A DNA stretch of 64,000 nucleotides from Acidisoma silvae (GTDB lineage Bacteria; Pseudomonadota; Alphaproteobacteria; Acetobacterales; Acetobacteraceae), in assembly GCF_020618775.1 (NCBI RefSeq), contig NZ_JAESVB010000015.1:1-64000 (forward strand), read 5' to 3'. Made by a program: the position numbers and the translations under genes. Every line of letters starts with the position of its first letter. The stretch's first letter is position 1. The notes beneath the pieces are model-generated. The model ran no database searches. It saw only the letters and a list, made by a program, of their open reading frames with translations, and was not told the origin of the DNA. Shown here in pieces: positions 1-64,000 of the stretch.

Positions 1-88
1 ACGTTTCGATAAATTTTTAATAACACCGCAATGCTGACGATGAGCCTTTCCGAGCGTCGATAGGCCTGCCTAAAGAAATGAGGCAATT

Positions 89-3000
89 TTGCGCATTTGG
101 GTTGATGGGCAATGCTTTCAAACTGCCAGTAACGTCCGAGGAATTGGTCGTTACGTGGCGGATCTTCTTTGCGCCCTTCATGAGACAGGCAAAGTTAAGC
201 TGATTGTCTCTCTGAATGGCAATATGAAGGAAGAGGCCATTGCGGCGCGGAACTATCTGCGCCGCCTGATGCCGGGCATTGACACGGCAATCTGGTATGG
301 CCTTGCCCCGGATGGGGAACTTCGCCGGGGATATTGCACCGAGCGGATGACCGACGAACAAATCCTGGCGGCGCATGTGAACGCGCTTGCGCCGGATGTG
401 GCACTCTCCCCCAGCCCCTTTGAGGGCAGTTGGGACCGGTCGACACCATTCATCAGAACCAAAAATATCGAAGCGCTGACCGCCTGCGTTTTTCATGACG
501 CGATCCCGCATCGCTTCCCGGCCGCATATTTGCACAATGACGCGGACCGGAAGACCTATGAGCGACGATTCAATGCGATCACGAATTTTGATCTGGTACT
601 TTGCAATTCTGAATTTACCAACTCTGAATATAAGGACATTTTTGGCAAGACAAATAGCATCTCGATCAGCGCCGGTCTTTCGCCATCATTTTCCAGTTTG
701 ATCAGCAATGCTTCTGGACAACTTGGGCTAGCGCCTGACCTTGGTCGATATGTTCTATATGTTGGAGGCATGGACTGGCGCAAGAATGTCCCGCTTCTCG
801 TCCGCGGCATGGCTCAAGTTCCGGAAGCAATCGCGGGCACGCTGAAGCTGGTTATCGCCGGGGACAATGGCTCCCAATATATCAACCCGCTACGCCAAAC
901 CTGGGAAAAAGCGGGACTGCCCGCATCGAATTTGATCTCCACGGGTTGGATTTCCGATGCGCAGCTGGCGGCTTTGTATACAGGTGCGGCTGTTACTGTA
1001 CAGCCCTCTCTTATGGAAGGGTTCGGCCTTACAGCGCTTGAGGCAATGGCCGCCGGTTCTCCTTTTCTGTCAGCGCGTGGTGGCGCGGTAGCGGAGGTGG
1101 TTGGCTACGAAGCAACCCTTTTTGATCCTTATGATCCCAGAGACCTATCCCGCCAGATTTCTCGGATCATCAATGATACAGAATTTAGAGAGATTTCGGT
1201 TGCACACGGATATGAGCGCGCAAAGCTTTTTAGGTGGGACAAGACTGCCACCATTATGCTCGATACCCTTCAAACCTATTTAGGAGCAAAAGCAACAAGC
1301 AATCCACCGGTGCTATCAGAGCGCCCAAACAGCGAGGGTAGGTTTTCGCCCCCCGGTCGACGGCTATTGATGGACGTCAGCTCAACGCTTCAGAGCCCTG
1401 TCATGTCCGGTATCCAGCGCGTCATCCATAAACTCTCCCAGGGAATGGCGACGCTCAATGAAACCGGCACAGCCTTGGCGCAAACCGAGCTCAGCTACTG
1501 CCGTGATGAGCTTGGCTGGTATAGCTTATCGAAAGTGGAAAAAAATTCCCTCGCCTTGGACCCGCGCGCCCGCCTGGGATTTGAAGATAACGACACCTAT
1601 TTTCTGCTCGACAGTTCCTGGACCTTCATTGAAGGCCAGAAACGCAGGCTGCTGGATGCTCTTGTGATGGGCCAGGAGGTGATCCATGGCATTCATGACA
1701 TCGGCCCTCTCACCATGCCTGCTTTCACCGATGCCGGCATGCCGCCGGCTTTCCGGCGCTGGTTTGAATTCATCCTTGGCTATTCCACCGGCATCATCTG
1801 TGTTTCGCGAGCGGTCGCTGACGAAGTGTACGGCTTGATTGAGGCCATTCAATTGCCGCGCCCGATGAAAATCGGCTATTTTTCTCTGGGTGGTGACTTC
1901 GCCGATGTCGAGCCCGACCCGGCCTGGTTGGATTTCACCGGCAGTCGCCCGACCTTTCTCATGGTCGGCACCATCGAGCCCAGGAAGGCCCATTGGGTCG
2001 CGCTCGACGCTTTCGAGCAGCTGTGGCGAGATGGGGTGGATGTCAATCTGCTGATCATCGGCAAGCCGGGCTGGGACACGCGCCTGCTGCGGTCGCGACT
2101 GGCGCATCACTCGGAAGCCAATAAACGTTTGTTCGTGAAGACCGGAATCAGTGACGGGGAACTGCGCGCGGCCTATGGCTTCGCCCAGGCGCTGATCATG
2201 ACCTCCTATCTGGAAGGGTTCGGACTGCCGGTGGCAGAGGCCGGCGCGTTGGGCTGCCCTGTCATTCTGGCCGATATCCCCGTGTTCCGGGAAGTCAGCT
2301 TCGCTGCCCCCGCCTCCGCCTATTTCAAACCCAGCGACCCGGATGATCTGGCACGTTGCATTGCCAATGTGCTTCGCGATGGTTTCATGGATCGTGATTC
2401 CCGGCCGGCCCCTTGGCCGACCTGGACCGAGAGCGCGATGCAGGTTCAGCAGGTCATATTCGAAGGCTGGTGGTACAAACAGTACGAACCACGCGAGATG
2501 CTGCCCAATACGCGACTATCCGATATCGGCAGGGTAGAAATGACCGTGCCGCTGGCCGATAGTGGCCGTGCCCATACGATGCGCTGCATGGAAGGTCCGC
2601 TGCTGTCCGAGAATGGCGATGAGATCCGATTTGTCATCGCCCTCAGAAACGATAGCGACATGATCTGGTCCAGCTATGGACGGGCCGGTGGCGGTTTTGA
2701 CGTCAACATGGGATCGCATATCTATACGGCTAATGGCAATTGCTTGGATTTCGACAATCCACGCACCCATATCCCCTTTGTTGTCGCGCCAGGACAGGAA
2801 GTATTTTTCCCGATCCGGATCGCCAGCGATTGGCTGGCCCGCGAAGGCCGCTATGTCGGCGTTGAGATGGTTCAGGAGGGTGTGAGTTGGATGGGCGAAC
2901 GCCTGCGTCTGGATCTGCTTCAGCCGCGCGCCGCTCTCGAACTGCCTCTGGCCCACCAGCCGTCCGGCAAAGCGGCCGCGCTACAGTTGGTTCTGGCACG

Positions 3001-3904
3001 CGGCCCTTTCACAGCCGCGGATGAGGCAGAAAAATTATTCCTGATTACACTCTACAATACGCATAACGCGCCTATTTTTCTGACTGGCGCAGAGGACAAG
3101 CCGAGCGTCTCCATTTCCGTGCTCAACGTCGCCGGCGACGCTATGGGGCGCGGCCATGTTCTGTCCTGCTGCTCCAAAATTGCGCCTGGAAGTTATGGGC
3201 TGATGTGCGTCTCGATACCGGGCTACCTGACGCCACAGACCGCCAGCCTCAGTCTGGAATTTGTCGCAGGCGACAAGGCCGCATGGAATTTCGATCTGTC
3301 TGAGCTGAAGTTTAAGAAAAATTCGCGAGAAATAGAGTTTCTTCTGGAAACCATCAGCGATCCTGAGCCGATCGGCGAAGCAGCCGAACCCGCAAGGATC
3401 GTCAAGGATGCGGGACCGCAGGTGTTGAATCTTGATGCTTATGACGATCTGAGCAACGAGGAATTCTGCCGCACGATGTATTCCGTTTTGCTGAATAGAG
3501 AAGTCGATGACAGCGGTTTAAACTTCTACAAATGGGCCATCGATACGTCGCGGTTGACACGGCTAGGCGCTGCGAAGCGCATTATTCATGACAATCAGTT
3601 GTCACGAATGTGGAACATCGTTTCTGGGCAATCAGAACGCAGCGAAATGACGGTTTTTTTGAAACCGTACGTGCGGCGAGAAGAACCTATCGAGCAGATA
3701 GAAGATGCGCTCAGCACAAAAATTCCGCAGCATATTGTCGAGCGATGGGTTTCTAATTTTCTTAGCCCTGAGGAACTCGCTCACGAAATCCAAAAGACCC
3801 TAGATCCTTTTTTCTATGTCTTAGTCTTGATTGATCAAGAAATCACTTCCGTCGAAAAAAATTCTGATGATTCTTTTACAATTGGCGAACTTTTGATCAG
3901 ATAA
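89..3904 (+). CDS. Two-domain GT4-type glycosyltransferase with C-terminal DUF4214-like region
   Basis: Predicted to transfer sugars during surface polysaccharide assembly in the cytoplasm. The 1271-residue product holds two GT-B/GT4 modules. The first (about 1-400) has the donor-site motif LMEGFGLTALEAMAAG. The second (about 425-830) has GTIEPRK and YLEGFGLPVAEAGALGCP. A beta-rich stretch (about 850-970) and a DUF4214-like segment near 1140-1195 (FCRTMYSVLLNREVDDSGL) follow. Start is TTG at 89, because the product then begins MRIWVDGQCF as GT4 proteins do; an AGG precedes it. Ordinary GT4 enzymes are about 400 residues, so this is a fusion. Family is clear; acceptor and linkage are unknown. 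Confidence 0.88.
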   Translation: MRIWVDGQCFQTASNVRGIGRYVADLLCALHETGKVKLIVSLNGNMKEEAIAARNYLRRLMPGIDTAIWYGLAPDGELRRGYCTERMTDEQILAAHVNALAPDVALSPSPFEGSWDRSTPFIRTKNIEALTACVFHDAIPHRFPAAYLHNDADRKTYERRFNAITNFDLVLCNSEFTNSEYKDIFGKTNSISISAGLSPSFSSLISNASGQLGLAPDLGRYVLYVGGMDWRKNVPLLVRGMAQVPEAIAGTLKLVIAGDNGSQYINPLRQTWEKAGLPASNLISTGWISDAQLAALYTGAAVTVQPSLMEGFGLTALEAMAAGSPFLSARGGAVAEVVGYEATLFDPYDPRDLSRQISRIINDTEFREISVAHGYERAKLFRWDKTATIMLDTLQTYLGAKATSNPPVLSERPNSEGRFSPPGRRLLMDVSSTLQSPVMSGIQRVIHKLSQGMATLNETGTALAQTELSYCRDELGWYSLSKVEKNSLALDPRARLGFEDNDTYFLLDSSWTFIEGQKRRLLDALVMGQEVIHGIHDIGPLTMPAFTDAGMPPAFRRWFEFILGYSTGIICVSRAVADEVYGLIEAIQLPRPMKIGYFSLGGDFADVEPDPAWLDFTGSRPTFLMVGTIEPRKAHWVALDAFEQLWRDGVDVNLLIIGKPGWDTRLLRSRLAHHSEANKRLFVKTGISDGELRAAYGFAQALIMTSYLEGFGLPVAEAGALGCPVILADIPVFREVSFAAPASAYFKPSDPDDLARCIANVLRDGFMDRDSRPAPWPTWTESAMQVQQVIFEGWWYKQYEPREMLPNTRLSDIGRVEMTVPLADSGRAHTMRCMEGPLLSENGDEIRFVIALRNDSDMIWSSYGRAGGGFDVNMGSHIYTANGNCLDFDNPRTHIPFVVAPGQEVFFPIRIASDWLAREGRYVGVEMVQEGVSWMGERLRLDLLQPRAALELPLAHQPSGKAAALQLVLARGPFTAADEAEKLFLITLYNTHNAPIFLTGAEDKPSVSISVLNVAGDAMGRGHVLSCCSKIAPGSYGLMCVSIPGYLTPQTASLSLEFVAGDKAAWNFDLSELKFKKNSREIEFLLETISDPEPIGEAAEPARIVKDAGPQVLNLDAYDDLSNEEFCRTMYSVLLNREVDDSGLNFYKWAIDTSRLTRLGAAKRIIHDNQLSRMWNIVSGQSERSEMTVFLKPYVRREEPIEQIEDALSTKIPQHIVERWVSNFLSPEELAHEIQKTLDPFFYVLVLIDQEITSVEKNSDDSFTIGELLIR

Positions 3905-3905
3905 G

Positions 3906-3938
3906 GGAAAATTAGTCAAGCTAGTAGACTAATTTTCC
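3906..3938. terminator. Bidirectional hairpin terminator
   Basis: Perfect 12-bp stem (GGAAAATTAGTC with GACTAATTTTCC) around a 9-nt loop, two bases after the glycosyltransferase stop. The A/T-rich stem gives a T-tract on both strands, so it may also end the opposing gene at 4014. Confidence 0.75.
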
Positions 3939-4013
3939 TCTAGCTCAATTTATTTTATAAATTGCAATCATGTCTTACATCAAAATAATCTCAATTTACT
4001 TAAATAATAAAAA

Positions 4014-4676
4014 TTATTTTGAAATAATATTTCCCACTTCTTCTTTTATTCTTTCCATTCTTTCATCAAAAGATTTTGCATTTGATCTTAAAACCTGGCG
4101 AATAAAACTTGCTTTTTCGTTGTTGAATAACTCCCTCGCAACGAGAGTAACCCCTTCCAATAAATCTGGATTGGTTTGCAAAATTTGATGGAGACGCGGT
4201 TGATCACTTGGGACCATTTGCCATTCTTTTGCATTTTGCAGTTGAGAATCAGGGGTAGACATAAAGTGGCGATACCAAGCTTCAGCCAGACGTCTGCCCC
4301 GATCGGAAGCAAGGTCTATAAGAAATACACCATCATTCACATCCCATTTATGACCTGTCAAACCACCAGGAGAAAAAATAGCATTTCCAGGTGTATTCTT
4401 AAGAAATTTCATTAAATTAAATGAGTGGTCGTATACAAAAGCATCGGCATCAAGATAAAATATCCACCCATTGTAGCCTAATTCCAACTGTTCTTTCAGG
4501 TAAACTATTCTGTTAAAACAAGCATGCCACGGGTAATATCCTCTTTTGAGCCCTACAAAAGTTTCAAAAGGCACTCCAATTGAATCAAAATAAGAACGAT
4601 TGTTTTTTGAAGTAATATCTAACATTTGAGCATAGTTTTCCGCATTTGCGGTTTGAAAAGCTTTAATTTTTTCCAT
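4014..4676 (-). CDS. GT-A fold glycosyltransferase, AT-rich
   Basis: Likely nucleotide-sugar glycosyltransferase of the GT34/GT77-like class. In the 220-residue product the DxD metal/sugar-binding motif is in FYLDADAFVYD (about 72-82), followed by NDGVFLIDL and a PSDQPRL segment typical of the acceptor-side loop. No signal peptide or membrane segment is seen, so it is probably cytosolic. Base composition is far more AT-rich than the flanking chromosome, pointing to transfer. It faces away from the SGNH-like gene across a shared 156-bp promoter region. Together with the upstream GT4 protein it suggests a surface-glycan locus. Substrate unknown. Confidence 0.72.
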   Translation of the reverse strand: MEKIKAFQTANAENYAQMLDITSKNNRSYFDSIGVPFETFVGLKRGYYPWHACFNRIVYLKEQLELGYNGWIFYLDADAFVYDHSFNLMKFLKNTPGNAIFSPGGLTGHKWDVNDGVFLIDLASDRGRRLAEAWYRHFMSTPDSQLQNAKEWQMVPSDQPRLHQILQTNPDLLEGVTLVARELFNNEKASFIRQVLRSNAKSFDERMERIKEEVGNIISK

Positions 4677-4832
4677 GACAAACCTTAAAAATAAACCACA
4701 AGTGATCTCTAGATTTTTATACTGCCGTAAATGCCCTATGTCTATAATAGCCGCAAAAATTGCTCCGATTCTATCAGATGCAATTGCCCACGTATTCTGC
4801 TTTAAGGTTCGTTACCTTTGGAGATGCTCACA

Positions 4833-5531
4833 ATGATTCATATGTTTTTTGGAGATTCTCATTCTCGCCAGTTTGTAGGAACATCCTGGGGTATATTTGC
4901 TCACTATATTTTCTCAGGCGCTACAATTAAGGGGCTTTCAAACAACAATTCGACGACAGGACACGCAAAAATTATTGACCTATCTGTGTCTAACAAACTA
5001 AGAAAACAAATTTTTTTAATGCTAGGCCACGTTGATTTAGATTTTACGCTAATTCGCGATCTTTGTTCTAATCCATCTCTGGACATTAGCGATTTCATCC
5101 AAAAAAGAATCGAGATATATGTAAATTTTGTATATAGATTACAATCACTCGATATGGCGATCGAAAATATTTTTATACTTGGCCCACAGATTTCCCCTCT
5201 TAGGAATAATTATTTCTTTAAATCTACAGCTTTACAGATTAATTGCGAACCTGACCTAATTCAAGATACGGCAACAAGAGTTTGCATTGATGACGCCACA
5301 AGAGCAGCTCAAGTTATTTACTTTAATGATCAATTGAGTCAGGCAATTAATGTTTTTAACAAAGTGCATTTTTTAAGAATTGATAAAAAAATGGTCGATC
5401 GCGGCAACTTAATATTAGAACATTTCATTGCGAATGACAAAGCAGATCACCATGCCAATATCTCTCAAACTCAAAAATTGTGGCACCCATTACTTAATGA
5501 CTTCATCAAGGAAAAAGTTATTGTAGGATAG
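4833..5531 (+). CDS. SGNH/GDSL-like hypothetical protein, AT-rich
   Basis: The product starts MIHMFFGDSHSR. GDSH with a late DKADHHAN segment resembles block I (GDS) and block V (DxxH) of SGNH hydrolases, many of which add or remove acyl groups on glycans. ATG 4833 was chosen because GGAG at 4820-4823 lies 9 nt upstream; TTG 4818 and ATG 4824 are also in frame. About 232 residues, no signal peptide. AT-rich like the divergent GT-A gene, so the two probably arrived together. The role in O-acylation of the glycan is inference from motif and location. Confidence 0.55.
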   Translation: MIHMFFGDSHSRQFVGTSWGIFAHYIFSGATIKGLSNNNSTTGHAKIIDLSVSNKLRKQIFLMLGHVDLDFTLIRDLCSNPSLDISDFIQKRIEIYVNFVYRLQSLDMAIENIFILGPQISPLRNNYFFKSTALQINCEPDLIQDTATRVCIDDATRAAQVIYFNDQLSQAINVFNKVHFLRIDKKMVDRGNLILEHFIANDKADHHANISQTQKLWHPLLNDFIKEKVIVG

Positions 5532-5592
5532 ACACAAATAATTTCTGGAATTTAGAAAATTTATCTTTTTGGTTTTACTAAATTACTTTCTT

Positions 5593-5967
5593 CTACTGCA
5601 CCGTCGGCGGTGTGTAGTCCCCCAGGCGCGCCATCTGCTCCTTGAAGACGCCCAGAAACGTTTCTGCGGCGGGATGGCTGAGTGGTGTGGACAACCATCC
5701 CAGTCCGGGGTGGTGCAGGGCCACGCGCAGCAGGCCGTCCACCTCATGCGGGCCGACGAACCAGCGCATGCCGGGCGCCTCCACCACCGGGTCTCCCGGT
5801 TTCAGGTTTCGATAAGGCAATGGCGGTTCCATCTGCGAGCGCAGAAAGATAAGCGCCGGCAGCAGGCGCGATACCACCTCGGCCGGGAGGGTCAGGGATG
5901 TGCCCTCACCGTCACCGATGGTCAGCGACGCTTTATCATCCGACAAAGTCAGCTTCACCTGGGACAT
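5593..5967 (-). CDS. Conserved-looking hypothetical protein
   Basis: 124 residues, beginning MSQVKLTLSDDKASLTIGDG, with no signal peptide, membrane segment or recognised motif. The alternating hydrophobic N-terminus suggests a beta-rich domain. High-GC codon use matches the chromosome, unlike the AT-rich genes just upstream. It lies 72 bp downstream of the methyltransferase on the same strand and may be co-transcribed with it. Function not recognised. Confidence 0.6.
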   Translation of the reverse strand: MSQVKLTLSDDKASLTIGDGEGTSLTLPAEVVSRLLPALIFLRSQMEPPLPYRNLKPGDPVVEAPGMRWFVGPHEVDGLLRVALHHPGLGWLSTPLSHPAAETFLGVFKEQMARLGDYTPPTVQ

Positions 5968-6039
5968 CGGCCCCTCCGCGACGGCTCCAATAACGGTACC
6001 GTGACGGACAAATGTCTGATTGGCAATGATTTAGCGCGG

Positions 6040-6657
6040 TTAGAACGGGTTCTTTGTGAGACGCCAGAGGTTCTGGAGGTCTCCCACCATGCGCCCGGCA
6101 TCCGGCTTCCAGCCGGACGCGCGGAAGACGGCCGTCATTTCGGCTTCCGAAAAATCATTTACCCAGGCATGGGCGCGACGGTCGGCCAGCGCACCGGGCG
6201 CGTCGGTCACGCAATAGCTGACCACGAGAACCGGGTATTGCCCATGCAAAGCCCGCAGCAGCGCCAGCGGGTCATGGATATATTCGAGGAGACCGAGACA
6301 GGCCGCCGCCACCGCACCCGTCTCAGGCGGCGGCGCAGCATTGAGGTCGCAGACCAGCGTCCGATGGTCCCGCGCCGTCACGTCCAGCGGGATATAGCGC
6401 TGATCGGGCCGCAGATGGCGCGCCAGACCCATGGTGCCGCAGCCGAAATCGGCGACCGATGGCGCATCGGCCAATAATGCGGCCGCCATGGCGGCCCGCG
6501 CGTCCCAGTGCGACGCCTCCTCGGTCGCCAGCGCCAGCCAGCGCTCGGTCAGCGTCCGCTTTTCCGCCATCGCGGCCTCGGTCAACGCCAACCGCGCCTC
6601 CAGACTCAGCTCGTAGAACGGAATCACGCGCGCCCTCCCCTGTCTGGCCAATGCCAC
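6040..6657 (-). CDS. Class I SAM-dependent methyltransferase
   Basis: A Rossmann-fold methyltransferase of 205 residues. The SAM-binding motif I is VADFGCGTMGLARHL (about 71-85), followed by an acidic strand end (YIPLDVTARD) and a post-motif region CLGLLEYIHDPLALLRAL. No membrane segment. Substrate cannot be read from the sequence. Oriented towards the 124-residue hypothetical gene, probably one transcription unit. Confidence 0.75.
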   Translation of the reverse strand: MALARQGRARVIPFYELSLEARLALTEAAMAEKRTLTERWLALATEEASHWDARAAMAAALLADAPSVADFGCGTMGLARHLRPDQRYIPLDVTARDHRTLVCDLNAAPPPETGAVAAACLGLLEYIHDPLALLRALHGQYPVLVVSYCVTDAPGALADRRAHAWVNDFSEAEMTAVFRASGWKPDAGRMVGDLQNLWRLTKNPF

Positions 6658-6805
6658 AGCCTATCCGTTCTCAATCGTAACGGACCAGGAAATACGCGGA
6701 GTTCGGCAGATTTGCCGCCGCCGGAGGGTGACTAAAAATTAGCCACAGGCGGCAGGGCATCGGCCATAAGAATGAATATGGCGCGTTTTTAGACATAATT
6801 TTAGG

Positions 6806-6818
6806 ATCGTTGAACGAT
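6806..6818. promoter_or_regulatory. Palindromic operator candidate upstream of gntR
   Basis: Perfect ATCGTT-G-AACGAT palindrome 46 bp upstream of the GntR start. Size and symmetry suit an FCD-GntR dimer, suggesting autoregulation of the operon. The assignment to this regulator is inference. Confidence 0.5.
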
Positions 6819-6863
6819 TTTACTCGACCTGCCGCATGATTGCCCTTATGCGTGCCGCTCACG

Positions 6864-7667
6864 ATGACGACGACACAGCAGACTTCCGACCTGACAGAGG
6901 ATGCCGACGGCCAGCCGGGCCAGGAATCCGCCGCCCTGCGCGCCGCCGGCCTGCTGCGAGACCGCATCGTCTCCGGCGATCTGCGCTCCGGCACGCCGCT
7001 GCGCGAAACGCTGCTGGCCGCCGAACTCAAGGTCTCGCGCAATACGCTGCGCGAAGCCCTGCGCCAGTTGACGCATGAGGGGCTTGTCAACCAGGTTCTG
7101 TATAAGGGCGCGGTCGTGCCCATCATGACCGACGAAGATGTCAGTGACATTTTCCGCGCCCGCCGCGCCATTCAGATCCATGCCGTGCTGGAAAGCCATA
7201 ACGCCCCGGCCGCGCAGTTGAACCGCCTATCGGACGAGATCGAGGCTGCGGCGGCGGCCATCGCCCGAAACGATTGGAAGGCGGCCGGCACGGCGTCGCT
7301 GCATTTCCATCAGGCGATCGTGGCGCTGATCGGCAGCGCCAAGCTGGACGGGTTCTTTCACGTCCTCTCCGCGCAACTCAGTTTGGCTTTGGCCGAGGCC
7401 CGTGGAGACAGCGTCTTTCAGTCGCGCTGGGTGCCGCGCAACCGCGATATCTGCGCCTTCATCCGTGCGGGCCGGCGGGAGGAAGCGCGCGCCGCCCTGC
7501 TCGCCTTCATCGATGCGTCCGAAGTCGTGGTGCGCGGCATCGTCCGCCACGGCTGGGACAATTTCAAAACCCAGGAAGCGGCGGCGCAGGTGCCGCAGGA
7601 CCGGCTGACCCCGCCGGAGGAACCCAATTCCCTGGCGCAATTCTTTCGCACGAGTGCCCCATCATGA
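6864..7667 (+). CDS. GntR-family (FCD) transcriptional regulator
   Basis: DNA-binding regulator of 267 residues. The N-terminal winged helix carries the GntR recognition pattern (LAAELKVSRNTLREALRQLTHEG). The C-terminal helical FCD effector domain shows ASLHFHQAIVALIG. ATG 6864 is preferred; an in-frame TTG lies at 6840. Its stop overlaps the amidase start (ATGA), so it heads an operon with amidase, aminotransferase and APC permease and probably senses the imported compound. A palindrome at 6806-6818 is a likely operator. Confidence 0.85.
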   Translation: MTTTQQTSDLTEDADGQPGQESAALRAAGLLRDRIVSGDLRSGTPLRETLLAAELKVSRNTLREALRQLTHEGLVNQVLYKGAVVPIMTDEDVSDIFRARRAIQIHAVLESHNAPAAQLNRLSDEIEAAAAAIARNDWKAAGTASLHFHQAIVALIGSAKLDGFFHVLSAQLSLALAEARGDSVFQSRWVPRNRDICAFIRAGRREEARAALLAFIDASEVVVRGIVRHGWDNFKTQEAAAQVPQDRLTPPEEPNSLAQFFRTSAPS

Positions 7668-9178
7668 TCCAACGCCCGACAGAGGCCGATATCGCCACGC
7701 TCGCCGACGGCCTGGGCATGACCTTGCCGCAAGCCAGCGGAGCGGAGATCCTGGCGATCATCGACGCGCATCTCAGCGGTTTCGATACCGTGATGGCGCA
7801 GCCTGACCCGGACTGGCCTGTCGCGGCCTATGATCGCTCGGCCCCCATGCGGCCGGAGCCCGCCGACAATCCGCATAATGCCTGGGCCTGGCGGATGGTG
7901 GTGCAAGGCGCGGCCACCGGCCCGCTGCAAGGCTGCACGGTGGCGCTGAAAGACACCATCCTTCTGGCCGGCGCGCCGATGAGCAACGGGTCCAAACTCT
8001 TTGACGGTCATGTCGCGGATATGGACGCGACGGTCGTGACGCGCATGCTCGATGCCGGGGCGACCATCCTGGGCAAGGCGCAATGCGAGGATTTCTGCGT
8101 CTCCGGCGGCAGCCATACCAGCGCCTTCGGCCCTGTCCATAATCCGCGTCGTTTAGGCTATTCCGCCGGCGGGTCGTCCTCCGGTTCCGGCGCGCTGGTT
8201 GCCTCGGGCGCGGTCGATATGGCCATCGGCGGCGACCAGGGCGGGTCCATCCGCATTCCCGCCGCCTATTGCGGCATCAACGGCATGAAGCCGAGCTGGG
8301 GCCTGGTGCCTTACACCGGTGCCGCCTCCATCGAGACCTCGCTGGACCATCTGGGGCCGATGACGCGGACGGTCGCCGAGAATGCGCGCCTGCTGACCGT
8401 CATCGCCGGCGATGACGGCGCCGACCCGCGCCAGTGCAATTTCGGCGGCGGCGACTATACGGCGCTGCTCGAGGCCGGGGTGCAGGGCCTGCGCATCGGC
8501 GTGCTGACGGAAGGCTTCGACTGGCCGGAGATGGATGAGCGCGTGCGCAATTCCGTCCTCGCCGGCATCGGCCGGTTGCAGGCCTTCGGCGCTATCGTCG
8601 AACCCGTCAGCGTGCCGCTGCACAAGGACGGCCGCGCCTTTACGGCGCCCGTCGAGATTGAAGGCCTGTTCGGGCAGATCTTTCAGGCCAATGGCGTCGG
8701 CGCGCAGGGGCGCGGTCCCTATTCGCCGGCCTTCATGGCGGCCCAGGCCGGGTGGCGGCAGAATGCCGACGCGCTGCACGATCTCGTCAAGATCGCGGTC
8801 CTGGCCGGCGCCTATATGACGCGGCTGGATCAGGGCCGCAGCTACGCCCGGGCGCATGCGCTGCGCGCCCGCCTGGCCGCCGCCTATAACGCGGCGCTGG
8901 CGCAGCATGATGTGCTGGTCATGCCGACGCTGCCCATGATAGCGCAACCATTGCCGCCGCCCGATGCCTCTCTGGCTTTGTCCTTCCAGCGGTCTTCGGA
9001 AATGGTCTGCAATACCGCGCAGTTCGATCTTACCGGCCACCCCGCTTTGTCCACGCCCTGCGGCCTGGTGGACGGGCTGCCGGTGGGGCTCATGATCGTC
9101 GGCCGCATGTTCGACGAAGCCAATATCTACCGCGCAGCGGCCGCCCTCGAACGCAGCGCCCATTGGACAGACTGCTGA
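7664..9178 (+). CDS. Amidase-signature hydrolase
   Basis: Hydrolyses an amide bond, releasing ammonia or an amine. The 504-residue product has the full amidase-signature triad with family spacing: Lys96 (VALKDTI), Ser171 (AGGSSSGSG) and Ser195 (GDQGGSIRIPA). No signal peptide, so cytosolic. The true start is ATG 7664, overlapping the gntR stop by 4 bp; the reading frame is open much further upstream but only as an artefact of the gntR gene. Co-located aminotransferase and APC permease suggest catabolism of an imported amide or amino compound. Substrate unknown. Confidence 0.85.
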   Translation: MIQRPTEADIATLADGLGMTLPQASGAEILAIIDAHLSGFDTVMAQPDPDWPVAAYDRSAPMRPEPADNPHNAWAWRMVVQGAATGPLQGCTVALKDTILLAGAPMSNGSKLFDGHVADMDATVVTRMLDAGATILGKAQCEDFCVSGGSHTSAFGPVHNPRRLGYSAGGSSSGSGALVASGAVDMAIGGDQGGSIRIPAAYCGINGMKPSWGLVPYTGAASIETSLDHLGPMTRTVAENARLLTVIAGDDGADPRQCNFGGGDYTALLEAGVQGLRIGVLTEGFDWPEMDERVRNSVLAGIGRLQAFGAIVEPVSVPLHKDGRAFTAPVEIEGLFGQIFQANGVGAQGRGPYSPAFMAAQAGWRQNADALHDLVKIAVLAGAYMTRLDQGRSYARAHALRARLAAAYNAALAQHDVLVMPTLPMIAQPLPPPDASLALSFQRSSEMVCNTAQFDLTGHPALSTPCGLVDGLPVGLMIVGRMFDEANIYRAAAALERSAHWTDC

Positions 9179-9222
9179 GCCAAAAGCCGCGACACCGATC
9201 CTTTCACACAGGTAACAAGACC

Positions 9223-10563
9223 ATGACTGACACTGCCTCCCCGCTTCTTGGCCGCGCCGGCAAGCCGCAAAGTGCGTCCGAGAAGGATGCTTTCGACACT
9301 GCCGCGCGCTTCCTGCCGGGCGGCGCGCTCGGCGGCAATGCCCTGCCGGACGACGTGCGCTTCGTCTTCAGCCATGGCGACGGCAGCCGCTTCTGGGATG
9401 CCTCGGGCAATATGTATATCGACTATATCCTGGGCGCCGGCACGCTGGTTCTGGGTCACGCGCATCCCGCCATCCAGGCGGCAGTGACCGAGCAGGTCAG
9501 CCGCGGCACGCATTTCTTCGCCTATCTGAACGATCTGTCGGTGCAGCTTGCGCGCGAGCTGGTGCCGCTGATCCCCTGCGCCGAGCGCATCCGCTTCACG
9601 ACCTCGGGTTCGGAATCGACCTTCCATGCCATCCGCCTCGCCCGTGGCTTCACCGGCCGCGCGAAAATCCTGAAATTCGAAGGCGCCTATCACGGCACGC
9701 ACGACTATGCGCAGCTGAGCACGACGCCGAGCCACACAGCGAATTATCCGAACCCGATGCCGGATACCAACGGCATTCCGCAGGCGGTGCAGGAGCTGAT
9801 GCTCGTCTGCCCCTATAATGATCTCGACGCGTTGAAAAGCATTCTGGATCAGCACGGCCAGGATATCGCGGCCATTATCGTGGAGCCGATCCAGCGCATC
9901 ATCTCGCCCCAGGCCGGCTTCCTGCAAGGCGTGCGCGAACTGACGCGCCAGCACGGCATCGTCATGATCATGGATGAAGTGGTCACGGGTTTCCGCTACG
10001 GGCTGAGCGGCGCGCAGGGCTATTTCGGCGTCGTGCCGGACATGGCGACCTATGGCAAGATCATCGGCGGCGGCCTGCCGGTGGGGGCCGTTGCCGGCCG
10101 CGCCGATATCATGGACCAGGCCGACCCGGCGCGCCGCGCGACGGGCGACTATGTGTATCAGAACGGCACCTTGCAGGGTCATCCGCTGGGTTGCGCGGCC
10201 TCGCTGGCAACCCTGTCCGTGCTGCGCGAACCCGGCGTCTATGAAGCGCTGTTTGCCTATGCCGACGAACTGCGCCGCGCATTGCAGCACCTCTTCGACC
10301 AGCACAAGATGGGCATCCGCGTCATCGGCGACGGCCCGATGTGGCACCTGATTTCGGGCGACAAAGTGCCGCAGAACTGGGGCGATATCCTCGCCACCGA
10401 CCTGAAGCGCCAGGCCGCCTTCGATACCGAACTGCTGCGCCAGGGTATCTTCGTCATCCCCAATATGCGCCGTTTCGTCTCCATCCGGCACGACAAGGCG
10501 GATCTCGCCTTGACGCTGGAAGCGGCCGAGCGCGCCTGCATCGCCTTCAAAGCCGCCCAGTAA
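9223..10563 (+). CDS. Class III PLP-dependent aminotransferase (GSA-aminomutase-like)
   Basis: PLP enzyme of 446 residues. Visible features are the GSA-like opening FLPGGALGGNA, SGSESTFHAIRLARG (cofactor phosphate site), MDEVVTGFR (Asp that contacts the PLP ring nitrogen) and GKIIGGGLPVGAVAGR (Schiff-base Lys). Despite the resemblance to glutamate-1-semialdehyde aminomutase, its place in a GntR/amidase/APC operon argues for a catabolic transaminase. Start ATG 9223 gives the expected N-terminus; the frame is open back to 9163. Substrate unknown. Confidence 0.82.
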   Translation: MTDTASPLLGRAGKPQSASEKDAFDTAARFLPGGALGGNALPDDVRFVFSHGDGSRFWDASGNMYIDYILGAGTLVLGHAHPAIQAAVTEQVSRGTHFFAYLNDLSVQLARELVPLIPCAERIRFTTSGSESTFHAIRLARGFTGRAKILKFEGAYHGTHDYAQLSTTPSHTANYPNPMPDTNGIPQAVQELMLVCPYNDLDALKSILDQHGQDIAAIIVEPIQRIISPQAGFLQGVRELTRQHGIVMIMDEVVTGFRYGLSGAQGYFGVVPDMATYGKIIGGGLPVGAVAGRADIMDQADPARRATGDYVYQNGTLQGHPLGCAASLATLSVLREPGVYEALFAYADELRRALQHLFDQHKMGIRVIGDGPMWHLISGDKVPQNWGDILATDLKRQAAFDTELLRQGIFVIPNMRRFVSIRHDKADLALTLEAAERACIAFKAAQ

Positions 10564-10580
10564 GGGCCGGCACGCACCAG

Positions 10581-10598
10581 GGCCGCGCTTGCGCGGCC
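10581..10598. promoter_or_regulatory. Intercistronic GC hairpin
   Basis: Perfect 8-bp palindrome GGCCGCGC-tt-GCGCGGCC between aminotransferase and permease, without a T-run. It could act as an mRNA-stability or partial-termination element that lowers permease expression relative to the enzymes. Confidence 0.45.
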
Positions 10599-10625
10599 CA
10601 TCGTCGTCAACATCAGGAGTTTTAC

Positions 10626-11981
10626 GTGGATCTGAAGCGGAATCTTGGGCTGTGGGAGGTCATTGGGCTTTCCATCGCCATTATCGCGCCGACCATGGCG
10701 ATGGCCTTCAATGTCGGGCTGACGGCCGGCTCCGCCGGTACGGCGACGCCGCTGACCTTCATCATCGGCGCCATCGTCATGGGCATCGTCAGCCTGTCCT
10801 TCGTGGCCTTCAGCCGCCGCGTGCCCAAGACGGGCGCCGCCTATGCCTATATCGGCGCCTCCTTCGGCAAGCGGGCCGGCTTCGTCGCCGGCTGGGCGAT
10901 GATGATGGTCTATCTCACCTTCGGCAGCGGCACTGTCGTGCTCGTCGGCAGCTTTCTTGATGCGGCGGCCTCCAATTACGGCATCCATATCTCCTGGCTG
11001 TCCGAAATCATCAGCCTGGCGGCGCTGTTCCTTGCCTGTACGCTCGCCTATCGCGACATGCAGTTCGCGACGCGTTTGATGCTGATCCTGGAAGGCATTT
11101 CCATCCTCGCCATCATCGTGCTGGGCATCGCCATCCTGTTCAAGGCGGGCAGCCAGAACCAGCTCTCCGCCGTGCCCTTCTCGCCCGCCAAAGGCATCGG
11201 CTGGGGCGGCATCGGCGCCGGCCTGGTTTTCGCCCTGCTGTCCTTCGCCGGTTTCGAAGGTGTCGCGACGCTGGCGGAAGAGACCAATAATCCGCGCCGC
11301 AACATCCCCCTCGCCATGCTCGGCACCATCGTGCTGGGCGGCATCTTCTTCGCCTTCGCCTCCTACACCCAGGTCATCGGCTTCGGCCTGGGCCATATGA
11401 AGGATCTGGCGAATGACCCGGCGCCGCTGAACACGCTGGGCGAGCGCTTCATTTCCCGCGACTTTGCCTCCGCCCTCTCCGTTGCCGCCGCCATCAGCGC
11501 CTTCTCGGCCTGCCTCGGCTGCATGAGCGCGGCCGCGCGCATGATGTTCGCCCTCGGCCGTGGCGGCTTCTGCCCCTGGACGGCCAAGGTTCACCCGACC
11601 CATGGCACGCCGGGGCGCGCCGTCATCGCGTCCGGCATCATTGCCGGTGCGGGCATCGTGCTCTGGGGCAGCTTCATCGGCGCCAGCGCCTATTACGGCG
11701 ATATCTCCACCATCGGCGTGCTGGCCCTGATCCTGATCTATCTCGGCGTGACCATTGCCGAAACGATCCATGCCTTCAGCCATGGCAATCTGCTCTGGGG
11801 CCTGTTCGGGCTGATCGGCAGCATCGCGCTGCTGTGGCCGTTGTATAGCAGCATCTATCCGGTGCCGGCTTACCCCGGCAATCTGTGGCCTTATATCGTC
11901 GTCGCCTGGTTCGTGATCGGCTGGCTGATCACCTTGGCCAAGCCCAATGTCGGCCATGCCGACGCAGTGGCGGCCGAGTAA
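10626..11981 (+). CDS. APC-family amino acid/amine permease
   Basis: Inner-membrane transporter of 451 residues with about 12 hydrophobic helices. The first contains the APC signature GLWEVIGLSIAIIAPTMAMA, and SFAGFEGVATLAEETNNP is the typical mid-protein APC motif. GTG 10626 is the start: AGGAG at 10615-10619 is well spaced and the protein then begins as APC permeases do; the open frame further upstream belongs to the previous gene's shadow. Last gene of the GntR operon, followed by strong terminators. Presumably imports the substrate of the amidase and aminotransferase. Confidence 0.85.
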   Translation: MDLKRNLGLWEVIGLSIAIIAPTMAMAFNVGLTAGSAGTATPLTFIIGAIVMGIVSLSFVAFSRRVPKTGAAYAYIGASFGKRAGFVAGWAMMMVYLTFGSGTVVLVGSFLDAAASNYGIHISWLSEIISLAALFLACTLAYRDMQFATRLMLILEGISILAIIVLGIAILFKAGSQNQLSAVPFSPAKGIGWGGIGAGLVFALLSFAGFEGVATLAEETNNPRRNIPLAMLGTIVLGGIFFAFASYTQVIGFGLGHMKDLANDPAPLNTLGERFISRDFASALSVAAAISAFSACLGCMSAAARMMFALGRGGFCPWTAKVHPTHGTPGRAVIASGIIAGAGIVLWGSFIGASAYYGDISTIGVLALILIYLGVTIAETIHAFSHGNLLWGLFGLIGSIALLWPLYSSIYPVPAYPGNLWPYIVVAWFVIGWLITLAKPNVGHADAVAAE

Positions 11982-11993
11982 CCGCCCCAATGA

Positions 11994-12027
11994 AAAGAGG
12001 GTTTGCCGAAGACGGCAAACCCTCTTT
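11994..12027. terminator. Strong hairpin after permease
   Basis: Perfect 14-bp stem (AAAGAGGGTTTGCC with GGCAAACCCTCTTT, loop GAAGAC) 12 bp after the permease stop. Ends in TTT on the plus strand. Confidence 0.8.
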
Positions 12028-12042
12028 ACCAGTATCGACGAC

Positions 12043-12073
12043 GGGTGGATCGCTGACGCGATCCACCCTTTTT
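12043..12073 (+). terminator. Second intrinsic terminator
   Basis: 10-bp stem GGGTGGATCG / CGATCCACCC, loop CTGACG, followed by TTTTT. Classical Rho-independent terminator for the permease operon; it ends 4 bp before the convergent MBL gene. Confidence 0.8.
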
Positions 12074-12077
12074 CGTA

Positions 12078-12953
12078 TCAGGCCCAGAAGGCCGGCAGGA
12101 ATTCGTAGCCGGTCGCGCCCTTGACGATGAAGCCGGTCGAGGGGAACGAGCCATGATAGAAGGACACGCGGGTCTTCTCGGCGACCGCCTGATCGAGGAT
12201 GCGCTTGCGCGTCGCGACCGTCGCGTCCCCGTCCATGTCGAACATCAGCTTCCAGTCCGCATGACGCGCGAAGATCAGCGGATTGTTGGTGATGTCGGCG
12301 ACGAAGATCATGCTTTCATCGCCCGAGGTGATGCGAATGGCCGACATGCCCGGCGTATGGCCGGCCGCGCAAACCGCCGTCAGACCCGGCAGGATTTCCG
12401 CGTCCCATTCATACTGCTTCACGGCATCGGCGATCTGGCCGAAAACCTGGCGGCACATTTCGAAATTGCCCTTGGCTGCTTCGGGTGCGGCCGCCATCTT
12501 GGCGTCGTCCATCCAGAAATCCCATTCCTTGGCCGGAACATGGATCTGCGCCTTCGGGTAGAAAGCCGTGCCGTCCTTGCGGAAGAGGCCCAGCACATGA
12601 TCGGGGTGGAAATGGCTGATGACGATATCCGTCACCTCTTCGCCCTTGATGCCGGCGGCGGCGAGATTGCCGAACAGGCGGCCGGCCGTCGGCGGGCCGG
12701 ATTCACCGAAACCGGTGTCGATCAGAACGGTCTTGCCGGCGGTGCGCAGCGCCATCGGCGTGAAGGTCAGCGTTACCTTGTCGCGGGCCATGCCGGCCGC
12801 CGCATAGGCTTCGCCCACCTCGTCATCGCTGACGCCCGGCACGAAGCCTTCCGGACGGTCGAACGCCACCCAGCCGTCATGCAGCGCAATCGCCTCGATA
12901 TCGCCGACCATCCACTTATAGAAAGCGGGCGTCTGAGCACTGGTCTCTGTCAT
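12078..12953 (-). CDS. MBL-fold metallo-hydrolase
   Basis: Metallo-beta-lactamase-fold hydrolase, 291 residues. The metal-binding motif is SHFHPDHVLG (HxHxDH), with further ligands in AAGHTPGM and FVADITNNP. No convincing signal peptide, so probably cytosolic; quorum-lactonase or glyoxalase-like activities are possible but not distinguishable. Convergent with the GntR operon and separated from it by two terminators, so independently transcribed. Confidence 0.8.
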   Translation of the reverse strand: MTETSAQTPAFYKWMVGDIEAIALHDGWVAFDRPEGFVPGVSDDEVGEAYAAAGMARDKVTLTFTPMALRTAGKTVLIDTGFGESGPPTAGRLFGNLAAAGIKGEEVTDIVISHFHPDHVLGLFRKDGTAFYPKAQIHVPAKEWDFWMDDAKMAAAPEAAKGNFEMCRQVFGQIADAVKQYEWDAEILPGLTAVCAAGHTPGMSAIRITSGDESMIFVADITNNPLIFARHADWKLMFDMDGDATVATRKRILDQAVAEKTRVSFYHGSFPSTGFIVKGATGYEFLPAFWA

Positions 12954-13089
12954 CGATCTCTCTCCTCAAAGCCGGGGGCCGATGCCCACCGGCGCGCGGT
13001 GCCAAGACATAAGCCCTGACCACGCGCAGGCATATACTGCGCTGCACAAGGGAATGCGAGACCACCCTCGCATTGTTCACAGACCGGCT

Positions 13090-14118
13090 TCAGGCCGCGC
13101 CGAGTTGGACGACCAGCTTGCCGAAATTCCGGCCTTGCAGCAGACCGATGAAGGCCTCCGGCGCATTTTCCAGCCCCTGCACGATATCCTCCCGCCAGCG
13201 GAGACGCCCGTCTGCTGCCCAAGCCGTGGCGTCGCGCAGAAAGTCATCCTGTTGGCTGTCCCAGAATTCCGTCATGACAAAACCGCGCAGGGTCAGGCTG
13301 CGGGACAGGATTTCGCGCATCGTCACGGCCAGGCGGTCCGGCCCCGGCTGTGGTTCGCCTGGGTGATTGTATTGCGCGATGAGACCGCAGACCGGCACGC
13401 GGGCGAAGGGATTGAGCAGCGGAAAGACGCCGTCCCAGACCGTGCCGCCGACATTCTCGAAATAGACGTCGATCCCCTGCGGGCAGGCGGCAGCGAGCTG
13501 AGCGGTGAAATCCGGTGCCTTGTGATCGACCACCGCATCGAAACCCAGCTCGTCCCGTGCAAAAGCCAGCTTATGCGCGCCCGTGGTGATGCCGACGGCG
13601 CGCGCACCATGGATGCGGGCGATCTGCCCGACGGCGGACCCCACCGGCCCGGTGGCGGCTGCCACCGCCACCGTCTCGCCCGGCTTTGGCTTGCCGATAT
13701 TGCGCAGCCCGGCATAGGCGGTGAAGCCCGGCATGCCGAGCGCGCCCAGCGCCGCCGAGAGCGGCGCCGCCGGGTCCAGCCGCCGCAAGCCGCTGCCGTC
13801 CGACAGGGCGAAGCGCTGCCAGCCGGCATAGGCGACGGCGATATCCCCCTCCTGCCAGTCCGGGTGGCGTGACTGCACGACTTTCGAGACCGTGCCGCCG
13901 ACCATGACGCCGCCGATCGCGACCGGCTGGGCATAGGATTTCACGAGGCCCATGCGGCCGCGCATATAAGGGTCCAGCGAGAGAAACAGCGTTTCCATAA
14001 GCACCTCGCCCGCGCCGGGCTGCGGGACTGGCGTCTCTTCCAGCCGGAAATCGCCCGGCACCGGCAGGCCCTGCGGGCGCGCGGCCAGGACGATCCGCTG
14101 GTTAAGGTTTTCAGACAT
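13090..14118 (-). CDS. NADP-dependent alkenal/one oxidoreductase (MDR, leukotriene-B4 dehydrogenase type)
   Basis: Zinc-independent medium-chain reductase of 342 residues that probably reduces alpha,beta-unsaturated carbonyls. Seen: LSLDPYMRGRM (family hallmark), nucleotide-binding AAATGPVGSAVGQIARIHGA, VYFENVGGTVWD and the C-terminal YREDIVQGLENAPEAFIGLLQG-like segment. Start ATG 14118; an open extension to 14292 runs through the regulatory region and is not used. Divergent from a TetR gene with two operators in between, so likely repressed by that TetR and induced by reactive electrophiles. Confidence 0.85.
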   Translation of the reverse strand: MSENLNQRIVLAARPQGLPVPGDFRLEETPVPQPGAGEVLMETLFLSLDPYMRGRMGLVKSYAQPVAIGGVMVGGTVSKVVQSRHPDWQEGDIAVAYAGWQRFALSDGSGLRRLDPAAPLSAALGALGMPGFTAYAGLRNIGKPKPGETVAVAAATGPVGSAVGQIARIHGARAVGITTGAHKLAFARDELGFDAVVDHKAPDFTAQLAAACPQGIDVYFENVGGTVWDGVFPLLNPFARVPVCGLIAQYNHPGEPQPGPDRLAVTMREILSRSLTLRGFVMTEFWDSQQDDFLRDATAWAADGRLRWREDIVQGLENAPEAFIGLLQGRNFGKLVVQLGAA

Positions 14119-14154
14119 GATCAAACCCCGGTATGACGTCAGTGGAAAGCGCTT

Positions 14155-14173
14155 CACATACGAAGCGTATGCG
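14155..14173. promoter_or_regulatory. TetR operator 1
   Basis: Near-perfect inverted repeat CACATACG-AAG-CGTATGCG (one mismatch) between the divergent oxidoreductase and TetR genes. Paired with operator 2, centre to centre 30 bp. Confidence 0.75.
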
Positions 14174-14184
14174 AACCAGATGGA

Positions 14185-14203
14185 GACATACGAGGCGTAT
14201 GTC
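14185..14203. promoter_or_regulatory. TetR operator 2
   Basis: Perfect inverted repeat GACATACG-AGG-CGTATGTC. It covers the tetR start codon at 14199, which suits direct autorepression. Confidence 0.78.
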
Positions 14204-14804
14204 AATTGCGAAAACGTCCCAGCGGCGCGCGGATATGATTGTGGAAACGCGCGCCAAGCTGATGGCCGCCGGCAGGCGGGCCTTCGCGGCAAAAGGCTAT
14301 GCGGGGGCCTCGATGGACGATCTGACGGCGGAAGCCGGGCTGACGCGCGGCGCGCTGTATCACCATTTCGGCGACAAGAAGGGCCTGCTGGCGGCCGTCA
14401 TCGCGGAGATTGATTCTGAGATCGCCGCACGCCTGCGGGTCATCATCGCCCAGGCCGATACCGCCTGGGACGCCTTTATCGACGAATCCGTGGCCTGGAT
14501 CGAAATGTCGATGGAGCCGGAGATCCGGCGCATCATGCTGCTGGACGGCCCGGCCGTGCTGGGCGACCCCTCGGGCTGGGTCGGCCAGACCGCCTGCGTC
14601 GACAGCACCGCGCGCAGCATCCGCCGGCTGATCGACGAGGGCCTGGCAAAACCGGTGGACCCGGACGCCGCCGCCCGTCTTGTCAATGGTGCGGCGCTGA
14701 GCGCGTCACTCTGGATTGCGAGCGCCGAAGACCCGCGCGCCGTCTCCGCCCGCGCAATCGAAAGTTTCCTGGCCCTCGCTTCAGGACTGCGGAAGCACGC
14801 CTGA
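14199..14804 (+). CDS. TetR-family repressor
   Basis: 201-residue regulator. The N-terminal HTH shows the TetR pattern AFAAKGYAGASMDDLTAEAGLTRGALYHHFGDK, here given only to mark residues about 20-52. The C-terminal helical domain is the ligand pocket. ATG 14199 is used; the frame is open upstream through the operators. Two matching palindromes (14155-14173, 14185-14203) in the divergent promoter make control of itself and the oxidoreductase very likely. Confidence 0.87.
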   Translation: MSIAKTSQRRADMIVETRAKLMAAGRRAFAAKGYAGASMDDLTAEAGLTRGALYHHFGDKKGLLAAVIAEIDSEIAARLRVIIAQADTAWDAFIDESVAWIEMSMEPEIRRIMLLDGPAVLGDPSGWVGQTACVDSTARSIRRLIDEGLAKPVDPDAAARLVNGAALSASLWIASAEDPRAVSARAIESFLALASGLRKHA

Positions 14805-14851
14805 ACGGCAGCGCCGATGTTGCGCTGTCATTCATCGGTTCTGTTTCCAAG

Positions 14852-14934
14852 CTCGTCATGCCCGCGAAAGCGGGCATCTTCTCATCGCGGTCGTGCCTCA
14901 GCAAGAAGATCCCCGCTTTCGCGGGGATGACGAG
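14852..14934. repeat. Intergenic inverted repeat (REP/MITE-like)
   Basis: Two hairpins, CCCGCGAAAGCGGG and CCCCGCTTTCGCGGGG, flanked by CTCGTCAT at one end and ATGACGAG at the other, so the whole 83-bp unit is an imperfect palindrome. This is the dispersed CGTCAT-CCCGCGAAAGCGGG type repeat common in proteobacteria. It lies between the convergent tetR and hydrolase genes and may also end transcription. Confidence 0.75.
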
Positions 14935-14947
14935 TCCCCTTACCGCC

Positions 14948-15799
14948 TTACGCCCCCAGGAAGCGGTGGATATGCGCCGCAATTTTGGCATGATGCGTCT
15001 CCAGCGCGAAATGCCCGGCATCCAGAAGATGGATTTCGGCATCCGGAAGATCCCGCCTGAAGGCTTCGGCACCGGCCGGCAGGAAGAAGACATCGTTCTT
15101 GCCCCAAACTGCCAGCAGGCGCGGCCGATGGGTGCGGAAATAGTCCTGGAAGGCCGGATAGAGCGCCACATTGGTGCGATAGGACAGAATAAGATCGAGC
15201 TGGATTTCATCCGCCTCGGCCCGGTGCATAAAGAACTGGTCGAGCAGATAGGCATCCGGCGCCACACGCCCCGTGGGCGCGCCATGCTCATGCTGGAATT
15301 TTAGCGCCTCATCGGTCAGCGCCGCGCGGCAGGCCTCACGATTGGCCGGCGTCGGATCACGCCAGTACCGCTGCCAGGGCTCCCAGTCATCGCTCAACCC
15401 TTCGATATAGGCATTGCCGTTCTGGGTAATGATGGCGGTGATGCGCTCGGGCTGCGCGCAGGCCAGACGTAACCCCGTCGGCGCGCCATAGTCGAAAATA
15501 TAGATGGCAAAGCGGGCCAGCCCGATGGCATCCACGAACTTGCCGACCACCTCAGCGAGATTGTCGAAACTATAGTCGAAGACCCCGCGCGGCGGCGCCT
15601 TGGTCAGACCAAAGCCCGGCAGGTCCGGCGCAATGACGCGGTACTGGCTTGCCAGTTCCGGGATCAGGTCGCGGAACATATGGCTGGATGTCGGGAAGCC
15701 GTGCAGCAGCAGAATGACGGGCGCATCGGCTGCGCCAGCCTCGCGGTAGAAGACCTCCACAGGGCCGACCTGCTGGGCGCGATAATGTATCTGAACCAT
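14948..15799 (-). CDS. Alpha/beta hydrolase with Asp nucleophile (dehalogenase/epoxide hydrolase-like)
   Basis: 283-residue alpha/beta hydrolase. Oxyanion-hole HGFPTS (33-38), PDLPGFG, a nucleophile elbow IFDYGAP with Asp103 instead of Ser, and catalytic His263 in DAGHFALE. Asp nucleophiles are typical of haloalkane dehalogenases and epoxide hydrolases. ATG 15799 has AGGAAAAG upstream. Transcribed divergently from a LysR gene, its likely regulator. Substrate unknown. Confidence 0.82.
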   Translation of the reverse strand: MVQIHYRAQQVGPVEVFYREAGAADAPVILLLHGFPTSSHMFRDLIPELASQYRVIAPDLPGFGLTKAPPRGVFDYSFDNLAEVVGKFVDAIGLARFAIYIFDYGAPTGLRLACAQPERITAIITQNGNAYIEGLSDDWEPWQRYWRDPTPANREACRAALTDEALKFQHEHGAPTGRVAPDAYLLDQFFMHRAEADEIQLDLILSYRTNVALYPAFQDYFRTHRPRLLAVWGKNDVFFLPAGAEAFRRDLPDAEIHLLDAGHFALETHHAKIAAHIHRFLGA

Positions 15800-15920
15800 G
15801 GCTTTTCCTTTCCCTCTACGGGCCGCCGTCCGAGCGGCCTGCCGTGGAGGAAACCTAGTCACTTGCACCATTCGGCAGAATGCGCGTTGATTGCCAGGCT
15901 TGATTTCAGAAAGTGAAAGC

Positions 15921-16886
15921 ATGGACAGGCTGGACGCGATGGCAATGGCGGTCGCGGCGATCGACGAAGGGTCACTCGCCGCCGCCGCGCGCCGCTTCGG
16001 GCGGTCGGCGGCGGCCGCCACCCGTGCCATCGCCGTGCTTGAGGCTGCCGCCGGAGAGACGCTGCTGCTGCGCTCTACGCGCGGCCTTCGTCTGACCGAA
16101 GCGGGCGCGCGCCATGCCGCCGTCTGGCGCGATGTTCTGGGCAAGCTGCGCGACATCCAGGCCGAGCAGACCGGCACGACCATCAGCGGCCATCTGGTGC
16201 TGACGGCACCGGAACTCTTTGGGCGCTTGAAGGTCACGCCCGTGCTGGAAAGCTTCGTCGATCTGCACCCGGAGGTGCAGGCCCGCGCGCTGCTGCTGAA
16301 CCAGGTGGTGGATATGCTGGGCGAAGGCGTCGATATCGCCATCCGCCTGGCGCATCTGCCGGAAAGCAGCCTGGTTGCGGTGAAACTCGGCACGGTCAGG
16401 CAGGTGATCTGCGCTTCCCCTGCCTATCTGGCAAAGCATGGCCAGCCTCAGCAGCCGGCCGATCTCTCCCGTCACGTCTGTATCGGCACGAACCCGGAGG
16501 GCAATCGTGAGCTATGGAATCTCCGTCACGACCCAAGCGGGGCGCGGATGCGGTCGATCTCCGTGCAAACGCGCCTGTCCATCAACAGCGTCGCGGCAGG
16601 GCTGGATGCGGCGCGGCGCGGCGCGGGCCTGGTGCGCGGCATGTCCTATCAGGTGGCCGACGACCTCGCGACGGGCCGGTTGCTGCGCGTGCTGGCGCCC
16701 TTCGAGCCGGACGCGATCCCGGTCAATATGGTGTTTCGCCCGCATCCCCGCCGCTGGAGCCCGGTGCGCGGCTTCGTGGATTACGCCGTGCCGATCCTGC
16801 GGCGGGAACTGGCGCAGGTGGCCGCCGTGGTCGACTGGCTGCCGCCGGCTGGCGCGCCGCTTCTCCCGAGCAGCGATCCTGGCTAA
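15921..16886 (+). CDS. LysR-family transcriptional regulator
   Basis: 321 residues: N-terminal winged HTH (FGRSAAAATRAIAVLEAAAG, LLLRSTRGLRLTEAG), then a periplasmic-binding-like effector domain (LFGRLKVTPVLESF, VDIAIRLAHLP). ATG 15921 is preferred over upstream in-frame codons because MDRLDAMAM starts as LysR proteins do and GAAAG precedes it. Divergent from the Asp-nucleophile hydrolase, 122 bp apart, so probably controls it. Confidence 0.87.
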   Translation: MDRLDAMAMAVAAIDEGSLAAAARRFGRSAAAATRAIAVLEAAAGETLLLRSTRGLRLTEAGARHAAVWRDVLGKLRDIQAEQTGTTISGHLVLTAPELFGRLKVTPVLESFVDLHPEVQARALLLNQVVDMLGEGVDIAIRLAHLPESSLVAVKLGTVRQVICASPAYLAKHGQPQQPADLSRHVCIGTNPEGNRELWNLRHDPSGARMRSISVQTRLSINSVAAGLDAARRGAGLVRGMSYQVADDLATGRLLRVLAPFEPDAIPVNMVFRPHPRRWSPVRGFVDYAVPILRRELAQVAAVVDWLPPAGAPLLPSSDPG

Positions 16887-16919
16887 TCAGCCTCGGCTAA
16901 AGCCCAAGGAGCGAATGCC

Positions 16920-17339
16920 ATGACCCTGACCATCCGACCTGCTTTGCCCGAGGAGGAACAGGCCCTGGCCGATCTATGGCGCGCCTGCGGTCTGGTGGTG
17001 AGCTATAATGATCCTGGCGCCGATTTCCGCTTCGCTTTGGCTGGTGAGACCTCAACGGTTCTGGTCGGCACGGATGCGGAGGGGCAGATCGCCGGCAGCG
17101 TCATGGTGGGGCATGACGGCCATCGCGGCTGGCTCTATTACGTCGCGGTCTCGCCCGATCATCAGGGCAGCGGCGCGGGCCGGCAGATGGTAGCCGCCGC
17201 CGAGGACTGGCTGCGCAGGCTTGGCGTCTGGAAGGTGCAGCTTCTGGTGCGGGACACCAATACCAAGGTGGTGGCCTTCTACGAGCATCTGGGTTTTGAC
17301 GTGTCGCCGCGCGTGGTGCTGAGCAAAGCGCTGGGCTGA
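16920..17339 (+). CDS. GNAT-family N-acetyltransferase
   Basis: 139-residue acetyl-CoA-dependent acetyltransferase. The CoA pyrophosphate loop is SPDHQGSGAGRQMV (about 81-94), and FYEHLGFDV is the usual C-terminal motif. Resembles the YpeA-type single-domain group. AAGGAG precedes ATG 16920. Follows lysR by 33 bp and may be co-transcribed. Ends at a terminator. Substrate unknown. Confidence 0.82.
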   Translation: MTLTIRPALPEEEQALADLWRACGLVVSYNDPGADFRFALAGETSTVLVGTDAEGQIAGSVMVGHDGHRGWLYYVAVSPDHQGSGAGRQMVAAAEDWLRRLGVWKVQLLVRDTNTKVVAFYEHLGFDVSPRVVLSKALG

Positions 17340-17358
17340 CCGGCCTTCCCCAAAAACA

Positions 17359-17387
17359 AAAACCCCCGCGACCAGCGCGGGGGTTTT
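17359..17387. terminator. Bidirectional terminator
   Basis: AAAACCCCCGCG / CGCGGGGGTTTT stem with loop ACCAG between convergent GNAT and MFS genes. T-run on both strands. Confidence 0.85.
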
Positions 17388-17406
17388 CGGTTCAGCCTCG
17401 CTGAAA

Positions 17407-18897
17407 TCAGGTCAGCGGAACGTCGGAGGTCGGCTTATCCTTCAGCACGCCGCGCGTCTCGATCCGGAAGGCCCAGGTCGCGACCGCGCCGAGCAGAGAG
17501 GCGACGATCAGCCCGATGAGCAGGGCCTGCGTCCCGATCGACTTCAGCAGGATGGGGAACAGGAAGGCGGTCGCGACCGCGCCGATCTTGGCGAAGGACG
17601 CGGCGAAACCCGCGCCATAGCCGCGAATGGCGGTCGGGAAGACTTCACCCGCCAGCAGATAGGTCTGCGCGTTCGGGCCCATGTTGGTCATGAAGTTGAA
17701 GAGCATGAAGCCCAGGAAGAGCAGCGGCATGTCATGCCCGCCACCGATCAGGGACAGAGCGGCCAGCGCCAGACCGGCGGCGCAGCCGATGAAGCCGACG
17801 ATCTGAAGCTGGATGCGACCGGCGCGCTCCACCAGCAGAACCGCGGCCAGAATACCCACCACCAGCAGCACGTCCAGCATCAGGGTGCCCTTGGCGGACA
17901 TCAGCACCTTGTTGACGATGCCACTCGTATCGCTCGTCGCAGCCACGGTGCCGAGGGTGGCGGCCAGGATGACCGGCGTGAAGATACCGATGCCGTAGGT
18001 GCTGAGATCCTGCAGGAACCAGGGGATGGACGCGAGATAGGTCGCGCGGCGGTTTTCCTTGTTGAACAGGACGCCGACATGGCGCTTCGGCTCTTCCCGG
18101 ACGCCGCTATGTTCGGAGACATGCGGGTCTTGCAGCGCGACGACCTTCGGATATTGCGGTTCGCGCTTCAGCAGCTTGTGGGTCTCAGCCTCGGCTTCCT
18201 TCAGGCGTCCGCGCGACACCAGCCAATGGGCGCTGTCGCAGACGAAGAAGCGGCCGGTGACGACGATGATGGCCGGAATGATCGCGGCGGCGAACATCCA
18301 GCGCCAGGCATCCAGCTGCGGATAGACGGAGAGGATCAAAATGCCGAGGCCGGCGCCGCACATGGCGCCAATGGCCTGGAAGGCGAAGGCGCCCAGAACC
18401 AGGCCGCCACGGCCACGGCTGGGCACCGCTTCGGAGATCACCATATGCGCGGTCGGATAGTCGCAGCCAAGCGCCAGACCGATGCCGAAGAGGCAGACCG
18501 CCAGCATCGCGAAGCTTTGCGACAGCGTCATGGCCACCAGAAAGACGACGAAGAGGATCATCTCGGCGATGAACATGGTCTTGCGGCCGAAAATATCGGC
18601 CATGCCGCCGAGCAGCGTGGCGCCGATGAGGATGCCGAAGAGGGTGGCGGCCGTGACGATGCTGTTCTGATAGGCGCCGAGATGGAAGGTCTTGTCGAGC
18701 AGCGGCAGCGCCACGCCCGTCATGAAGACGACGAGGCCTTCAAAGAACTTGCCGGCGACTGCCAGACTCCAGATTCGCCACTGCATGCCGGTCAGCGGCA
18801 GCTTGGTCAGCTGGGTGCCGTCAGGCCAGACGGGAATTTCATCGATATAATCTTGGACGGTTTTGCCCGTCTTTAACTTGGAAGTGACCTGGCTCAT
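17407..18897 (-). CDS. MFS transporter (sugar-porter-like)
   Basis: Inner-membrane major facilitator of about 496 residues and 12 predicted helices. The loop 2-3 signature is GGMADIFGRKTMF and the later motif AGEVFPTAIRGYGAG resembles the sugar/aromatic-acid porter group. ATG 18897 chosen, since GGGACGA lies upstream; an in-frame ATG at 18909 would add four residues. Monocistronic by context. Substrate unknown. Confidence 0.82.
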   Translation of the reverse strand: MSQVTSKLKTGKTVQDYIDEIPVWPDGTQLTKLPLTGMQWRIWSLAVAGKFFEGLVVFMTGVALPLLDKTFHLGAYQNSIVTAATLFGILIGATLLGGMADIFGRKTMFIAEMILFVVFLVAMTLSQSFAMLAVCLFGIGLALGCDYPTAHMVISEAVPSRGRGGLVLGAFAFQAIGAMCGAGLGILILSVYPQLDAWRWMFAAAIIPAIIVVTGRFFVCDSAHWLVSRGRLKEAEAETHKLLKREPQYPKVVALQDPHVSEHSGVREEPKRHVGVLFNKENRRATYLASIPWFLQDLSTYGIGIFTPVILAATLGTVAATSDTSGIVNKVLMSAKGTLMLDVLLVVGILAAVLLVERAGRIQLQIVGFIGCAAGLALAALSLIGGGHDMPLLFLGFMLFNFMTNMGPNAQTYLLAGEVFPTAIRGYGAGFAASFAKIGAVATAFLFPILLKSIGTQALLIGLIVASLLGAVATWAFRIETRGVLKDKPTSDVPLT

Positions 18898-18909
18898 CGT
18901 TCGTCCCAT

Positions 18910-19428
18910 TGCAACGGACGACCGTTTTAATCTTCAGCACGGAAGATTGACGTTATTTAATGATGACGCTTTTGCCGCGCTCCGGTCCCTGATGGCAAAG
19001 GCATCTTGCCCACCGGCGAGTGGCTGCGGACAGGAAGACAAACAGGTTAATGTCCGTCACGATGTCTGCCTGCGCCGTAAAACGGCCGACGACTTACCCA
19101 GCCAATGGCGTCGCCGCAGCTGAAGTCAGACCCTTAGAACTAGGTCATAAAAACTAATACCATACTAAAATGAAGGCGCAACGTTTCTGAGTCGAGATGG
19201 ATCATCACGTTTTCTAGGGTCGCTGCGGCCGTTCAATGCAATGGCAATGCTGTGTGTCTTGCAGCGCGCGCTTTTATGCCGACCTCGGCGATTTTCGGAC
19301 AAAGCCCTCAAAACACATCGGCCCTGGCCAATTGCCGGTTGTCCGCGTACTGGCGAAGCGAAAGACTTCCTAAGGGGAAACGCCGTCGAAGGCCGATCAT
19401 GACAGAGCGGTGATCGCCGCGCGGACGG
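18910..19428. other. Intergenic region without a recognised gene
   Basis: 519 bp upstream of the MFS gene and downstream of the zinc-ribbon gene. It must hold the MFS promoter. No convincing coding frame, RNA or repeat was seen. Confidence 0.5.
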
Positions 19429-19980
19429 TCAGGCCTGCTGGGACGTGCTGCCGCAGACGCGGTTCCACAGCACGTCGAACGACCCGTCATTGCCTTCCAG
19501 CACGGTGGAGTAGCGCTGGCCGAAGATGGAGACGAAGCGCTGCTGGCCCAGGTTGCTGCTGGGCAGGGAGCCGCAGAAGGCCACCACGCGGCCGGCGCTG
19601 GCATGCACGAAGCTGCCGGAGAACTGATCGAAATTCGGATTGTTCAGCGCGGTCTGAACCGACTTGACGCCATCCGTCCACACGGCGCGCTGTAGCGGGT
19701 CGGTGACTGTCGCCGGTGCCGACATAGACAGGGCATCGGCCGCCGCCTTGCTGCCGGTGCCCGTGTTCAGGCGCGCGGCATAGGCGGCAGACAGCATCAG
19801 AGGAACCACGAGCACGGCCAGTGCGATGCCACGTCCGCCGATACGGCGGTTGCGCGCCGGCTGAGAAACGGTTTCGACCTTCAGAACGGGGCTTTCCAAC
19901 CCGCATTCCGGGCAGACCTTCGCATCGGCCCGCACCACCGTCTCACACCACACACAATTCGCTACTTTAGCCATCGCCAT
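19429..19980 (-). CDS. Zinc-ribbon membrane-anchored hypothetical protein
   Basis: 183 residues. An N-terminal zinc ribbon (CVWCETVVRADAKVCPECG, two CxxC pairs) is followed by a basic stretch, one membrane helix (about 47-66, GIALAVLVVPLMLSAAYAA) and a C-terminal domain of about 110 residues with two or three Cys, presumably periplasmic. No known family recognised beyond the ribbon. ATG 19974 is an alternative start. Confidence 0.6.
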   Translation of the reverse strand: MAMAKVANCVWCETVVRADAKVCPECGLESPVLKVETVSQPARNRRIGGRGIALAVLVVPLMLSAAYAARLNTGTGSKAAADALSMSAPATVTDPLQRAVWTDGVKSVQTALNNPNFDQFSGSFVHASAGRVVAFCGSLPSSNLGQQRFVSIFGQRYSTVLEGNDGSFDVLWNRVCGSTSQQA

Positions 19981-20186
19981 CCGGCTGCCCGCTTAACTGA
20001 CCCGCTAAATTTTATGTAACGACTCAATGGCGCAACGCACAATCACAAACCCGTATTTTTTAAAAAATCAGAACAACGAAAGCCCTATTTGGGTCTAGAT
20101 GCTAATTGCCAGACAAGTTTTTGTGACACGCTATGTCTTGACTGATGCTGCGCTGCAACATGAGCCTGAGTCCGCTTGCGGGAATT

Positions 20187-20208
20187 CGTCGGGCAAAATC
20201 GCCCGACG
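20187..20208. terminator. Hairpin downstream of polA
   Basis: Perfect 8-bp stem CGTCGGGC / GCCCGACG, loop AAAATC, 43 bp past the polA stop. No T-run, so termination is only suggested. Confidence 0.45.
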
Positions 20209-20250
20209 AGTCCATTTCATTTTTACGAGGCAACGAAAAGCGGTTTGAGA

Positions 20251-23052
20251 TTAGTGCGCCTCGGCCCAGCTTGCGCCGATACCGGTTTCCACCACCAAGG
20301 GCACGCTCAGTTCCGCCGCGTTCTGCATCACGTCCTGGATGACGGCGGCCGTTGCCTGAGCCTCGGATTCCGGCGTTTCAAACATCAACTCATCGTGAAC
20401 CTGTAGCAGCATGCGTGCCGCAAGCCCGGCATCGCGCAGCGCCGCCGGCAGCTTGACCATGGCGCGCTTGATGATATCGGCCCCGCCCCCCTGCAAGGGC
20501 GCATTGATGGCCTGACGCTCGGCATAGGCCCGGCGCGCGCCGTTTTTGTCGGCAATGCCCGGAATCCAGCAGCGGCGGCCGAAGGGCGTCAGCACGAAAC
20601 CATTCGCCCGCGCCTCCTCCTTGGTGCTTTCCATATAGTCGCGGATGCCGGGATAGCGCTCGAAATAGGCCTCGATATAGCGCTTGGCCTGGCCCGGCTC
20701 GATCTGCAACTGGCGCGCCAGGCCGAAGGCGCTGATGCCGTAGATGATGCCGAAATTGATGGCTTTGGCGCGGCGGCGGGTCAGCGGGTCCATCCCCGCC
20801 ATCGGCACGCCGAAAACCTCCGACGCCGTACGGGCGTGAATATCCTCGCCATTGCGGAAGCTTTCGCGCAGCACCGGCAGATCGGCGACATGGGCCAGCA
20901 GGCGCAGCTCGATCTGCGAATAGTCGGCGCTGACCAGCAGATGCCCGGGCTCGGACACGAAGGCGCGGCGGATGCGCCCGCCCTCCTCCGTGCGGATGGG
21001 GATATTCTGCAAGTTGGGTTCGGTGGAGGACAGCCGGCCCGTGGTGGTGGCAGCCATAGCGAAGCGCGTATGCACGCGCCTGGTTACCGGATCGATCTCC
21101 TCGACCAGCGCATCGGTATAGGTCGATTTCAGCTTGGCCAATTGCCGCCACTGCAACAGGCGTTCGGGCAGAGCGTGACCCTGCTCCGCCAAGTCCTGCA
21201 AGACGGAGGCATCGGTGCCCCAGGCGCCGGTCTTGCTGCGCTTGCCACCGGGCAGCTTCATTTCATCGAACAGGATTTCGCCCAGCTGCTTGGGGCTGCC
21301 GAGATTGAAGGGCCGCCCGGCCAGCTTGTGGATTTCCACTTCCTGCGTCGCCATGCGCTCGGCGAAATCGGCCGAGAGGCGGCGCAGTTCATTGGCATCG
21401 ACCGAGACGCCCTCCTGCTCCATGGCGAGCAGAATAGGCACCAGCCGCCGTTCCATCAGCTCATAAAGCGACAGCGATTTCGTCTGCCGCAGGCCGGGCC
21501 TGAGCGCGTGCCACAGGCGCAGCGTGAGGTCGGCGTCTTCCGCCGCATAGGCCGTGGCCTGTTCCAACGGCACGGCGGCGAAGGTCAGGCGCCCGCGCCC
21601 GGTGCCGGTCGCCCCCTCGAAGCCGATGGGCGTATGGCCCAGATGCAGTGCAGAGAGTTCGGCCACCGAATGGCCGTGCCGCCCGGCATCCTGGGCGTAG
21701 GAAATCAGCATCGTGTCGTCCAGCGGCGCCGTGCCGGCCGGAACGCCGGCGCGTTCCAGCACAGCCAGATCGAATTTCGCGTTATGGAAAACCTTCAGCA
21801 CGCCAGGGTCGGCCAGCACCGGCAGCAGCGCGGCGATGGCGTCTTCCGGGTCCAGCCCTGGCCCCGCCAGCAGATCCTGGCCGAAAGGCACATAGACCGC
21901 CCGGCCGGGGCCGCTGGCCAATGCGATGCCGACCAGGGCGGCGCGAATAGCCTCCACCCCGTCCGTCTCGACGCCGATGGCGATGATGCCGCCTTGGGTC
22001 GCTTCCGCCAGGAAGGCGGTCAGCGCTTCCCGCGTGCTGACCGCCTGATAGGGACCGAAGGCGGCCTTGGCCGCCTCGCCGTCCGGCGCCGTGGCGGCTT
22101 CGGGCTGCGGCGCCGGCGCGCCGAAGGGCGCGCTGCGATCGCCGGGGGCTGCCGCCTGCGGACGCGCGGCTGTCTTGCCGGCTTCCATGCCCAGGCGGGT
22201 CGCGATGGAGCGGAACCCCTGCTCCATCAGGAAGGGCAGCAGCTTTTCGGCCTCCCAGTCCCGCGCGCCGAGTTCGGCCACCGGCTGCGGCAAAGGCACG
22301 GAAGCGGAGAGTTCCACCAGTTTGCGGGAAATGCGCGCGGCCTCGGCATGTTCCACCAGGGCGTCGCGCCGCTTGGAGGCCTTCATGTCGCCCAGTGCGG
22401 CGGCCAGAATGGCTTCCAGCGAGCCGTATTCGGCCATCAGCGCTGCTGCCGTCTTGGGGCCGATGCCCGGCACGCCCGGCACGTTATCGACCGAATCGCC
22501 GATCAGCGCCTGCACGTCGATGACGCGGTCCGGCGTGACGCCGAATTTCTCCATGACTTCCGCCGCCCCGATGGGCTTCTGCTTCATCGGGTCCAACATA
22601 TCGACGCCGTCGCCGATGAGCTGCATCAGATCCTTGTCGGAGGAGACGATGGTGCAGCGGCCACCCAGGCGCCGCACTTCGGCGGCATAGGAGGCGATAA
22701 GGTCATCGGCCTCCCAGTCATCCAGCTCGATGCCCGGCACGCCGAAGGCGGCGGTCGCCTGCCGCACGAGCGCGAATTGCGGGATGAGGTCATCCGGCGC
22801 GGGCGGGCGATGGGCCTTGTAATCGGGATAGAGCCGGTTGCGGAAGGTAAGCCGCCCGGCATCGAAAATGACCGCGAAATGCGTGCCGACATGATCCTTC
22901 AGCAGCCGCGCCAGCATATTGGTGAAGCCGTAAACGGCATTGACCTGCGTACCGTCCGGCCGGTTCATCGGCGGAATGGCGTGATAGGCGCGGAAGATGA
23001 AGCCCGATCCGTCAATCAGGATCAGATGCAGCTTTGAGTCGGCATCGCTCAT
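20251..23052 (-). CDS. polA: DNA polymerase I
   Basis: Fills gaps and removes primers during replication and repair. 933 residues, the normal length. The N-terminal 5' nuclease has LILIDGSGFIFRAYHA, DDWEADDLIA, SSDKDLMQLIG and PGVPGIGPKTAA. The polymerase domain has motif A (DYSQIELRLLAH), motif B (RRRAKAINFGIIYG) and motif C (VHDELMFE). In the 3'-5' exonuclease domain Glu (GVETDG) and later Asp residues (NAKFDLAV, AEDADLTL) are present, but the first catalytic Asp of the usual DTET motif reads Gly, so proofreading may be weak or lost. Confidence 0.96.
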   Translation of the reverse strand: MSDADSKLHLILIDGSGFIFRAYHAIPPMNRPDGTQVNAVYGFTNMLARLLKDHVGTHFAVIFDAGRLTFRNRLYPDYKAHRPPAPDDLIPQFALVRQATAAFGVPGIELDDWEADDLIASYAAEVRRLGGRCTIVSSDKDLMQLIGDGVDMLDPMKQKPIGAAEVMEKFGVTPDRVIDVQALIGDSVDNVPGVPGIGPKTAAALMAEYGSLEAILAAALGDMKASKRRDALVEHAEAARISRKLVELSASVPLPQPVAELGARDWEAEKLLPFLMEQGFRSIATRLGMEAGKTAARPQAAAPGDRSAPFGAPAPQPEAATAPDGEAAKAAFGPYQAVSTREALTAFLAEATQGGIIAIGVETDGVEAIRAALVGIALASGPGRAVYVPFGQDLLAGPGLDPEDAIAALLPVLADPGVLKVFHNAKFDLAVLERAGVPAGTAPLDDTMLISYAQDAGRHGHSVAELSALHLGHTPIGFEGATGTGRGRLTFAAVPLEQATAYAAEDADLTLRLWHALRPGLRQTKSLSLYELMERRLVPILLAMEQEGVSVDANELRRLSADFAERMATQEVEIHKLAGRPFNLGSPKQLGEILFDEMKLPGGKRSKTGAWGTDASVLQDLAEQGHALPERLLQWRQLAKLKSTYTDALVEEIDPVTRRVHTRFAMAATTTGRLSSTEPNLQNIPIRTEEGGRIRRAFVSEPGHLLVSADYSQIELRLLAHVADLPVLRESFRNGEDIHARTASEVFGVPMAGMDPLTRRRAKAINFGIIYGISAFGLARQLQIEPGQAKRYIEAYFERYPGIRDYMESTKEEARANGFVLTPFGRRCWIPGIADKNGARRAYAERQAINAPLQGGGADIIKRAMVKLPAALRDAGLAARMLLQVHDELMFETPESEAQATAAVIQDVMQNAAELSVPLVVETGIGASWAEAH

Positions 23053-23076
23053 GGTCTTTCTATCCCGGAACGCGGC

Positions 23077-23280
23077 TCAATGCCCCTCGGCGACGGCATC
23101 GTCGCTCAGCAGGAAGAGGCGCGAGCAATAGGGGCAGACCGCCTGGGCGGGGCCGCCGAGATGCTGCGGCAGGCGCAGAAAGACCTTGGGGTGGCCAAGC
23201 TGGCCAACGGTTCCCTCGCAGCTGACCACATGGGTGTGGACCTGCTCGACCTCGACCGGCTTCAACATCGTCTGGCTCAT
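23077..23280 (-). CDS. Zinc-finger domain small protein (CHCC type)
   Basis: 67 residues with His/Cys ligands in VHTHVVSCEG and a CPYCSRLF pair at the end, like the CHCC zinc-finger proteins of alphaproteobacteria (subunit NDUFS6-like). Lies just upstream of polA on the same strand, 24 bp apart. Start ATG 23280; the long open frame above it is a shadow of the lipoprotein gene. Confidence 0.75.
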   Translation of the reverse strand: MSQTMLKPVEVEQVHTHVVSCEGTVGQLGHPKVFLRLPQHLGGPAQAVCPYCSRLFLLSDDAVAEGH

Positions 23281-23326
23281 CTCTTTTCCCCTTTGGCGCA
23301 GGATGGCCCGATGATAGCCATGCCGG

Positions 23327-24331
23327 GTGCGTCGAACCATCCCCCCTGCCCTGATCCTTGGCCTCGCCGTGATGCTGGCCGCCTGCGCCACGCCGCATCG
23401 GCAGGCCGCCATGCCCCCGGTGCCGCCGGTGGTGACGGACGGCGTCTTCACCATGGCCGATGGCGCGCACTTGCCCTTTCGCGAATGGTGGCCGCTGGGC
23501 AAGCCCGCGATCGTCGTGCTGGCTCTGCACGGCATCGACGACAGCCGTGACGCCTGGGAGGTGCCGGGCCCGCTGCTGGCCGCCCAGGGCATCGCCGTCA
23601 TCGCACCGGACGAGCGCGGATTCGGCGCGACGCCGGGTCGGGGCTATTGGCCCGGCACGGCGCAGATGCTGAGCGACGCGCGGGCCATGGCGCTGACGGT
23701 GCGGCAGCAAAACCCGGGCGCGAAGCTCTATCTGATGGGCGAGAGCATGGGTGGCGCCGTGCTGCTGGCGCTGGCCGCCAGCCCCGACGCCCCACAGGTC
23801 GACGGCTATGTTTTCTCCTCCCCCGCCGTCTGGGGCCGCCGCCAGATGAATATTCTCTACCGCTCGGTGCTTTGGCTGGCGGATAGCACGGTGCCGAATA
23901 TGCGCCTGACCGGCGGCGGCACCGGCGTGGTCCCGACGGATAACGAAACCGCCTGGGATCGCCTGTCGCGTGACCCGCTGACGGTGACGGATACGCGGGT
24001 CGCGACCGTGAAGGGATTGGTGGACCTGATGGATCAGGCCCTGGCCGGCGCCGGGCATATCAGCGCGCCGGCGCTGTTCCTGTATGGCGGGCATGACGAG
24101 CTGGTGCCGAAGCCGGCCATGGCGGCGGCCTGGCGCGCGGCGGCGGCCAGCGGTGACGCCGCGGTGACCCTGGCTTTCTACCCGAAAGGCTATCACCTGC
24201 TGCAGCGCGACCATGAAGGCCCGACCGTGACGGCCGATATCGCCCATTGGCTGCGGGATCCGGCAGCCCCCCTGCCCTCCGGCGCGGACGCACGGGCGCG
24301 GGACTGGATTGCGGGCCAGCCCGCCTCCTGA
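23327..24331 (+). CDS. Lipoprotein alpha/beta hydrolase (lysophospholipase-like)
   Basis: 334 residues. A lipoprotein signal ends in the lipobox LAAC (Cys20), so it is membrane-anchored outside the cytoplasm. Hydrolase features are LALHGIDDS, nucleophile elbow GESMGG (Ser), YGGHDELVP (Asp) and GYHLLQRD (His), the monoacylglycerol-lipase/lysophospholipase pattern. Start is GTG 23327, required to include the signal peptide. Divergent from the zinc-finger gene. Last host gene before tRNA-Arg. Confidence 0.82.
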   Translation: MRRTIPPALILGLAVMLAACATPHRQAAMPPVPPVVTDGVFTMADGAHLPFREWWPLGKPAIVVLALHGIDDSRDAWEVPGPLLAAQGIAVIAPDERGFGATPGRGYWPGTAQMLSDARAMALTVRQQNPGAKLYLMGESMGGAVLLALAASPDAPQVDGYVFSSPAVWGRRQMNILYRSVLWLADSTVPNMRLTGGGTGVVPTDNETAWDRLSRDPLTVTDTRVATVKGLVDLMDQALAGAGHISAPALFLYGGHDELVPKPAMAAAWRAAAASGDAAVTLAFYPKGYHLLQRDHEGPTVTADIAHWLRDPAAPLPSGADARARDWIAGQPAS

Positions 24332-24383
24332 CCCCTTTTCACGCCAGCCCGATCCGGCTAAGAGGGCTGCACGCCCATGGCAT

Positions 24384-24460
24384 GGACCCGTAGCTCAGCT
24401 GGATAGAGCGTTGCCCTCCGAAGGCAAAGGTCGCGCGTTCGAATCGCGCCGGGTCCGCCA
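24384..24460 (+). tRNA. tRNA-Arg (anticodon CCG)
   Basis: 77-nt cloverleaf: acceptor GGACCCG / CGGGTCC, D-arm GCTCAGCTGGATAGAGC, anticodon stem TTGCC / GGCAA with loop CTCCGAA (anticodon CCG, reads CGG), T-arm GCGCGTTCGAATCGCGC, encoded CCA. Its 3' 47 bp form attL of the integrated element, which therefore leaves the tRNA intact. Confidence 0.95.
24414..24460 (+). repeat. attL: 47-bp direct repeat within tRNA-Arg
   Basis: Identical to 47656-47702. It spans from the anticodon arm to the CCA end, the usual crossover segment of tRNA-targeting tyrosine integrases. Confidence 0.92.
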
Positions 24461-24489
24461 AGGAAATCAGATAGTTACGAGATTTTCTG

Positions 24490-24530
24490 CTTGTTACCTG
24501 GGAAGCTCTAGGTAGCAGATAGGTAACAAG
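24490..24530. promoter_or_regulatory. Left-end integrase/excisionase arm-type sites
   Basis: A 23-bp block 24508-24530 (two tandem TAGGTARCA units, 11 bp apart) matches 19 of 23 positions of 47519-47541 at the other end. CTTGTTACCT (24490-24499) is an exact inverted copy of 24521-24530. Confidence 0.6.
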
Positions 24531-24557
24531 ACCGTAGATCCCCCAAGTTTGCTGTAA

Positions 24558-24579
24558 GACACCGCCCTCTCGCGGCGGT
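24558..24579 (+). pseudogene. tRNA-Glu(CTC) anticodon-arm fragment
   Basis: 22 bp including CCGCC-CTCTCGC-GGCGG, the anticodon stem-loop of tRNA-Glu. No acceptor or T arm around it. Matches 21 of 22 positions of a second fragment at 52965-52986. Confidence 0.5.
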
Positions 24580-24779
24580 GGCCGCAGCTGCCTGATGCGC
24601 GGACTATTCCGGTCGCTAGCCGTTCTGGGACGGTCATCGATCTGGCCTGACACCAGAGTCAAATAGGCTCACGCAAACGCAATTCGCCGAAGCATAGGAC
24701 TGTGCCACCTTAGCAGCAGTCTTTGGCTGTTTGCGTCGACCGTCGGTAGTCAGAGAGCCCACAAACCATCGAGGCGAAA

Positions 24780-25409
24780 ATGACCAGCAAAATCACACTT
24801 TGGGGCTTCAGCGGTTCCACCTATGTCCGCACCATCCGCATGCTGCTCGCCGAAAAGGGCGTCTCCGATTATGAGCAGATCCCGGTCAATGTGCTGAAGG
24901 GCGAGCCTAAGAAGCCTGAACATCTGGCGATCCACCCCTTCGGCAAGGTGCCGGTCGTGGAGGTCGACTGGTTCCGCGTTCTCGAAACGGCCGCTATCGG
25001 ACGTTATCTGAACACGGTTCTGCCCGGCCCGTCCCTGGTGCCGGCATCCGCCAAAGACACGGCGCGGATGGATATGCTGACGAATATCATCGATTCCTAT
25101 GCCTATGGGCCACTGCTGACCGCCGTAGGCTATCACCTGTTCCCGGATTTCATCGGCGGCCAGAACGAGGAGACGCATCACGCGGCGCTTGAGAAGGGCC
25201 ATCTGGCCGTGCGTGAGATCGGGCGGATCAAAGGGGATTCGCCCTGGCTTGCGGGGGACAGCCTCAGCCTCGCCGATCTCTATCTCGCGCCAATCATGGC
25301 CTATATGGCGTTGACGCCGCATAAGGCGGAATTCTTGGATGCTGAGCCCCTCAAGGCGTGGTGGGGCGCTGTTTCAACACTCGAAAGCTTCAAAGCGACC
25401 GCGCCGTAA
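24780..25409 (+). CDS. Glutathione S-transferase family protein
   Basis: 209 residues: N-terminal thioredoxin-like domain (1-80; FSGSTYVRTIRMLLAEKGV with a candidate Ser/Tyr, then FGKVPVVEVD, the cis-Pro glutathione site), C-terminal helical domain (WLAGDSLSLADLYLAP, N-capping Asp). Probably conjugates or reduces electrophiles with glutathione. It is the first gene inside the element, with high-GC codon use like the host, and seems to be captured cargo. Confidence 0.82.
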   Translation: MTSKITLWGFSGSTYVRTIRMLLAEKGVSDYEQIPVNVLKGEPKKPEHLAIHPFGKVPVVEVDWFRVLETAAIGRYLNTVLPGPSLVPASAKDTARMDMLTNIIDSYAYGPLLTAVGYHLFPDFIGGQNEETHHAALEKGHLAVREIGRIKGDSPWLAGDSLSLADLYLAPIMAYMALTPHKAEFLDAEPLKAWWGAVSTLESFKATAP

Positions 25410-25449
25410 GACCACCTGGCTAAAGCGCCCCGCCCATACTCGGGGCACC

Positions 25450-25689
25450 TTAGTCTGGCTCCGCAAAAGGTGGGACGTCGACCAGCGACCCGATTAGGCG
25501 GAACAGCGCCTGATGTTCGGGGCCGCCTGCCCCCGCTCGTAAAAAATCCCCAAGCTCGATGTGAGACAGTTGGCCGCCTGACGGTCCATTGGGCTGGTGG
25601 ATGATAAATGCGCGCCCGTCAGCAGGTTCACGGCCCAAATACCAGGTGTCGCCCTGTGGGCTGCGGTAAAGCTCTCGCCGGTTAGACAT
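25450..25689 (-). CDS. Small conserved-type hypothetical protein
   Basis: 79 residues, MSNRRELYRSPQGDTWYLGR, with a beta-rich N-terminus and acidic end. Similar short proteins are frequent in alphaproteobacteria, but I cannot assign a function. Convergent with the GST gene. Confidence 0.55.
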   Translation of the reverse strand: MSNRRELYRSPQGDTWYLGREPADGRAFIIHQPNGPSGGQLSHIELGDFLRAGAGGPEHQALFRLIGSLVDVPPFAEPD

Positions 25690-26222
25690 CGGTCGCCTCC
25701 ATATTGCAGTTGAGACCGTAACACAGAGGCATCTGCGGCTTAATTTCCCCGCTATGCCAGAAAGATCATGCCGAAAGCGTTTGTTGCTAAATGCTGCAAT
25801 GCAACATCAGGTAGGTCCTGCCGCGGCGGCGATTGCTTCATGAGTCGCCGGCTCATCCCTAGCACAGGCGCGTTGCAGCACATCGCTGCCTGTCCGCGGC
25901 GCCTCCTGATGCTACCCGGCTCATTGCGGTAGATCGCAATTACGTGACCATACTGTGAGCACCCCGGTTGCTACCAGCTTTGGCGGAAATCCGGTCAATG
26001 CCGTGGGGAGCGCCGCGGACGGGGCGTTAACTGTCAGGTTTCCTCCCGTGCCCAAAACGGTGGGCCATCGGCTTACGTAGCCAATGGCACTGCCGCGGCT
26101 AGGGACAGATGGGCATGATCGAGAAAGAGGCTGACCCGAAGAGCAATTCCTGGCCAGAAGTTGATTAGATTTCTTGGACCGGGATACCGACGTGCCCCCT
26201 GTTACAGGAGGATGTCGCGGCC
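25690..26222. other. Intergenic stretch in element, no gene seen
   Basis: 533 bp with only very short frames (for example 17 codons at 26115). GGAGG at 26208-26212 is the ribosome site of the next gene. Nothing else recognised. Confidence 0.5.
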
Positions 26223-26393
26223 ATGAACAACGATAGTGACGCCGATCTTAAGATCCGGACGGAAGGCCGAAAGGCCTATGAGGATGGCCAACCCGTAACT
26301 GCTTGCCCTTATCCCGCGGATTCCCCTTCAAGCTACCAATGGAAAAGCGGCTGGATGCAGCCGAGCCCAACCGCTCCTGAAGACGCTAGCTGA
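26223..26393 (+). CDS. RMF/CrpP-like small protein
   Basis: 56 residues. The core GRKAYEDGQPVTACPY followed by YQWKSGWMQ matches the ribosome modulation factor pattern (G..A...G.....CPY....  .W..GW). RMF binds 70S ribosomes and drives dimerisation into inactive 100S particles; related CrpP proteins occur on mobile elements. ATG 26223 follows GGAGG. A second copy of the fold lies 0.3 kb away on the other strand. Confidence 0.6.
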   Translation: MNNDSDADLKIRTEGRKAYEDGQPVTACPYPADSPSSYQWKSGWMQPSPTAPEDAS

Positions 26394-26420
26394 TCCGCGC
26401 GCGTAATTGGGCCAGAGATC

Positions 26421-26636
26421 ATGGCTTATTCGTCAGATCGACCTGAGGACAGCCTTAGCAAAGAGGCTGTCGCAAGTGCCTTGGAGGACATTCCTCCCGA
26501 AAAGCGAATGGAATGGCTGGCGGAAGTCGAAGCCCGGGCCAGAGAGCACGGTGCCCAAAAGGTCCTCGATGCCATTCGAGATTGGCGGCTGGAGCAGGTG
26601 ATCGGAGGGCCAGGAACCCCTTTTTCAACCGGCTGA
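26421..26636 (+). CDS. Small hypothetical protein
   Basis: 71 residues, acidic and helical (ALEDIPPEKRMEWLAEVEARAREHG). GGGCCAGAG precedes the ATG. It lies 27 bp after the RMF-like gene, same strand, so possibly co-transcribed. No family recognised; codon use is compatible with a real gene. Confidence 0.5.
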   Translation: MAYSSDRPEDSLSKEAVASALEDIPPEKRMEWLAEVEARAREHGAQKVLDAIRDWRLEQVIGGPGTPFSTG

Positions 26637-26672
26637 GGCGGCTCCCAGATCCACGCCATGCCGCCTGGCAAC

Positions 26673-26858
26673 CTACTTAACCGAAGCTTCACGCGCGGCA
26701 GTGATCCAGCCATCTTCCCATGCGTTGCGAGCAAGGGGATTGTCTTTGCGGTAAGGGTTTTCTGTCAAAGACAGGCCCTTATCAAAGGCGTCCTGTCCTT
26801 CGACAAATACAACCGTTGCTACAAGCCTGCGCGATATAAAAGGCGGGGGAATTTTCAC
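26673..26858 (-). CDS. Second RMF/CrpP-like small protein
   Basis: 61 residues, GTG start with AAAGG upstream. EGQDAFDKGLSLTENPY then AWEDGWITAAREA is the RMF/CrpP pattern, with NPY in place of CPY as in many alphaproteobacterial members. Convergent with the 71-residue gene. Presumed ribosome-binding or stress role. Confidence 0.58.
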   Translation of the reverse strand: MKIPPPFISRRLVATVVFVEGQDAFDKGLSLTENPYRKDNPLARNAWEDGWITAAREASVK

Positions 26859-27213
26859 GAGAAATGCCTTTATTCCCTAAGCGTTGCTGAGAACGCTCAA
26901 GCCCGTTTTGCGGGTCAGGAATAGGGATCGCGGCGCGGCATGTTTCCCTAATGCACCTATCGTAGCGCGAATTGGCGGCAGGTCACCAGCCGATAGGTCA
27001 AGTTACTTGCGGACCGGGGCAGCTTGTACGGAGCACCCGCGTCCCAGGCGGTCTAACACCCGGGACCGGCGCTTACAAAAGTCAGTGGCGCCTGAGGGTA
27101 AAGCGTATCGGGCGTTGCTAGCGCGCTCTATTCATTGTCTTTCGCGGCGTTGACGACGGGCATGTCCTGGACCACGTTTGGCGCGACACCCGATCCCAGA
27201 AAGCTTTCCGGCT
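26859..27213. other. Intergenic stretch, no gene seen
   Basis: 355 bp between the RMF-like and DUF4239 genes. It should contain both promoters. No repeat or RNA recognised. Confidence 0.45.
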
Positions 27214-27999
27214 ATGGTCCTGCACTCGCCTTTAATCGCACTGATCATCATGGTCGTCATCTTCGGCAGTGCCATGATCGGCATGCTGATGTCGCGCGTT
27301 TTGCCGGAAGCGCATTTGAGTGCGGAGACCAAGGCGGTCGTCACCGCATCCATGGCGGTGGTCGGCACCATGTCGGCTTTGGTCATCGGGCTTTTGGTCT
27401 CCACAGCCAACACGTCCTTCACCGCGCGCAATGCCAATGTGGCGGACTTGTCGATCGATATCGTGAAGATGGACAATATTCTGCATCGCTACGGCCCGGC
27501 AGCCGACCCGATCCGGCAGGATTTGAAGACCTATGCGGCGATGACCATGGGCGATCTTTTCGCGAAACAGCGCCGCAACAGAACGGTCGAAAACGCCGCC
27601 ACGAATGATGTGTTGAGCCAGATACAGGACAGCGTCATCGCGCTGAAGCCCACCGACGCCCGCCAGACCTGGCTCGCGGCCCAGGCGCTGCAAGCGTCAA
27701 CCGACATCAGTTCCGCCCGCTGGCTGTTGGTGGCGGAGGAGATGAGTGCGTTTCAGGCGCCCTTCCTGGGCGCGGTTCTGCTTTGGCTTATTGTTCTGTT
27801 CCTCAGCTACGGGCTTTTCGCGCCCCGCAATCTGACGGCGATCATTGCCATGGCGCTCTGTGCTTTCGCGGTCGCGGCGGCCCTGAAGCTGATGCTGGAT
27901 ATGGAAGCGCCGTTTGAGGGCGGTATCACATTGTCGAGCCCGCCTATTCGTCTTTCCGCCGATCCGTTGCAGCATGCCTTGGACCTATTGGGGAAGTAA
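27214..27999 (+). CDS. DUF4239 (bestrophin-like) membrane protein
   Basis: 261 residues. Two N-terminal helices (about 6-26 and 45-65, ALIIMVVIFGSAMIGML and ASMAVVGTMSALVIGLL), a cytosolic helical middle, then two C-terminal helices (about 185-230). This 2+2 layout and the ETKAVVTASMAVVGTMSALVIGL core match DUF4239, a bestrophin-like family of unknown function. ATG 27214 chosen; TTG 27178 is in frame. Cargo of the element. Confidence 0.7.
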   Translation: MVLHSPLIALIIMVVIFGSAMIGMLMSRVLPEAHLSAETKAVVTASMAVVGTMSALVIGLLVSTANTSFTARNANVADLSIDIVKMDNILHRYGPAADPIRQDLKTYAAMTMGDLFAKQRRNRTVENAATNDVLSQIQDSVIALKPTDARQTWLAAQALQASTDISSARWLLVAEEMSAFQAPFLGAVLLWLIVLFLSYGLFAPRNLTAIIAMALCAFAVAAALKLMLDMEAPFEGGITLSSPPIRLSADPLQHALDLLGK

Positions 28000-28033
28000 G
28001 GGTCGGTGAGGACGGCCCTTGCGGCCATCGCGA

Positions 28034-28237
28034 CTAGATGGCCTTGAGGTTGCCTGCCGATTCCTTGCCCCGGTCCTTCACGATGTCGTAGCTAATTTTC
28101 TGGTTCTCATCGAGACCGCGCATCCCGGCCTGCTGGACCGCTGAGATATGCACGAACACGTCCTTGCCACCGTCCTGCGGCTGGATGAAACCAAAACCCT
28201 TCGTGGCGTTGAACCACTTAACTGTACCGATCGCCAT
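28034..28237 (-). CDS. CspA-family cold-shock protein (element copy)
   Basis: 67-residue single CSD OB fold with RNP1 (KGFGFI) and RNP2 (DVFVHI); an RNA chaperone that melts structured mRNA. Start ATG 28237. The leader has GTCTACTAGGAAAA (28243-28256), identical to the leader of the other csp gene at 53070, and it supplies the AGGA ribosome site. Lies immediately upstream of, and divergent from, the TIR/SLATT module. Confidence 0.9.
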
Positions 28238-28382
28238 CACATTTTTCCTAGTAGACAACTAAAACTTAAGCCACTCGCATTGTGCGAGGCGCGAAAGCTC
28301 AGGCTTTATGTGTGAAGCGTCAAGATGCTTCCACAAGCCTCACCCACAATCTGCTTTTTTGAGCCAGCCCTCGCCTTAGCCT

Positions 28383-28402
28383 CAAATAGGGCTAGCTGAC
28401 TC
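28383..28402 (+). promoter_or_regulatory. 20-bp shared upstream motif (copy 1)
   Basis: CAAATAGGGCTAGCTGACTC, 62 bp upstream of the TIR-like start. It recurs with one mismatch at 49995-50014 upstream of another accessory gene. Possibly a common promoter or operator element. Confidence 0.5.
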
Positions 28403-28463
28403 TGTCGGGTTTTAGTCCAAAATGGTTATGCGACTAACCGAGTCGGATAGAAAGGAGCCAGCG

Positions 28464-28874
28464 GTGCCGTATCTTCACAACTATCGTCTCTTCGTTAGCC
28501 ATGCCTGGGGCTATAGCGAGCGATACCTGAGAGCAGTTCAATTCCTTAACAATGCGCCAAATCTGAGTTGGAGCAATTATTCGGTTCCTGTCGATGGTGC
28601 GTACCCTAGAATGAGCAACAGTGCTTTGAAAGATGCTCTCAGGAACCAGATCAGGCCCGTCCAATGTGTCGTCGTCGTTTCTGGCATGTACATAAACCAC
28701 AGCGACTGGATTCAATTCGAAATGGAGTATGCAAAATCGCTGGGAAAACCAATTCTAGGCATAAGGCGTTGGGGCGCTCAGAGAACACCAGAGCAGGTCA
28801 TTTCTTATGCCGACGAAATGGTTAATTGGAACTCCGCCTCGATCGTAGAGGCTATCCGACGCCTCGTTCCGTGA
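28464..28874 (+). CDS. ThsB-type TIR-like (DUF1863) protein
   Basis: Predicted NAD+-consuming enzyme that makes a nucleotide signal on infection. 136 residues covering the whole DUF1863/ThsB fold: LFVSHAWGYSE (strand A, 9-19), SWSNYSVP (36-42), CVVVVSGMYINHSDWIQFEMEYA with candidate catalytic Glu85 (described by position 68-90), and KPILGIRRWG. GTG 28464 chosen: AAAGGAG at 28451-28457 is ideally spaced and the family core begins at once; ATG 28422 is in frame. Ten bp upstream of the SLATT gene, so a two-gene operon. In Thoeris, ThsB TIR proteins produce ADP-ribose-type messengers; the partner here is different. Confidence 0.82.
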   Translation: MPYLHNYRLFVSHAWGYSERYLRAVQFLNNAPNLSWSNYSVPVDGAYPRMSNSALKDALRNQIRPVQCVVVVSGMYINHSDWIQFEMEYAKSLGKPILGIRRWGAQRTPEQVISYADEMVNWNSASIVEAIRRLVP

Positions 28875-28884
28875 GCACAAAAAT

Positions 28885-29751
28885 ATGTTCGACTATCCTG
28901 CTCTGTATGATACCGCAAGTAAACTCTCCTCTAATTCTCAGGTAAACTATCTCCGCTTGATATTTGGGGAATATCTGCTTTTATTTATCGCTGCTGTTTT
29001 TTCGATGGAGCTAAATGATTCGCGCTTATATTACGGCGTGTATGCGTTCGTTTTTCTCGGATCATTTGTAGTTCTTATCACCCGGAGTTGGCTCAAGCCA
29101 GAACAAGATTGGTATAAAGGGCGCGCGCTAGCAGAGTCGATAAAGACTTCTTGTTGGCGCTATTGCATGCGTGCCGAACCATTCGCAGACGCGCATTCAG
29201 TCTTAATTCCGAGATCAGAATTCCGAAACTATCTCAGGGCGATTTTGGAAAGCAATCGGCATATTGGAGATCGATTACCTCCCGACAAAGCTGCGGCTGA
29301 TCAAATTACTCAGACGATGGAAGTCACTAGAAGTCTGAGCTTAGAAGAAAGAAAGAGCGTCTATCAAAAGCACCGGATTGCAGAACAACGGAAATGGTAT
29401 GCTAAAAAAGCTTCCGCAAACAAGTCCGCAAGTAAACGATGGTTTTTTGTTGCGGGTTGCGCCTATGCAATAGCTCTAGGACTCGTCATATTTAGAATCG
29501 TATACAATTCAGTGGATGTATGGCCCATTGAACCCGTAATTGTGGTTGCATCAAGCATCATTGGTTGGACACAGGTCAAGAAGTTCAATGAACTCGCCTC
29601 TTCTTATACGCTCACGGCCCATGAAATAGGAATACTACAAGGAAAAATTGATGAGGTTACAGATGAAACTAGCCTCTCAAGTTTTATAAATGAATCGGAA
29701 CAAGCTTTTTCCCGAGAGCATACGCAATGGGTCGCCAGGCAAACAAGTTAG
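28885..29751 (+). CDS. DUF4231/SLATT-domain four-helix membrane protein
   Basis: Predicted membrane effector paired with the TIR-like protein. 288 residues with helices at about 24-41, 50-67, 186-206 and 214-230. A WYKGRALAESIKTSCWR segment follows the first helix pair, and EQRKWYAKKASANKSASKRW precedes the second; both are typical of DUF4231. SLATT proteins have been predicted to be pore-forming effectors in nucleotide-signal conflict systems. No macro, SLOG or STALD sensor domain is visible, so how it would sense a messenger is open. Lower GC than the host. Confidence 0.75.
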   Translation: MFDYPALYDTASKLSSNSQVNYLRLIFGEYLLLFIAAVFSMELNDSRLYYGVYAFVFLGSFVVLITRSWLKPEQDWYKGRALAESIKTSCWRYCMRAEPFADAHSVLIPRSEFRNYLRAILESNRHIGDRLPPDKAAADQITQTMEVTRSLSLEERKSVYQKHRIAEQRKWYAKKASANKSASKRWFFVAGCAYAIALGLVIFRIVYNSVDVWPIEPVIVVASSIIGWTQVKKFNELASSYTLTAHEIGILQGKIDEVTDETSLSSFINESEQAFSREHTQWVARQTS

Positions 29752-29797
29752 TCAATTTCAACTTAAAATTTGCGTAGGCAGGGGATCAGGGTCGCGC

Positions 29798-29935
29798 TCA
29801 CAAAGCTGCAGCGTCAGCCATATCCGCCTCCATCCTGTAAACGTCCAGCCCCGCCGCTAAGACGGCCACGCCTTCGAGCCCCCACCGATCGCGGGCATCT
29901 CTAACGCATAATGCACGGCCGGGATGAGACTGCCA
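29798..29935 (-). pseudogene. Possible small gene remnant
   Basis: The minus frame encodes HPGRALCVRDARDRWGLEG and then VAVLAAGLDVYRMEADMADA before a stop, with protein-like composition, but no start signal; upstream it runs into the HEPN gene. Could be a decayed small gene or chance. Confidence 0.25.
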
Positions 29936-29962
29936 GGCACTTTGCAAAAAGTTGGGAAAGCC

Positions 29963-30643
29963 ATGAAGAAGCCAGCGCACCACCTTGCGCCAGACGACGC
30001 AAAGAGCCTTCTGGAAGAAGTTTTGCCGCCATTCTATGAGCTGATTGGTAGGATCGCGAGTATATGGGCAGCACTTGAGCATCGCATTGACCAGCTAATT
30101 TGGGATCTAATGGATGTCGAACAGACTCTCGGGGCTTGCTTAACGACTCAGTTGAATGGACCGCAGGTTCGCATAAGATGTCTCAAGGCGCTTCTGGAGG
30201 CTCGCGGCTGGCCTCAAGCGAAGCTTACTGAGCTCAACAAATTTGGAAGTGACATGCAAGTCGTGCAGGAGGAGCGCAATCGTGCCGTCCATGATGTGAT
30301 GCTGGTAGGCACGCAATCGAGGCGGCCCTTCAATCGTCGTGTGGCAACGATTGCGAATAAGATAGTCTTCGAAACCAAACAGCTTTCGATTGAAGATCTT
30401 AAAATGACTGTTGAAGAATCTATGGCACTCTTAGAAAGGTTTGGTCAGTTTCAGACGCAGGTGCGTACTGCTGTTCCGATAGCATCCGACGAAAGATTGC
30501 GGAAACTACTATGGCGTGAAGGCCCTCCGGATGAGGTGCGACTAAATCTAGATAGTAACCTTTCAGCTCGTCGACGCCAGCTTCAATCACTGGCTGCGAA
30601 AGAGATATTTCCCAAACGTCGGCGCAAGAATAAAACGACATAG
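29963..30643 (+). CDS. HEPN-motif protein, possible RNase or toxin
   Basis: 226 residues, mostly helical. The segment VVQEERNRAVHDVM contains RN-x3-H (Arg105, Asn106, His110), the catalytic motif of HEPN ribonucleases, after a helix RIASIWAALEHRIDQLIWDLM that fits the first HEPN helix. The C-terminus is strongly basic (FPKRRRKNKTT), fitting nucleic-acid binding. ATG 29963 has GGGAAAG upstream; ATG 29924 is in frame. No antitoxin partner is obvious. 211 bp behind the SLATT gene; convergent with the HAD gene. Confidence 0.55.
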   Translation: MKKPAHHLAPDDAKSLLEEVLPPFYELIGRIASIWAALEHRIDQLIWDLMDVEQTLGACLTTQLNGPQVRIRCLKALLEARGWPQAKLTELNKFGSDMQVVQEERNRAVHDVMLVGTQSRRPFNRRVATIANKIVFETKQLSIEDLKMTVEESMALLERFGQFQTQVRTAVPIASDERLRKLLWREGPPDEVRLNLDSNLSARRRQLQSLAAKEIFPKRRRKNKTT

Positions 30644-30816
30644 CTAAAGCTCCAAAATTTCTTGTATCAGATCAAGTTGACCAACAAATCTGTGGGCTTG
30701 CGACGTCCTGCAGTAGATTGCGCCGTCGTCTCAGCCCCCTCAACCCCACCCGCCATCGGCATCGCGGTCACCGTCTTCACCCTGGCCGTGACGCCTGGGC
30801 TGGATTGGCGCTGCCT

Positions 30817-31275
30817 TCAGGCCCTGAGCACGTCCAACGCACGAGCCAAGTCGCGCGCCTGTAGCCCCACTCTGAAGTCCGTATTCACGAGCCTGTGCGC
30901 ATGCGTCGATAGCTCATGGGGCCAATCGTCGAGCAGGACATAGGGCGGCGAGCCATTCCGTGACAGCCATCGGCTAATCTCCGAGCCACGGTCGGGACCG
31001 TCAGTGTCCGTGCACCAATCATCGTGGAATGCCGGACCAATGCCGGCTTCTAGCAATCGCTGCCGGCAATTAGGGTCCATTCGCCAGCTGCTTGAGACGA
31101 CAATCTGCGCTGCAACACGCGACACCAGTCGATTGAGATTGGCGACCGCCGCCCGCGAAAAGCCGCGCTGCCCTTTGATCAGATTCGGATAGCGATTTCC
31201 TGACCGGAAAACGCGATGCATCTCACGGATTGTCAGCACGCCATCGATGTCTAGAAAGATGATCGGCGTCATCAT
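30817..31275 (-). CDS. HAD-superfamily phosphatase-like protein (RNA-repair-associated type)
   Basis: 152 residues with HAD motif I IIFLDIDGVLT, motif II VVSSSWRM and a final acidic motif VLLDDWPHEL. This compact form resembles the HAD domain found with RNA-repair proteins and in phage genomes. The start overlaps the stop of the 32-residue gene (ATGA), so it is the last cistron of the long leftward operon of the element. Substrate unknown; a 5' or 3' phosphate on RNA is a family-based guess. Confidence 0.7.
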   Translation of the reverse strand: MMTPIIFLDIDGVLTIREMHRVFRSGNRYPNLIKGQRGFSRAAVANLNRLVSRVAAQIVVSSSWRMDPNCRQRLLEAGIGPAFHDDWCTDTDGPDRGSEISRWLSRNGSPPYVLLDDWPHELSTHAHRLVNTDFRVGLQARDLARALDVLRA

Positions 31276-31370
31276 GCAAATTCCAACTTGCCGCGCAGGG
31301 AACGCCCGGCCGGTGCAATGGTGTAGGCGATGCCCCCGAAAACGAAAGTGGTCTTGGTGGCGCCGCCCAT
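31272..31370 (-). CDS. 32-residue coupled small protein
   Basis: Starts in TGATG with the stop of the upstream coiled-coil gene and ends in ATGA with the HAD start. Product MGGATKTTFVFGGIAYTIAP and 12 more residues, beta-like. The tight two-sided coupling argues that it is translated. Function unknown. Confidence 0.5.
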   Translation of the reverse strand: MGGATKTTFVFGGIAYTIAPAGRSLRGKLEFA

Positions 31371-32290
31371 CAACCAACGCTCCCAATATTGCCGGTCCAG
31401 GAATTCGGCTGCGCCTTCGGTCGGGCGGCTTCAGCTGCAGCGCGCCGGCGCTCGTTTTCGATTTCAGTCCTGCGAGCCCGCTCGATCGAATCCTTGCTCT
31501 GATAAGTCGGCTGCTCGTGAACCCGCGGGGGAGGAGTGGGCTCGCGATAATCCTGGTGCGCGGCCAGGCGCCGGCGGAGTTCAGCGTAGGACTGCATAGC
31601 ACCAGCCAGGGCTGCGGCCTCTGGCGCATCTTGCCAAGCCTGCGCCAAGTCGATCGGAGTGCCGTCGTCCCCGACGGAGCGGGATCCGGCGATAAGAGGC
31701 TGCTCGCCCCAAACCGCGGACGGCAGTCGGACTTCCTCCAGCAACCCGACCATCGATCGGCCGCTGCCCAGGCCGTAGGTCGCCGCGTGCAGCTTTAGCA
31801 AAACCGCCAGCAGCGGCTTTGCCGCCTCGCGCAATTCGGTGCCCAGAACCGCGATGAGCTGCTGCCCGTAGGCTTGGGCTTCGATCTGGAACAGGGTCCG
31901 GTCTCCAGCGAGGCGGCCATCGATCTCACGGGCCTTCTCGGCAAGAGCAACCCTCAGGCGCGCGATACGGGCCACCTTCTGCGCCGCCTCGTCGTGCGCG
32001 CGGCGGGCGGCATCGACCTTCGGTTCCAAGGTCTTGAGCACAGCCAAATCGGTCTCCAGGGCCGCAGCTAGGTCGAGTTCTGTCAGTGCAGCGCTTGCCT
32101 GCTCCAGTTCGGCAGCGGCCGTGCTCTGCTCAGCGAGGTTTCGGGCAATGGCGTCGTCCACCGCGCGGCGCGCGTCTAGCGTGCCCGTCACCGCGGCCAT
32201 CGCAGCCCGCATCTCGGCGGGCAGGTCGACGGAGGAGGTCATCGTTTCGACGGCACGATCCGGCTTAACCTGTCGGTTGAGAATGCCCAT
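31370..32290 (-). CDS. Coiled-coil hypothetical protein of the element
   Basis: 306 residues. Residues about 40-150 are Ala/Glu/Leu-rich heptads (long coiled coil). The C-terminal quarter is charged and low-complexity (ERARRTEIENERRRAAAEAA). No signal peptide. Two bp after the 65-residue gene and coupled to the next. Resembles phage-type scaffold or accessory proteins only in composition; function unknown. Confidence 0.6.
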   Translation of the reverse strand: MGILNRQVKPDRAVETMTSSVDLPAEMRAAMAAVTGTLDARRAVDDAIARNLAEQSTAAAELEQASAALTELDLAAALETDLAVLKTLEPKVDAARRAHDEAAQKVARIARLRVALAEKAREIDGRLAGDRTLFQIEAQAYGQQLIAVLGTELREAAKPLLAVLLKLHAATYGLGSGRSMVGLLEEVRLPSAVWGEQPLIAGSRSVGDDGTPIDLAQAWQDAPEAAALAGAMQSYAELRRRLAAHQDYREPTPPPRVHEQPTYQSKDSIERARRTEIENERRRAAAEAARPKAQPNSWTGNIGSVG

Positions 32291-32292
32291 GC

Positions 32293-32490
32293 TTAAATCC
32301 CCCGCGATTTGCGCATGTGGGCCACCATCCGATTGACAGTCGGGGTTGCCTTGCTCTCTGCGGTCTCACGGCTGGCGCGCATATGACCGACCATCCGGTC
32401 AATTTCTGCGGTTCCCAGAACGGCGACGCGCATCTCCGTGACCTGTTCGGAGCTGGCGTTCGCGAGGTGGCTAAAATCTAAATCCGGCAT
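32293..32490 (-). CDS. Small hypothetical protein
   Basis: 65 residues. Contains two similar segments, EIDRMVGHMRASRE and TVNRMVAHMRKSRG, so it seems to be an internal duplication of a helical DNA- or protein-binding unit. GAAAG precedes the ATG. Part of the leftward operon. Confidence 0.55.
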   Translation of the reverse strand: MPDLDFSHLANASSEQVTEMRVAVLGTAEIDRMVGHMRASRETAESKATPTVNRMVAHMRKSRGI

Positions 32491-32511
32491 GACGTTTATT
32501 TCTTTCGGGGG

Positions 32512-32757
32512 TCAGGATAGGGGCGGGGAATTGCTGCGCGCGGTCTCGACGGCATCGAGCCGTTCAAGCGTCAGATGAAGTCGATCCATTTCGGCATCAG
32601 ATGCGGCAATCATTTCGTCGGTCTCGTCCTGCAGAAGCAGAGAGGCGCGATGATCCAGCGCCTTGTTCAGCGCTTCGGTCACGGCCTGGCGCTCGACATC
32701 AAGCCAGAAATTCGCTGCATCGTCGGGAAGGGCCAGCAATTCGGATACGCGCATCAT
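32512..32757 (-). CDS. Small acidic helical protein
   Basis: 81 residues; ATG 32757 is preceded by GGAGG at good distance (GTG 32787 would extend the frame). Acidic, leucine-rich C-terminal half (DEMDRLHLTLERLDAVE type). Function unknown. Confidence 0.55.
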   Translation of the reverse strand: MMRVSELLALPDDAANFWLDVERQAVTEALNKALDHRASLLLQDETDEMIAASDAEMDRLHLTLERLDAVETARSNSPPLS

Positions 32758-32937
32758 CACAATCCTCCAATGAGACTGGTATGACACGATGTCTGCGCAA
32801 TTTATCGCTCAATTTATTGCGCAACCGGGCGGCTATATTACGCTGGCTGCGGCGGCGTGGATGGGGACACGCACGCGGGAGAAGTTACCTCTCGCCCGCG
32901 CACTATGATCCGGTCTCGAATCCGGCCCGCAGCGCTC

Positions 32938-33363
32938 TCAATTCCCGCTCCGGCGGCCTTCGAGAATGTTCTCGATCTGGCGCGCCTTCAGAAAGCTTCC
33001 ATCGCCGATCTTGTAGATCCGATGTAGGGCGGTTTTCAGCAAGTCGCTTCCCGGTGGCAGCTCCGGCGAGTGGGAGAAGGTTTTCCATTCCCAGCTGTCG
33101 CGGTAGCCACCCAGTTTCGCGGCGAGCCGCTTGGCCCGGAAAGACGAGGTCAACCGGGACGGTGCGCCCTCGATGGCATCGAGCACCTCGGACGCCGCAC
33201 GGTAGGCAGCATCCCGGCGATCGAACCGGTGCTGGCCCTGGCGGCGCTGCATCCAGGCGGGCATGTGCTTCCAGACCTTTGCAGCGTCGGCTGGAGCAAG
33301 TTTCGCCAAGATCGTAGCGATCTCGTCTGCCGGGGTCGGCGGTGGGCTTGTGGGCTGGCTCAA
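32938..33363 (-). CDS. Hypothetical element protein
   Basis: 141 residues; start overlaps the stop of the HTH gene (ATGA). Basic middle (HMPAWMQRRQGQHRFDRRD) and WEWKTFSHSPELPPG segment. No recognised domain. Co-translated with the HTH protein. Confidence 0.55.
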   Translation of the reverse strand: MSQPTSPPPTPADEIATILAKLAPADAAKVWKHMPAWMQRRQGQHRFDRRDAAYRAASEVLDAIEGAPSRLTSSFRAKRLAAKLGGYRDSWEWKTFSHSPELPPGSDLLKTALHRIYKIGDGSFLKARQIENILEGRRSGN

Positions 33364-33902
33364 AGAACAGCGGCCTCCGCCTCGAAGTCCGCCCAGGTGC
33401 CGCTGCTGGCATTGGGCCAGGGCGCAGTAAAAAGCGGGTGCTCAGCCCAGGAGCCACAGCCAGGCGGCGCAGGGACGTCCTTCAGGCAGTCGACGGCTCC
33501 CTGGCGCGCAGCGGCCAGCCAAGCCGCGCAGATGCCTTGGGCGGCTTCCTTCGGAATGCCTTGGCGCAGGAGAATGACCGCAAGATCCATGGCCCAGGCG
33601 TCGGCTGCGATGGCGAAGGTGGTCGCTTCAATCGGTGCGACAAATGCGGACAGTTTGGTGCGGACAGGTTTCAATTTCTCGGAAGTGTCCGCAGGCCGGT
33701 CGGCGCGCCCTTGGCGGCGGGCGGATGATCGCCAGCCGGTGCCCACGAATGTCGGGTCGATGCTGCCATCGGGAAACTTCGTTATCGCGCCACGATCTAC
33801 GTGACGTCGAACCAGTCTTTCGCTGCAGCCGTCTCGGCGCGCGAACTCCCGAATGGAAATTCCTTCTACTTTTGACTGCGGACGCTTCATGAGTGCGGAC
33901 AC
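33360..33902 (-). CDS. HTH protein, Nu1/terminase-small-subunit-like (tentative)
   Basis: 180 residues. The N-terminal ISIREFARRDGCSERLVRRH with AITKFPDGSIDPTFVGTGW is a MerR/Nu1-type winged HTH as seen in many prophage proteins. The C-terminal half is Ala/Trp-rich without match. A packaging role (small terminase) would fit a phage satellite, but there is no large terminase. GTG 33902 start; ATG 33890 possible. Confidence 0.5.
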   Translation of the reverse strand: MSALMKRPQSKVEGISIREFARRDGCSERLVRRHVDRGAITKFPDGSIDPTFVGTGWRSSARRQGRADRPADTSEKLKPVRTKLSAFVAPIEATTFAIAADAWAMDLAVILLRQGIPKEAAQGICAAWLAAARQGAVDCLKDVPAPPGCGSWAEHPLFTAPWPNASSGTWADFEAEAAVL

Positions 33903-34143
33903 CTAAAATGGGGTTCAGCTAGTTTTGCATCGGGCTCGCGCAATGCCCGCGATGAAAAGAGGGGCTTCCAGGGACCCGTTACCCCCCCCCGGGGGCTGCG
34001 GGGCGGTCGGGGGTGGGGGTGACCTTCGGCCGGCACCTACCCCGCGAGACCGTGACGCGGCTCGCGCATCGGTGACCGCTTTTGCAATCAGCCTGACATG
34101 AATGTCTGTTATTAGGGTCACTCACAGACCCTAGGAGCCCGAC

Positions 34144-34308
34144 ATGAGCGAGTTTCAAGCCTCGTCGCTGGCGCATTTCGACGATAAAGGCGAACCGACC
34201 GACACTGCCGCAAAAGCAGACAAACTGACGGACCTGTTTGCCGTTGCTGACCATGCGTTCGAACACGTCAACGGCCCCGATGAAGTCGCCAGCGTCGTGG
34301 GCGAGTGA
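34144..34308 (+). CDS. 54-residue acidic protein
   Basis: MSEFQASSLAHFDDKGEPTD and on; AGGAGC precedes the ATG. Acidic, helical, no known family. Stop overlaps a GTG start (GTGA) of the next small frame. Runs opposite to the main operon. Confidence 0.5.
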   Translation: MSEFQASSLAHFDDKGEPTDTAAKADKLTDLFAVADHAFEHVNGPDEVASVVGE

Positions 34309-34430
34309 CCTTATCCCAACAGCCGCCCCGAACGAAGCTGGCCGCCTTCTTTCAAAAACGCTGGGATATCCTGTTTGCAGCCGTAATCGGGTCGGATTTT
34401 GTCCTGCATTGGTGGCTGTCGCGCTGGTGA
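34305..34430 (+). CDS. 41-residue Trp-rich membrane-type peptide
   Basis: GTG at 34305 overlaps the preceding stop by 4 bp. Product has one hydrophobic stretch (WDILFAAVIGSDFVLHWWLS) near residues 20-39. Coupling and composition support a small membrane protein. Function unknown. Confidence 0.4.
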   Translation: MTLSQQPPRTKLAAFFQKRWDILFAAVIGSDFVLHWWLSRW

Positions 34431-34649
34431 CGGTCATCGCGGCCACCTCGCCGCCTGCAGTGTCATTCGTCACCACCGCGATGCATCCCGGCTTCGCCGG
34501 CTGGGGTCTTGCAGGCACCGACACCGTGGCTCCAAAGACACACCCTTCAAAATCGACAGAAAATCGCCGTTTCTCAGCATTAAGAACGATTGAAGATGTG
34601 CGTCTTTTGGGTGATGGCTGCCCTGCTTGCAACCTATTGGGTAGATCGA

Positions 34650-34850
34650 ATGGACTTCGTTCACACCTGTCCTCATTGCTCTGATCCCCTGTGGGTCATG
34701 ATGAGCGGGCCGCACCTTGTGTCGTCAGACGTGCTGGTCTGCGTCTCATGTGACTTCTTGAAGTCCGTTGGTGAGCCGAAAGAGCAAACACCTGCCCTCC
34801 CCGCATTCATGATGCCGGCCCCAGAACAAGCCGAAGCGTTCGTCGCGTAA
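34650..34850 (+). CDS. Possible zinc-ribbon mini-protein
   Basis: 66 residues from ATG 34650: HTCPHCSDPLW and LVCVSCDFLK give two CxxC pairs 25 residues apart, a zinc-ribbon pattern. Frame extends upstream to 34590. No strong ribosome site. Low confidence. Confidence 0.35.
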   Translation: MDFVHTCPHCSDPLWVMMSGPHLVSSDVLVCVSCDFLKSVGEPKEQTPALPAFMMPAPEQAEAFVA

Positions 34851-35002
34851 ATACGATCTGCGGTCCGGATCAGCCCCGGCACCATCCGACTGTTCGGGAT
34901 CGTCTGACGTGTCGCCAGTCCGGCTTCGCGTTGAATGGCGTCGCGTTCGTCGGCTTCGTAGCTGGCCAAGTCTACGTTGGATGTGAATGAGCCTAGGCGC
35001 TG

Positions 35003-35239
35003 CTCTGGGTGGTCTGTGTTCAAAATATACCCAGGTCATGAAATTTGCTGATTATATCTATACCGGTCTGGGTGGTCTGGGTGGAAATAGAACCATACGT
35101 GTAAAAACACCGTCGTGATGAGATGGGGGTAAATCGATGTTCAGCGATTTGTCGAAAAACACCCCGTCCACCAAGACCACCCAGACCGCACGTTGAAATC
35201 ATTGAAGATTTTTCCAACGAACCCAGACCATGGTCTGGG
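35003..35239. repeat. Iteron-like GGTCTGGG repeats, candidate element origin
   Basis: Copies of GGTCTGGGTGG: 35003-35018 (partial), 35065-35084 (GGTCTGGGTGGTCTGGGTGG), an inverted copy at 35168-35187 (19 of 20 identical) and the perfect 18-bp palindrome CCCAGACCATGGTCTGGG at 35222-35239, ten bp past the helicase stop. Position beside primase-helicase suggests a replication origin; a termination role is also possible. Confidence 0.5.
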
Positions 35240-35249
35240 CTCAGACCGG

Positions 35250-36755
35250 TCATTCTGCGGCCTCTGGAAACATCTCGTCAGTTCCCCATGTCACTTCCAG
35301 TTTCGTTGCCTCGCAGAATGCTGCTCTCGCATCCCCGAGATTGCCTGTCTTGTAGCTAAAGGGTCGTGTCATCTCGATCGGCTTGGCAGTCCTCGCAGAG
35401 CCCCCGAACGCATTCGTCTCATCGACGATGTGCTCGCCGCCAAAACCCTTGCGCGGCCGAACGGGATTGCCGCCCATCCGGCGCATGAAGTGCCCGAATT
35501 GCTCTCGGGTCATCGGACGTCGCTCGTGCCGTTCTTTGGCGAACTCGGCGTAGCTGGCGAAAAGCAGCTCGGTCGAAATGACATCATGCCACTGAGCAAA
35601 GTGCTTCTCCAGGCCGAGGCGCGACCGAAAGACATAACCGCGGGCTAGGCAGTCTTGCCACCAGGCCTCGGGTATTGGCAGGCTGAGCTTGCGCTGCTGC
35701 TGGAGGCCTTCAGTGACCGGCACGGCGCGGACGTTGAAGTGCGTGAGATCCAGCGCGAGCAGATCATGAAGCATGGCACCATAACCGCCAGCTTCCATTT
35801 GCGCCCAGATCGCGGCGAAATACTCGTGGTTGTTCTTGGCGGCATCGACCACCTCAAGCACGAAGAACCGTCGTGCATCCAGCGATGCCGGCACCACCCA
35901 TTCCTCATTCGAAGCCATCATCAGATGCAGGAAGTTGGGCATCTGGACAGCATTTTGAAACTTCGCCTCGACCGTCAGATAGGGCTCGGTGATGATCGAC
36001 TTCAGCACACCCACATGCGCGCGATCGCCCGCGAAGAACGCCTCATCCGCAAAGAGCATGATGGCGTCGCGGAGGTGGCCATTAAAGTTTCCGGTGAGAT
36101 GCTTTGCGTTGCTAATGGCGATGCCGTGCTGACCCATGATCTTGAGGAGCGCTTTGGCGAGCGTGCCCTTTCCGGTGCCTTCACCGCCCTTCATCACAAC
36201 AGCGACTTCGCCCTGCTCGGCTGGGCGCTGCACCATGCGGGCCATCCAACCCATGAGGTAATCGAAATGCCCGCGGTCACCGTCGCAGATGATTTGGTGA
36301 ATATGTGACCGCAGCAGAGACCAATCGCCTAGCGCCGGCGTAATAGCGAAACCTTCCCAGAGGTTGAGCACACCGGCTTCGGATTTCGTGGTCGTAGGAT
36401 CGAAGGTCACGCCATCGATGAACTGGCGGCGTTCGGGATGGTTGAGCCAGATATTCGCTACGGTCTTGTAGACAGGCCGCTTCTGATCATCGACCCCGGT
36501 CTCGACCTTCTCATTCAAATAGAGCGTCTGGAGATCGCGCGATGAAAGACGATCAATACGGCGGCGCTTCAGCAGCGGGTCGTAAGCAGTCTGGAAGATG
36601 ACGGCTTTTCCGCCCTCGTTGACGAGACTGTATTTCTTGTTCAGACGCTTCACCACAGCAAGGGTTTCTGCGTCACAGTCTTTAGGCGCGGCTGGAGCGC
36701 CAGCCTTTTTGACGAAGTCTGCGACGTCTTCGGGATCTGAGAAAATGGCGTCCAT
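35250..36755 (-). CDS. Primase-helicase family protein (SF3-type ATPase, DUF5906-like)
   Basis: Replicative helicase of the element, 501 residues. Walker A is GGEGTGKGTL (about 190-199), followed by IMLFADEAFFAGD (Walker B), LMMASNEEWVVPA (sensor/motif C) and DARRFFVLEV (Arg finger region), the order found in phage and satellite SF3 helicases. Start overlaps the primase stop (TGATG). With the adjacent primase it forms a split version of the fused primase-helicases of satellites such as P4. Confidence 0.85.
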   Translation of the reverse strand: MDAIFSDPEDVADFVKKAGAPAAPKDCDAETLAVVKRLNKKYSLVNEGGKAVIFQTAYDPLLKRRRIDRLSSRDLQTLYLNEKVETGVDDQKRPVYKTVANIWLNHPERRQFIDGVTFDPTTTKSEAGVLNLWEGFAITPALGDWSLLRSHIHQIICDGDRGHFDYLMGWMARMVQRPAEQGEVAVVMKGGEGTGKGTLAKALLKIMGQHGIAISNAKHLTGNFNGHLRDAIMLFADEAFFAGDRAHVGVLKSIITEPYLTVEAKFQNAVQMPNFLHLMMASNEEWVVPASLDARRFFVLEVVDAAKNNHEYFAAIWAQMEAGGYGAMLHDLLALDLTHFNVRAVPVTEGLQQQRKLSLPIPEAWWQDCLARGYVFRSRLGLEKHFAQWHDVISTELLFASYAEFAKERHERRPMTREQFGHFMRRMGGNPVRPRKGFGGEHIVDETNAFGGSARTAKPIEMTRPFSYKTGNLGDARAAFCEATKLEVTWGTDEMFPEAAE

Positions 36756-37750
36756 CAGGCGACCCCTTCCGGCAACGGCGTGCTGGAAGCATGATCCAGA
36801 GCCCAGGCAACAAGCCGCTCGCCTTCACGCCGTGGCTTCCCTGCCTGCTCCAGTGCCGAGATCATGACGGCTTCGACGTCGCTGCGGGCCAGCAACCCCG
36901 CGTCTACGAGGCGCGCCAAGCTCATAGTCTGAGACCGGCACGTCGGGTGCCGGCTGGCGACAGGGGCGTTGATCACACGGCTGGCTGCGTTTCTCAGCGC
37001 AGCCATCGCATACTTACTGGCTGCAAGGCTGTTCGTTTCCGGCAGCGGCTTGGGCGCAGGGCGCGGCGGTGGCGCCAGGGCCTCGGGGGGCGGCACCTCG
37101 ACTATCTCAGCGCCGGGCAACATCACCAGCCGCTCAGAAATGTGATCAGTCATTCCCTGCGCAAAGACAGGCGCCGCAGTAAAGATCGGCTGTGCGGCGC
37201 CGAAGATGGCCGGGTCTGCCGGATGACCTTTGAGCCACTGCTTCAACTCCATCCCCGTCGTGTGCCGGCTGAGCCAGAACCAGAGCCGAAGGCGGATACC
37301 GGTCTTGATGCCATGCCCAGCAGTCGCTTGAGCTACGCAGCCGGCACCGTGGAAAGCATTCGGCAGCCGGGAAATGGCGATACGGGCGCATGCCTCAATG
37401 TCTGCGGCAACCACGGCGTCAGGCCGGTCGATCCCTTCCATGTCCAACGCCAGCCAGCGGCGCGGCACGTCCCTGAGCGTCGGGACTTCCCCTGTATCTG
37501 CATCAGGGTAGACGCGGCGCACGATGCGCTTGACCACAGGCCCATCGATCAGTTCTCCGCGGACGACGCAGCAGCGTGGAGCCGAGATCAAGCGGGCCAG
37601 AATTGCCCGCAGCGCTTCGATGTCAGAGATCGGGAACGTCCAGGCGTCATAGGTCTTCGTGTTATCATATGGCACAATTGCGTCCTGAGTGATCAGCTTC
37701 GCCAGGCGCAGGGTCGCCGCGCAGCGTAAGACGGTGATAAAATCACTCAA
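36755..37750 (-). CDS. Primase-like protein of the element
   Basis: 331 residues; candidate archaeo-eukaryotic-type primase domain: LALDMEGIDRP (acidic pair), GIRLRLWFWLSR and AAQPIFTAAPVFAQGM, the pattern in mobile-element primases. The C-terminal 80 residues are helical and may bind DNA or helicase. Overlaps the following helicase by 1 bp and the preceding small gene by 8 bp. Primase identity rests on motif and context. Confidence 0.62.
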   Translation of the reverse strand: MSDFITVLRCAATLRLAKLITQDAIVPYDNTKTYDAWTFPISDIEALRAILARLISAPRCCVVRGELIDGPVVKRIVRRVYPDADTGEVPTLRDVPRRWLALDMEGIDRPDAVVAADIEACARIAISRLPNAFHGAGCVAQATAGHGIKTGIRLRLWFWLSRHTTGMELKQWLKGHPADPAIFGAAQPIFTAAPVFAQGMTDHISERLVMLPGAEIVEVPPPEALAPPPRPAPKPLPETNSLAASKYAMAALRNAASRVINAPVASRHPTCRSQTMSLARLVDAGLLARSDVEAVMISALEQAGKPRREGERLVAWALDHASSTPLPEGVA

Positions 37751-38021
37751 TTGGCGCCTCCACCTTCGGTTCGGTCAGGCGGTCGCTTTTGGAAATCTGC
37801 CCAGCTGCGAAATGGGCAGCGCTGAGAAAAACGCCAATCCCATCATCGCCATGCTTGTCGACCAGAATTTCTGCGATCAAATGCATCATCAGCGGAAGCG
37901 CAAACCCATTTGCGTCATCGGCATCGGTCTGGCGCAGAAGCGCCTCGACCTGCCGGGTTGCCCGTTCCACCAGAGTGCGGCAGTGCGTCACCTGCGCGGC
38001 GCGATTGATCGTTCCGCTCAT
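37743..38021 (-). CDS. Small hypothetical protein upstream of primase
   Basis: 92 residues, helical, one His/Cys-containing helix (VTHCRTLVERATRQVEALL). Starts in ATGA with the 65-residue gene and overlaps the primase start. Function unknown. Confidence 0.6.
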   Translation of the reverse strand: MSGTINRAAQVTHCRTLVERATRQVEALLRQTDADDANGFALPLMMHLIAEILVDKHGDDGIGVFLSAAHFAAGQISKSDRLTEPKVEAPIE

Positions 38022-38215
38022 GCGCGCGCCTCCCGCAGAGCGGCCGCACGCCAGGCCAGCTGCTCGGCACGAGCGACGTGCCCGTGGGCAAGCTCCGCAT
38101 CCGCCAACCGATCAAGCTCGGCCGGGCTATAGTCACGCTCCAAATTCGGACGAATGAAGCGCGGATTAGCGAACGGATCGGACTTCTTGAAGGCGGAATA
38201 ACTATCAAATGACAT
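38018..38215 (-). CDS. Small hypothetical protein
   Basis: 65 residues, MSFDSYSAFKKSDPFANPRF, helical C-terminus rich in Ala/Arg. Leads the replication cistrons (4-bp overlap with the next). Function unknown. Confidence 0.55.
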   Translation of the reverse strand: MSFDSYSAFKKSDPFANPRFIRPNLERDYSPAELDRLADAELAHGHVARAEQLAWRAAALREARA

Positions 38216-38341
38216 CGGTCGACCTCATCGAGGGCGCCAAAGATCTTGATCCCCGGGGACACATCCGCTACATCAGGCGTGTGGTCGTCTGATGCCTATG
38301 AATGTGCCGCCGCTAGGGAGTCGTGACCCTGGCGGCGGTTT

Positions 38342-38584
38342 CTAGTTGCAGCTCGTGTTGTGCTTCGGCGCGCTCAGCTTCGAATGCGCCCAGGCCAGCA
38401 AATCCTCCCGGCGATACAGCGGGCGCTTCCCAAAATGCTGAAACGTCGGGCCACCGCCACGAGTGGCAATCGTCGCCAGCGTCGCGGGCTTCGTCTGAAA
38501 TCCCAAATCCGTCAGAAATTTCGCCGCCTCGTCACGCGTCAGGCGCGCGTCGGGATTGGCCGGAATAACGACCGTCTTCTCCAT
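38342..38584 (-). CDS. AlpA/excisionase-like HTH protein
   Basis: 80 residues: LTRDEAAKFLTDLGF, GGPTFQHFGKRPLYRREDLLAWAHSKL is the MerR-like HTH of AlpA/Xis proteins, cut here around residue 35-75. Such proteins activate integrase/excision or early satellite genes. ATG 38584 chosen; 38608 is an alternative. An operator-like repeat cluster lies just upstream at 38675-38726. Confidence 0.68.
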   Translation of the reverse strand: MEKTVVIPANPDARLTRDEAAKFLTDLGFQTKPATLATIATRGGGPTFQHFGKRPLYRREDLLAWAHSKLSAPKHNTSCN

Positions 38585-38674
38585 TTCGATGTTCTCTACG
38601 ATGTGCATCTACATCCCCTGTTGCGATTTATTTCGCGTTGCAGGGGCAAGATGAATGTTGGTTATTGAGAAAGC

Positions 38675-38726
38675 GAGTTCTCAAGTTCTAATTGAGTTCC
38701 AATTAGAACTTTAGAAGATTAGAACT
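38675..38726. promoter_or_regulatory. AGTTCTAAT repeat cluster upstream of the AlpA-like gene
   Basis: AGTTCTAAT (38684-38692) is inverted as ATTAGAACT at 38702-38710 and again at 38718-38726, with GAGTTCTC at 38675-38682. AT-rich patch in a GC-rich operon; likely regulator-binding region. Confidence 0.5.
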
Positions 38727-39668
38727 CTAGTCCCGCCTCAATCTGCCGGCGGCTAACCTGTAGAAGTTCTTGTAGGTATAGCCCCGAGGGGCATCTTTGA
38801 TTTCTAGATGTCGCATCACGGCGCTATGCGCTTCCGTCACGTCCCTGAAGGTCGTGCCACTTGCCAGCAGTTCCTCTAACGCAGCCAGCATACGGTGGCT
38901 TGGCGCCTTCAGTTCATTGCCGGCAGTGGGCACCAATGCAGAGCTCATGACTGCCGCCGCGCTCCGAAGCATGAAACCGCGAAGAGGCGGCATCACCGCC
39001 GCGGAGTCGGCCGCGCTCTCACCCTGGCGGGCATTGACGTGAAAACTGTCATCTCCCCACCACGCTTGCCCAATAGCGATCGGCGTCCTTGTAAGGTCAT
39101 TTGGCGCTATGCCCGTACAAAGGAACTCGCCCGCTCGCAGCTTCTCGCATAATGCCGCCATGAGGAGATCTCGCCGGAGTGCTGCGAGCCGCCATGCGGC
39201 AAAGTCCGGCGGCTCGATCACAGGATCGGATGCTTCAAAATCTAGATCGATCGGTTTCAGCTTGGCCATCCGCACCGCTAGAGGCAGCCGCCCCGGATGG
39301 TTCGCTAGCCACAGATGATCCAATACCGGTCGAAGGTAATCGGCGGCCCGCGTGTGAACATAATCGGCACCTTCGTGCAGAGCGCAGACTGATCGGAGCG
39401 TGAAGTGGGCAGGCAGAAATATGCCTACCTCTCGTGCCCGCCTGGCTGCCGGGCGGAGTAGAGCGGAAAAAATGACGCGCTCGACATAAGCCGCGAAGCT
39501 TTCCGAAGAACCTTCAGGTTCTGGAAGCGTAGGCAGCGACCATTCCGTGCTGGGCGTGGCTTCGTCGTCGTCGGCCATCACTCGATTGCGCTTAGAGCGC
39601 ACCCCATAGTTTTGCCATGGCATGATGACGCATGCTGGCGTTTGATGGAAGGAGACGGCGGCACTCAC
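38727..39668 (-). CDS. Hypothetical element protein
   Basis: 313 residues from GTG 39668, which overlaps the preceding stop (GTGA) like its neighbours; ATG 39578 is an alternative (283 residues). Helical, with CALHEGADYVHTRAADYLRP and IKDAPRGYTYKNFYRLAAG segments. No known domain. Last gene before the regulatory repeats. Confidence 0.58.
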   Translation of the reverse strand: MSAAVSFHQTPACVIMPWQNYGVRSKRNRVMADDDEATPSTEWSLPTLPEPEGSSESFAAYVERVIFSALLRPAARRAREVGIFLPAHFTLRSVCALHEGADYVHTRAADYLRPVLDHLWLANHPGRLPLAVRMAKLKPIDLDFEASDPVIEPPDFAAWRLAALRRDLLMAALCEKLRAGEFLCTGIAPNDLTRTPIAIGQAWWGDDSFHVNARQGESAADSAAVMPPLRGFMLRSAAAVMSSALVPTAGNELKAPSHRMLAALEELLASGTTFRDVTEAHSAVMRHLEIKDAPRGYTYKNFYRLAAGRLRRD

Positions 39669-39922
39669 GACCGCGCCTCCTTCTCCAGCCCGACCAGCAC
39701 GGCCTCCAGCCGCCGAGTCACATCCTGATCATTGATACAGGTTGCTACTTGGAACCCCAGCAGGGCCTCGGCTGGTGCAACGCCAGAGAATACGTTTCGG
39801 AACATAGTCCGGGCCGGCCGCCAGTGGTCACGGTGCAGGCTTAGGAAGACGGCCCACGCCTCCCGCTCAGCCGGCGTGACGGGCCGCATTGTGTCGATGA
39901 AACAAGCGACGAGCCGGGTCAT
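39665..39922 (-). CDS. Small hypothetical protein
   Basis: 85 residues, MTRLVACFIDTMRPVTPAER; helical. Coupled to both neighbours by 4-bp overlaps. Function unknown. Confidence 0.55.
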   Translation of the reverse strand: MTRLVACFIDTMRPVTPAEREAWAVFLSLHRDHWRPARTMFRNVFSGVAPAEALLGFQVATCINDQDVTRRLEAVLVGLEKEARS

Positions 39923-40284
39923 GGCCGCTTCTCCGCGATATCCCGCGCCAGGGACCAAGCGATTGCCACGTCAGGGTGATCGGGCGGCCCTTCCTCTGGT
40001 GCGCCGTCACAGGTCTCCCAGAGGGCAAGCCAAGCCTTCGCCTTCAGGCCCTCAGGCGTCCTAGCGGGCAGGTTTGCGACGGCTGTTCGAATGGCCCAGC
40101 AGCGGTCCACGAACTCGAATGTCTCCGCTCGGATGGTATTCCTCACCTGTTCCCAGTCAGCGTCGGCGCAGAGTTCTTCCCGGCGCCACAAGACATCCAT
40201 CTGCTTTCGCAGCCGGCGAAACCGGGCGACAAGCTCGAGCAGGCGAGCATCGGCGCGGCGGGGGGATTTGCGGTGCCGGGTCAT
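39919..40284 (-). CDS. Small hypothetical protein
   Basis: 121 residues, basic N-terminus (MTRHRKSPRRADARLLEL), then helical with conserved-looking Trp residues (DVLWRREEL, KAWLALWETCD). 4-bp overlaps on both sides. Function unknown. Confidence 0.55.
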   Translation of the reverse strand: MTRHRKSPRRADARLLELVARFRRLRKQMDVLWRREELCADADWEQVRNTIRAETFEFVDRCWAIRTAVANLPARTPEGLKAKAWLALWETCDGAPEEGPPDHPDVAIAWSLARDIAEKRP

Positions 40285-40565
40285 GGCCGGTCTCCGAACC
40301 GGATCTCGCATCCGTCCTGCGGCCCGTTGACGATCGGCCATCCGTCAGGCTCGGTATCGCAATGGTCCTCCTCCCGGTCGTAACTGTCCTCGGCATCGTC
40401 ATCGGCGCCGATCCCAGATTCGGGCCACGGTATCGCGCTTGCCAACGGCGCGTCATCGCCGGCGGCGCAGCAGTCTCCCTCCGGCTCAAGGTCCGTATCG
40501 CCGTCGATGGCGTTAAGCTCATCGATCGCACGCTGGATCAGCTCTTCGGCTTCTGCGCGGGTCAT
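40281..40565 (-). CDS. Very acidic small protein
   Basis: 94 residues, with about a third Asp/Glu (IDGDTDLEPEGD, DDDAEDSYDREEDH). DNA-mimic anti-restriction proteins have such composition, but nothing else supports that. 4-bp overlaps on both sides. Confidence 0.55.
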   Translation of the reverse strand: MTRAEAEELIQRAIDELNAIDGDTDLEPEGDCCAAGDDAPLASAIPWPESGIGADDDAEDSYDREEDHCDTEPDGWPIVNGPQDGCEIRFGDRP

Positions 40566-40783
40566 ATCCGCACCTCCAGCATCGAGCCGCCGTTGATCAT
40601 CGCATTGATGATTTCGTTAATCTCGCCGGCATCATGTTCGAGTGTTTCAATCACGCCGAGCACTGGACCGTCGTCCTCGATCTCACGGTCTTCCAAAAGC
40701 TCCCGAAGCGCGCTGGAAAGCGCAGATACCTTCCAGGTCCGCTTTTGCAGAGTGGCCAAGTCCTCATGCTGATATCTGCTCAT
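40562..40783 (-). CDS. Small helical protein
   Basis: 73 residues, MSRYQHEDLATLQKRTWKVS, then an acidic helical stretch ending in NEIINAMINGGSM. ATG 40783 overlaps the stop of the preceding gene. Function unknown. Confidence 0.55.
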   Translation of the reverse strand: MSRYQHEDLATLQKRTWKVSALSSALRELLEDREIEDDGPVLGVIETLEHDAGEINEIINAMINGGSMLEVRI

Positions 40784-41127
40784 GGCCGATCTCCCGCGCG
40801 CAAAACCGCCTCTCCGAACTCCCACAAAAAACCGTTGCAGATACCGTTACGCTCGCCGCGCTTAATCATGCCTTCAACGGCCCAAGCCAGAAGGTAACAA
40901 TGGCCGCGCTCCCGCATCGTCTTGATGGCAACCTGCCCAAGATGACGACCTAAAATGCAGTCGTGCTCGTAGTTGCCGGTTGAAATAGGCGTCCACCAGT
41001 CACGGCCAGATCCAGGAGGATCGAGGTTTCTGACAAATGGCAGAAATGCGAATGGATGTTCGACGGTGTCGGTGTCGGGTCTTCTTGCGGGAGGTTTCCT
41101 CCCGCGCGGGGGCTTCGCGGCGGTCAT
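40780..41127 (-). CDS. Small hypothetical protein
   Basis: 115 residues; basic N-terminus (AAKPPRGRKPPARR), then GRDWWTPISTGNYEHDCILG. No recognised domain. Coupled by 4-bp overlaps. Confidence 0.55.
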   Translation of the reverse strand: MTAAKPPRGRKPPARRPDTDTVEHPFAFLPFVRNLDPPGSGRDWWTPISTGNYEHDCILGRHLGQVAIKTMRERGHCYLLAWAVEGMIKRGERNGICNGFLWEFGEAVLRAGDRP

Positions 41128-41348
41128 ATCGCGCCCCCACTCATCACGAGGGACGCTGACAGCCCAGTGACGACGCCGGGCGTGAAGACGGCGGCGAGGA
41201 GAAGGCTATCGATTAGCCATAGGCCGGTCATGAGGCTGGCCTCGCCCGTCCGATGGGCGAGGCATTCGGATCTTCTGGGCGGGGGTGTCTCCGCGCCGGT
41301 GGCGGTGGCGGTTAATCTTCTGGGCGTGGTATAGGCGCGGTCAGCCAT
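41124..41348 (-). CDS. Small protein with C-terminal membrane helix, first gene of leftward train
   Basis: 74 residues; hydrophobic segment LWLIDSLLLAAVFTPGVVTG (about 43-62). First cistron of the leftward train; its promoter must lie in 41349-41483, where the XRE operator candidate sits. Function unknown. Confidence 0.5.
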   Translation of the reverse strand: MADRAYTTPRRLTATATGAETPPPRRSECLAHRTGEASLMTGLWLIDSLLLAAVFTPGVVTGLSASLVMSGGAI

Positions 41349-41434
41349 ATCCGTCTTCCTTCAGAGAAGCGGGTTGCGGTTAGGCTGGGCGAGGTGTTCC
41401 ACCACCTCGTCCAGCCGTCATTCCTTGCGGAACG

Positions 41435-41491
41435 GCACTATTGGTGACATACTTGCCATTATCCGCGCAAGGAAAAAGTCACCATTAGTGC
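41435..41491. promoter_or_regulatory. XRE operator pair in divergent promoter
   Basis: Inverted 16-bp arms, GCACTATTGGTGACAT (41435-41450) and AAGTCACCATTAGTGC (41476-41491), 14 of 16 matching. Lies between the leftward gene train and the XRE gene, a lysogeny-switch-like position. Confidence 0.6.
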
Positions 41492-41723
41492 AATTTCACC
41501 CGCACAGAGCCGGGCAGCCAGGGGCTTGCTGGATTGGTCGCGCGATCGGCTTTCGGCAGAATGCGGCGTTGCTAAGCGAACCATCGTGAGGTTTGAGGCC
41601 GAGGAAGGGGAGACGCGCGCCTCCACCCTCGCCGCCATCCGCGCCGCTCTGGAAACCGCAGGCGTCGAGTTCATTGCCGAGAACGGCGGTGGACCCGGGG
41701 TGCGGCTGAGGAAATTGGGATAA
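41484..41723 (+). CDS. XRE-family HTH regulator, unusual start
   Basis: Repressor-type HTH protein: SPAQSRAARGLLDWSRDRLS, ECGVAKRTIVRFEAEEGETR, then the C-terminal tail GVEFIAENGGGPGVRLRK. The conserved N-terminus lies upstream of the first usual start codon (TTG 41526), and the frame is closed at 41445. ATT at 41484 (AAGGAA 8 nt before) or ATT 41493 may therefore initiate, otherwise the gene is damaged. Divergent from the element gene train, with an operator pair between; likely the element's repressor. Confidence 0.65.
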   Translation: MSAISPAQSRAARGLLDWSRDRLSAECGVAKRTIVRFEAEEGETRASTLAAIRAALETAGVEFIAENGGGPGVRLRKLG

Positions 41724-41842
41724 TCCACCGCGGTGCGCAGACTATAATCAAGATGACCGATACGTTCTCGTTGCAATATAATCCATAAGGCGCTTTAGTC
41801 CTAAAAACGCCGCTCGGCTGCGACGTTTGGTGGGAAGCAAAA

Positions 41843-43060
41843 ATGTCTCCTGATCTAGAAGAGTTTCGAAATCGTATTCTCGCCCATGCTAAATTGGCGG
41901 TTAATCGTGCTCCCAAGGTCGAATCGGAGGCGAGTACGAATGCTTCCCTCGTGCAACCCTTCCTCACCGTTCTGGGTTATGACGTCACAAACCCTGATGA
42001 GGTTTCACCCGAACACCACGCTGATTTCTCAGACAAGTATCAAAACAAAGTGGATTACGCGATACTGAACCAAGGGCAACCGGTTATTGCCATTGAGTCT
42101 AAACGCGTCGGTGCCGCGATGAAGGATGACCGCGGTCAGCTTCGAAGCTACTTCAATGCTTCTCCTACCGTGAAGCTCGGCATCCTTACAGATGGTCTGC
42201 GTTATGAGCTTTATGCAGATTCCGACAAGCCAAACATGATGGATGAGGTAGCATTTCTGCGCGTCGATCTCTCAGAAATTGCAAAATCAGGATCGATTGA
42301 CGATTTGACGCTAGAAGGCGTTTCTGCGGTCCGAAGTGGGTTGTTCAACCCTGAAGATGTAGGGGCCGAAGCCAAACGCAAGCTAATGTTTGAGTCAATC
42401 GTTCAGCTCATCAAGGCCTTTAAGACGAGCCCTCCAGATGACTTCATTCGGTTTGTACTAGACCGAACTGAAATGGGTAAGAAGATGGGAAAGCTTACTC
42501 AAAAGGTTGTCGACGCAAACAGAGACATTGTTCAGACGGCTATGGAAGCGTTCGTAGCACGCGAAGCGCTAGCAAGACTGGGTTTTGCTCCCAAGGACGT
42601 TGTTAAGGCTCCTCCTGATTATCAAGAGCCCCCGGCTACCGGCACGGCCGAGCAAGCGATTTCTTTGGAAACTGAAGGTGGTTCACTTCCCCCCTCGGGG
42701 GGCGAATTGGCGGCGCTAGAATATAGCAAGAACAGACTTTTCTATCTCGTTCGCGACGACATACTGTTCGGCGAGGTTAGCAAAATTGCCTTTCGAAAAT
42801 ACAAGAAGTCGCTTCGAGTATATTACGGTGGACTTAACGCCGGTTCCCTTTTCGACTATCGGGAGAGAAAAGACGGTCTTCCGCTTCTAAACTTTCCTGC
42901 ACTCAACGTTGAAGATGTCCCCTACGCAGCTTCTCCGGCGCTCGATGATCTCTTGCTGAAGTCATTCACTCAGCGTGCGACGGAGGCAGGAGTTGTTTTT
43001 GGGGGCCAACCCGTCCTTAGGTCGATTAAAGGGGGACATCCGGACGCCAGCGCTGGATAG
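41843..43060 (+). CDS. Orphan HsdR-N / PD-(D/E)xK restriction-type protein
   Basis: 405 residues. Residues about 30-130 are the type I restriction HsdR N-terminal nuclease domain: LVQPFLTVLGYDV, then KVDYAILNQGQPVIAIESKR (Asp, then ExK). The C-terminal half (YLVRDDILFGEVSKIAFRKYKKSLRVYY, split around 310-335) is a second, unrecognised domain. No SF2 helicase motor, HsdM or HsdS nearby, so it is not a normal type I enzyme. Likely a stand-alone anti-phage nuclease. Lower GC than the host. Confidence 0.72.
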   Translation: MSPDLEEFRNRILAHAKLAVNRAPKVESEASTNASLVQPFLTVLGYDVTNPDEVSPEHHADFSDKYQNKVDYAILNQGQPVIAIESKRVGAAMKDDRGQLRSYFNASPTVKLGILTDGLRYELYADSDKPNMMDEVAFLRVDLSEIAKSGSIDDLTLEGVSAVRSGLFNPEDVGAEAKRKLMFESIVQLIKAFKTSPPDDFIRFVLDRTEMGKKMGKLTQKVVDANRDIVQTAMEAFVAREALARLGFAPKDVVKAPPDYQEPPATGTAEQAISLETEGGSLPPSGGELAALEYSKNRLFYLVRDDILFGEVSKIAFRKYKKSLRVYYGGLNAGSLFDYRERKDGLPLLNFPALNVEDVPYAASPALDDLLLKSFTQRATEAGVVFGGQPVLRSIKGGHPDASAG

Positions 43061-43138
43061 AATCTAATGTTGGTTTTTTAAGATGAACGACCGGCGTTAG
43101 CTTAGGGCAAAATTTTATCAAAAAGAACGATTGTCTGT

Positions 43139-43342
43139 GTGACGACATCGACGCGACAGATCGGCGATCTCAACCGCAACCGGCAGAAGTTGCTTGCTCG
43201 CACCGATCGGCCAGGAAATGACCACAACCAGTATATCTGGGAACTTGAATGCCAGGATTGCGGCACCCGTTATGGCGCAAACGGATCTGACTTCCACCAT
43301 CGCAAGTGCCCAGCCTGTCAGGGCGGAGCGGCTGGGATCTGA
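43139..43342 (+). CDS. Small zinc-ribbon protein
   Basis: 67 residues from GTG 43139: DHNQYIWELECQDCGTRYGA, NGSDFHHRKCPACQGG. Two CxxC pairs, a form common in small proteins beside nuclease or restriction genes. Follows the HsdR-N gene by 78 bp and may be its partner. Confidence 0.65.
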   Translation: MTTSTRQIGDLNRNRQKLLARTDRPGNDHNQYIWELECQDCGTRYGANGSDFHHRKCPACQGGAAGI

Positions 43343-43412
43343 GGCTGCCGGCGTCGAGTTCATCGCTGGAGATGGCAAAGAACCGAGCGTGCGGCTGCGC
43401 AAGCGGGTCTAA
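43338..43412 (+). pseudogene. 3' remnant of an XRE regulator gene (copy 2)
   Basis: Encodes SEAAGVEFIAGDGKEPSVRL RKRV-stop, matching the C-terminal tail of the XRE gene at 41484. No HTH part remains. Overlaps the end of the zinc-ribbon gene in another frame. Confidence 0.6.
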
Positions 43413-43518
43413 ACGTTTCGGGTAGATACCATCTGGTTTTTTGGCGATGCCTGTAGCAAACCATCTCGACTCTGTAATTACGGCGTGGTGAGATAGCCAT
43501 TCAGACAGAGAGGCGGCC

Positions 43519-45126
43519 ATGCGGCTTCAATTTGGCCTAGCCCTTATAGCGACAGTGGCGCTGCCCGTTGTCGCGATCGCCCAGACCGGAACAGCTAGCG
43601 CCCCGCCATCCGGCGCCTATTTCCCACCTTCGCAATTGACCTTGCCAGCAGCCGCGCCCGCGGTTCCTGCGCCAGCTGCGCCCGACCAAACCGCTACGAC
43701 ATCTGATCCGGCGCTTGTGCCGCAGGCACCCCCGCAATGGGTGCAAACGAATTCCCCGTCAGCATCGGGTTCGGCAACCTGCGGCATAAGTGCCGATCTG
43801 GGCAATTCATGGTCTATGGAACTATTGGCCGACATCGCGCAGCCGACCATCTTTACATTGGCAATCGTGGGCTCCTACACGTTTCCCGCTGATGGGACAC
43901 AAAGTGTAGAGATTTATTACGATCACGGCCTCCAAACATTCACAGGAATGGCTTCGGGTAACTCGATCGCCATCCCGCTCGACGGGTCAAACTTTTCCCA
44001 GTTCCTTCATGGCTTCACCGCTGGCCGCTCCATGCTGATTGCCGAGCCGGGGCACCCACGCCGCTCGATCAACCTTGCTGGCTCTTCCGCGGCCATCTCC
44101 GCCCTCGGCCAATGCACCGAGGCCCATGCCTTCACCCAGCTGCCGCCGCCATGGCACGCGCCCAGCGCTTATGAGATCGCGTCTGCGCAACACGCTATGG
44201 GGAGCACGTCAGTCACGCCGCCACCCTCCGTTCCCGCCATACCAATAGTCGCCCCGGGTCCGCCCGGCGTCAATGCGCCCGCTACCGCCGCAGCGTCGGC
44301 ACCGCCGTCGGATCCAAATGCGATGCCGGTCTATCAGACCGACAATAGTCCCCAGGAAACCGACTTCTGGCAGACCGCCCGGATGTATTGGGATGACCTA
44401 GCGCCACCTCAAAAGCAGATCTGCACAGCCGTTCCGCCTGGGGGTGCTCAGCCCACGAGCTATGAGCAGTTGGCCCTTTGCACCAGCCACTTCTACATGC
44501 GAAACGAGACCGCAGGCGGCGGTTCGGGCGGCCAAAGCGAGCCAGCCCAAGCAGCGCCCAGCGTTGCCGAAGCTGCTCCGGTATCTCCATCAGACTCCCC
44601 CGCCGCTGATGCGCCAATTACGGCCGGTGTAGCCGACACCCCGCCGACCGATGCTACACCGCAGGCACCGACGGCCGGCGCCCTTGAGGCAATCGTCGCG
44701 CAATATGCTGATGCCTATGACCAAGCTTCTTCAGATTTTGCCAAAGGGGCAGAGGTAGCCCGTAGGAGCGCCGCAATCTGTAAGTTGCTCACCTCTTTGG
44801 AAGTGACCGACTGGCCGGCGACGATCGAGACGCTATCCTCCAATCACGACGGCCTTGGGGTCCTGGAGGTTCGCATAGGGCCCCACACCAAGCTCGACAC
44901 CTACAACAATGCTCTCTCGGACATGGGCTCCGACACTCTTATCAAGCCGTCAGAGCCATTCTTCGACGGATTAGCGAGCATGCACGAATCTCGGCCCGTT
45001 ATCGTCAGCGGCCGTTTCTTGCCGGATCAAAATTCGTGCATCACGGAATCAAGCCTTACCCAGGCCGGCTCTATGGATAGTCCAGACTTCATCTTTAAAT
45101 TCACAGATGTACGAGCGGCACAGTGA
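43519..45126 (+). CDS. Secreted Pro/Ala-rich protein of the element
   Basis: 535 residues with a clear signal peptide (LQFGLALIATVALPVVAIAQ, cleavage after AIA-Q about 22). Long Pro/Ala/Ser-rich linkers (about 25-75, 225-290, 350-400) separate two or three small domains containing Cys pairs. GGAGAGGCGGCC-like purines precede the ATG. Presumably periplasmic or surface. Unusual cargo in a 23-kb island; function unknown. Confidence 0.62.
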   Translation: MRLQFGLALIATVALPVVAIAQTGTASAPPSGAYFPPSQLTLPAAAPAVPAPAAPDQTATTSDPALVPQAPPQWVQTNSPSASGSATCGISADLGNSWSMELLADIAQPTIFTLAIVGSYTFPADGTQSVEIYYDHGLQTFTGMASGNSIAIPLDGSNFSQFLHGFTAGRSMLIAEPGHPRRSINLAGSSAAISALGQCTEAHAFTQLPPPWHAPSAYEIASAQHAMGSTSVTPPPSVPAIPIVAPGPPGVNAPATAAASAPPSDPNAMPVYQTDNSPQETDFWQTARMYWDDLAPPQKQICTAVPPGGAQPTSYEQLALCTSHFYMRNETAGGGSGGQSEPAQAAPSVAEAAPVSPSDSPAADAPITAGVADTPPTDATPQAPTAGALEAIVAQYADAYDQASSDFAKGAEVARRSAAICKLLTSLEVTDWPATIETLSSNHDGLGVLEVRIGPHTKLDTYNNALSDMGSDTLIKPSEPFFDGLASMHESRPVIVSGRFLPDQNSCITESSLTQAGSMDSPDFIFKFTDVRAAQ

Positions 45127-45154
45127 GCGCGTCTAGGAACAGCCTCGGCTATCG

Positions 45155-45232
45155 GCCCTCGAAGCCGCGGGCGTGATTTTCGTCGCGGAAAATGGCGAAG
45201 GGCCTGGTGTCAGGTTGAGGAAGGTCTCGTGA
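45155..45232 (+). pseudogene. 3' remnant of an XRE regulator gene (copy 3)
   Basis: Encodes ALEAAGVIFVAENGEGPGVR LRKVS-stop, the XRE C-terminal tail without the HTH. Its stop overlaps the GTG start of the next gene (GTGA), so the old translational coupling is kept. Confidence 0.6.
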
Positions 45233-46035
45233 CTAATTTACTTTCGGGGACAGCCAGCCGCCGTCCCAACACCATTGGGGGATACCTCTGGCTTGTTATT
45301 TGCCGCGCAAGTTCAGAGGCGCTGGACTGGGCGCAAGCGGTGTTCTTCGTCCTTCTTATCGCTGTCGCATTCGTGCCGCAGAACGCACCATATTCAAAGT
45401 TTGCCGACAAATATGTCAGCTGGCACGGAGGCGTTATAATTCTAGCGTGCGTCTTGCTAGTAAGATTAATCTTCTCGCCGTACTGGATTTATCGCGATCA
45501 ACAAGAGAAAATTTCTGATCTTGAATTGGAAGTGTCTGGGAATGCGGACAATACTAAAGGAGATGCATTAAAGTTTGAGCCTGCGCCGAGCGGCGGCTCC
45601 GTGCGCAAGACAATGCTCGATCACGGAGGCTACCGGTATGAAGGAATGGTGCGACTTCGTAACACAGGCAACGGATACATCACGAACGCGGTCGTACGCA
45701 TAAAAAACGCTTCTCCATCTCTTCCCGATGGGTCTTTCAGAATTTTAAAGCCCGGATCTACCCTTCAAAAAGGCCAACCGGCTGACGTATGTATCGTGAC
45801 TTACTTTGACAAAATCGTTGGGGCGCAACCTGGCACTCCAGGTTCTGAACTGCTGCGACTTGCAGCTCCCATAGCGCCTGGATGGGGTAGTCGTCCCACT
45901 GATATTTCGCCTCCTGCGTCGAACGCTCCCCTCAAGCTTGTAATCGAAGCAAGCGCTGATGGCTGCGCAGCAGTAGAGAAGCATTTTCTGATTTGGGTAG
46001 ACGACAACAAAAATCTTCAGGTTGAAGCGAGCTAG
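45229..46035 (+). CDS. Two-helix membrane protein with beta-rich C-terminal domain
   Basis: 268 residues from GTG 45229. Helices about 34-50 (AVFFVLLIAVAFVPQ) and 67-86 (GVIILACVLLVRLIFSPYWI), a short coiled region, then a beta-rich domain about 120-265 (YRYEGMVRLRNTGNGYITNA type, immunoglobulin-like). No family recognised. Membrane sensor or effector roles are possible; accessory gene of the element's right arm. Confidence 0.55.
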   Translation: MTNLLSGTASRRPNTIGGYLWLVICRASSEALDWAQAVFFVLLIAVAFVPQNAPYSKFADKYVSWHGGVIILACVLLVRLIFSPYWIYRDQQEKISDLELEVSGNADNTKGDALKFEPAPSGGSVRKTMLDHGGYRYEGMVRLRNTGNGYITNAVVRIKNASPSLPDGSFRILKPGSTLQKGQPADVCIVTYFDKIVGAQPGTPGSELLRLAAPIAPGWGSRPTDISPPASNAPLKLVIEASADGCAAVEKHFLIWVDDNKNLQVEAS

Positions 46036-46059
46036 CTCATATCTCTGAGGCAAAAAGAA

Positions 46060-46263
46060 ATGCCGACCTTCCCCAACTCCAAAGCCATTGCGAGCGCTGA
46101 CTATGACCCGACAACTCGTCGGCTAGTCATCCAGTTTCGTGACGGCTGGAAGCACTATACATACTACAACGTTCCTGCCTCAGTTTATCAGGGGCTCTTA
46201 CAGGCGCCTTCCGCGGGCCGCTATGTGGACACCCAAATCAAGCCTTACTATTCGGTTGGTTAG
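46060..46263 (+). CDS. KTSC-domain protein
   Basis: 67 residues; AIASADYDPTTRRLVIQFRD, then YYNVPASVYQGLLQAPSAGR is the KTSC fold, small beta proteins found alone or fused to lysyl-tRNA synthetase-like and nuclease domains. Overlaps the convergent integrase by 26 bp at the 3' end. Confidence 0.78.
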   Translation: MPTFPNSKAIASADYDPTTRRLVIQFRDGWKHYTYYNVPASVYQGLLQAPSAGRYVDTQIKPYYSVG

Positions 46264-47494
46264 CAACCATCATCCCCGCCACCTTCTCCGCTACCTTATC
46301 GGCCGCCGCCAGCAACACCGCATCCGCCGAGTGCACATACCGGCTGGTGATGGTCATGCCCTTGTGACCGATCAGTGCGGCGATGGTTGGCTCGGAATAG
46401 CCCAGGTCAGCCGCAACGCTAGCGAAGCTGTGGCGCAGCACGTGCGGGGTGATGTCGGCTGGTAGCTCGCCGAGCTTCGCCACCCTCGCGACAAACCCAG
46501 GGAAGCCCGACATCGTGCCCTTCCCCTTGCTCGGCGGAAACACGAGGGCATCGGCCCCTTTTCGATCCTGCGCCGCTAGGACATTGCAGGCGGCTTGAGA
46601 TAGTGGCCGCATTGAAGTGCCGGTCTTGGTGTCAGGCAGGGTCGCGGTGCGGCGGGTAAGGTCAACATCCTTCCATCGCAGCCCGATCGCCTCGCCGCTG
46701 CGCCAGCCCGTCAGCGCCAGGAACCACGTTGCGGCGAGTGCGGGCGGCCAGATATCCGAACCTGCCACCAAGCCCTCACCGAGGGCGCGGTACTCGTCGT
46801 CTGACAGGCGCCTTTCTTTCTGTCCGTCGGCATAGCGCACGACACCTCGCACCGGATTGTCGGTCCTCAGGCCCTCGCGCACGGCGAAGGTGAAGATGGC
46901 ACCTAACAGTCCAATTGTGCGGCTGGACGCCCCCTTTCCGCCCCGGACGTTCGACAATCCACGCTTCTTGCCAGTCGGCTTTCTGACCTTGCTCTCACCC
47001 TCAGCGATCTTGTGCATGAAGGTCTCGACGTCCTGCCGGGTCACGGCAGGCACCTTCATCGAGCCAATGAGCGGCTTAATGTGCGCGGTGACGCGGCTAC
47101 GGTCTGTCCCGAGCGTGGTCGACTTCTTCGCGACCCCACGCCTTGTCAGGATCCTGCCTGCCTCCGCTTCCTCTAGATACAGGTCACACAGCTCGGTGAC
47201 TGTCGCCGCCGAGCGCTTTGCCTTCTTAACTGCCGCAGGATCGCCGCCCTGCGCTACCACGCCCAGCATGCGCTGCGCTTCCTCACGGGCCTCGTCAGGT
47301 GTCCAGGGCGCGCCGTGTCGCCCGATCGTTAAACGCCGTTGCCGCCCTTCCTTGGTCCGGTAGAGAAGGACATAAGCAACCGCTGCGCTCCTTTGTCGCC
47401 TGGCGCCGAAGCCGGTTACCGTGGCGTCCCATACTTCTTCGTTCGGCTGCAGCGCCTTGATTTCTCTAACGCCTATTCTCTTCCGGTCCGCCAC
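46238..47494 (-). CDS. Tyrosine site-specific integrase
   Basis: Integrates and excises the element at tRNA-Arg. 418 residues: N-terminal arm-binding DUF4102-like domain (VTGFGARRQRS), core-binding region, catalytic domain with Arg (LTGWRSGEAIGLRW), HVLRHSFAS (HxxR), IGHKGMT (His) and Tyr in SRYVHSAD. GTG 47494 start with GGGGAAAG upstream. Its 5' end lies 162 bp from attR, beside a perfect palindrome at 47505-47527. Confidence 0.93.
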   Translation of the reverse strand: MADRKRIGVREIKALQPNEEVWDATVTGFGARRQRSAAVAYVLLYRTKEGRQRRLTIGRHGAPWTPDEAREEAQRMLGVVAQGGDPAAVKKAKRSAATVTELCDLYLEEAEAGRILTRRGVAKKSTTLGTDRSRVTAHIKPLIGSMKVPAVTRQDVETFMHKIAEGESKVRKPTGKKRGLSNVRGGKGASSRTIGLLGAIFTFAVREGLRTDNPVRGVVRYADGQKERRLSDDEYRALGEGLVAGSDIWPPALAATWFLALTGWRSGEAIGLRWKDVDLTRRTATLPDTKTGTSMRPLSQAACNVLAAQDRKGADALVFPPSKGKGTMSGFPGFVARVAKLGELPADITPHVLRHSFASVAADLGYSEPTIAALIGHKGMTITSRYVHSADAVLLAAADKVAEKVAGMMVANQPNSKA

Positions 47495-47504
47495 AGCTTT
47501 CCCC

Positions 47505-47541
47505 GTTACCTAGATTATCTAGGTAACACATAGGTAGCAGG
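47505..47541. promoter_or_regulatory. Right-end arm sites and integrase-promoter palindrome
   Basis: Perfect palindrome GTTACCTAGA-TTA-TCTAGGTAAC (47505-47527) overlapping a tandem TAGGTARCA block (47519-47541) that matches the left-end block at 24508-24530. Probably integrase arm sites and/or integrase operator. Confidence 0.6.
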
Positions 47542-47655
47542 TTCACGCAAATCAGATCACCTGCCCGCAATGCCAATCAAACCATATCTCTAATGATTTC
47601 CGATATTTGTCGACGCCATCAACGGATGGCAAATCGGATCAATCCATCCAAGAAA

Positions 47656-47702
47656 CCCTCCGAAGGCAAAGGTCGCGCGTTCGAATCGCGCCGGGTCCGC
47701 CA
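47656..47702 (+). repeat. attR: 47-bp direct repeat
   Basis: Exact copy of the 3' part of tRNA-Arg(CCG) (24414-24460). The 5' half of the tRNA is absent here, so this is not a functional tRNA. Confidence 0.92.
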
Positions 47703-47883
47703 GGGATTTCAAAGAGTTAGGCCCACTTCGTGGAGCCATAGAAAACTCTTTAGCTACTAACTCAGACAAAATTCGAGTTTAGCCCCGTCGGACGCGCTGT
47801 AGACGGCACACTTTGCAGCTGGGTCGTGGGGCGATAAGATTCCCGTGAGCGAAATCCGCGCGAATCGGGTGGGGAGGTTGCAA

Positions 47884-48696
47884 ATGGCCAAACAAAATGC
47901 GGGGTCGAACTCGCGGCATCCTGCGGTATTATCAGAGATGCAGATTCGTGCAGCGATCCCCAAGCTACATAAACGGCTGGATGAACTGGAAGCGTTGAAC
48001 GTAAATTTGCTGTCCAACGACGATGAGCCCAAACTCGAGGGTTTTTCCCACAAGATCGCTTCGACCCTTAGGGACGTCTACGGAGCAGATTCCATAGAAT
48101 ATTACGAATATAGTCCTGGCAAGCTCGCGCCACAGTTTTCTATTTTTTGGGACGGTATGGACACGTCACTCCGTGGTAATCTCAATGAAGTAAGAGAAAA
48201 AGTCGATCAGGCAAAATCGCGCTTAACGACGGCTATAGAACTTTTAGAAGAGAAGCTGCCGCAGACCGGCCAAACCGGGGAGTCTACAACTTCAGCGATC
48301 CAAGCATATCGCGGTCTGGATTTGCATAAAGAAGTCGCTCGAGTTGCTTCAAGTCGGTATTTAAGCGGCCACTATGCAGACGCGGTCGAAGCGTCAGTAA
48401 AAGCTCTCAATGCTCTTGTCCGGCTCAGAAGCGGATTAGAGCAAGATGGCTCATTCTTGATGGAAAGAGCCTTTAACCCCTCAAATCCTGCGTTAAAATT
48501 TAACGACCTTGCTGATCAATCTGATAAAGATGAGCAGAAGGGATTTATGATGCTCTTCAGCGGAGCGGTTGCAGGCCTTAGAAATCCCAGAGCCCACGGC
48601 TTCATTAATGACGATCCCGAGCGTGCACTGGAATTTATTGCATTTATTAGCTTATTAGCAAAATTACTAGATGAAACCTCTCAGAAGCCGAAATGA
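47884..48696 (+). CDS. TIGR02391/Ymh-family protein
   Basis: 270 residues. The C-terminal half, from RGLDLHKEVARVASSRYLSG through ALNALVRLRSG to LFSGAVAGLRNPRAH, is the TIGR02391 (Hypoth_Ymh) domain, a HEPN-like fold often seen in abortive-infection loci (RNPRAH resembles RN-x3-H). N-terminal helical domain. ATG 47884 has GGGGAGG upstream; GTG 47845 is in frame. Overlaps the DUF4062 start by 4 bp. Lies outside attR. Confidence 0.75.
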   Translation: MAKQNAGSNSRHPAVLSEMQIRAAIPKLHKRLDELEALNVNLLSNDDEPKLEGFSHKIASTLRDVYGADSIEYYEYSPGKLAPQFSIFWDGMDTSLRGNLNEVREKVDQAKSRLTTAIELLEEKLPQTGQTGESTTSAIQAYRGLDLHKEVARVASSRYLSGHYADAVEASVKALNALVRLRSGLEQDGSFLMERAFNPSNPALKFNDLADQSDKDEQKGFMMLFSGAVAGLRNPRAHGFINDDPERALEFIAFISLLAKLLDETSQKPK

Positions 48697-49729
48697 CCTC
48701 TGATAAAAGAAAATATCAAATATTTGTTTCGTCTACATTTAAGGATTTAGTGGACGAGCGCCAGGACACTATTCGTAATGTCCTGGATTTGGGTCATATA
48801 CCTGCTGGGATGGAGTTATTTCCCGCCGCTGACACAGATCAGTTTTCTTACATTAAGAAAATAATTGATGAATGTGACTACTATGTTTTGATAGTCGGTG
48901 GCCGTTATGGATCGGTTTCAGATGACGGGATAAGCTTTACCGAGCTTGAATACGATTACGCCGTTAGTCAGGGACTGACCGTTTTAGCTTTTATACACGG
49001 AGAGCCCGGCGAAATCTCACTAAACAAATCTGAGCTCGACAACGCAAGGCAAATTCAACTTACCTCCTTTAGAAAAAAAGTTTCTTCAGGAAGGTTGGTC
49101 CAATTTTGGACCAACCGCGAACAATTGGAAAGCCGCGTTCTAAAATCCCTCAGCCGCGCCTTCATTGACAGCCCACGTATGGGTTGGATTCGCGGCGATG
49201 CAGCCGCCAGCAGCGACCTTCTATCTCAAATTAATTTTATACGAAATGAAAAGGACGAATTGCTGAATAAAGTTAGTCTCTGGAAAGCTTGCTCCAGCCA
49301 AAGCTTGACGGCCTCGCTTCATTTTCAAACCTCACAACTATCCGCGTAATCACCAACCGCAACAACGGAACGCGTTTTATAAAGAGAGACAAGGTTGAGT
49401 CCTTTACATGGTCTCAGATTTTTTCTGCGATTGGTCCTTCTTTGATGCGTCCATCTGCACCAGGCGTAGTGTCAATTTCTCTTAGAACTTGGTTACGAGA
49501 AAATTCTGATCGCGATATTCACTCTATTTACCAAAGTGATTTGGATATTATTAAAATTCACTTTATTGGACTTGGTCTTGTCCTATCGAAGCAAGCTGAA
49601 TCGACAACAGGCGGCCTCTCTGAATTTTTAGAGCTTACATCATTGGGGCGCACTACATTAATTGAGATACTTTCTGTTAGAGACGCCAAACCTCTCATAG
49701 CTATGGTCGAAACGAGTAGCAACGTTTAA
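48693..49729 (+). pseudogene. DUF4062-family gene with frameshift
   Basis: The first frame (48693-49349) gives KYQIFVSSTFKDLVDERQD, the DUF4062 hallmark, and ends early in an unrelated tail (LWKACSSQSLTA). Near 49278 the -1 frame continues the protein (LESLLQPKLDGLASFSNL) to 49729, with a SFTWSQIFSAIGPSLM segment. One missing base explains it: real mutation, sequencing error or programmed shift. Together about 345 residues, a normal length. Operon with the Ymh gene. Confidence 0.72.
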
Positions 49730-50084
49730 ACGTTCACTGCGGTAACACAAACACCCTGCAAGCGGCATAGCTGGCAACCTCGCTTTTTATCAGCAACGAA
49801 AGACTATCGCCTTACACGGCCAGCGAAGCCTACGTTGAGATGTGTCACAGCTACGCAGCAAGTGGCTGGACCATTTTCCTGCTGAAAAACTGCGTGCCAA
49901 GACCCGCCGCCCGCAGAATTTCGCTCCTGGTGGCTGCGTTTGGGATTTAGAACGGGACGTACGTATTTTGTGAGGAGATCCCTCATTTTAAACCCAAATG
50001 GGGCTAGCTGACTCACTACCTTCTTAATCCAGAATAATATCGGAATGCGCGATTCGCGAAACCGAACGATTTAGGGAGGCCAAT
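49730..50084. other. Intergenic stretch with shared motif
   Basis: 355 bp, no convincing gene. Contains the second copy of the 20-bp motif (49995-50014) and a ribosome site AGGGAGG at 50073-50079 for the next frame. Confidence 0.45.
49995..50014 (+). promoter_or_regulatory. 20-bp shared upstream motif (copy 2)
   Basis: CAAATGGGGCTAGCTGACTC, one mismatch to 28383-28402. Lies 71 bp upstream of the amber-interrupted gene. Confidence 0.5.
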
Positions 50085-50369
50085 ATGACCAGAGAGCCCA
50101 AGCATGTAACTCTTACTTTAAAAGAAGATCAGGCAGCTTATCTCCTAGAACCCCATGGGGAGGGTGGGCACCAAAAGCTTCATGAGGTGCTTCGAGCCTA
50201 GCTCGCTGACGGAAACCTAACCGTGGATTTGAATGATGAAGAACTTGGTAAGGTCGTTCGATATATGACTCAATACGGTTCTGGTGGATTTCAAAACAGG
50301 CTTAAGAAAGCCCTAGCAGAACCTCTTGTGCGCCTCCTCGCTGGTCACGGCATCTTTCCCACGGTCTAG
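50085..50369 (+). pseudogene. 94-codon small gene interrupted by an amber codon
   Basis: AGGGAGG then ATG 50085. The frame reads MTREPKHVTLTLKEDQAAYL to an in-frame TAG at 50199-50201, then continues without further stops (LADGNLTVDLNDEELGKVVR) to TAG 50367-50369. Composition is protein-like on both sides, so a nonsense mutation of a small gene is the simplest reading. Confidence 0.55.
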
Positions 50370-50449
50370 GACGCAAAAGCATTTTCATCAAATGCGCTGC
50401 CTGCAAACTGGCCATCGGCCGACACGCCAACTCTAGGAACCAATATTAG

Positions 50450-51208
50450 ATGGAAGTGGCGCCGAATGTAATGCGGCCAGGGATAACAGACAATCTCTGG
50501 CTCTCTATGAGAAATGACTTGGCTCGTTACGTTCCACGCTTACTCGATACCAATCTCCTCATGTGCTGCACATGCGGTCGATTTCTCGAGCGTGAACATT
50601 TCGACCTTGAACACCTTATTCCACAGCAGGCTGTAAAGCTCGATCCCTTACATGTAAGGCAAAATCCCAGCACCCCCACAAACGTTAGATCGGGGAACCT
50701 CCTTCTGTGTAAAAAGCCGCTCAGATATAAAGGGAGCCTTTTACATAAGAACGGCTGCAATAGTTGGAAGGGCAAGCATTTTGACCGGCCGATTAGAGAA
50801 ATGGCAACTGGCGCTGCGTTCCGGGGAAGGCCTTCCGAACCCATGATAATAGCAGCCCTAATTCTTGCCTATTTAGCGATGGTTTCTAAGTTTGGCTACC
50901 AGATTACACTTTTGCCCAGTGGGTTAATGATGCGGGAACAATTCTTTAATCCTCATAAAATTCAGAAAGATATCCCCCTTAGAAGCCAGATGCTCCTCGG
51001 CGGCCAGCTTACCACTGACGTTTCCTCACCTGGGTGGGCAACGCCTTTTTCATTTAGCTTCGACGGTGGTGATTGTTTGGTCAGTATAAGAAATTTCATT
51101 CTTCGTATGCCAATCTCTCGTGACCCGCGTATGCCGGTCGCCCAGAATATACCGATTGTGCCAAAGCGATTCAAATTGCGTCCAGATTTTACGACCGTCT
51201 TCACCTGA
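50450..51208 (+). CDS. HNH-like nuclease of an accessory locus
   Basis: 252 residues. MCCTCGRFLEREHFDLEHLI carries a CxxC pair and an acidic-His pair; then GNLLLCKK and NGCNSWKGKHFDR complete an HNH/zinc-finger layout (H, N, and paired Cys). The C-terminal 150 residues are of unknown fold. Lower GC than flanking host genes. Probably a defence or mobile-element nuclease next to the Ymh/DUF4062 pair. Confidence 0.6.
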   Translation: MEVAPNVMRPGITDNLWLSMRNDLARYVPRLLDTNLLMCCTCGRFLEREHFDLEHLIPQQAVKLDPLHVRQNPSTPTNVRSGNLLLCKKPLRYKGSLLHKNGCNSWKGKHFDRPIREMATGAAFRGRPSEPMIIAALILAYLAMVSKFGYQITLLPSGLMMREQFFNPHKIQKDIPLRSQMLLGGQLTTDVSSPGWATPFSFSFDGGDCLVSIRNFILRMPISRDPRMPVAQNIPIVPKRFKLRPDFTTVFT

Positions 51209-51344
51209 GCTGGCAGGAGCCCTATGAGCCAGTCTGGCATAACAGGGTGCTTCGGGCGGGCGGCGCCTGATTACTGAGAAAAAGAAACCACCCGGCGGTG
51301 TCAGCATCGAACGCTTTTAGACAAGGGCCGGGCTTAACCGATAA

Positions 51345-52274
51345 CTAACTTCGCGGCTTTCGGATGACGAAGCTATTCGAACGGCACAGCGTCGGTGGCC
51401 AGACGATTGAATCCTCCAGGACTTCGACCAGACTGCACCCCGCTTCCGCCGCCAGCGCGAAGACCGCGGCCTGCGGCAGCACATGGATCGGAAAGACCTC
51501 CTCCGGCTTCGAGCCCGACAGCGCCGCGGCACTGTCATAGGAATACCCGACCAGAGCCGTCGGCAGCTGGAACACCGCCACGCCACCCGGTGCCAGCAGG
51601 CTGAACGCCCGGCGCAGGATCAGCGCCGCGACCGGCGGCGGATTGTGCTGCAAGGTTCGCGTGCTGAACCAAAGATCGAACGGCGCCGCCATGCCGAAAT
51701 CCAGTGCGTTCACCAGGCTGAACTGCACCCGGCTGCCACAGGCGACGCGTGCCAGCGCCAAATGGCTCGGCGACACGTCACACGCAGCGACCGCGCCGAA
51801 TACATCCGCCATCGGCGCGGTCATTCGCCCCACGCCGCAGCCGAAATCCATCACCCGCGGAAAAGCACCCGGCTGCCAGCCATGGCGAGCCAAAATCGCC
51901 ACCAGATGTGCCACATCCTGCACACCGGAGGCCAGAAACGCGGCCCGATTGCCATCGATCTGGTCCGGCAGGAAGGCCGGCTCCGCCGCCACCGACCAAT
52001 GCGGCATCGTCTCGCCCAGCCGCGTCCAATGCGCCTGCACCTGTGCCAGCAGCCCGGCCACGATATCCAACGACACGTCCCATTCGACCGCCTGACGCTC
52101 GTCGCGCATGCGGATGGCGGACGATGGCAATGCTGTCGCGAAGGCCTGCGTTGCCATCAGCCGTTCCCGAAGGACTGCTTCCGGCACCGCCGCCCAGGCT
52201 TGCGCCTCATCCGCCGTGGCGGCGCGGCCCAGCAGCCAGTGAAACGCCGCTGCGATGTCAGCCGGCATTGCCAC
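51345..52274 (-). CDS. Class I SAM-dependent methyltransferase
   Basis: 309 residues. An N-terminal helical domain (HWLLGRAATADEAQAW), then SAM motif I VMDFGCGVGRMTAPMAD (about 140-156), ACDVSPSHLALA and a LLAPGGVAVFQLP post motif. High GC, host-like: marks the return to chromosome after the accessory patch. The N-terminal segment resembles the glycan-associated linker of some O-antigen methyltransferases, but substrate is unknown. Confidence 0.75.
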   Translation of the reverse strand: MAMPADIAAAFHWLLGRAATADEAQAWAAVPEAVLRERLMATQAFATALPSSAIRMRDERQAVEWDVSLDIVAGLLAQVQAHWTRLGETMPHWSVAAEPAFLPDQIDGNRAAFLASGVQDVAHLVAILARHGWQPGAFPRVMDFGCGVGRMTAPMADVFGAVAACDVSPSHLALARVACGSRVQFSLVNALDFGMAAPFDLWFSTRTLQHNPPPVAALILRRAFSLLAPGGVAVFQLPTALVGYSYDSAAALSGSKPEEVFPIHVLPQAAVFALAAEAGCSLVEVLEDSIVWPPTLCRSNSFVIRKPRS

Positions 52275-52559
52275 TCAGCGCCCGGCGGCGCCGGCGAACA
52301 GCGCCGGATCTGGATTGCCGTCGCTGATTATTACGCCGACCACTTGGACATTCATGATCAAAGCTAAACATGCGCGATCAGGAAGGGCAACGCTGTAAGC
52401 TTGTCCAGAGCGCGCAGATACTTGGCGCAAGCATCGCGCCTGTCGCACCGCAGCAAAAGACCAAGCCGATCTTTTCGATCACAACAGCGAGACATCTCAG
52501 TTCGATATAGAAAGAACCGTCGAAAAGTTTCACGCTCGAAAAGTGGAGGAAAAACAAAA

Positions 52560-52661
52560 ATGAACCTCTTTCGGGCTCTTTTGCTTCTGCTCTCTTTGTA
52601 TCCCATCCTTGGCCTTCTGGCGGCCGGCGTGATTCAGATCAGAGATCATCGCAGTCGGTGA
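52560..52661 (+). CDS. 33-residue single-helix membrane peptide
   Basis: MNLFRALLLLLSLYPILGLL followed by AAGVIQIRDHRSR; one strong hydrophobic helix with a charged end. GGAGGA sits 9 nt before the ATG in an A-rich leader, a better site than many annotated genes have. Type I toxin-like or small regulatory membrane peptides look like this; no antisense RNA can be shown. Confidence 0.45.
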   Translation: MNLFRALLLLLSLYPILGLLAAGVIQIRDHRSR

Positions 52662-52771
52662 TCCAGTGACTGGCGCGGCGATCAGCGCGCCCGGCCGTCT
52701 ACCCTCCGCCCGATCGGATCGGTCTGCGCTTGCTGGCGCTCGGCCGAAGGCCATGAACGCACGACCGCGTG

Positions 52772-52826
52772 TTATCCCCAGTTTCTAGGGATAAGTCTGT
52801 GGGTAACCCGGTTGAACGGTGGATAA
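52772..52826. promoter_or_regulatory. Cluster of DnaA-box-like sequences
   Basis: TTATCCCCA (52772-52780), inverted TTACCCACA (as TGTGGGTAA, 52798-52806) and inverted TTATCCACC (as GGTGGATAA, 52818-52826), each one mismatch from TTATCCACA, within 55 bp of a 400-bp gene-free stretch. May be DnaA-binding region or chance. Confidence 0.35.
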
Positions 52827-52964
52827 TTGTGCTTGTATTACAGCGAGTTCGTCCACTTTTGGCCGTCGCGACGCTTTTCCGTCGTGGCAACCGCCTCGCC
52901 ACCCGGATCAGCCCCGGCAATCGCTGTCGCCCGGCGACCCTTCGAATCTTCAAGCCAAGGGAAG

Positions 52965-52986
52965 GACACCGCCCTCTCACGGCGGT
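52965..52986 (+). pseudogene. tRNA-Glu(CTC) anticodon-arm fragment
   Basis: Stem-loop CCGCC-CTCTCAC-GGCGG with the flanking GACA and T of tRNA-Glu; no T arm or acceptor partner follows. Second copy of the fragment at 24558-24579. Confidence 0.5.
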
Positions 52987-53069
52987 AGTGAACCACGCTC
53001 TCATCAAGCAAGAACGTGCTCCAGAGAGCCGGCGCTCGGCTTTCGCCAAGCGCCGGGGATAGTCTGGAC

Positions 53070-53279
53070 TTAGATAGCCTTCAGATTCTCGGCGGCAACC
53101 TTGCCGCTGCGGCTGTTCTTCACCGCATCGAAGCTGACCTGCTGGCCCTCATTCAGGCCGGAAAGGCCTGCCTGCTGCACCGCAGAAATGTGCACGAAGA
53201 CGTCTGCGCCGCCATCCTGGGGCTGAATGAAGCCGAAACCCTTGGTCGCGTTGAACCACTTAACACTGCCGATCGCCAT
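53070..53279 (-). CDS. CspA-family cold-shock protein (chromosomal copy)
   Basis: 69-residue CSD with RNP1 KGFGFI and RNP2 DVFVHI. RNA chaperone. The leader contains GTCTACTAGGAAAA (53284-53297), identical to the element copy, and further upstream a 7-bp GC hairpin (53306-53325) that may be thermo-responsive. The two proteins share nearly all of residues 1-45. Confidence 0.92.
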
Positions 53280-53548
53280 GACGTTTTCCTAGTAGACCAT
53301 TAACAAGCCCCCATGAGGGGGGGCTGGCACGCTCATATTTTGAGCGGTGCCCGTCAATAGCTATTGTGGCCAAAGCAGCGCCAGCCCCGTTCAAAATAAA
53401 ATTGTTTCTGCCAGACGCTATGTCGGCAATGGCCCATGAAGCCCAGCCGGCGTTGACAGAAGGGGACAGGGCCTCAGTATCGGTATTGCGGATATGATTC
53501 CCATAGTCTGGGATCGTCACGCCCCAAAAAGCACCAGGGAAGCCGTCA

Positions 53549-54100
53549 ATGGACCGTTCAGAACCGACCCAAGACCAGGCTTTGGACGCGGAAACCCTGC
53601 GCCGCATGCCCTATCAAAAGCCACAGCCCCGCGGCATTCTGCCCGATCTTGTGGTCGCCCCCGCCATTCCCGAGGATGAGCGCCTATGGGTACCCCAGGC
53701 CGAAAGCGTGTCCTTCCGGCCGCTCTGCCTCAATCGGTCCGGCGGCTATTGGATGAATCTGCTGCGCGTCCGCAAATCGGGCGTTCTCAGCCGCCACCGC
53801 CATCCCGGGCCTGTTCATGCCTTCGTTCTCAAGGGCAGTTGGCGCTACCTGGAACATGACTGGGTTGCGAGCGAAGGATCCTACGCTTTCGAACCGCCGG
53901 GCGAGACGCATACGCTGGTGGTCGATGAGGGCGTGGCGGAAATGATCACCTATTTCCAGGTCAATGGCTGCATGTATTACGTCGACCCATGGGGCAACAA
54001 CATCGGCTATGAAGACGTCTTTACCAAGATCGATATGTGCCGCGCCCATTACGAGAGCGTGGGTCTGGGCGCTGACTTCGTGGACCAGTTCATTCGCTGA
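53549..54100 (+). CDS. Cupin dioxygenase (2,4'-dihydroxyacetophenone dioxygenase-like)
   Basis: 183-residue single cupin. Metal-binding motif 1 is SRHRHPGPVHAFVLKGSWRY (about 80-99) and motif 2 contains PPGETHTLVVD. Similar to non-haem Fe dioxygenases that cleave hydroxyacetophenones, and to ChrR-like cupins. Monocistronic; converges on the small secreted protein with a terminator between. Substrate uncertain. Confidence 0.75.
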   Translation: MDRSEPTQDQALDAETLRRMPYQKPQPRGILPDLVVAPAIPEDERLWVPQAESVSFRPLCLNRSGGYWMNLLRVRKSGVLSRHRHPGPVHAFVLKGSWRYLEHDWVASEGSYAFEPPGETHTLVVDEGVAEMITYFQVNGCMYYVDPWGNNIGYEDVFTKIDMCRAHYESVGLGADFVDQFIR

Positions 54101-54179
54101 CAGCAGCGACGCCCAGTCCAATTAAAAGAGCATGATCCGCTATCGTTCCTGCCGGAAACTCGCTTTTTTCCAGAACGAC

Positions 54180-54211
54180 GAAAGCCCGGCCGCTGACCCG
54201 ACCGGGCTTTC
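54180..54211. terminator. Bidirectional terminator
   Basis: GAAAGCCCGG / CCGGGCTTTC, 10-bp stem with 12-nt loop, between convergent genes ending at 54100 and 54234. Confidence 0.7.
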
Positions 54212-54233
54212 ATTGACCACTCAGCCAGAAGAC

Positions 54234-54485
54234 TTAGTTTGAGGCCCCGGTCAGCGTCGATTTGTTTTGCTTCGACAGACCGCCGGCCTTCTTGCCGCTG
54301 GCGGTGGACATGCCGCCGCCGGCGGTGCCGCTGGTCGGCTTCTTGCTGACGCCAGGCGAACCGACCCGCGCACCGGCCACAGCCGCGCTTTTGGTTTGCA
54401 CCGCGCCATCGGAATCCGCCCAGACACTGACGACCGGTGCGATGGCGATGGTCGCCGCGATCGCTGCCATTGGAATAAATTTCAT
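54234..54485 (-). CDS. Small secreted protein
   Basis: 83 residues with signal peptide MKFIPMAAIAATIAIAPVVS (cleavage near VWA-D). The mature part is Gly/Ser/Lys-rich and unstructured (VSKKPTSGTAGGGMSTASGK). ATG 54485 preferred. No family recognised. Confidence 0.6.
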   Translation of the reverse strand: MKFIPMAAIAATIAIAPVVSVWADSDGAVQTKSAAVAGARVGSPGVSKKPTSGTAGGGMSTASGKKAGGLSKQNKSTLTGASN

Positions 54486-54624
54486 CTTGCTCTCCACGCA
54501 TATGCCGCGAACTGCGGCACTGCTGCGGATAAGGTGCGGCCGCAAAGCGATTTGAAGACGGCATGACTTCACGTTTCCTGAGGCTCACGCTGCCGTCAGG
54601 CAAATCTGCGCGAATGCGCCACGG

Positions 54625-55440
54625 TCACGCGCGTGCGCGCCCACCGATTTCGGCAGTGACGACATCGCCGCATTGCCGAACCAATGCGCCCACCGACTGA
54701 ACCCGTGCCTCGGTCATCCGAGCGGCGGGGCCAGCGATGGAAATCGCGGCATGGACGGCCCCGGCCTCGTCGAAAACGGGCGCCGCGATGCAGCGCAGGC
54801 CGATGGCGAATTCCTCGTTATCCACCGATATGCCGCGGGCGCGGATGAGGCCGAGCTCCTGCGACAAGGCCGCCACATCCGTGATGGTATGCTCGGTATA
54901 GCGCGGCAGGCCCCGCCGCCCGATGATCGAGGCGACCTCCCCTTCCGTCATATAAGCCAGCATCATCTTGCCGGCAGCAGAGCGATGCAGGCCCATACCG
55001 CCGCCTGGGCGGGAGATGGCACGCACCATCTGCTGGCTTTGGATCTGCGCCATACAGATGACCTCGTCCCCGTCCAGCGTGAAGAAATTCACCGTCTCCC
55101 CGCTCTCGGCCATCAGGCGGCGCATATGGGGCAGCGCCAGCGCCACGTTATCCCTTGAGCGGGCAAAGCTATTGCCGACGCTGAAGGCCTGCACGCCCAC
55201 CAGCCAGGACATGGTCGCCTGCTCGAAGCGCACGAAGCGGCGGCGCTGGAGGGTAGTGAGGATGCGATGCGCGCTGGACGGCGGCAGCCTGACCCGGCGG
55301 GCGAGATCCGTCAGGGTCAGCCCGTCATCACAGCCGGCCAGTTCCTCCAGAATCGCCAGCGCGCGGGTAATGGATTGCACCCCGCCCTGACCCGATGGCG
55401 CGCTTTTTGCTTCGTTTTCCGTGCTTTTGCTGCGTGCCAC
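54625..55440 (-). CDS. IclR-family transcriptional regulator
   Basis: 271 residues from GTG 55440 (GGAG upstream). N-terminal winged HTH (SITRALAILEELAG, LPPSSAHRILTTLQRR), C-terminal effector domain (GLHRSAAGKMMLAYM, IRARGISVDNEEFAIGLRCIAAPV, given around 195-230). Divergent from the ring-opening amidohydrolase operon with a palindrome at 55486-55499, so its likely regulator. The frame is open to 56607 only because it shadows the amidohydrolase. Confidence 0.88.
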   Translation of the reverse strand: MARSKSTENEAKSAPSGQGGVQSITRALAILEELAGCDDGLTLTDLARRVRLPPSSAHRILTTLQRRRFVRFEQATMSWLVGVQAFSVGNSFARSRDNVALALPHMRRLMAESGETVNFFTLDGDEVICMAQIQSQQMVRAISRPGGGMGLHRSAAGKMMLAYMTEGEVASIIGRRGLPRYTEHTITDVAALSQELGLIRARGISVDNEEFAIGLRCIAAPVFDEAGAVHAAISIAGPAARMTEARVQSVGALVRQCGDVVTAEIGGRARA

Positions 55441-55485
55441 GCCGCGCTCTCCGCCAAGCCTCAGACGGCCCAGCATTCCACATCG

Positions 55486-55499
55486 TGAAATTGATTTCA
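55486..55499. promoter_or_regulatory. IclR-type operator candidate
   Basis: Perfect palindrome TGAAAT-TG-ATTTCA in the 120-bp divergent promoter. The GAAAT-ATTTC core resembles known IclR-family sites. Confidence 0.6.
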
Positions 55500-55560
55500 A
55501 ATTTGTTTGCGCGCCGCAGCAAGGGCGTCCAGTTTCGGGACCAGCACGGAGGAACGAGCC

Positions 55561-56655
55561 TTGCGCATTGGTGTTCACAAGCTGGCCATGGCCAATCCCG
55601 GTGATACGGCGGGCCTGACCCGGCTGATCGAAAACGGCGCCGTGGTGCCGGGCGAGATTGTCGCCGTCATCGGCAAGACGGAGGGCAATGGCGGCGCCAA
55701 TGACTTTACGCGCGGCCTGGCCACCCTCTCCTTCTCGCTGCTGCTCGCCAAATATCTGGGCCTTGCGCCGGATGAGGTGACGCGAAAGATCGCCTTCGTC
55801 TGGTCCGGCGGGACCGAGGGCGTGTTGAGCCCGCATGCCACCGTCTTCACACGCGGCGCGGATGACGCGGCGCCGGACGGACGCAGCAAGCGCCTGACGC
55901 TCGGCATTGCCGTAACGCGCGACCTGGCGCCCGAGGAAGTCGGCACCATGGCGGAAGTGCGGCTGGTGGCGGAAGCGGTGCTGAGCGCCCAGGCCGAGGC
56001 TGGCATCACCGACCCGCGCGACGTCCATTACGTGCAGGTGAAGGGTCCGCTGCTGACGCCCGCAGCCGTCGCCGATGCCGACAGCCGGGGTGCCAGGCTC
56101 GTGACACGCGACCCGAACGGATCGAAACCCTATGCGCGCGGTGCGACGGCGCTTGGCGTGGCGCTGGCGCTGGGCGAAGCCACCGAGAGCGCTCTGCATG
56201 ACGGCATGATCGCCCAGGCGATGGATGTCTATTCCTCCGTCGCCAATACATCCGCCGGCGGTGAGCTGAAGAATTGCGAAATCCTGCTCTTTGGAAATTC
56301 CATCCAAGCCAGCGGCGATCTTCGCATCGGCCATGCCGTTCTGCAGGATGTGGTGGATGCCGGCGCCGTCACCCGCGCGGCGCAGAGCGCGCTGGGCGAC
56401 ACCGATGCCGCGCTGGATATAAGTCAACTGGTGGCGCTCTTCGCGAAAGCCGAAGCCCCACCGGGCGGCATGCTGCGCGGACGCCGCACCACCATGCTGT
56501 CGGATGCCGATATTCATTACGAACGCCATGCCCGCGCCTCGCTCGGCGCCGTGCTGGCCTCCGTCACCGGTGACTCGGCCATCTTCATCTCCGGCGGCAC
56601 GGAACATCAGTGCAAGCCGGGCGAAGCGCCGATCGCCGCCATTCTGCGCGTCTGA
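55561..56655 (+). CDS. Ring-opening amidohydrolase (cyanuric acid hydrolase/barbiturase family)
   Basis: Hydrolyses a cyclic imide ring, cyanuric acid to carboxybiuret/biuret or barbiturate to ureidomalonate. 364 residues, the family length. Three-fold repeated Ser-Lys architecture is visible: Lys39 (VIGKTEGNGGANDF) with WSGGTEGVLSPH, YVQVKGPLL with YSSVANTSAGGEL, and FISGGTEHQCKPGEAP in the third. TTG 55561 start: GGAGG precedes it and LRIGVHKLAM is the family N-terminus. First gene of an operon with transporter and amidase. Confidence 0.88.
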   Translation: MRIGVHKLAMANPGDTAGLTRLIENGAVVPGEIVAVIGKTEGNGGANDFTRGLATLSFSLLLAKYLGLAPDEVTRKIAFVWSGGTEGVLSPHATVFTRGADDAAPDGRSKRLTLGIAVTRDLAPEEVGTMAEVRLVAEAVLSAQAEAGITDPRDVHYVQVKGPLLTPAAVADADSRGARLVTRDPNGSKPYARGATALGVALALGEATESALHDGMIAQAMDVYSSVANTSAGGELKNCEILLFGNSIQASGDLRIGHAVLQDVVDAGAVTRAAQSALGDTDAALDISQLVALFAKAEAPPGGMLRGRRTTMLSDADIHYERHARASLGAVLASVTGDSAIFISGGTEHQCKPGEAPIAAILRV

Positions 56656-56699
56656 TGGTCCATCACTCCAGCGTCACAGCCAGAACCCGGGAGCTTTTC

Positions 56700-57719
56700 A
56701 TGCCTAAGCTGAGCCTTGTTCATCGCGCGGGCGTCCTGATCGCCGGTGCCACCTTCGTTTTAGGCCTTGCCGGCGCGCATCCGGCGCTGGCCGATGACAA
56801 GGCCGCCATCCTGCTGCCCGGCAGCATCAATGACCAGAGCTGGAACGCGCTCGGCTATTCCATCGTAAAAAGCCTGGAGCCGCACGGCTTCAAGACGGCC
56901 TATTCCGAGAACGTCGCCGATGCCGACGAAGGCGACGCGCTGCGCGACTATGCCAGCCAAGGCTATAGCATCGTCCTCGGCCATTCCGGCCGTTTCGTCT
57001 CGGCCATGGAGGAAGTGGCCCCCGATTTTCCGAAAGTGCAGTTCATCGCCGTCAGCGGGAATGAAGGCCAGGCGCCGAATGTGATGTCGATCGACTGGAA
57101 CAATGCCCAGTTCGGTTGCCAGCTCGGCCTGCTTTCCGCCCGCATGAGCAAGACGCATAAGGTGGGCGGCGTCTACGGTTTGCAGGGCGTACCCAATATC
57201 ACCGCCCAGGCCGGCGGTTTCCGCGTCTGCGCGACGCAGGCGGGTGCCAAGGTCACCATCATCTATATCAAGGATATGGAAGATTCGGCAGAGGCCAAGG
57301 AGGCAGCTTTGTCCTTGATCGATCAAGGGGCTGATGTCCTCACCGGCAAGCTCAATGCGGCGGAAGCCGGGCTGGTGGAAGCGGCGAAAGACAAGCATGT
57401 CTATGTCACCGGCCGAGGCTACGATCAGACCAAGATCGCGCCGGATCTGGTGCTCACCAATATTCTCGAAGACTGGCCGTCCATGATCGGCAATGTCGCC
57501 GACCAGGTGAAGGCCGGAAAGCTGTTCGGCAGCTTCGTGCAATACGGCTACAATACCGCCCCCGTCACCGGCGCATCCTTCGGCTATCAGCCGGGGCAGG
57601 CCTTCAACCCGGTGGTGCCTGCGTCAGTGGTCAAGGAGCTTGATACGATGGCGAGCGATTTCGGCTCCGGGAAGCGCAAGCTGGTGCCGACCGAGCACGA
57701 CGCCCGCCCGGGCAGCTGA
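56700..57719 (+). CDS. BMP-family ABC substrate-binding protein
   Basis: 339-residue periplasmic binding protein with signal peptide (VLIAGATFVLGLAGAHPALA, about 11-30). BMP/PnrA features: PGSINDQSWNALGY, GHSGRFVSAM, VGGVYGLQ and a late GVTY-like strand. Family members bind nucleosides or purines; here the context suggests a triazine or pyrimidine ring amide. ATG 56700 with GGGAG upstream. 44 bp after the amidohydrolase. Confidence 0.86.
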   Translation: MPKLSLVHRAGVLIAGATFVLGLAGAHPALADDKAAILLPGSINDQSWNALGYSIVKSLEPHGFKTAYSENVADADEGDALRDYASQGYSIVLGHSGRFVSAMEEVAPDFPKVQFIAVSGNEGQAPNVMSIDWNNAQFGCQLGLLSARMSKTHKVGGVYGLQGVPNITAQAGGFRVCATQAGAKVTIIYIKDMEDSAEAKEAALSLIDQGADVLTGKLNAAEAGLVEAAKDKHVYVTGRGYDQTKIAPDLVLTNILEDWPSMIGNVADQVKAGKLFGSFVQYGYNTAPVTGASFGYQPGQAFNPVVPASVVKELDTMASDFGSGKRKLVPTEHDARPGS

Positions 57720-57742
57720 TACAGGCCGAGCCGAGACCCGCC

Positions 57743-59230
57743 ATGGCGGCCCTTCTGGAGATGCGTGGCATCGTCAAATGCTTCGGCGCGGTGCGGGCCA
57801 ATGACGGCATCGATCTTGACGCGCAGGCCGGGGAGATCGTCGGCCTGCTGGGCGAAAACGGATCGGGCAAAAGCACGCTCATGAAGCTGCTGTTCGGCAT
57901 GATGCCGCCGGACGCCGGTGGCATCGTCTTTCGCGGCCGGGAATTGTCCGATCACAATCCACGCATGGCGGCGGAAGCCGGCATTGCCATGATCCACCAG
58001 CATTTCACGCTGGTGGAGGCGATGACGGTGGCCGAAAACATCATGCTGGGCTGGCAGGACGCGGGATGGCGCCTCAAGCGCCGGGAGATTGCCGATCGTA
58101 TCCGCGAGACCAGCCGCAGGCTGGGCCTGGAACTCGATCCCTCCGCCCGTGTCGGTGATCTGTCACTCGGCCGCAGACAGCGCATTGAAATTCTGAAAGC
58201 CGTGCTGCGCGATGCCGAGCTTCTGATCCTGGATGAGCCGACCTCCAACCTCGCTCCGCCGGAAGTCGCCGAGCTTCTGGCCATTCTTCGGCACCTGCGC
58301 GCGGAGGGCAAAGGCATCATCTTCATCACGCATAAGCTGCCCGAGGTTCTGGATGTGTGCGACCGTGTGGTGGTGCTGCGCGCCGGGCGTGTCGCGGGTT
58401 TCGCCCCGGTCGCGGGCGCGGATCGCGCGACGCTGGCCCGCATGATGGTAGGGCGCGATGTCCCTGCCCCGCAAAATCTCAGCGGAAGCGGGACCGGTGC
58501 CACGCGCCTGTCCGTATCCGGCCTGGGCGGCGCGGGCATCGGCCCGATGGACCTCACCCTCAGCGGCGGGGAAATCCTCGGCCTCGCGGGGGTGGACGGC
58601 AACGGCCAGTTGGAACTTGCCGAAACGCTGGCGGGTTTGCGCGCGGCCACGGGTGGCAGCGTGATGCTCGACGGACGGGACATCACCCATGCCTCCGTCT
58701 CCGCGCGCATGACGGCCGGGCTGGCCTATATACCGGCCGACCGCAGCAGCACCGCCCTGGTGCGCGGCATGACGATTGCCGCAAATCTGATGCTGCGTGA
58801 CAGCGCCCGGCCGCCCTATGCACGGCGCGGGTGGCTTACGAAGCGCGCGACGCAGACACGCGCCGCCGCCCTCATGCAAGGTTTCGACATCCGCGCGCCC
58901 TCCCCTGCTGTCCCGGCCGGGCGGCTTTCGGGCGGCAACCAGCAGAAGATCGTCATCGCGCGGGAATTGGACCGTAACCCCGGCCTGTTGATCGCGCATC
59001 AGCCCACCTGGGGGCTGGACCCCGGCGCCACGCATTTCGTGATGGAGCGGATGCTGGCGCTGCGCGCCGCCGGTGCCGCCGTGCTCTATATCTCCTCGGA
59101 GCTGGAGGAAGTGCTGGCCATCAGCGACCGTGTCGCCGTGCTGGCAGGCGGCGCCATCGCGGGCATCATGCCGCGCGGCGGCGTGGATATGGCGCAGCTC
59201 GGCCTCTGGATGTCAGGCCGCGCGGCATGA
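57743..59230 (+). CDS. ABC transporter ATP-binding protein, tandem NBDs
   Basis: 495 residues, two fused nucleotide-binding domains. First: Walker A GENGSGKST, signature LSLGRRQR, Walker B LLILDEPTSNL. Second: the Walker A position reads GVDGNGQLE (degenerate), signature LSGGNQQK, Walker B LLIAHQPTWGL without the usual Asp-Glu. This asymmetric layout is normal for nucleoside-type ABC importers. Energises the two permeases downstream; overlaps the next gene (ATGA). Confidence 0.9.
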   Translation: MAALLEMRGIVKCFGAVRANDGIDLDAQAGEIVGLLGENGSGKSTLMKLLFGMMPPDAGGIVFRGRELSDHNPRMAAEAGIAMIHQHFTLVEAMTVAENIMLGWQDAGWRLKRREIADRIRETSRRLGLELDPSARVGDLSLGRRQRIEILKAVLRDAELLILDEPTSNLAPPEVAELLAILRHLRAEGKGIIFITHKLPEVLDVCDRVVVLRAGRVAGFAPVAGADRATLARMMVGRDVPAPQNLSGSGTGATRLSVSGLGGAGIGPMDLTLSGGEILGLAGVDGNGQLELAETLAGLRAATGGSVMLDGRDITHASVSARMTAGLAYIPADRSSTALVRGMTIAANLMLRDSARPPYARRGWLTKRATQTRAAALMQGFDIRAPSPAVPAGRLSGGNQQKIVIARELDRNPGLLIAHQPTWGLDPGATHFVMERMLALRAAGAAVLYISSELEEVLAISDRVAVLAGGAIAGIMPRGGVDMAQLGLWMSGRAA

Positions 59231-60270
59231 GCGACGCCTTGTCCGCCACGCCAGCGACGCGGATCGCCCTGCGCCGGCAGGGTCTGCTGCCGCGCATCCT
59301 GGGCGCTGTCCTGCTGTCCTTCATCATCGCCGCCCTGCTCATCGCGCTGACTGGCCATAATCCGCTGACCGCTTTCGCGGCCATGCTGGGTGGCGTGTTT
59401 GGATCGCCCTACCAGATCGGTGAGGCGCTCAACCGCACGTCACCCTATCTGCTGGCGGGAAGCGGCGTGGCCCTGTGCTTCCGTGCCGGCGTCATCAATA
59501 TCGGCGCGGATGGGCAGATCGCCATGGGCGGCATCGGCGCAGCCGGCGTGGTGCTGCTCTGGCCCGGCCAGCCGGGCCTGCTCAGCGCTGTCGCCGCCAT
59601 CATCGGTGCGGCGCTGTGCGGTGCCGCCTGGGCGGGCATCGCGACCGCCATTCATCTCGGCCGCCGCGTGCATGAGGTTCTCGTCACGCTGCTGCTGAAC
59701 TTCGTGGCGCTGTTGCTGGTGCAACTGGCGCTGGCCGGGCCGCTCGGCCAGCCCGGTGCCGGGTTCCTGCAATCCCGCCCGCTGCCGCGCGCCGACTGGC
59801 TGTGGCGCGCCCCGCATGTCTTCTTCCATGGCGGCATTATCCTGGGCGTGATCGCAGCGCTGGCACTCTCTGTCCTGCTGTGGAAGACGCCCTTCGGCTT
59901 CGCCATCCGCGTGACCGGACAATCCCGCCGCGCCGCCGCCTATGCCGGCTTTTCGGCTGCGGGCATCACCTGGGGCGTCATGCTCACGGCCGGGGGCCTT
60001 GCCGGTATCGCGGGCGGCACGGAGGTTCTGGGCCTGCATCACCGGCTGATCGAGGGTTTTTCGACCGGCTTCGGCTTCAAGGCCGTGACCGTGGCGCTGC
60101 TGGGCGCACTGGAACCGGCGGCGGTGATCCCCGCCGCACTTTTCGTGGGTCTGCTGGAATCGGGCGCGCTGTCCATGCAGCGGCAGATCGGCGTGCCCTC
60201 GGCCCTTGTCGTCGTGATCGAGGGCATCACCATGCTGCTCATCCTGGCTGCCACGGTGCGCCGCGCATGA
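59227..60270 (+). CDS. ABC permease 1 (nucleoside/BMP type)
   Basis: 347-residue inner-membrane permease, about 9-10 helices. INIGADGQIAMGGIGAAG and GKTPFGFAIRVTG-like EAA region mark the BPD_transp_2 family. Overlaps both neighbours by 4 bp. Forms the channel with permease 2. Confidence 0.88.
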   Translation: MSDALSATPATRIALRRQGLLPRILGAVLLSFIIAALLIALTGHNPLTAFAAMLGGVFGSPYQIGEALNRTSPYLLAGSGVALCFRAGVINIGADGQIAMGGIGAAGVVLLWPGQPGLLSAVAAIIGAALCGAAWAGIATAIHLGRRVHEVLVTLLLNFVALLLVQLALAGPLGQPGAGFLQSRPLPRADWLWRAPHVFFHGGIILGVIAALALSVLLWKTPFGFAIRVTGQSRRAAAYAGFSAAGITWGVMLTAGGLAGIAGGTEVLGLHHRLIEGFSTGFGFKAVTVALLGALEPAAVIPAALFVGLLESGALSMQRQIGVPSALVVVIEGITMLLILAATVRRA

Positions 60271-61160
60271 TCGACTTTCTGGCCGCCAGCATCCGCATCG
60301 CAACACCTCTGGTCTTCGCCGCCCTGGGCGGCATCCTGTCGGAACGCGCCGGCGTTTTCGCCGTGGGTCTGGAAGGCATGATGCTGATGGGCGCCTTCGG
60401 CGCCGTCATCGGCGCCTGGGCCAGCGCCAGCGACCTTCTGGGTCTTGCCATGGCCCTGGCCGGCGGGGCTGCCATGGGCCTGGCCGTCGCGATCGTGACC
60501 GTGCGCTACCGCGCCGACAATATGGTGACGGGCCTGACCGTCAATATTCTGGCGGCCGGCCTGACGACCTATCTGCTGCATGTGCTGGCCGGCAGCAGCG
60601 CCATTCAGGTGGACCCGCTCGGCCCCTGGCCCATTCCCGGCCTGAGCGCAATTCCTGTCCTCGGCCCGCTGTTATTCGCGCATCCACCGCTGACCTATCT
60701 TGCCCTGCTGGGCTGCGCTGGCCTGTCATTCCTGCTCTACCGCACGCAAACCGGGCTCAAACTGCGCGCGGCGGGGGAAAATCCCGAAGCCGTTTTCGTG
60801 GCAGGATCAAGCCCCATGCGCCTGCGCTTCACCGCCATCATCTGCGGCGGCGCTATTGCCGGCCTGGGCGGCGCCGTGCTGTCGCTACAGCAGGTCGGCA
60901 CCTTCACGGACGGCATGACGGGCGGACGCGGCTACCTTGCACTCGCCTCCCTCATCGTCGGACGCTGGAACCCCTGGGGCGCGGCGGCCGCCTGCCTGGT
61001 CTTCGGCGCCGCCGAGGCTTTCGAACTGCGGCTGCAAACCTATGGCGTGCCGGTGAGTTCCTATGTGGTGCAGATGGTGCCCTATCTCATCGCACTGGCC
61101 GTTCTGGCCGGGCTCGGCCGTTCCACGAAACTCCCCGCCGCCATCGGCAAACCTTTGTGA
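60267..61160 (+). CDS. ABC permease 2 (nucleoside/BMP type)
   Basis: 297-residue permease, about 8 helices, BPD_transp_2 type: FAVGLEGMMLMGAFGA, YRTQTGLKLRAAGENPEAV (EAA loop) and GRGYLALASLIVGRWNPWG. Start ATG 60267 in ATGA overlap; the frame is open upstream as a shadow. Partner of permease 1. Confidence 0.88.
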   Translation: MIDFLAASIRIATPLVFAALGGILSERAGVFAVGLEGMMLMGAFGAVIGAWASASDLLGLAMALAGGAAMGLAVAIVTVRYRADNMVTGLTVNILAAGLTTYLLHVLAGSSAIQVDPLGPWPIPGLSAIPVLGPLLFAHPPLTYLALLGCAGLSFLLYRTQTGLKLRAAGENPEAVFVAGSSPMRLRFTAIICGGAIAGLGGAVLSLQQVGTFTDGMTGGRGYLALASLIVGRWNPWGAAAACLVFGAAEAFELRLQTYGVPVSSYVVQMVPYLIALAVLAGLGRSTKLPAAIGKPL

Positions 61161-62554
61161 GCGCGCCTGTCATGCCTGAGGATATCACTGGCCTCGCCGC
61201 CGCCCTGCGGGCCGGCGCGCTGACCGCCGAAGCGCTGCTGGATCGCGCGCTCGCCCGCATCGCGGCAGGTGACGGCGCGCTCAACAGTTTCGTGGCGCTG
61301 GATGACGCGGGCGCCCGCGCGGCGGCGCGGGACAGTGACCGGCGGCGCGCGGCGGGCGCGGCCCGCTCGGCGCTGGACGGCGTGCCGCTCTCCATCAAGG
61401 ACAATCTCCTGGCAGCCGGCCTGCCCGCGACCTGGGGCAGCCGCGCGCTGGCCGGCTTCGTGCCGGCCGAGGATGAATTGCCGGTGGCGCGCCTGCGCGC
61501 GGCGGGCGCTGTCATTCTGGGCAAGACCAATGTCCCCGAGCTCACGGTGGAGGGCTATACCGCCAATGATCTGTTCGGCGTCACCGGCAATCCCTGGAAT
61601 CCGGCGCTCACGCCAGGCGGATCATCCGGCGGCGCGGCGGCGAGCGTCGCCGCCGGTTTCGTGCCTGGCGCCATCGGCACCGATGCCGGCGGCTCCATCC
61701 GCCGCCCCGCCAGCCATACCGGGCTGGTGGGATGGAAGCCCTCCACCGGGCGTATCGCGCGGTTCGGCGGTTTCCCGACCATTCTGAGCGATTTCGAGGT
61801 CATCGGCACGCTGACGCGCAGCCTGGCCGATGCGCGGCTGCTGGATGACGTGCTGCGCGGGCCGGATGCGCGCGACCGGCGCTCTCTCCTCGTGCCGGGG
61901 ACCGGCTGGGCCGGCAAGCCGCGCGTGCTGTATGTGCCGCAATTCGGGTCATCGCCCGTCGACCCCGAGGTCGCCGCCGCCACGCGGGGTTTTGCCGAGG
62001 CCCTGACGGAGACCGGCGCGGATGTGACGGAGGGCGCGGTCTTTTTCGATCTCTCCGCCGCAGGACGCGTCTGGTCCGCCATCACGCGTGCGGGGGTCGC
62101 GCATATCATGACCTGGCAGCCGGGTTTCGAGGCAGTGGCGGGCGCCTCGGTGCGCGCCATGGCGGCGGAAGGACGCCTGGTCACCGGAACGGATTATGTG
62201 GCCAGCCTGGAGACCGTCGCTGTGTTGCGCGCACAATTCGCTTCCCTGTTCGCGTCCTACGATCTTGTGCTGACGCCTGCGGCCGCCGCCTTGCCCTGGG
62301 ACGCGGCGGCACCCTACCCCACGCGCATAGACGGGCAAGAAGCTGGGCCGCGCGACCATGCCATTTTCACGGGCTGGGTAAATATCGGCGGGCTACCGGC
62401 GGTCAGCCTTCCGGTCGCCCTGTCGCAAACCAACCTGCCCATCGGCGTGCAGCTGGTCGCGGGCTTCGGCCAGGATGAAGCCTTGCTCGACTTCGCAGCC
62501 GAGGCCGCGCGGCTGATGCCAGCGCCGGCTCTGCCGCTGTCATCATCCCCCTGA
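61157..62554 (+). CDS. Amidase-signature hydrolase (biuret hydrolase or ureidomalonase candidate)
   Basis: 465 residues with full triad Lys81 (SIKDNLL), Ser156 (GGSSGGAA), Ser180 (GTDAGGSIRRP). GTG 61157 overlaps the permease stop (GTGA). Following a ring-opening amidohydrolase, two known partners belong to this family: AtzE-type biuret hydrolase (cyanurate route) and ureidomalonase (barbiturate route). No AtzG-like small subunit gene is seen, which weakens the AtzE reading. Confidence 0.82.
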   Translation: MSAPVMPEDITGLAAALRAGALTAEALLDRALARIAAGDGALNSFVALDDAGARAAARDSDRRRAAGAARSALDGVPLSIKDNLLAAGLPATWGSRALAGFVPAEDELPVARLRAAGAVILGKTNVPELTVEGYTANDLFGVTGNPWNPALTPGGSSGGAAASVAAGFVPGAIGTDAGGSIRRPASHTGLVGWKPSTGRIARFGGFPTILSDFEVIGTLTRSLADARLLDDVLRGPDARDRRSLLVPGTGWAGKPRVLYVPQFGSSPVDPEVAAATRGFAEALTETGADVTEGAVFFDLSAAGRVWSAITRAGVAHIMTWQPGFEAVAGASVRAMAAEGRLVTGTDYVASLETVAVLRAQFASLFASYDLVLTPAAAALPWDAAAPYPTRIDGQEAGPRDHAIFTGWVNIGGLPAVSLPVALSQTNLPIGVQLVAGFGQDEALLDFAAEAARLMPAPALPLSSSP

Positions 62555-62573
62555 AACGGCGATGACGTGACGC

Positions 62574-63314
62574 CTATTTCGGCAGCGGACGGCGCGCGCC
62601 ATCCGATTCGTCGCTTTTGATAAGAGTGAGGTAGCGATCCATCGCCTTGCGGAACTTGGCTTGCCAGATGGCCTGCGCTTCTTCCAGATTGCCGTCACGA
62701 ATGGCCTCGAAGAGCTTGACCACGTATTTCTTCGCGTCGCCCTTGCGATCCGTATAGACCACGGCAAGAAGATTATTGAACCGCCGCACATCGCCCGTGA
62801 GTTCCGAGAAATAGCGCATGGTGCGTTGCAGCCCGGTGGCGTCGATAATCGTCTGCTGGAATTCCAGGTCGTTCTGGACCGTTTGTGACTGGTCTTCCAG
62901 CGCCGCGAATTTCACCGCGCTGGCGGCAAGCTTTTCCAGCCGCTTGAGCATGCTGGCGGAGATTTTGCCCTTCTCGTGCAGAAGGTGATCCAGCGCGATT
63001 TTACCCAGGGCCATGCGAAGATTGTACACGTCGATGACGCTGTCGGAATCCAGAGCGGTGACGGATGCACCTTTATTGCGCTGAATATCGACGAAACCTT
63101 CCCGCGCCAGGATACGGAGCGCTTCTCGCACCGGATGACGCGACACGTTCAGCATGTCTGTGAGCTGCTGCTCCACCAGCCGGTCACCCGGTTTGAAATG
63201 CCCGGCGATAATCGCATTGCGAATCTGCTCGGCCGCGAACTGCGTGGACTCCACCTGCGTCATGGGAGCCATTATCGCTTCGGTTTCAGCCGCACGCCGC
63301 ATCAATAACCCCAT
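62574..63314 (-). CDS. GntR-family (FCD) transcriptional regulator
   Basis: About 246 residues: winged HTH (VEQQLTDMLNVSRHPVREAL, LAREGFVDIQ) and helical FCD domain (DLEFQQTIIDATG). ATG 63314 chosen; TTG 63326 and ATG 63302 are in frame, none with a strong ribosome site. Converges on the amidase; downstream of ridA on the same strand, so it may regulate either unit. Confidence 0.84.
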   Translation of the reverse strand: MGLLMRRAAETEAIMAPMTQVESTQFAAEQIRNAIIAGHFKPGDRLVEQQLTDMLNVSRHPVREALRILAREGFVDIQRNKGASVTALDSDSVIDVYNLRMALGKIALDHLLHEKGKISASMLKRLEKLAASAVKFAALEDQSQTVQNDLEFQQTIIDATGLQRTMRYFSELTGDVRRFNNLLAVVYTDRKGDAKKYVVKLFEAIRDGNLEEAQAIWQAKFRKAMDRYLTLIKSDESDGARRPLPK

Positions 63315-63457
63315 TTGCGACCGCAATTAGCTTGCGCGGTCTTCCGGAAATGTAGACGATATACGATTTCCAGAGGCTATTGAGAAGCCCTGCCCCCGGC
63401 CCGGGCCGGTTGCACGGGAGGGCGCGCCGGTATTCGGCGCACCCCAAGCCTGTCCGT

Positions 63458-63877
63458 TTAGAGCGAAATCGAGAGATTGTTCACGGGCAGGCTGCCCGCG
63501 CCGCGATAGGCGGTCAGTTCGATTTCAAACAAGTATTCCGGACCGCCGAGCGGGCCGCAGCTGACGCAGCTTGCCGGGTCAATGCCACGGAAGATTTCGC
63601 CCATATAGGCCATGACTTCCGGCACGTCTTCCTGACGCGTGATGAAGATGCGGCGGCGCACGACATCGGCCAGGCTGGCGCCGACGGCTTCCAGCGACGC
63701 CTGGACATTCTTCATGGCGTTCTTCGCCTGTTCGATCGTCGTCTCGGGCATGACGCGGGTCGTGAAATTCCGCCCCGAGGTCAGGGAAGTAAAAATCCAG
63801 TTATCCAGCGCGACGATGCGCGAATAGCCCTCGTGATGTTCGAGAATGCTACCCGACTTCAGTTTTGTAAGTTCCAT
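63458..63877 (-). CDS. RidA-family protein
   Basis: 139 residues, Rid/YjgF trimer-forming fold: WIFTSLTSGRNF, QAKNAMKNVQASLEAVGASL, then CVSCGPLGGPEYLFEIELTA. The enamine-deaminase Arg of true RidA (usually near the C-terminus in R-x-x-V-E) is not evident, so it may belong to another Rid subgroup. 31 bp after the SDR gene, probably co-transcribed. Confidence 0.8.
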   Translation of the reverse strand: MELTKLKSGSILEHHEGYSRIVALDNWIFTSLTSGRNFTTRVMPETTIEQAKNAMKNVQASLEAVGASLADVVRRRIFITRQEDVPEVMAYMGEIFRGIDPASCVSCGPLGGPEYLFEIELTAYRGAGSLPVNNLSISL

Positions 63878-63908
63878 AAAGGCTTTCCGGCTTTTCTAGA
63901 AAATGGGC

Positions 63909-64000
63909 TTAGATGTAGATGCCGCCGTCGATCGAGACGGTCTGGCCTGTAATCATGCTGCCGGCGAAGCCGAGGAAGATCATCAGTTCCGCGACATCCG
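63909..64000 (-). CDS. SDR-family oxidoreductase, C-terminal end only
   Basis: Runs off the window edge. Visible end is DVAELMIFLGFAGSMITG followed by QTVSIDGGIYI, the standard short-chain dehydrogenase C-terminus. Upstream member of the ridA unit. Confidence 0.8.
   Translation of the reverse strand, partial: DVAELMIFLGFAGSMITGQTVSIDGGIYI

Follow-up and report, generated by a model that had tools for sequence, protein, structure and literature searches.

The closest described counterparts of the locus considered here are two cyanurate-type loci in which a BMP-family importer lies beside atzD. One is on plasmid NZ_KP289281, where the importer accompanies atzDGEHF, and the same layout, with the BMP importer beside atzD, is found in Pseudomonas ADP (PMC6834077). 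AtzT prefers guanine (KD 0.11 uM) and ammeline (0.36 uM), with weak affinity for cyanurate (340 uM) and almost none for barbiturate (KD above 8000 uM) (PMC6834077). The other is an operon of Rhizobium leguminosarum that combines atzD and a BMP-family importer with cysteine hydrolases. The AtzD family has ten clades in one survey (PMC4051656), and published specificity signatures are available for the cyanurate type (Arg195, Thr321, Arg325, Gly345, Gly346; R-T-R-G-G) and for barbiturases (Asn195, His321, Lys325, Val345, Ser/Ala346; N-H-K-V-A) (PMC3758960). Tyr188, Met191, and Thr321/326 are entry-channel residues of TrzD/AtzD (PMC5366886; PMC3758960), and the C-terminal motif SGGxExQGPxGGGP is diagnostic of cyanuric acid hydrolases (PMC9118981).

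In the window, a 64,000-nt stretch of an Acidisoma silvae contig (NZ_JAESVB010000015.1), six genes encode an AtzD-family hydrolase, a BMP binding protein, an ABC ATPase, two permeases, and an amidase, with an IclR gene divergent from them (Table 1). Gaps of 44 nt (hydrolase/BMP) and 23 nt (BMP/ATPase), followed by three 4-nt overlaps, indicate tight coupling, and all products exceed their Pfam cut-offs. The preliminary description of a cyclic amide uptake and ring-opening operon, with tightly coupled amidohydrolase, BMP-type importer, and amidase, is supported at the family level; the IclR control that it proposed is consistent with the divergent gene and a conserved operator-like site. The IclR gene lies outside the interval then described (55486-62554), yet it is part of the unit; its GTG start is assumed, and an in-frame ATG occurs further upstream (codon 55474-55476). 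The TTG start of the hydrolase gene is preceded by GGAGG, and the alignments with two orthologues begin at this codon. By eye, the N-terminus of the BMP protein is signal-peptide-like, and the amidase carries the signature segments SIKD, GGSSGG, and GTDAGGSIR. A promoter and terminator scan gave no usable signal, with two promoter-like sites (0.8 expected), both intragenic, and three terminator-like sites (4.0 expected).

Table 1. Features of the operon and its divergent regulator gene, with positions in the window.
Feature	Position	Strand	Evidence
IclR-family regulator, divergent	54625..55440	-	Pfam IclR_C 158 bits (cut-off 24), HTH_IclR 58 (22)
Operator-like site TTCCACATCGTGAAAT with palindrome TGAAATTGATTTCA	55476..55499	.	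IclR/hydrolase gap, conserved
AtzD/barbiturase-family (Toblerone fold) ring-opening amidohydrolase, 364 aa	55561..56655	+	PF09663 461 bits (cut-off 25)
BMP-family substrate-binding protein	56700..57719	+	PF02608 Bmp 112 bits (cut-off 24.1)
Importer double ABC ATPase	57743..59230	+	ABC_tran 168 bits (cut-off 25), two stretches
Importer permease 1	59227..60270	+	BPD_transp_2 128.6 bits (cut-off 26.8)
Importer permease 2	60267..61160	+	BPD_transp_2 112.8 bits (cut-off 26.8); ATG at 60267
Amidase-signature hydrolase, not AtzE	61157..62554	+	PF01425 Amidase 308 bits (cut-off 27)

Relatives of the hydrolase were collected by the peptide patterns [LV]IGKTEGN and GGANDFTR, with at least 539 stretches confirmed and the best 80 loci kept. 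The group to which the window hydrolase belongs, termed clade X, forms one side of a branch with 57 of the 101 rows of the main tree (bootstrap/SH-aLRT 95/100). It holds 16 rows of a 39-row tree (100/99), in which cyanurate-like enzymes (92/90) and barbiturases (100/100) occupy other branches, and 24 of the 56 rows of a quick tree that includes a group IV member (SH-aLRT 100). The 101-row and 39-row trees both separate it from four cyanurate hydrolases of the PDB, and the barbiturases, PDB 5hwe among them, form their own clade (100/100) with the window hydrolase outside. In the 101-row tree a paralogous R-Q-R-G-G group nests among the cyanurate rows, which therefore do not make up one side of a branch; very long branches lead to the locus L033 row and to that of Acidithiobacillus. 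By its sequence, the window hydrolase is typical of neither the cyanuric acid hydrolases nor the barbiturases and belongs to a third clade, in which no characterised enzyme was found among the sequences compared. One class of the AtzD family is said to have neither activity, and another reportedly could not be expressed.

Both the Pfam score and the fold place the window hydrolase in the AtzD/barbiturase family, its model (pLDDT 89.1) being matched best in the PDB by 6bup (Foldseek; TM 0.92, 50% identity). All 58 clade X members among the best 80 loci conserve the three Lys, the three Ser, and Arg54 of the active site and keep Arg at AtzD 194/195 and 324/325, and the window hydrolase passes the NCBIfam cyanuric acid hydrolase equivalog NF052395 (434.2 bits; cut-off 360). 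These features count against the reading preferred below and favour a cyanuric acid operon, in which the hydrolase would be a divergent form of cyanuric acid hydrolase, with the amidase replacing AtzE or BiuH and an allophanate hydrolase encoded elsewhere in the genome completing the breakdown of allophanate. In the same 58 members of the best 80 loci, however, the five specificity positions read R-E-R-G-G, with Glu in place of Thr321, and the entry-channel residues Tyr188, Met191, and Thr321/326 are replaced by Asn, Lys, and Glu. R-E-R-G-G is unlike the six groups of PMC3758960, and the motif SGGxExQGPxGGGP is absent from the window hydrolase, which has SGGTEHQCKPGEAP in its place. The residue numbers 188, 191, 195, 321, 325, 345, and 346 follow the published numbering, the alignment columns running 1 to 2 higher after about residue 160; as a check on this mapping, the Acidithiobacillus protein displays the published group IV signature. 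Because the window hydrolase passes a curated cut-off, automatic annotation would name it "cyanuric acid amidohydrolase," which is probably wrong.

Trp84 and Gly48 (AtzD numbering) are common to clade X and barbiturases and are not found in cyanurate hydrolases; Gly48, like Ala49, was partly chosen by the search, as both lie within its patterns, whereas the other positions discussed lie outside them. This would suit a second kind of barbiturase, converting barbiturate to ureidomalonate, which the amidase would cleave to malonate and urea. Clade X and the barbiturases also share one side of a branch, but a sister-group relationship is not claimed, since the support (92/90) is unstarred and the tree unrooted. 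Against such an enzyme stand the absence of Asn195, His321, Lys325, Val345, and Ala346 from all 58 members among the best 80 loci and the failure of 17 neighbour probes from clade X loci to find anything in 19 barbiturase loci (four of them short, 3-10 kb), and we regard it as quite improbable. The preliminary description had offered cyanurate and barbiturate as the two choices, and the specificity positions of the third clade fit neither. It had also named a clade with neither activity as the placement that would speak against both; a separate clade lacking a characterised member among the sequences compared comes close to this.

The pairing of a BMP importer with a ring-opening amidohydrolase had been considered unusual and taken to favour a pyrimidine-like substrate. 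This argument fails because BMP-family importers lie beside atzD on plasmid NZ_KP289281 and in the R. leguminosarum operon, a shared layout that weighs in favour of cyanurate. The window BMP protein is 51-91% identical to those of five clade X loci, and its identity to AtzT and to the R. leguminosarum counterpart is only about 27%; these last two proteins share 35% identity. Aligned with AtzT by eye, it has the same residues opposite Ser97 and Asn220 and different ones opposite Glu165, Trp194, and Asn218, and its ligand is not readable from these residues. A purine- or pyrimidine-like substrate is nonetheless possible in view of the residues shared with barbiturases and the gene neighbourhoods. 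The earlier statement that no AtzG-like gene is present holds for the operon, whose genes also include no cysteine hydrolase. The genome has a single AtzG-like match (contig C7:31805-31954), which lies beside an amidase-type match (C7:30421-31656). An identity of the operon's amidase with AtzE was rejected, as it scores 189.6 bits with TIGR02715 (cut-off 425.75) and has no AtzG partner adjoining. Allophanate hydrolase exceeds its cut-off in 12 of the 13 clade X genomes tested, that of A. silvae included, as a cyanuric acid operon would allow; at this frequency it is not discriminating and was rejected as a cyanurate marker. With its hydrolase in a separate clade, its binding protein remote from AtzT, and neither AtzG nor a cysteine hydrolase among its genes, the locus is unlikely to be a cyanuric acid operon.

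The best NCBIfam models for the IclR protein are BhcR (268 bits; cut-off 350), IclR (237; 380), and AllR (185; 406), yet all three scores remain below the equivalog cut-offs. A regulator of the BhcR/IclR/AllR branch would probably sense glyoxylate or a related 2-oxo acid, although this ligand assignment derives only from family scores, which counts against the preferred reading. The palindrome TGAAATTGATTTCA is exact at 55486, where the interval described earlier begins, and the window holds one exact and one single-mismatch match (0.08 expected allowing up to one mismatch). A 16-nt core of the site is identical in all 10 divergent-IclR loci among the best 80, at 83-86 nt before the hydrolase start, and has no match within three mismatches in seven loci with the same gene order without a divergent IclR gene. 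This pattern suggests that the IclR protein may bind the site.

The operon is not a chance arrangement, as its gene set recurs in other loci: among the best 80, a BMP gene is found in 30 and an amidase gene in 40 of the 45 non-actinobacterial clade X loci. Closer to home PF09663 is sporadic, with matches in 28 of 150 sampled Acetobacteraceae genomes and none in the two other Acidisoma genomes of that draw. In the best 80 loci, the actinobacterial type has FAA hydrolase (12/12) and a xanthine-type permease (6/12), and the others have a serine/aspartate-glyoxylate-type aminotransferase (15/45) and an FAD hydroxylase (12/45); that the last three occur in no more than half of their loci weakens a purine or pyrimidine reading. 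Probes for these four genes found nothing in nine cyanurate-clade loci, where amidase was found in three, and such counts favour clade X loci because the probes were taken from them. Importers around clade X members are varied (BMP, NMT1/THI5, ECF, and NCS2), and PDB 5hy0, which belongs to a different branch of the family, bears the title "orotic acid hydrolase." Both points would fit a small cyclic amide or imide unrelated to purines, such as orotate, hydantoin, oxonate, succinimide, or an alkaloid-like ring, but genes linked to glyoxylate and to nucleobases recur in some of the clade X loci, and we consider such a substrate distinctly unlikely.

Next to its hydrolase gene, locus L086 carries a divergent uricase, malate synthase, urease genes, and a PuuE-like gene. 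Probes for uricase, malate synthase, and urease gave no match in the 19 barbiturase and nine cyanurate-clade loci. Within clade X the loci with uricase are L093 and three MAG loci that are nearly identical (L086-88), a further point against the preferred reading. In the L086, L088, and L093 genomes, which carry this uricase in the cluster, neither HIU hydrolase nor OHCU decarboxylase was found by search, and both are likewise missing from the searched complete genome of Conexibacter, although it also has no PF01014 uricase. The hydrolase could in such genomes replace HIU hydrolase by opening the six-membered ring of 5-hydroxyisourate, with an arylmalonate-decarboxylase/racemase-like neighbour replacing OHCU decarboxylase. 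As a general role this was rejected and appears highly improbable, because 44 of the 51 clade X genomes among the best 80 loci keep HIU hydrolase; OHCU decarboxylase is present in 41 of the 51 and uricase in only 12, and six of the seven genomes without HIU hydrolase are MAGs. In A. silvae no purine gene was seen beside the operon within the window, HIU hydrolase and OHCU decarboxylase are encoded elsewhere, and no PF01014 uricase was found in the genome, so that a purine role would be neither gap-filling nor uricase-backed in this host. Outside clade X, AtzD-family genes lie inside purine-type clusters of Pseudanabaena and Acidithiobacillus. The literature covered, which was incomplete, gave no published link between purine clusters and either clade X or the AtzD family, and one may be in print.

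The reading that we tentatively prefer, while rating it as somewhat short of probable, is that the operon serves the catabolism of a small cyclic ureide, an oxidised purine- or pyrimidine-derived ring that is most likely neither cyanurate nor barbiturate. The clade X branch, R-E-R-G-G, the replaced entry-channel residues, the neighbourhoods, the IclR scores, the conserved site, and the other family members in purine clusters argue for it. The BMP-type importer would take in the compound, whose ring the hydrolase would open by its Ser-Lys dyads, a hydrogen-bond donor of the substrate facing the Glu at the AtzD Thr321 position. The amidase may then cleave the linear product with release of nitrogen, carbon would exit as glyoxylate, and the IclR regulator would govern the divergent promoter through the conserved operator, probably in response to glyoxylate or a related 2-oxo acid that the pathway yields. 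Clade X is large; its catalytic residues are conserved, its entrance is rebuilt, and its operons recur across several phyla. A broader and rather doubtful possibility is that clade X acts widely in purine/ureide catabolism, as a so far unrecognised enzyme whose reaction is the opening of a purine-derived ring. If so, then together with the Pseudanabaena and Acidithiobacillus clusters it would suggest that an old natural role of the family lies in purine breakdown rather than in triazines, and that the herbicide-degrading enzymes were drawn from this role.

Compared with the known systems, the window hydrolase shares with AtzD, TrzD, and Moorella CAH the fold, the three Ser-Lys-Arg sets, and 47-50% identity in the structure match, but it differs from them in its clade, in the changes Thr321 to Glu, Tyr188 to Asn, Met191 to Lys, and Met84 to Trp, and in the loss of the metal-loop motif. 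With the Rhodococcus barbiturase (PDB 5hwe) it has the fold, Trp84, and Gly48 in common, whereas the barbiturase specificity residues are absent and the neighbourhood is different. The operator-like site is similar both to the IclR box TGGAAATNATTTCCA and to the AllR motif (PMC8222616). At the level of the operon, an AtzD-family enzyme and a BMP-type ABC importer are found here as in the Pseudomonas atzDGEHF/atzRSTUVW and R. leguminosarum systems; hydrolase and importer lie on the same strand as in R. leguminosarum, and the second hydrolase is of the amidase family as in the Pseudomonas atzDGEHF system. Unlike both, the window operon adjoins an IclR gene rather than a LysR or GntR gene, has neither AtzG nor a cysteine hydrolase, and encodes a BMP protein only about 27% identical to theirs.

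On sequence grounds, the window's AtzD-family hydrolase belongs to a third clade (clade X) of a known family, in which no characterised member was found among the enzymes compared. PMC3758960 lists seven cyanurate hydrolases; for these the comparison took in four sequences from the PDB and a relative from R. leguminosarum, and no group V member was identifiable among the tree rows. In a 101-row tree, clade X (57 rows) formed one side of a branch with a support of 95/100, with nine barbiturase rows (100/100) and four PDB cyanurate hydrolases outside it. A 56-row quick tree including a group IV member gave clade X a support of 100, and a 39-row tree, from which very long branches were left out, gave 100/99 for clade X, 100/100 for the barbiturases and 92/90 for the cyanurate-like remainder. 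The preliminary description had offered a choice between cyanurate and barbiturate; the enzyme instead falls outside both clades. The solved structures closest by sequence are cyanuric acid hydrolases, followed by a barbiturase, and the predicted model (pLDDT 89.1) has TM-scores of 0.81-0.94 to family structures, with 6bup as the match of lowest E-value.

At the five specificity positions given in PMC3758960, clade X carries R-E-R-G-G (58/58), the cyanurate clade R-T/S-R-G-G (23 rows: Thr in 20, Ser in 3), barbiturases N-H-K-V-A (19 rows), and a paralogous group R-Q-R-G-G (12 rows, save one Val at the first position). The Acidithiobacillus protein shows the published group IV signature, which serves as a check of the column mapping. 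The proposed TrzD/AtzD entrance residues Cys45, Tyr188, Met191 and Thr321/326 are replaced in all 58 clade X proteins by Gly, Asn, Lys and Glu, the Gly having been partly chosen by the search pattern, while every catalytic Ser and Lys is kept, as are three Arg. This combination suggests that catalysis is probably intact and the entrance rebuilt. Cyanurate remains the main rival as substrate, and the window hydrolase passes the cyanuric acid hydrolase equivalog NF052395 (434 against a cut-off of 360). The metal-loop motif that serves in PMC9118981 to identify cyanurate hydrolases is absent from the window enzyme and the clade members listed, so the automatic naming of clade X proteins as cyanuric acid hydrolases may be wrong. 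Our reading of the substrate as an oxidised purine- or pyrimidine-derived cyclic ureide is a guess, somewhat more apt to fail than to hold.

The operon proposed for uptake and ring opening, probably under IclR control, is real and conserved, and so is its regulatory site. Three of its junctions have 4-nt overlaps, and the hydrolase begins with TTG preceded by GGAGG, a start matching those of two orthologues.

Genes of the operon and its divergent regulator, from Pfam and NCBIfam scans and reading of starts
Feature	Position	Strand
IclR-family regulator (divergent)	54625-55440	minus
AtzD-family hydrolase	55561-56655	plus
BMP binding protein	56700-57719	plus
ABC ATPase	57743-59230	plus
Permease 1	59227-60270	plus
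Permease 2	60267-61160	plus
Amidase	61157-62554	plus

GntR and RidA-like genes lie 3' of the operon on the opposite strand. They belong to a minus-strand run (window:62574-63877 and L022:3910-8820) that also holds SDR, amino-acid-type ABC and LLM-class flavin monooxygenase genes; the LLM-class protein of this run shares 51% identity with one encoded directly after the clade X gene of another locus, L066.

The operator-like site TTCCACATCGTGAAAT lies in the IclR/hydrolase gap, 83-86 nt upstream of the hydrolase start, and is identical in 10/10 loci with a divergent IclR gene (the window, L039, L040, L041, L046, L049, L051, L052, L053 and L060). At up to three mismatches, it was not found in seven loci of equal gene order without such a gene (L025, L031, L043, L044, L047, L048 and L063). 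In L069 and L074, where the IclR gene is placed differently, weaker matches with 2 and 3 mismatches adjoin it; the few remaining ones, all with 3 mismatches, are scattered. We infer that the IclR protein binds this site, which resembles the IclR and AllR motifs given in PMC8222616. The protein's top NCBIfam models are BhcR, IclR and AllR, all scoring below cut-off; PMC11323563 describes these regulators as glyoxylate-responsive. A second operator-like site (window:54471-54484), one mismatch from the palindrome TGAAATNNATTTCA, overlaps the probable start codons of an ORF for a small secreted protein and may be a coding coincidence.

Among the best 80 loci of the genome-contig scan, 58 (L038-L095) carry a clade X member. 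They come from Pseudomonadota and Actinomycetota; MAGs, which may be misbinned, add Verrucomicrobiota, Rokuibacteriota, Planctomycetota, Chloroflexota and Bacillota. The non-actinobacterial set (n=45: 43 of the 58 plus L025 and L031) has amidase in 40, BMP in 30, IclR in 17, glyoxylate-type aminotransferase in 15, FAD hydroxylase in 12, NMT1 binding protein in 7, YkoE-type ECF component in 5, and racemase-like and weak hydantoinase genes in 2 each. The actinobacterial/Bacillota/Chloroflexota set (n=12, omitting L087 and L088 as near-copies of L086) has FAA hydrolase in 12, Asp/Glu-racemase-like in 9, xanthine-type permease in 6, hydantoinase and CynX-type in 5 each, PuuE-like and malate synthase in 3 each, uricase-like, NMT1, YkoE and IclR in 2 each, and urease and amidase in 1 each. 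All 17 neighbour probes gave 0/19 in barbiturase control loci, and cyanurate-clade controls had amidase in 3/9, weak hydantoinase in 1/9 and nothing else, although the probes were drawn from clade loci, hence are not neutral, and short contigs occur among both clade and control loci. The permease exceeds the xanthine permease cut-off (424 vs 414), the aminotransferase is closest to serine-glyoxylate aminotransferase 6pk1 (365 bits; PucG 159), the FAD hydroxylase weakly resembles several heteroaromatic hydroxylases, and the racemase-like protein is closest to maleate isomerases and arylmalonate decarboxylases. Amidase and FAA hydrolase are nearly mutually exclusive across clade X loci, so both may act on one ring-opened product. 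In nine loci (L050, L062, L064, L067, L078, L079, L081, L084 and L089), genes for three further enzymes lie no more than about 10 kb from that of clade X: a second AtzD-family hydrolase, which is a paralogue of the R-Q-R-G-G group with a motif ending in GGGL; an FAD hydroxylase; and an amidase, whose gene is fragmented in L050. The two hydrolases perhaps catalyse two ring-opening steps.

A purine theme is supported for part of the AtzD family, and no particular reaction for clade X. In L086, the clade X enzyme is flanked by genes for a divergent uricase, for malate synthase, for a PuuE-like protein and for urease (three subunits, UreF, UreG-type and UreD). The clade X gene forms a single run in L086-L088 and L093 with those for the divergent uricase, malate synthase, FAA hydrolase and the PuuE-like and racemase-like proteins, and urease genes join it in L086-L088. 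Neither HIU hydrolase nor OHCU decarboxylase was found in the genomes of L086, L088 and L093. Of 51 clade genomes (the window's own, G092, G084 and those of 48 of the 58 loci), 44 have HIU hydrolase, 41 have OHCU decarboxylase and 12 have uricase. The window's own genome has both of the former and no PF01014 uricase; a stand-in role for HIU hydrolase is ruled out there, since that enzyme is present. The AtzD-like gene of a Pseudanabaena plasmid (NZ_AP017563, 5278-10081) encodes cyanurate-type residues and lies in a purine cluster of the order hpxO-uraD-puuE-hydrolase-uraH. On an Acidithiobacillus caldus plasmid (NZ_CP026329, 535-12235), a group IV AtzD-like gene lies inside a purine-type cluster of the order xdh (xanthine dehydrogenase subunits)-ureidoglycolate lyase-hydrolase-XdhC-AtzG-like-AtzE-like-hpxZ, which also holds a gamma-glutamyltransferase gene; its G-E-H order is the same as in atzDGEHF. 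Further plasmid-borne family members lie in cyanurate-type loci. Many of the 132 plasmid records with an AtzD-family match are enterobacterial and come from clinical sources, drains or showers; those listed are about 50% identical to the window hydrolase.

Pairing a BMP importer with a ring-opening hydrolase had been thought unusual and indicative of a pyrimidine-like substrate, but BMP proteins beside AtzD in known atzD loci provide a precedent that, if anything, favours a triazine. In Pseudomonas ADP, the AtzT gene lies in an operon divergent from atzDGEHF (PMC6834077). Plasmid NZ_KP289281 repeats this layout, the protein at the AtzT position being annotated as BMP family, and in an atzD operon of R. 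leguminosarum, cysteine hydrolase genes accompany those for a BMP protein, an ATPase and permeases. The window BMP protein groups with the clade's own (51-91% identity to the five compared) and is about 27% identical to both AtzT and the R. leguminosarum BMP protein.
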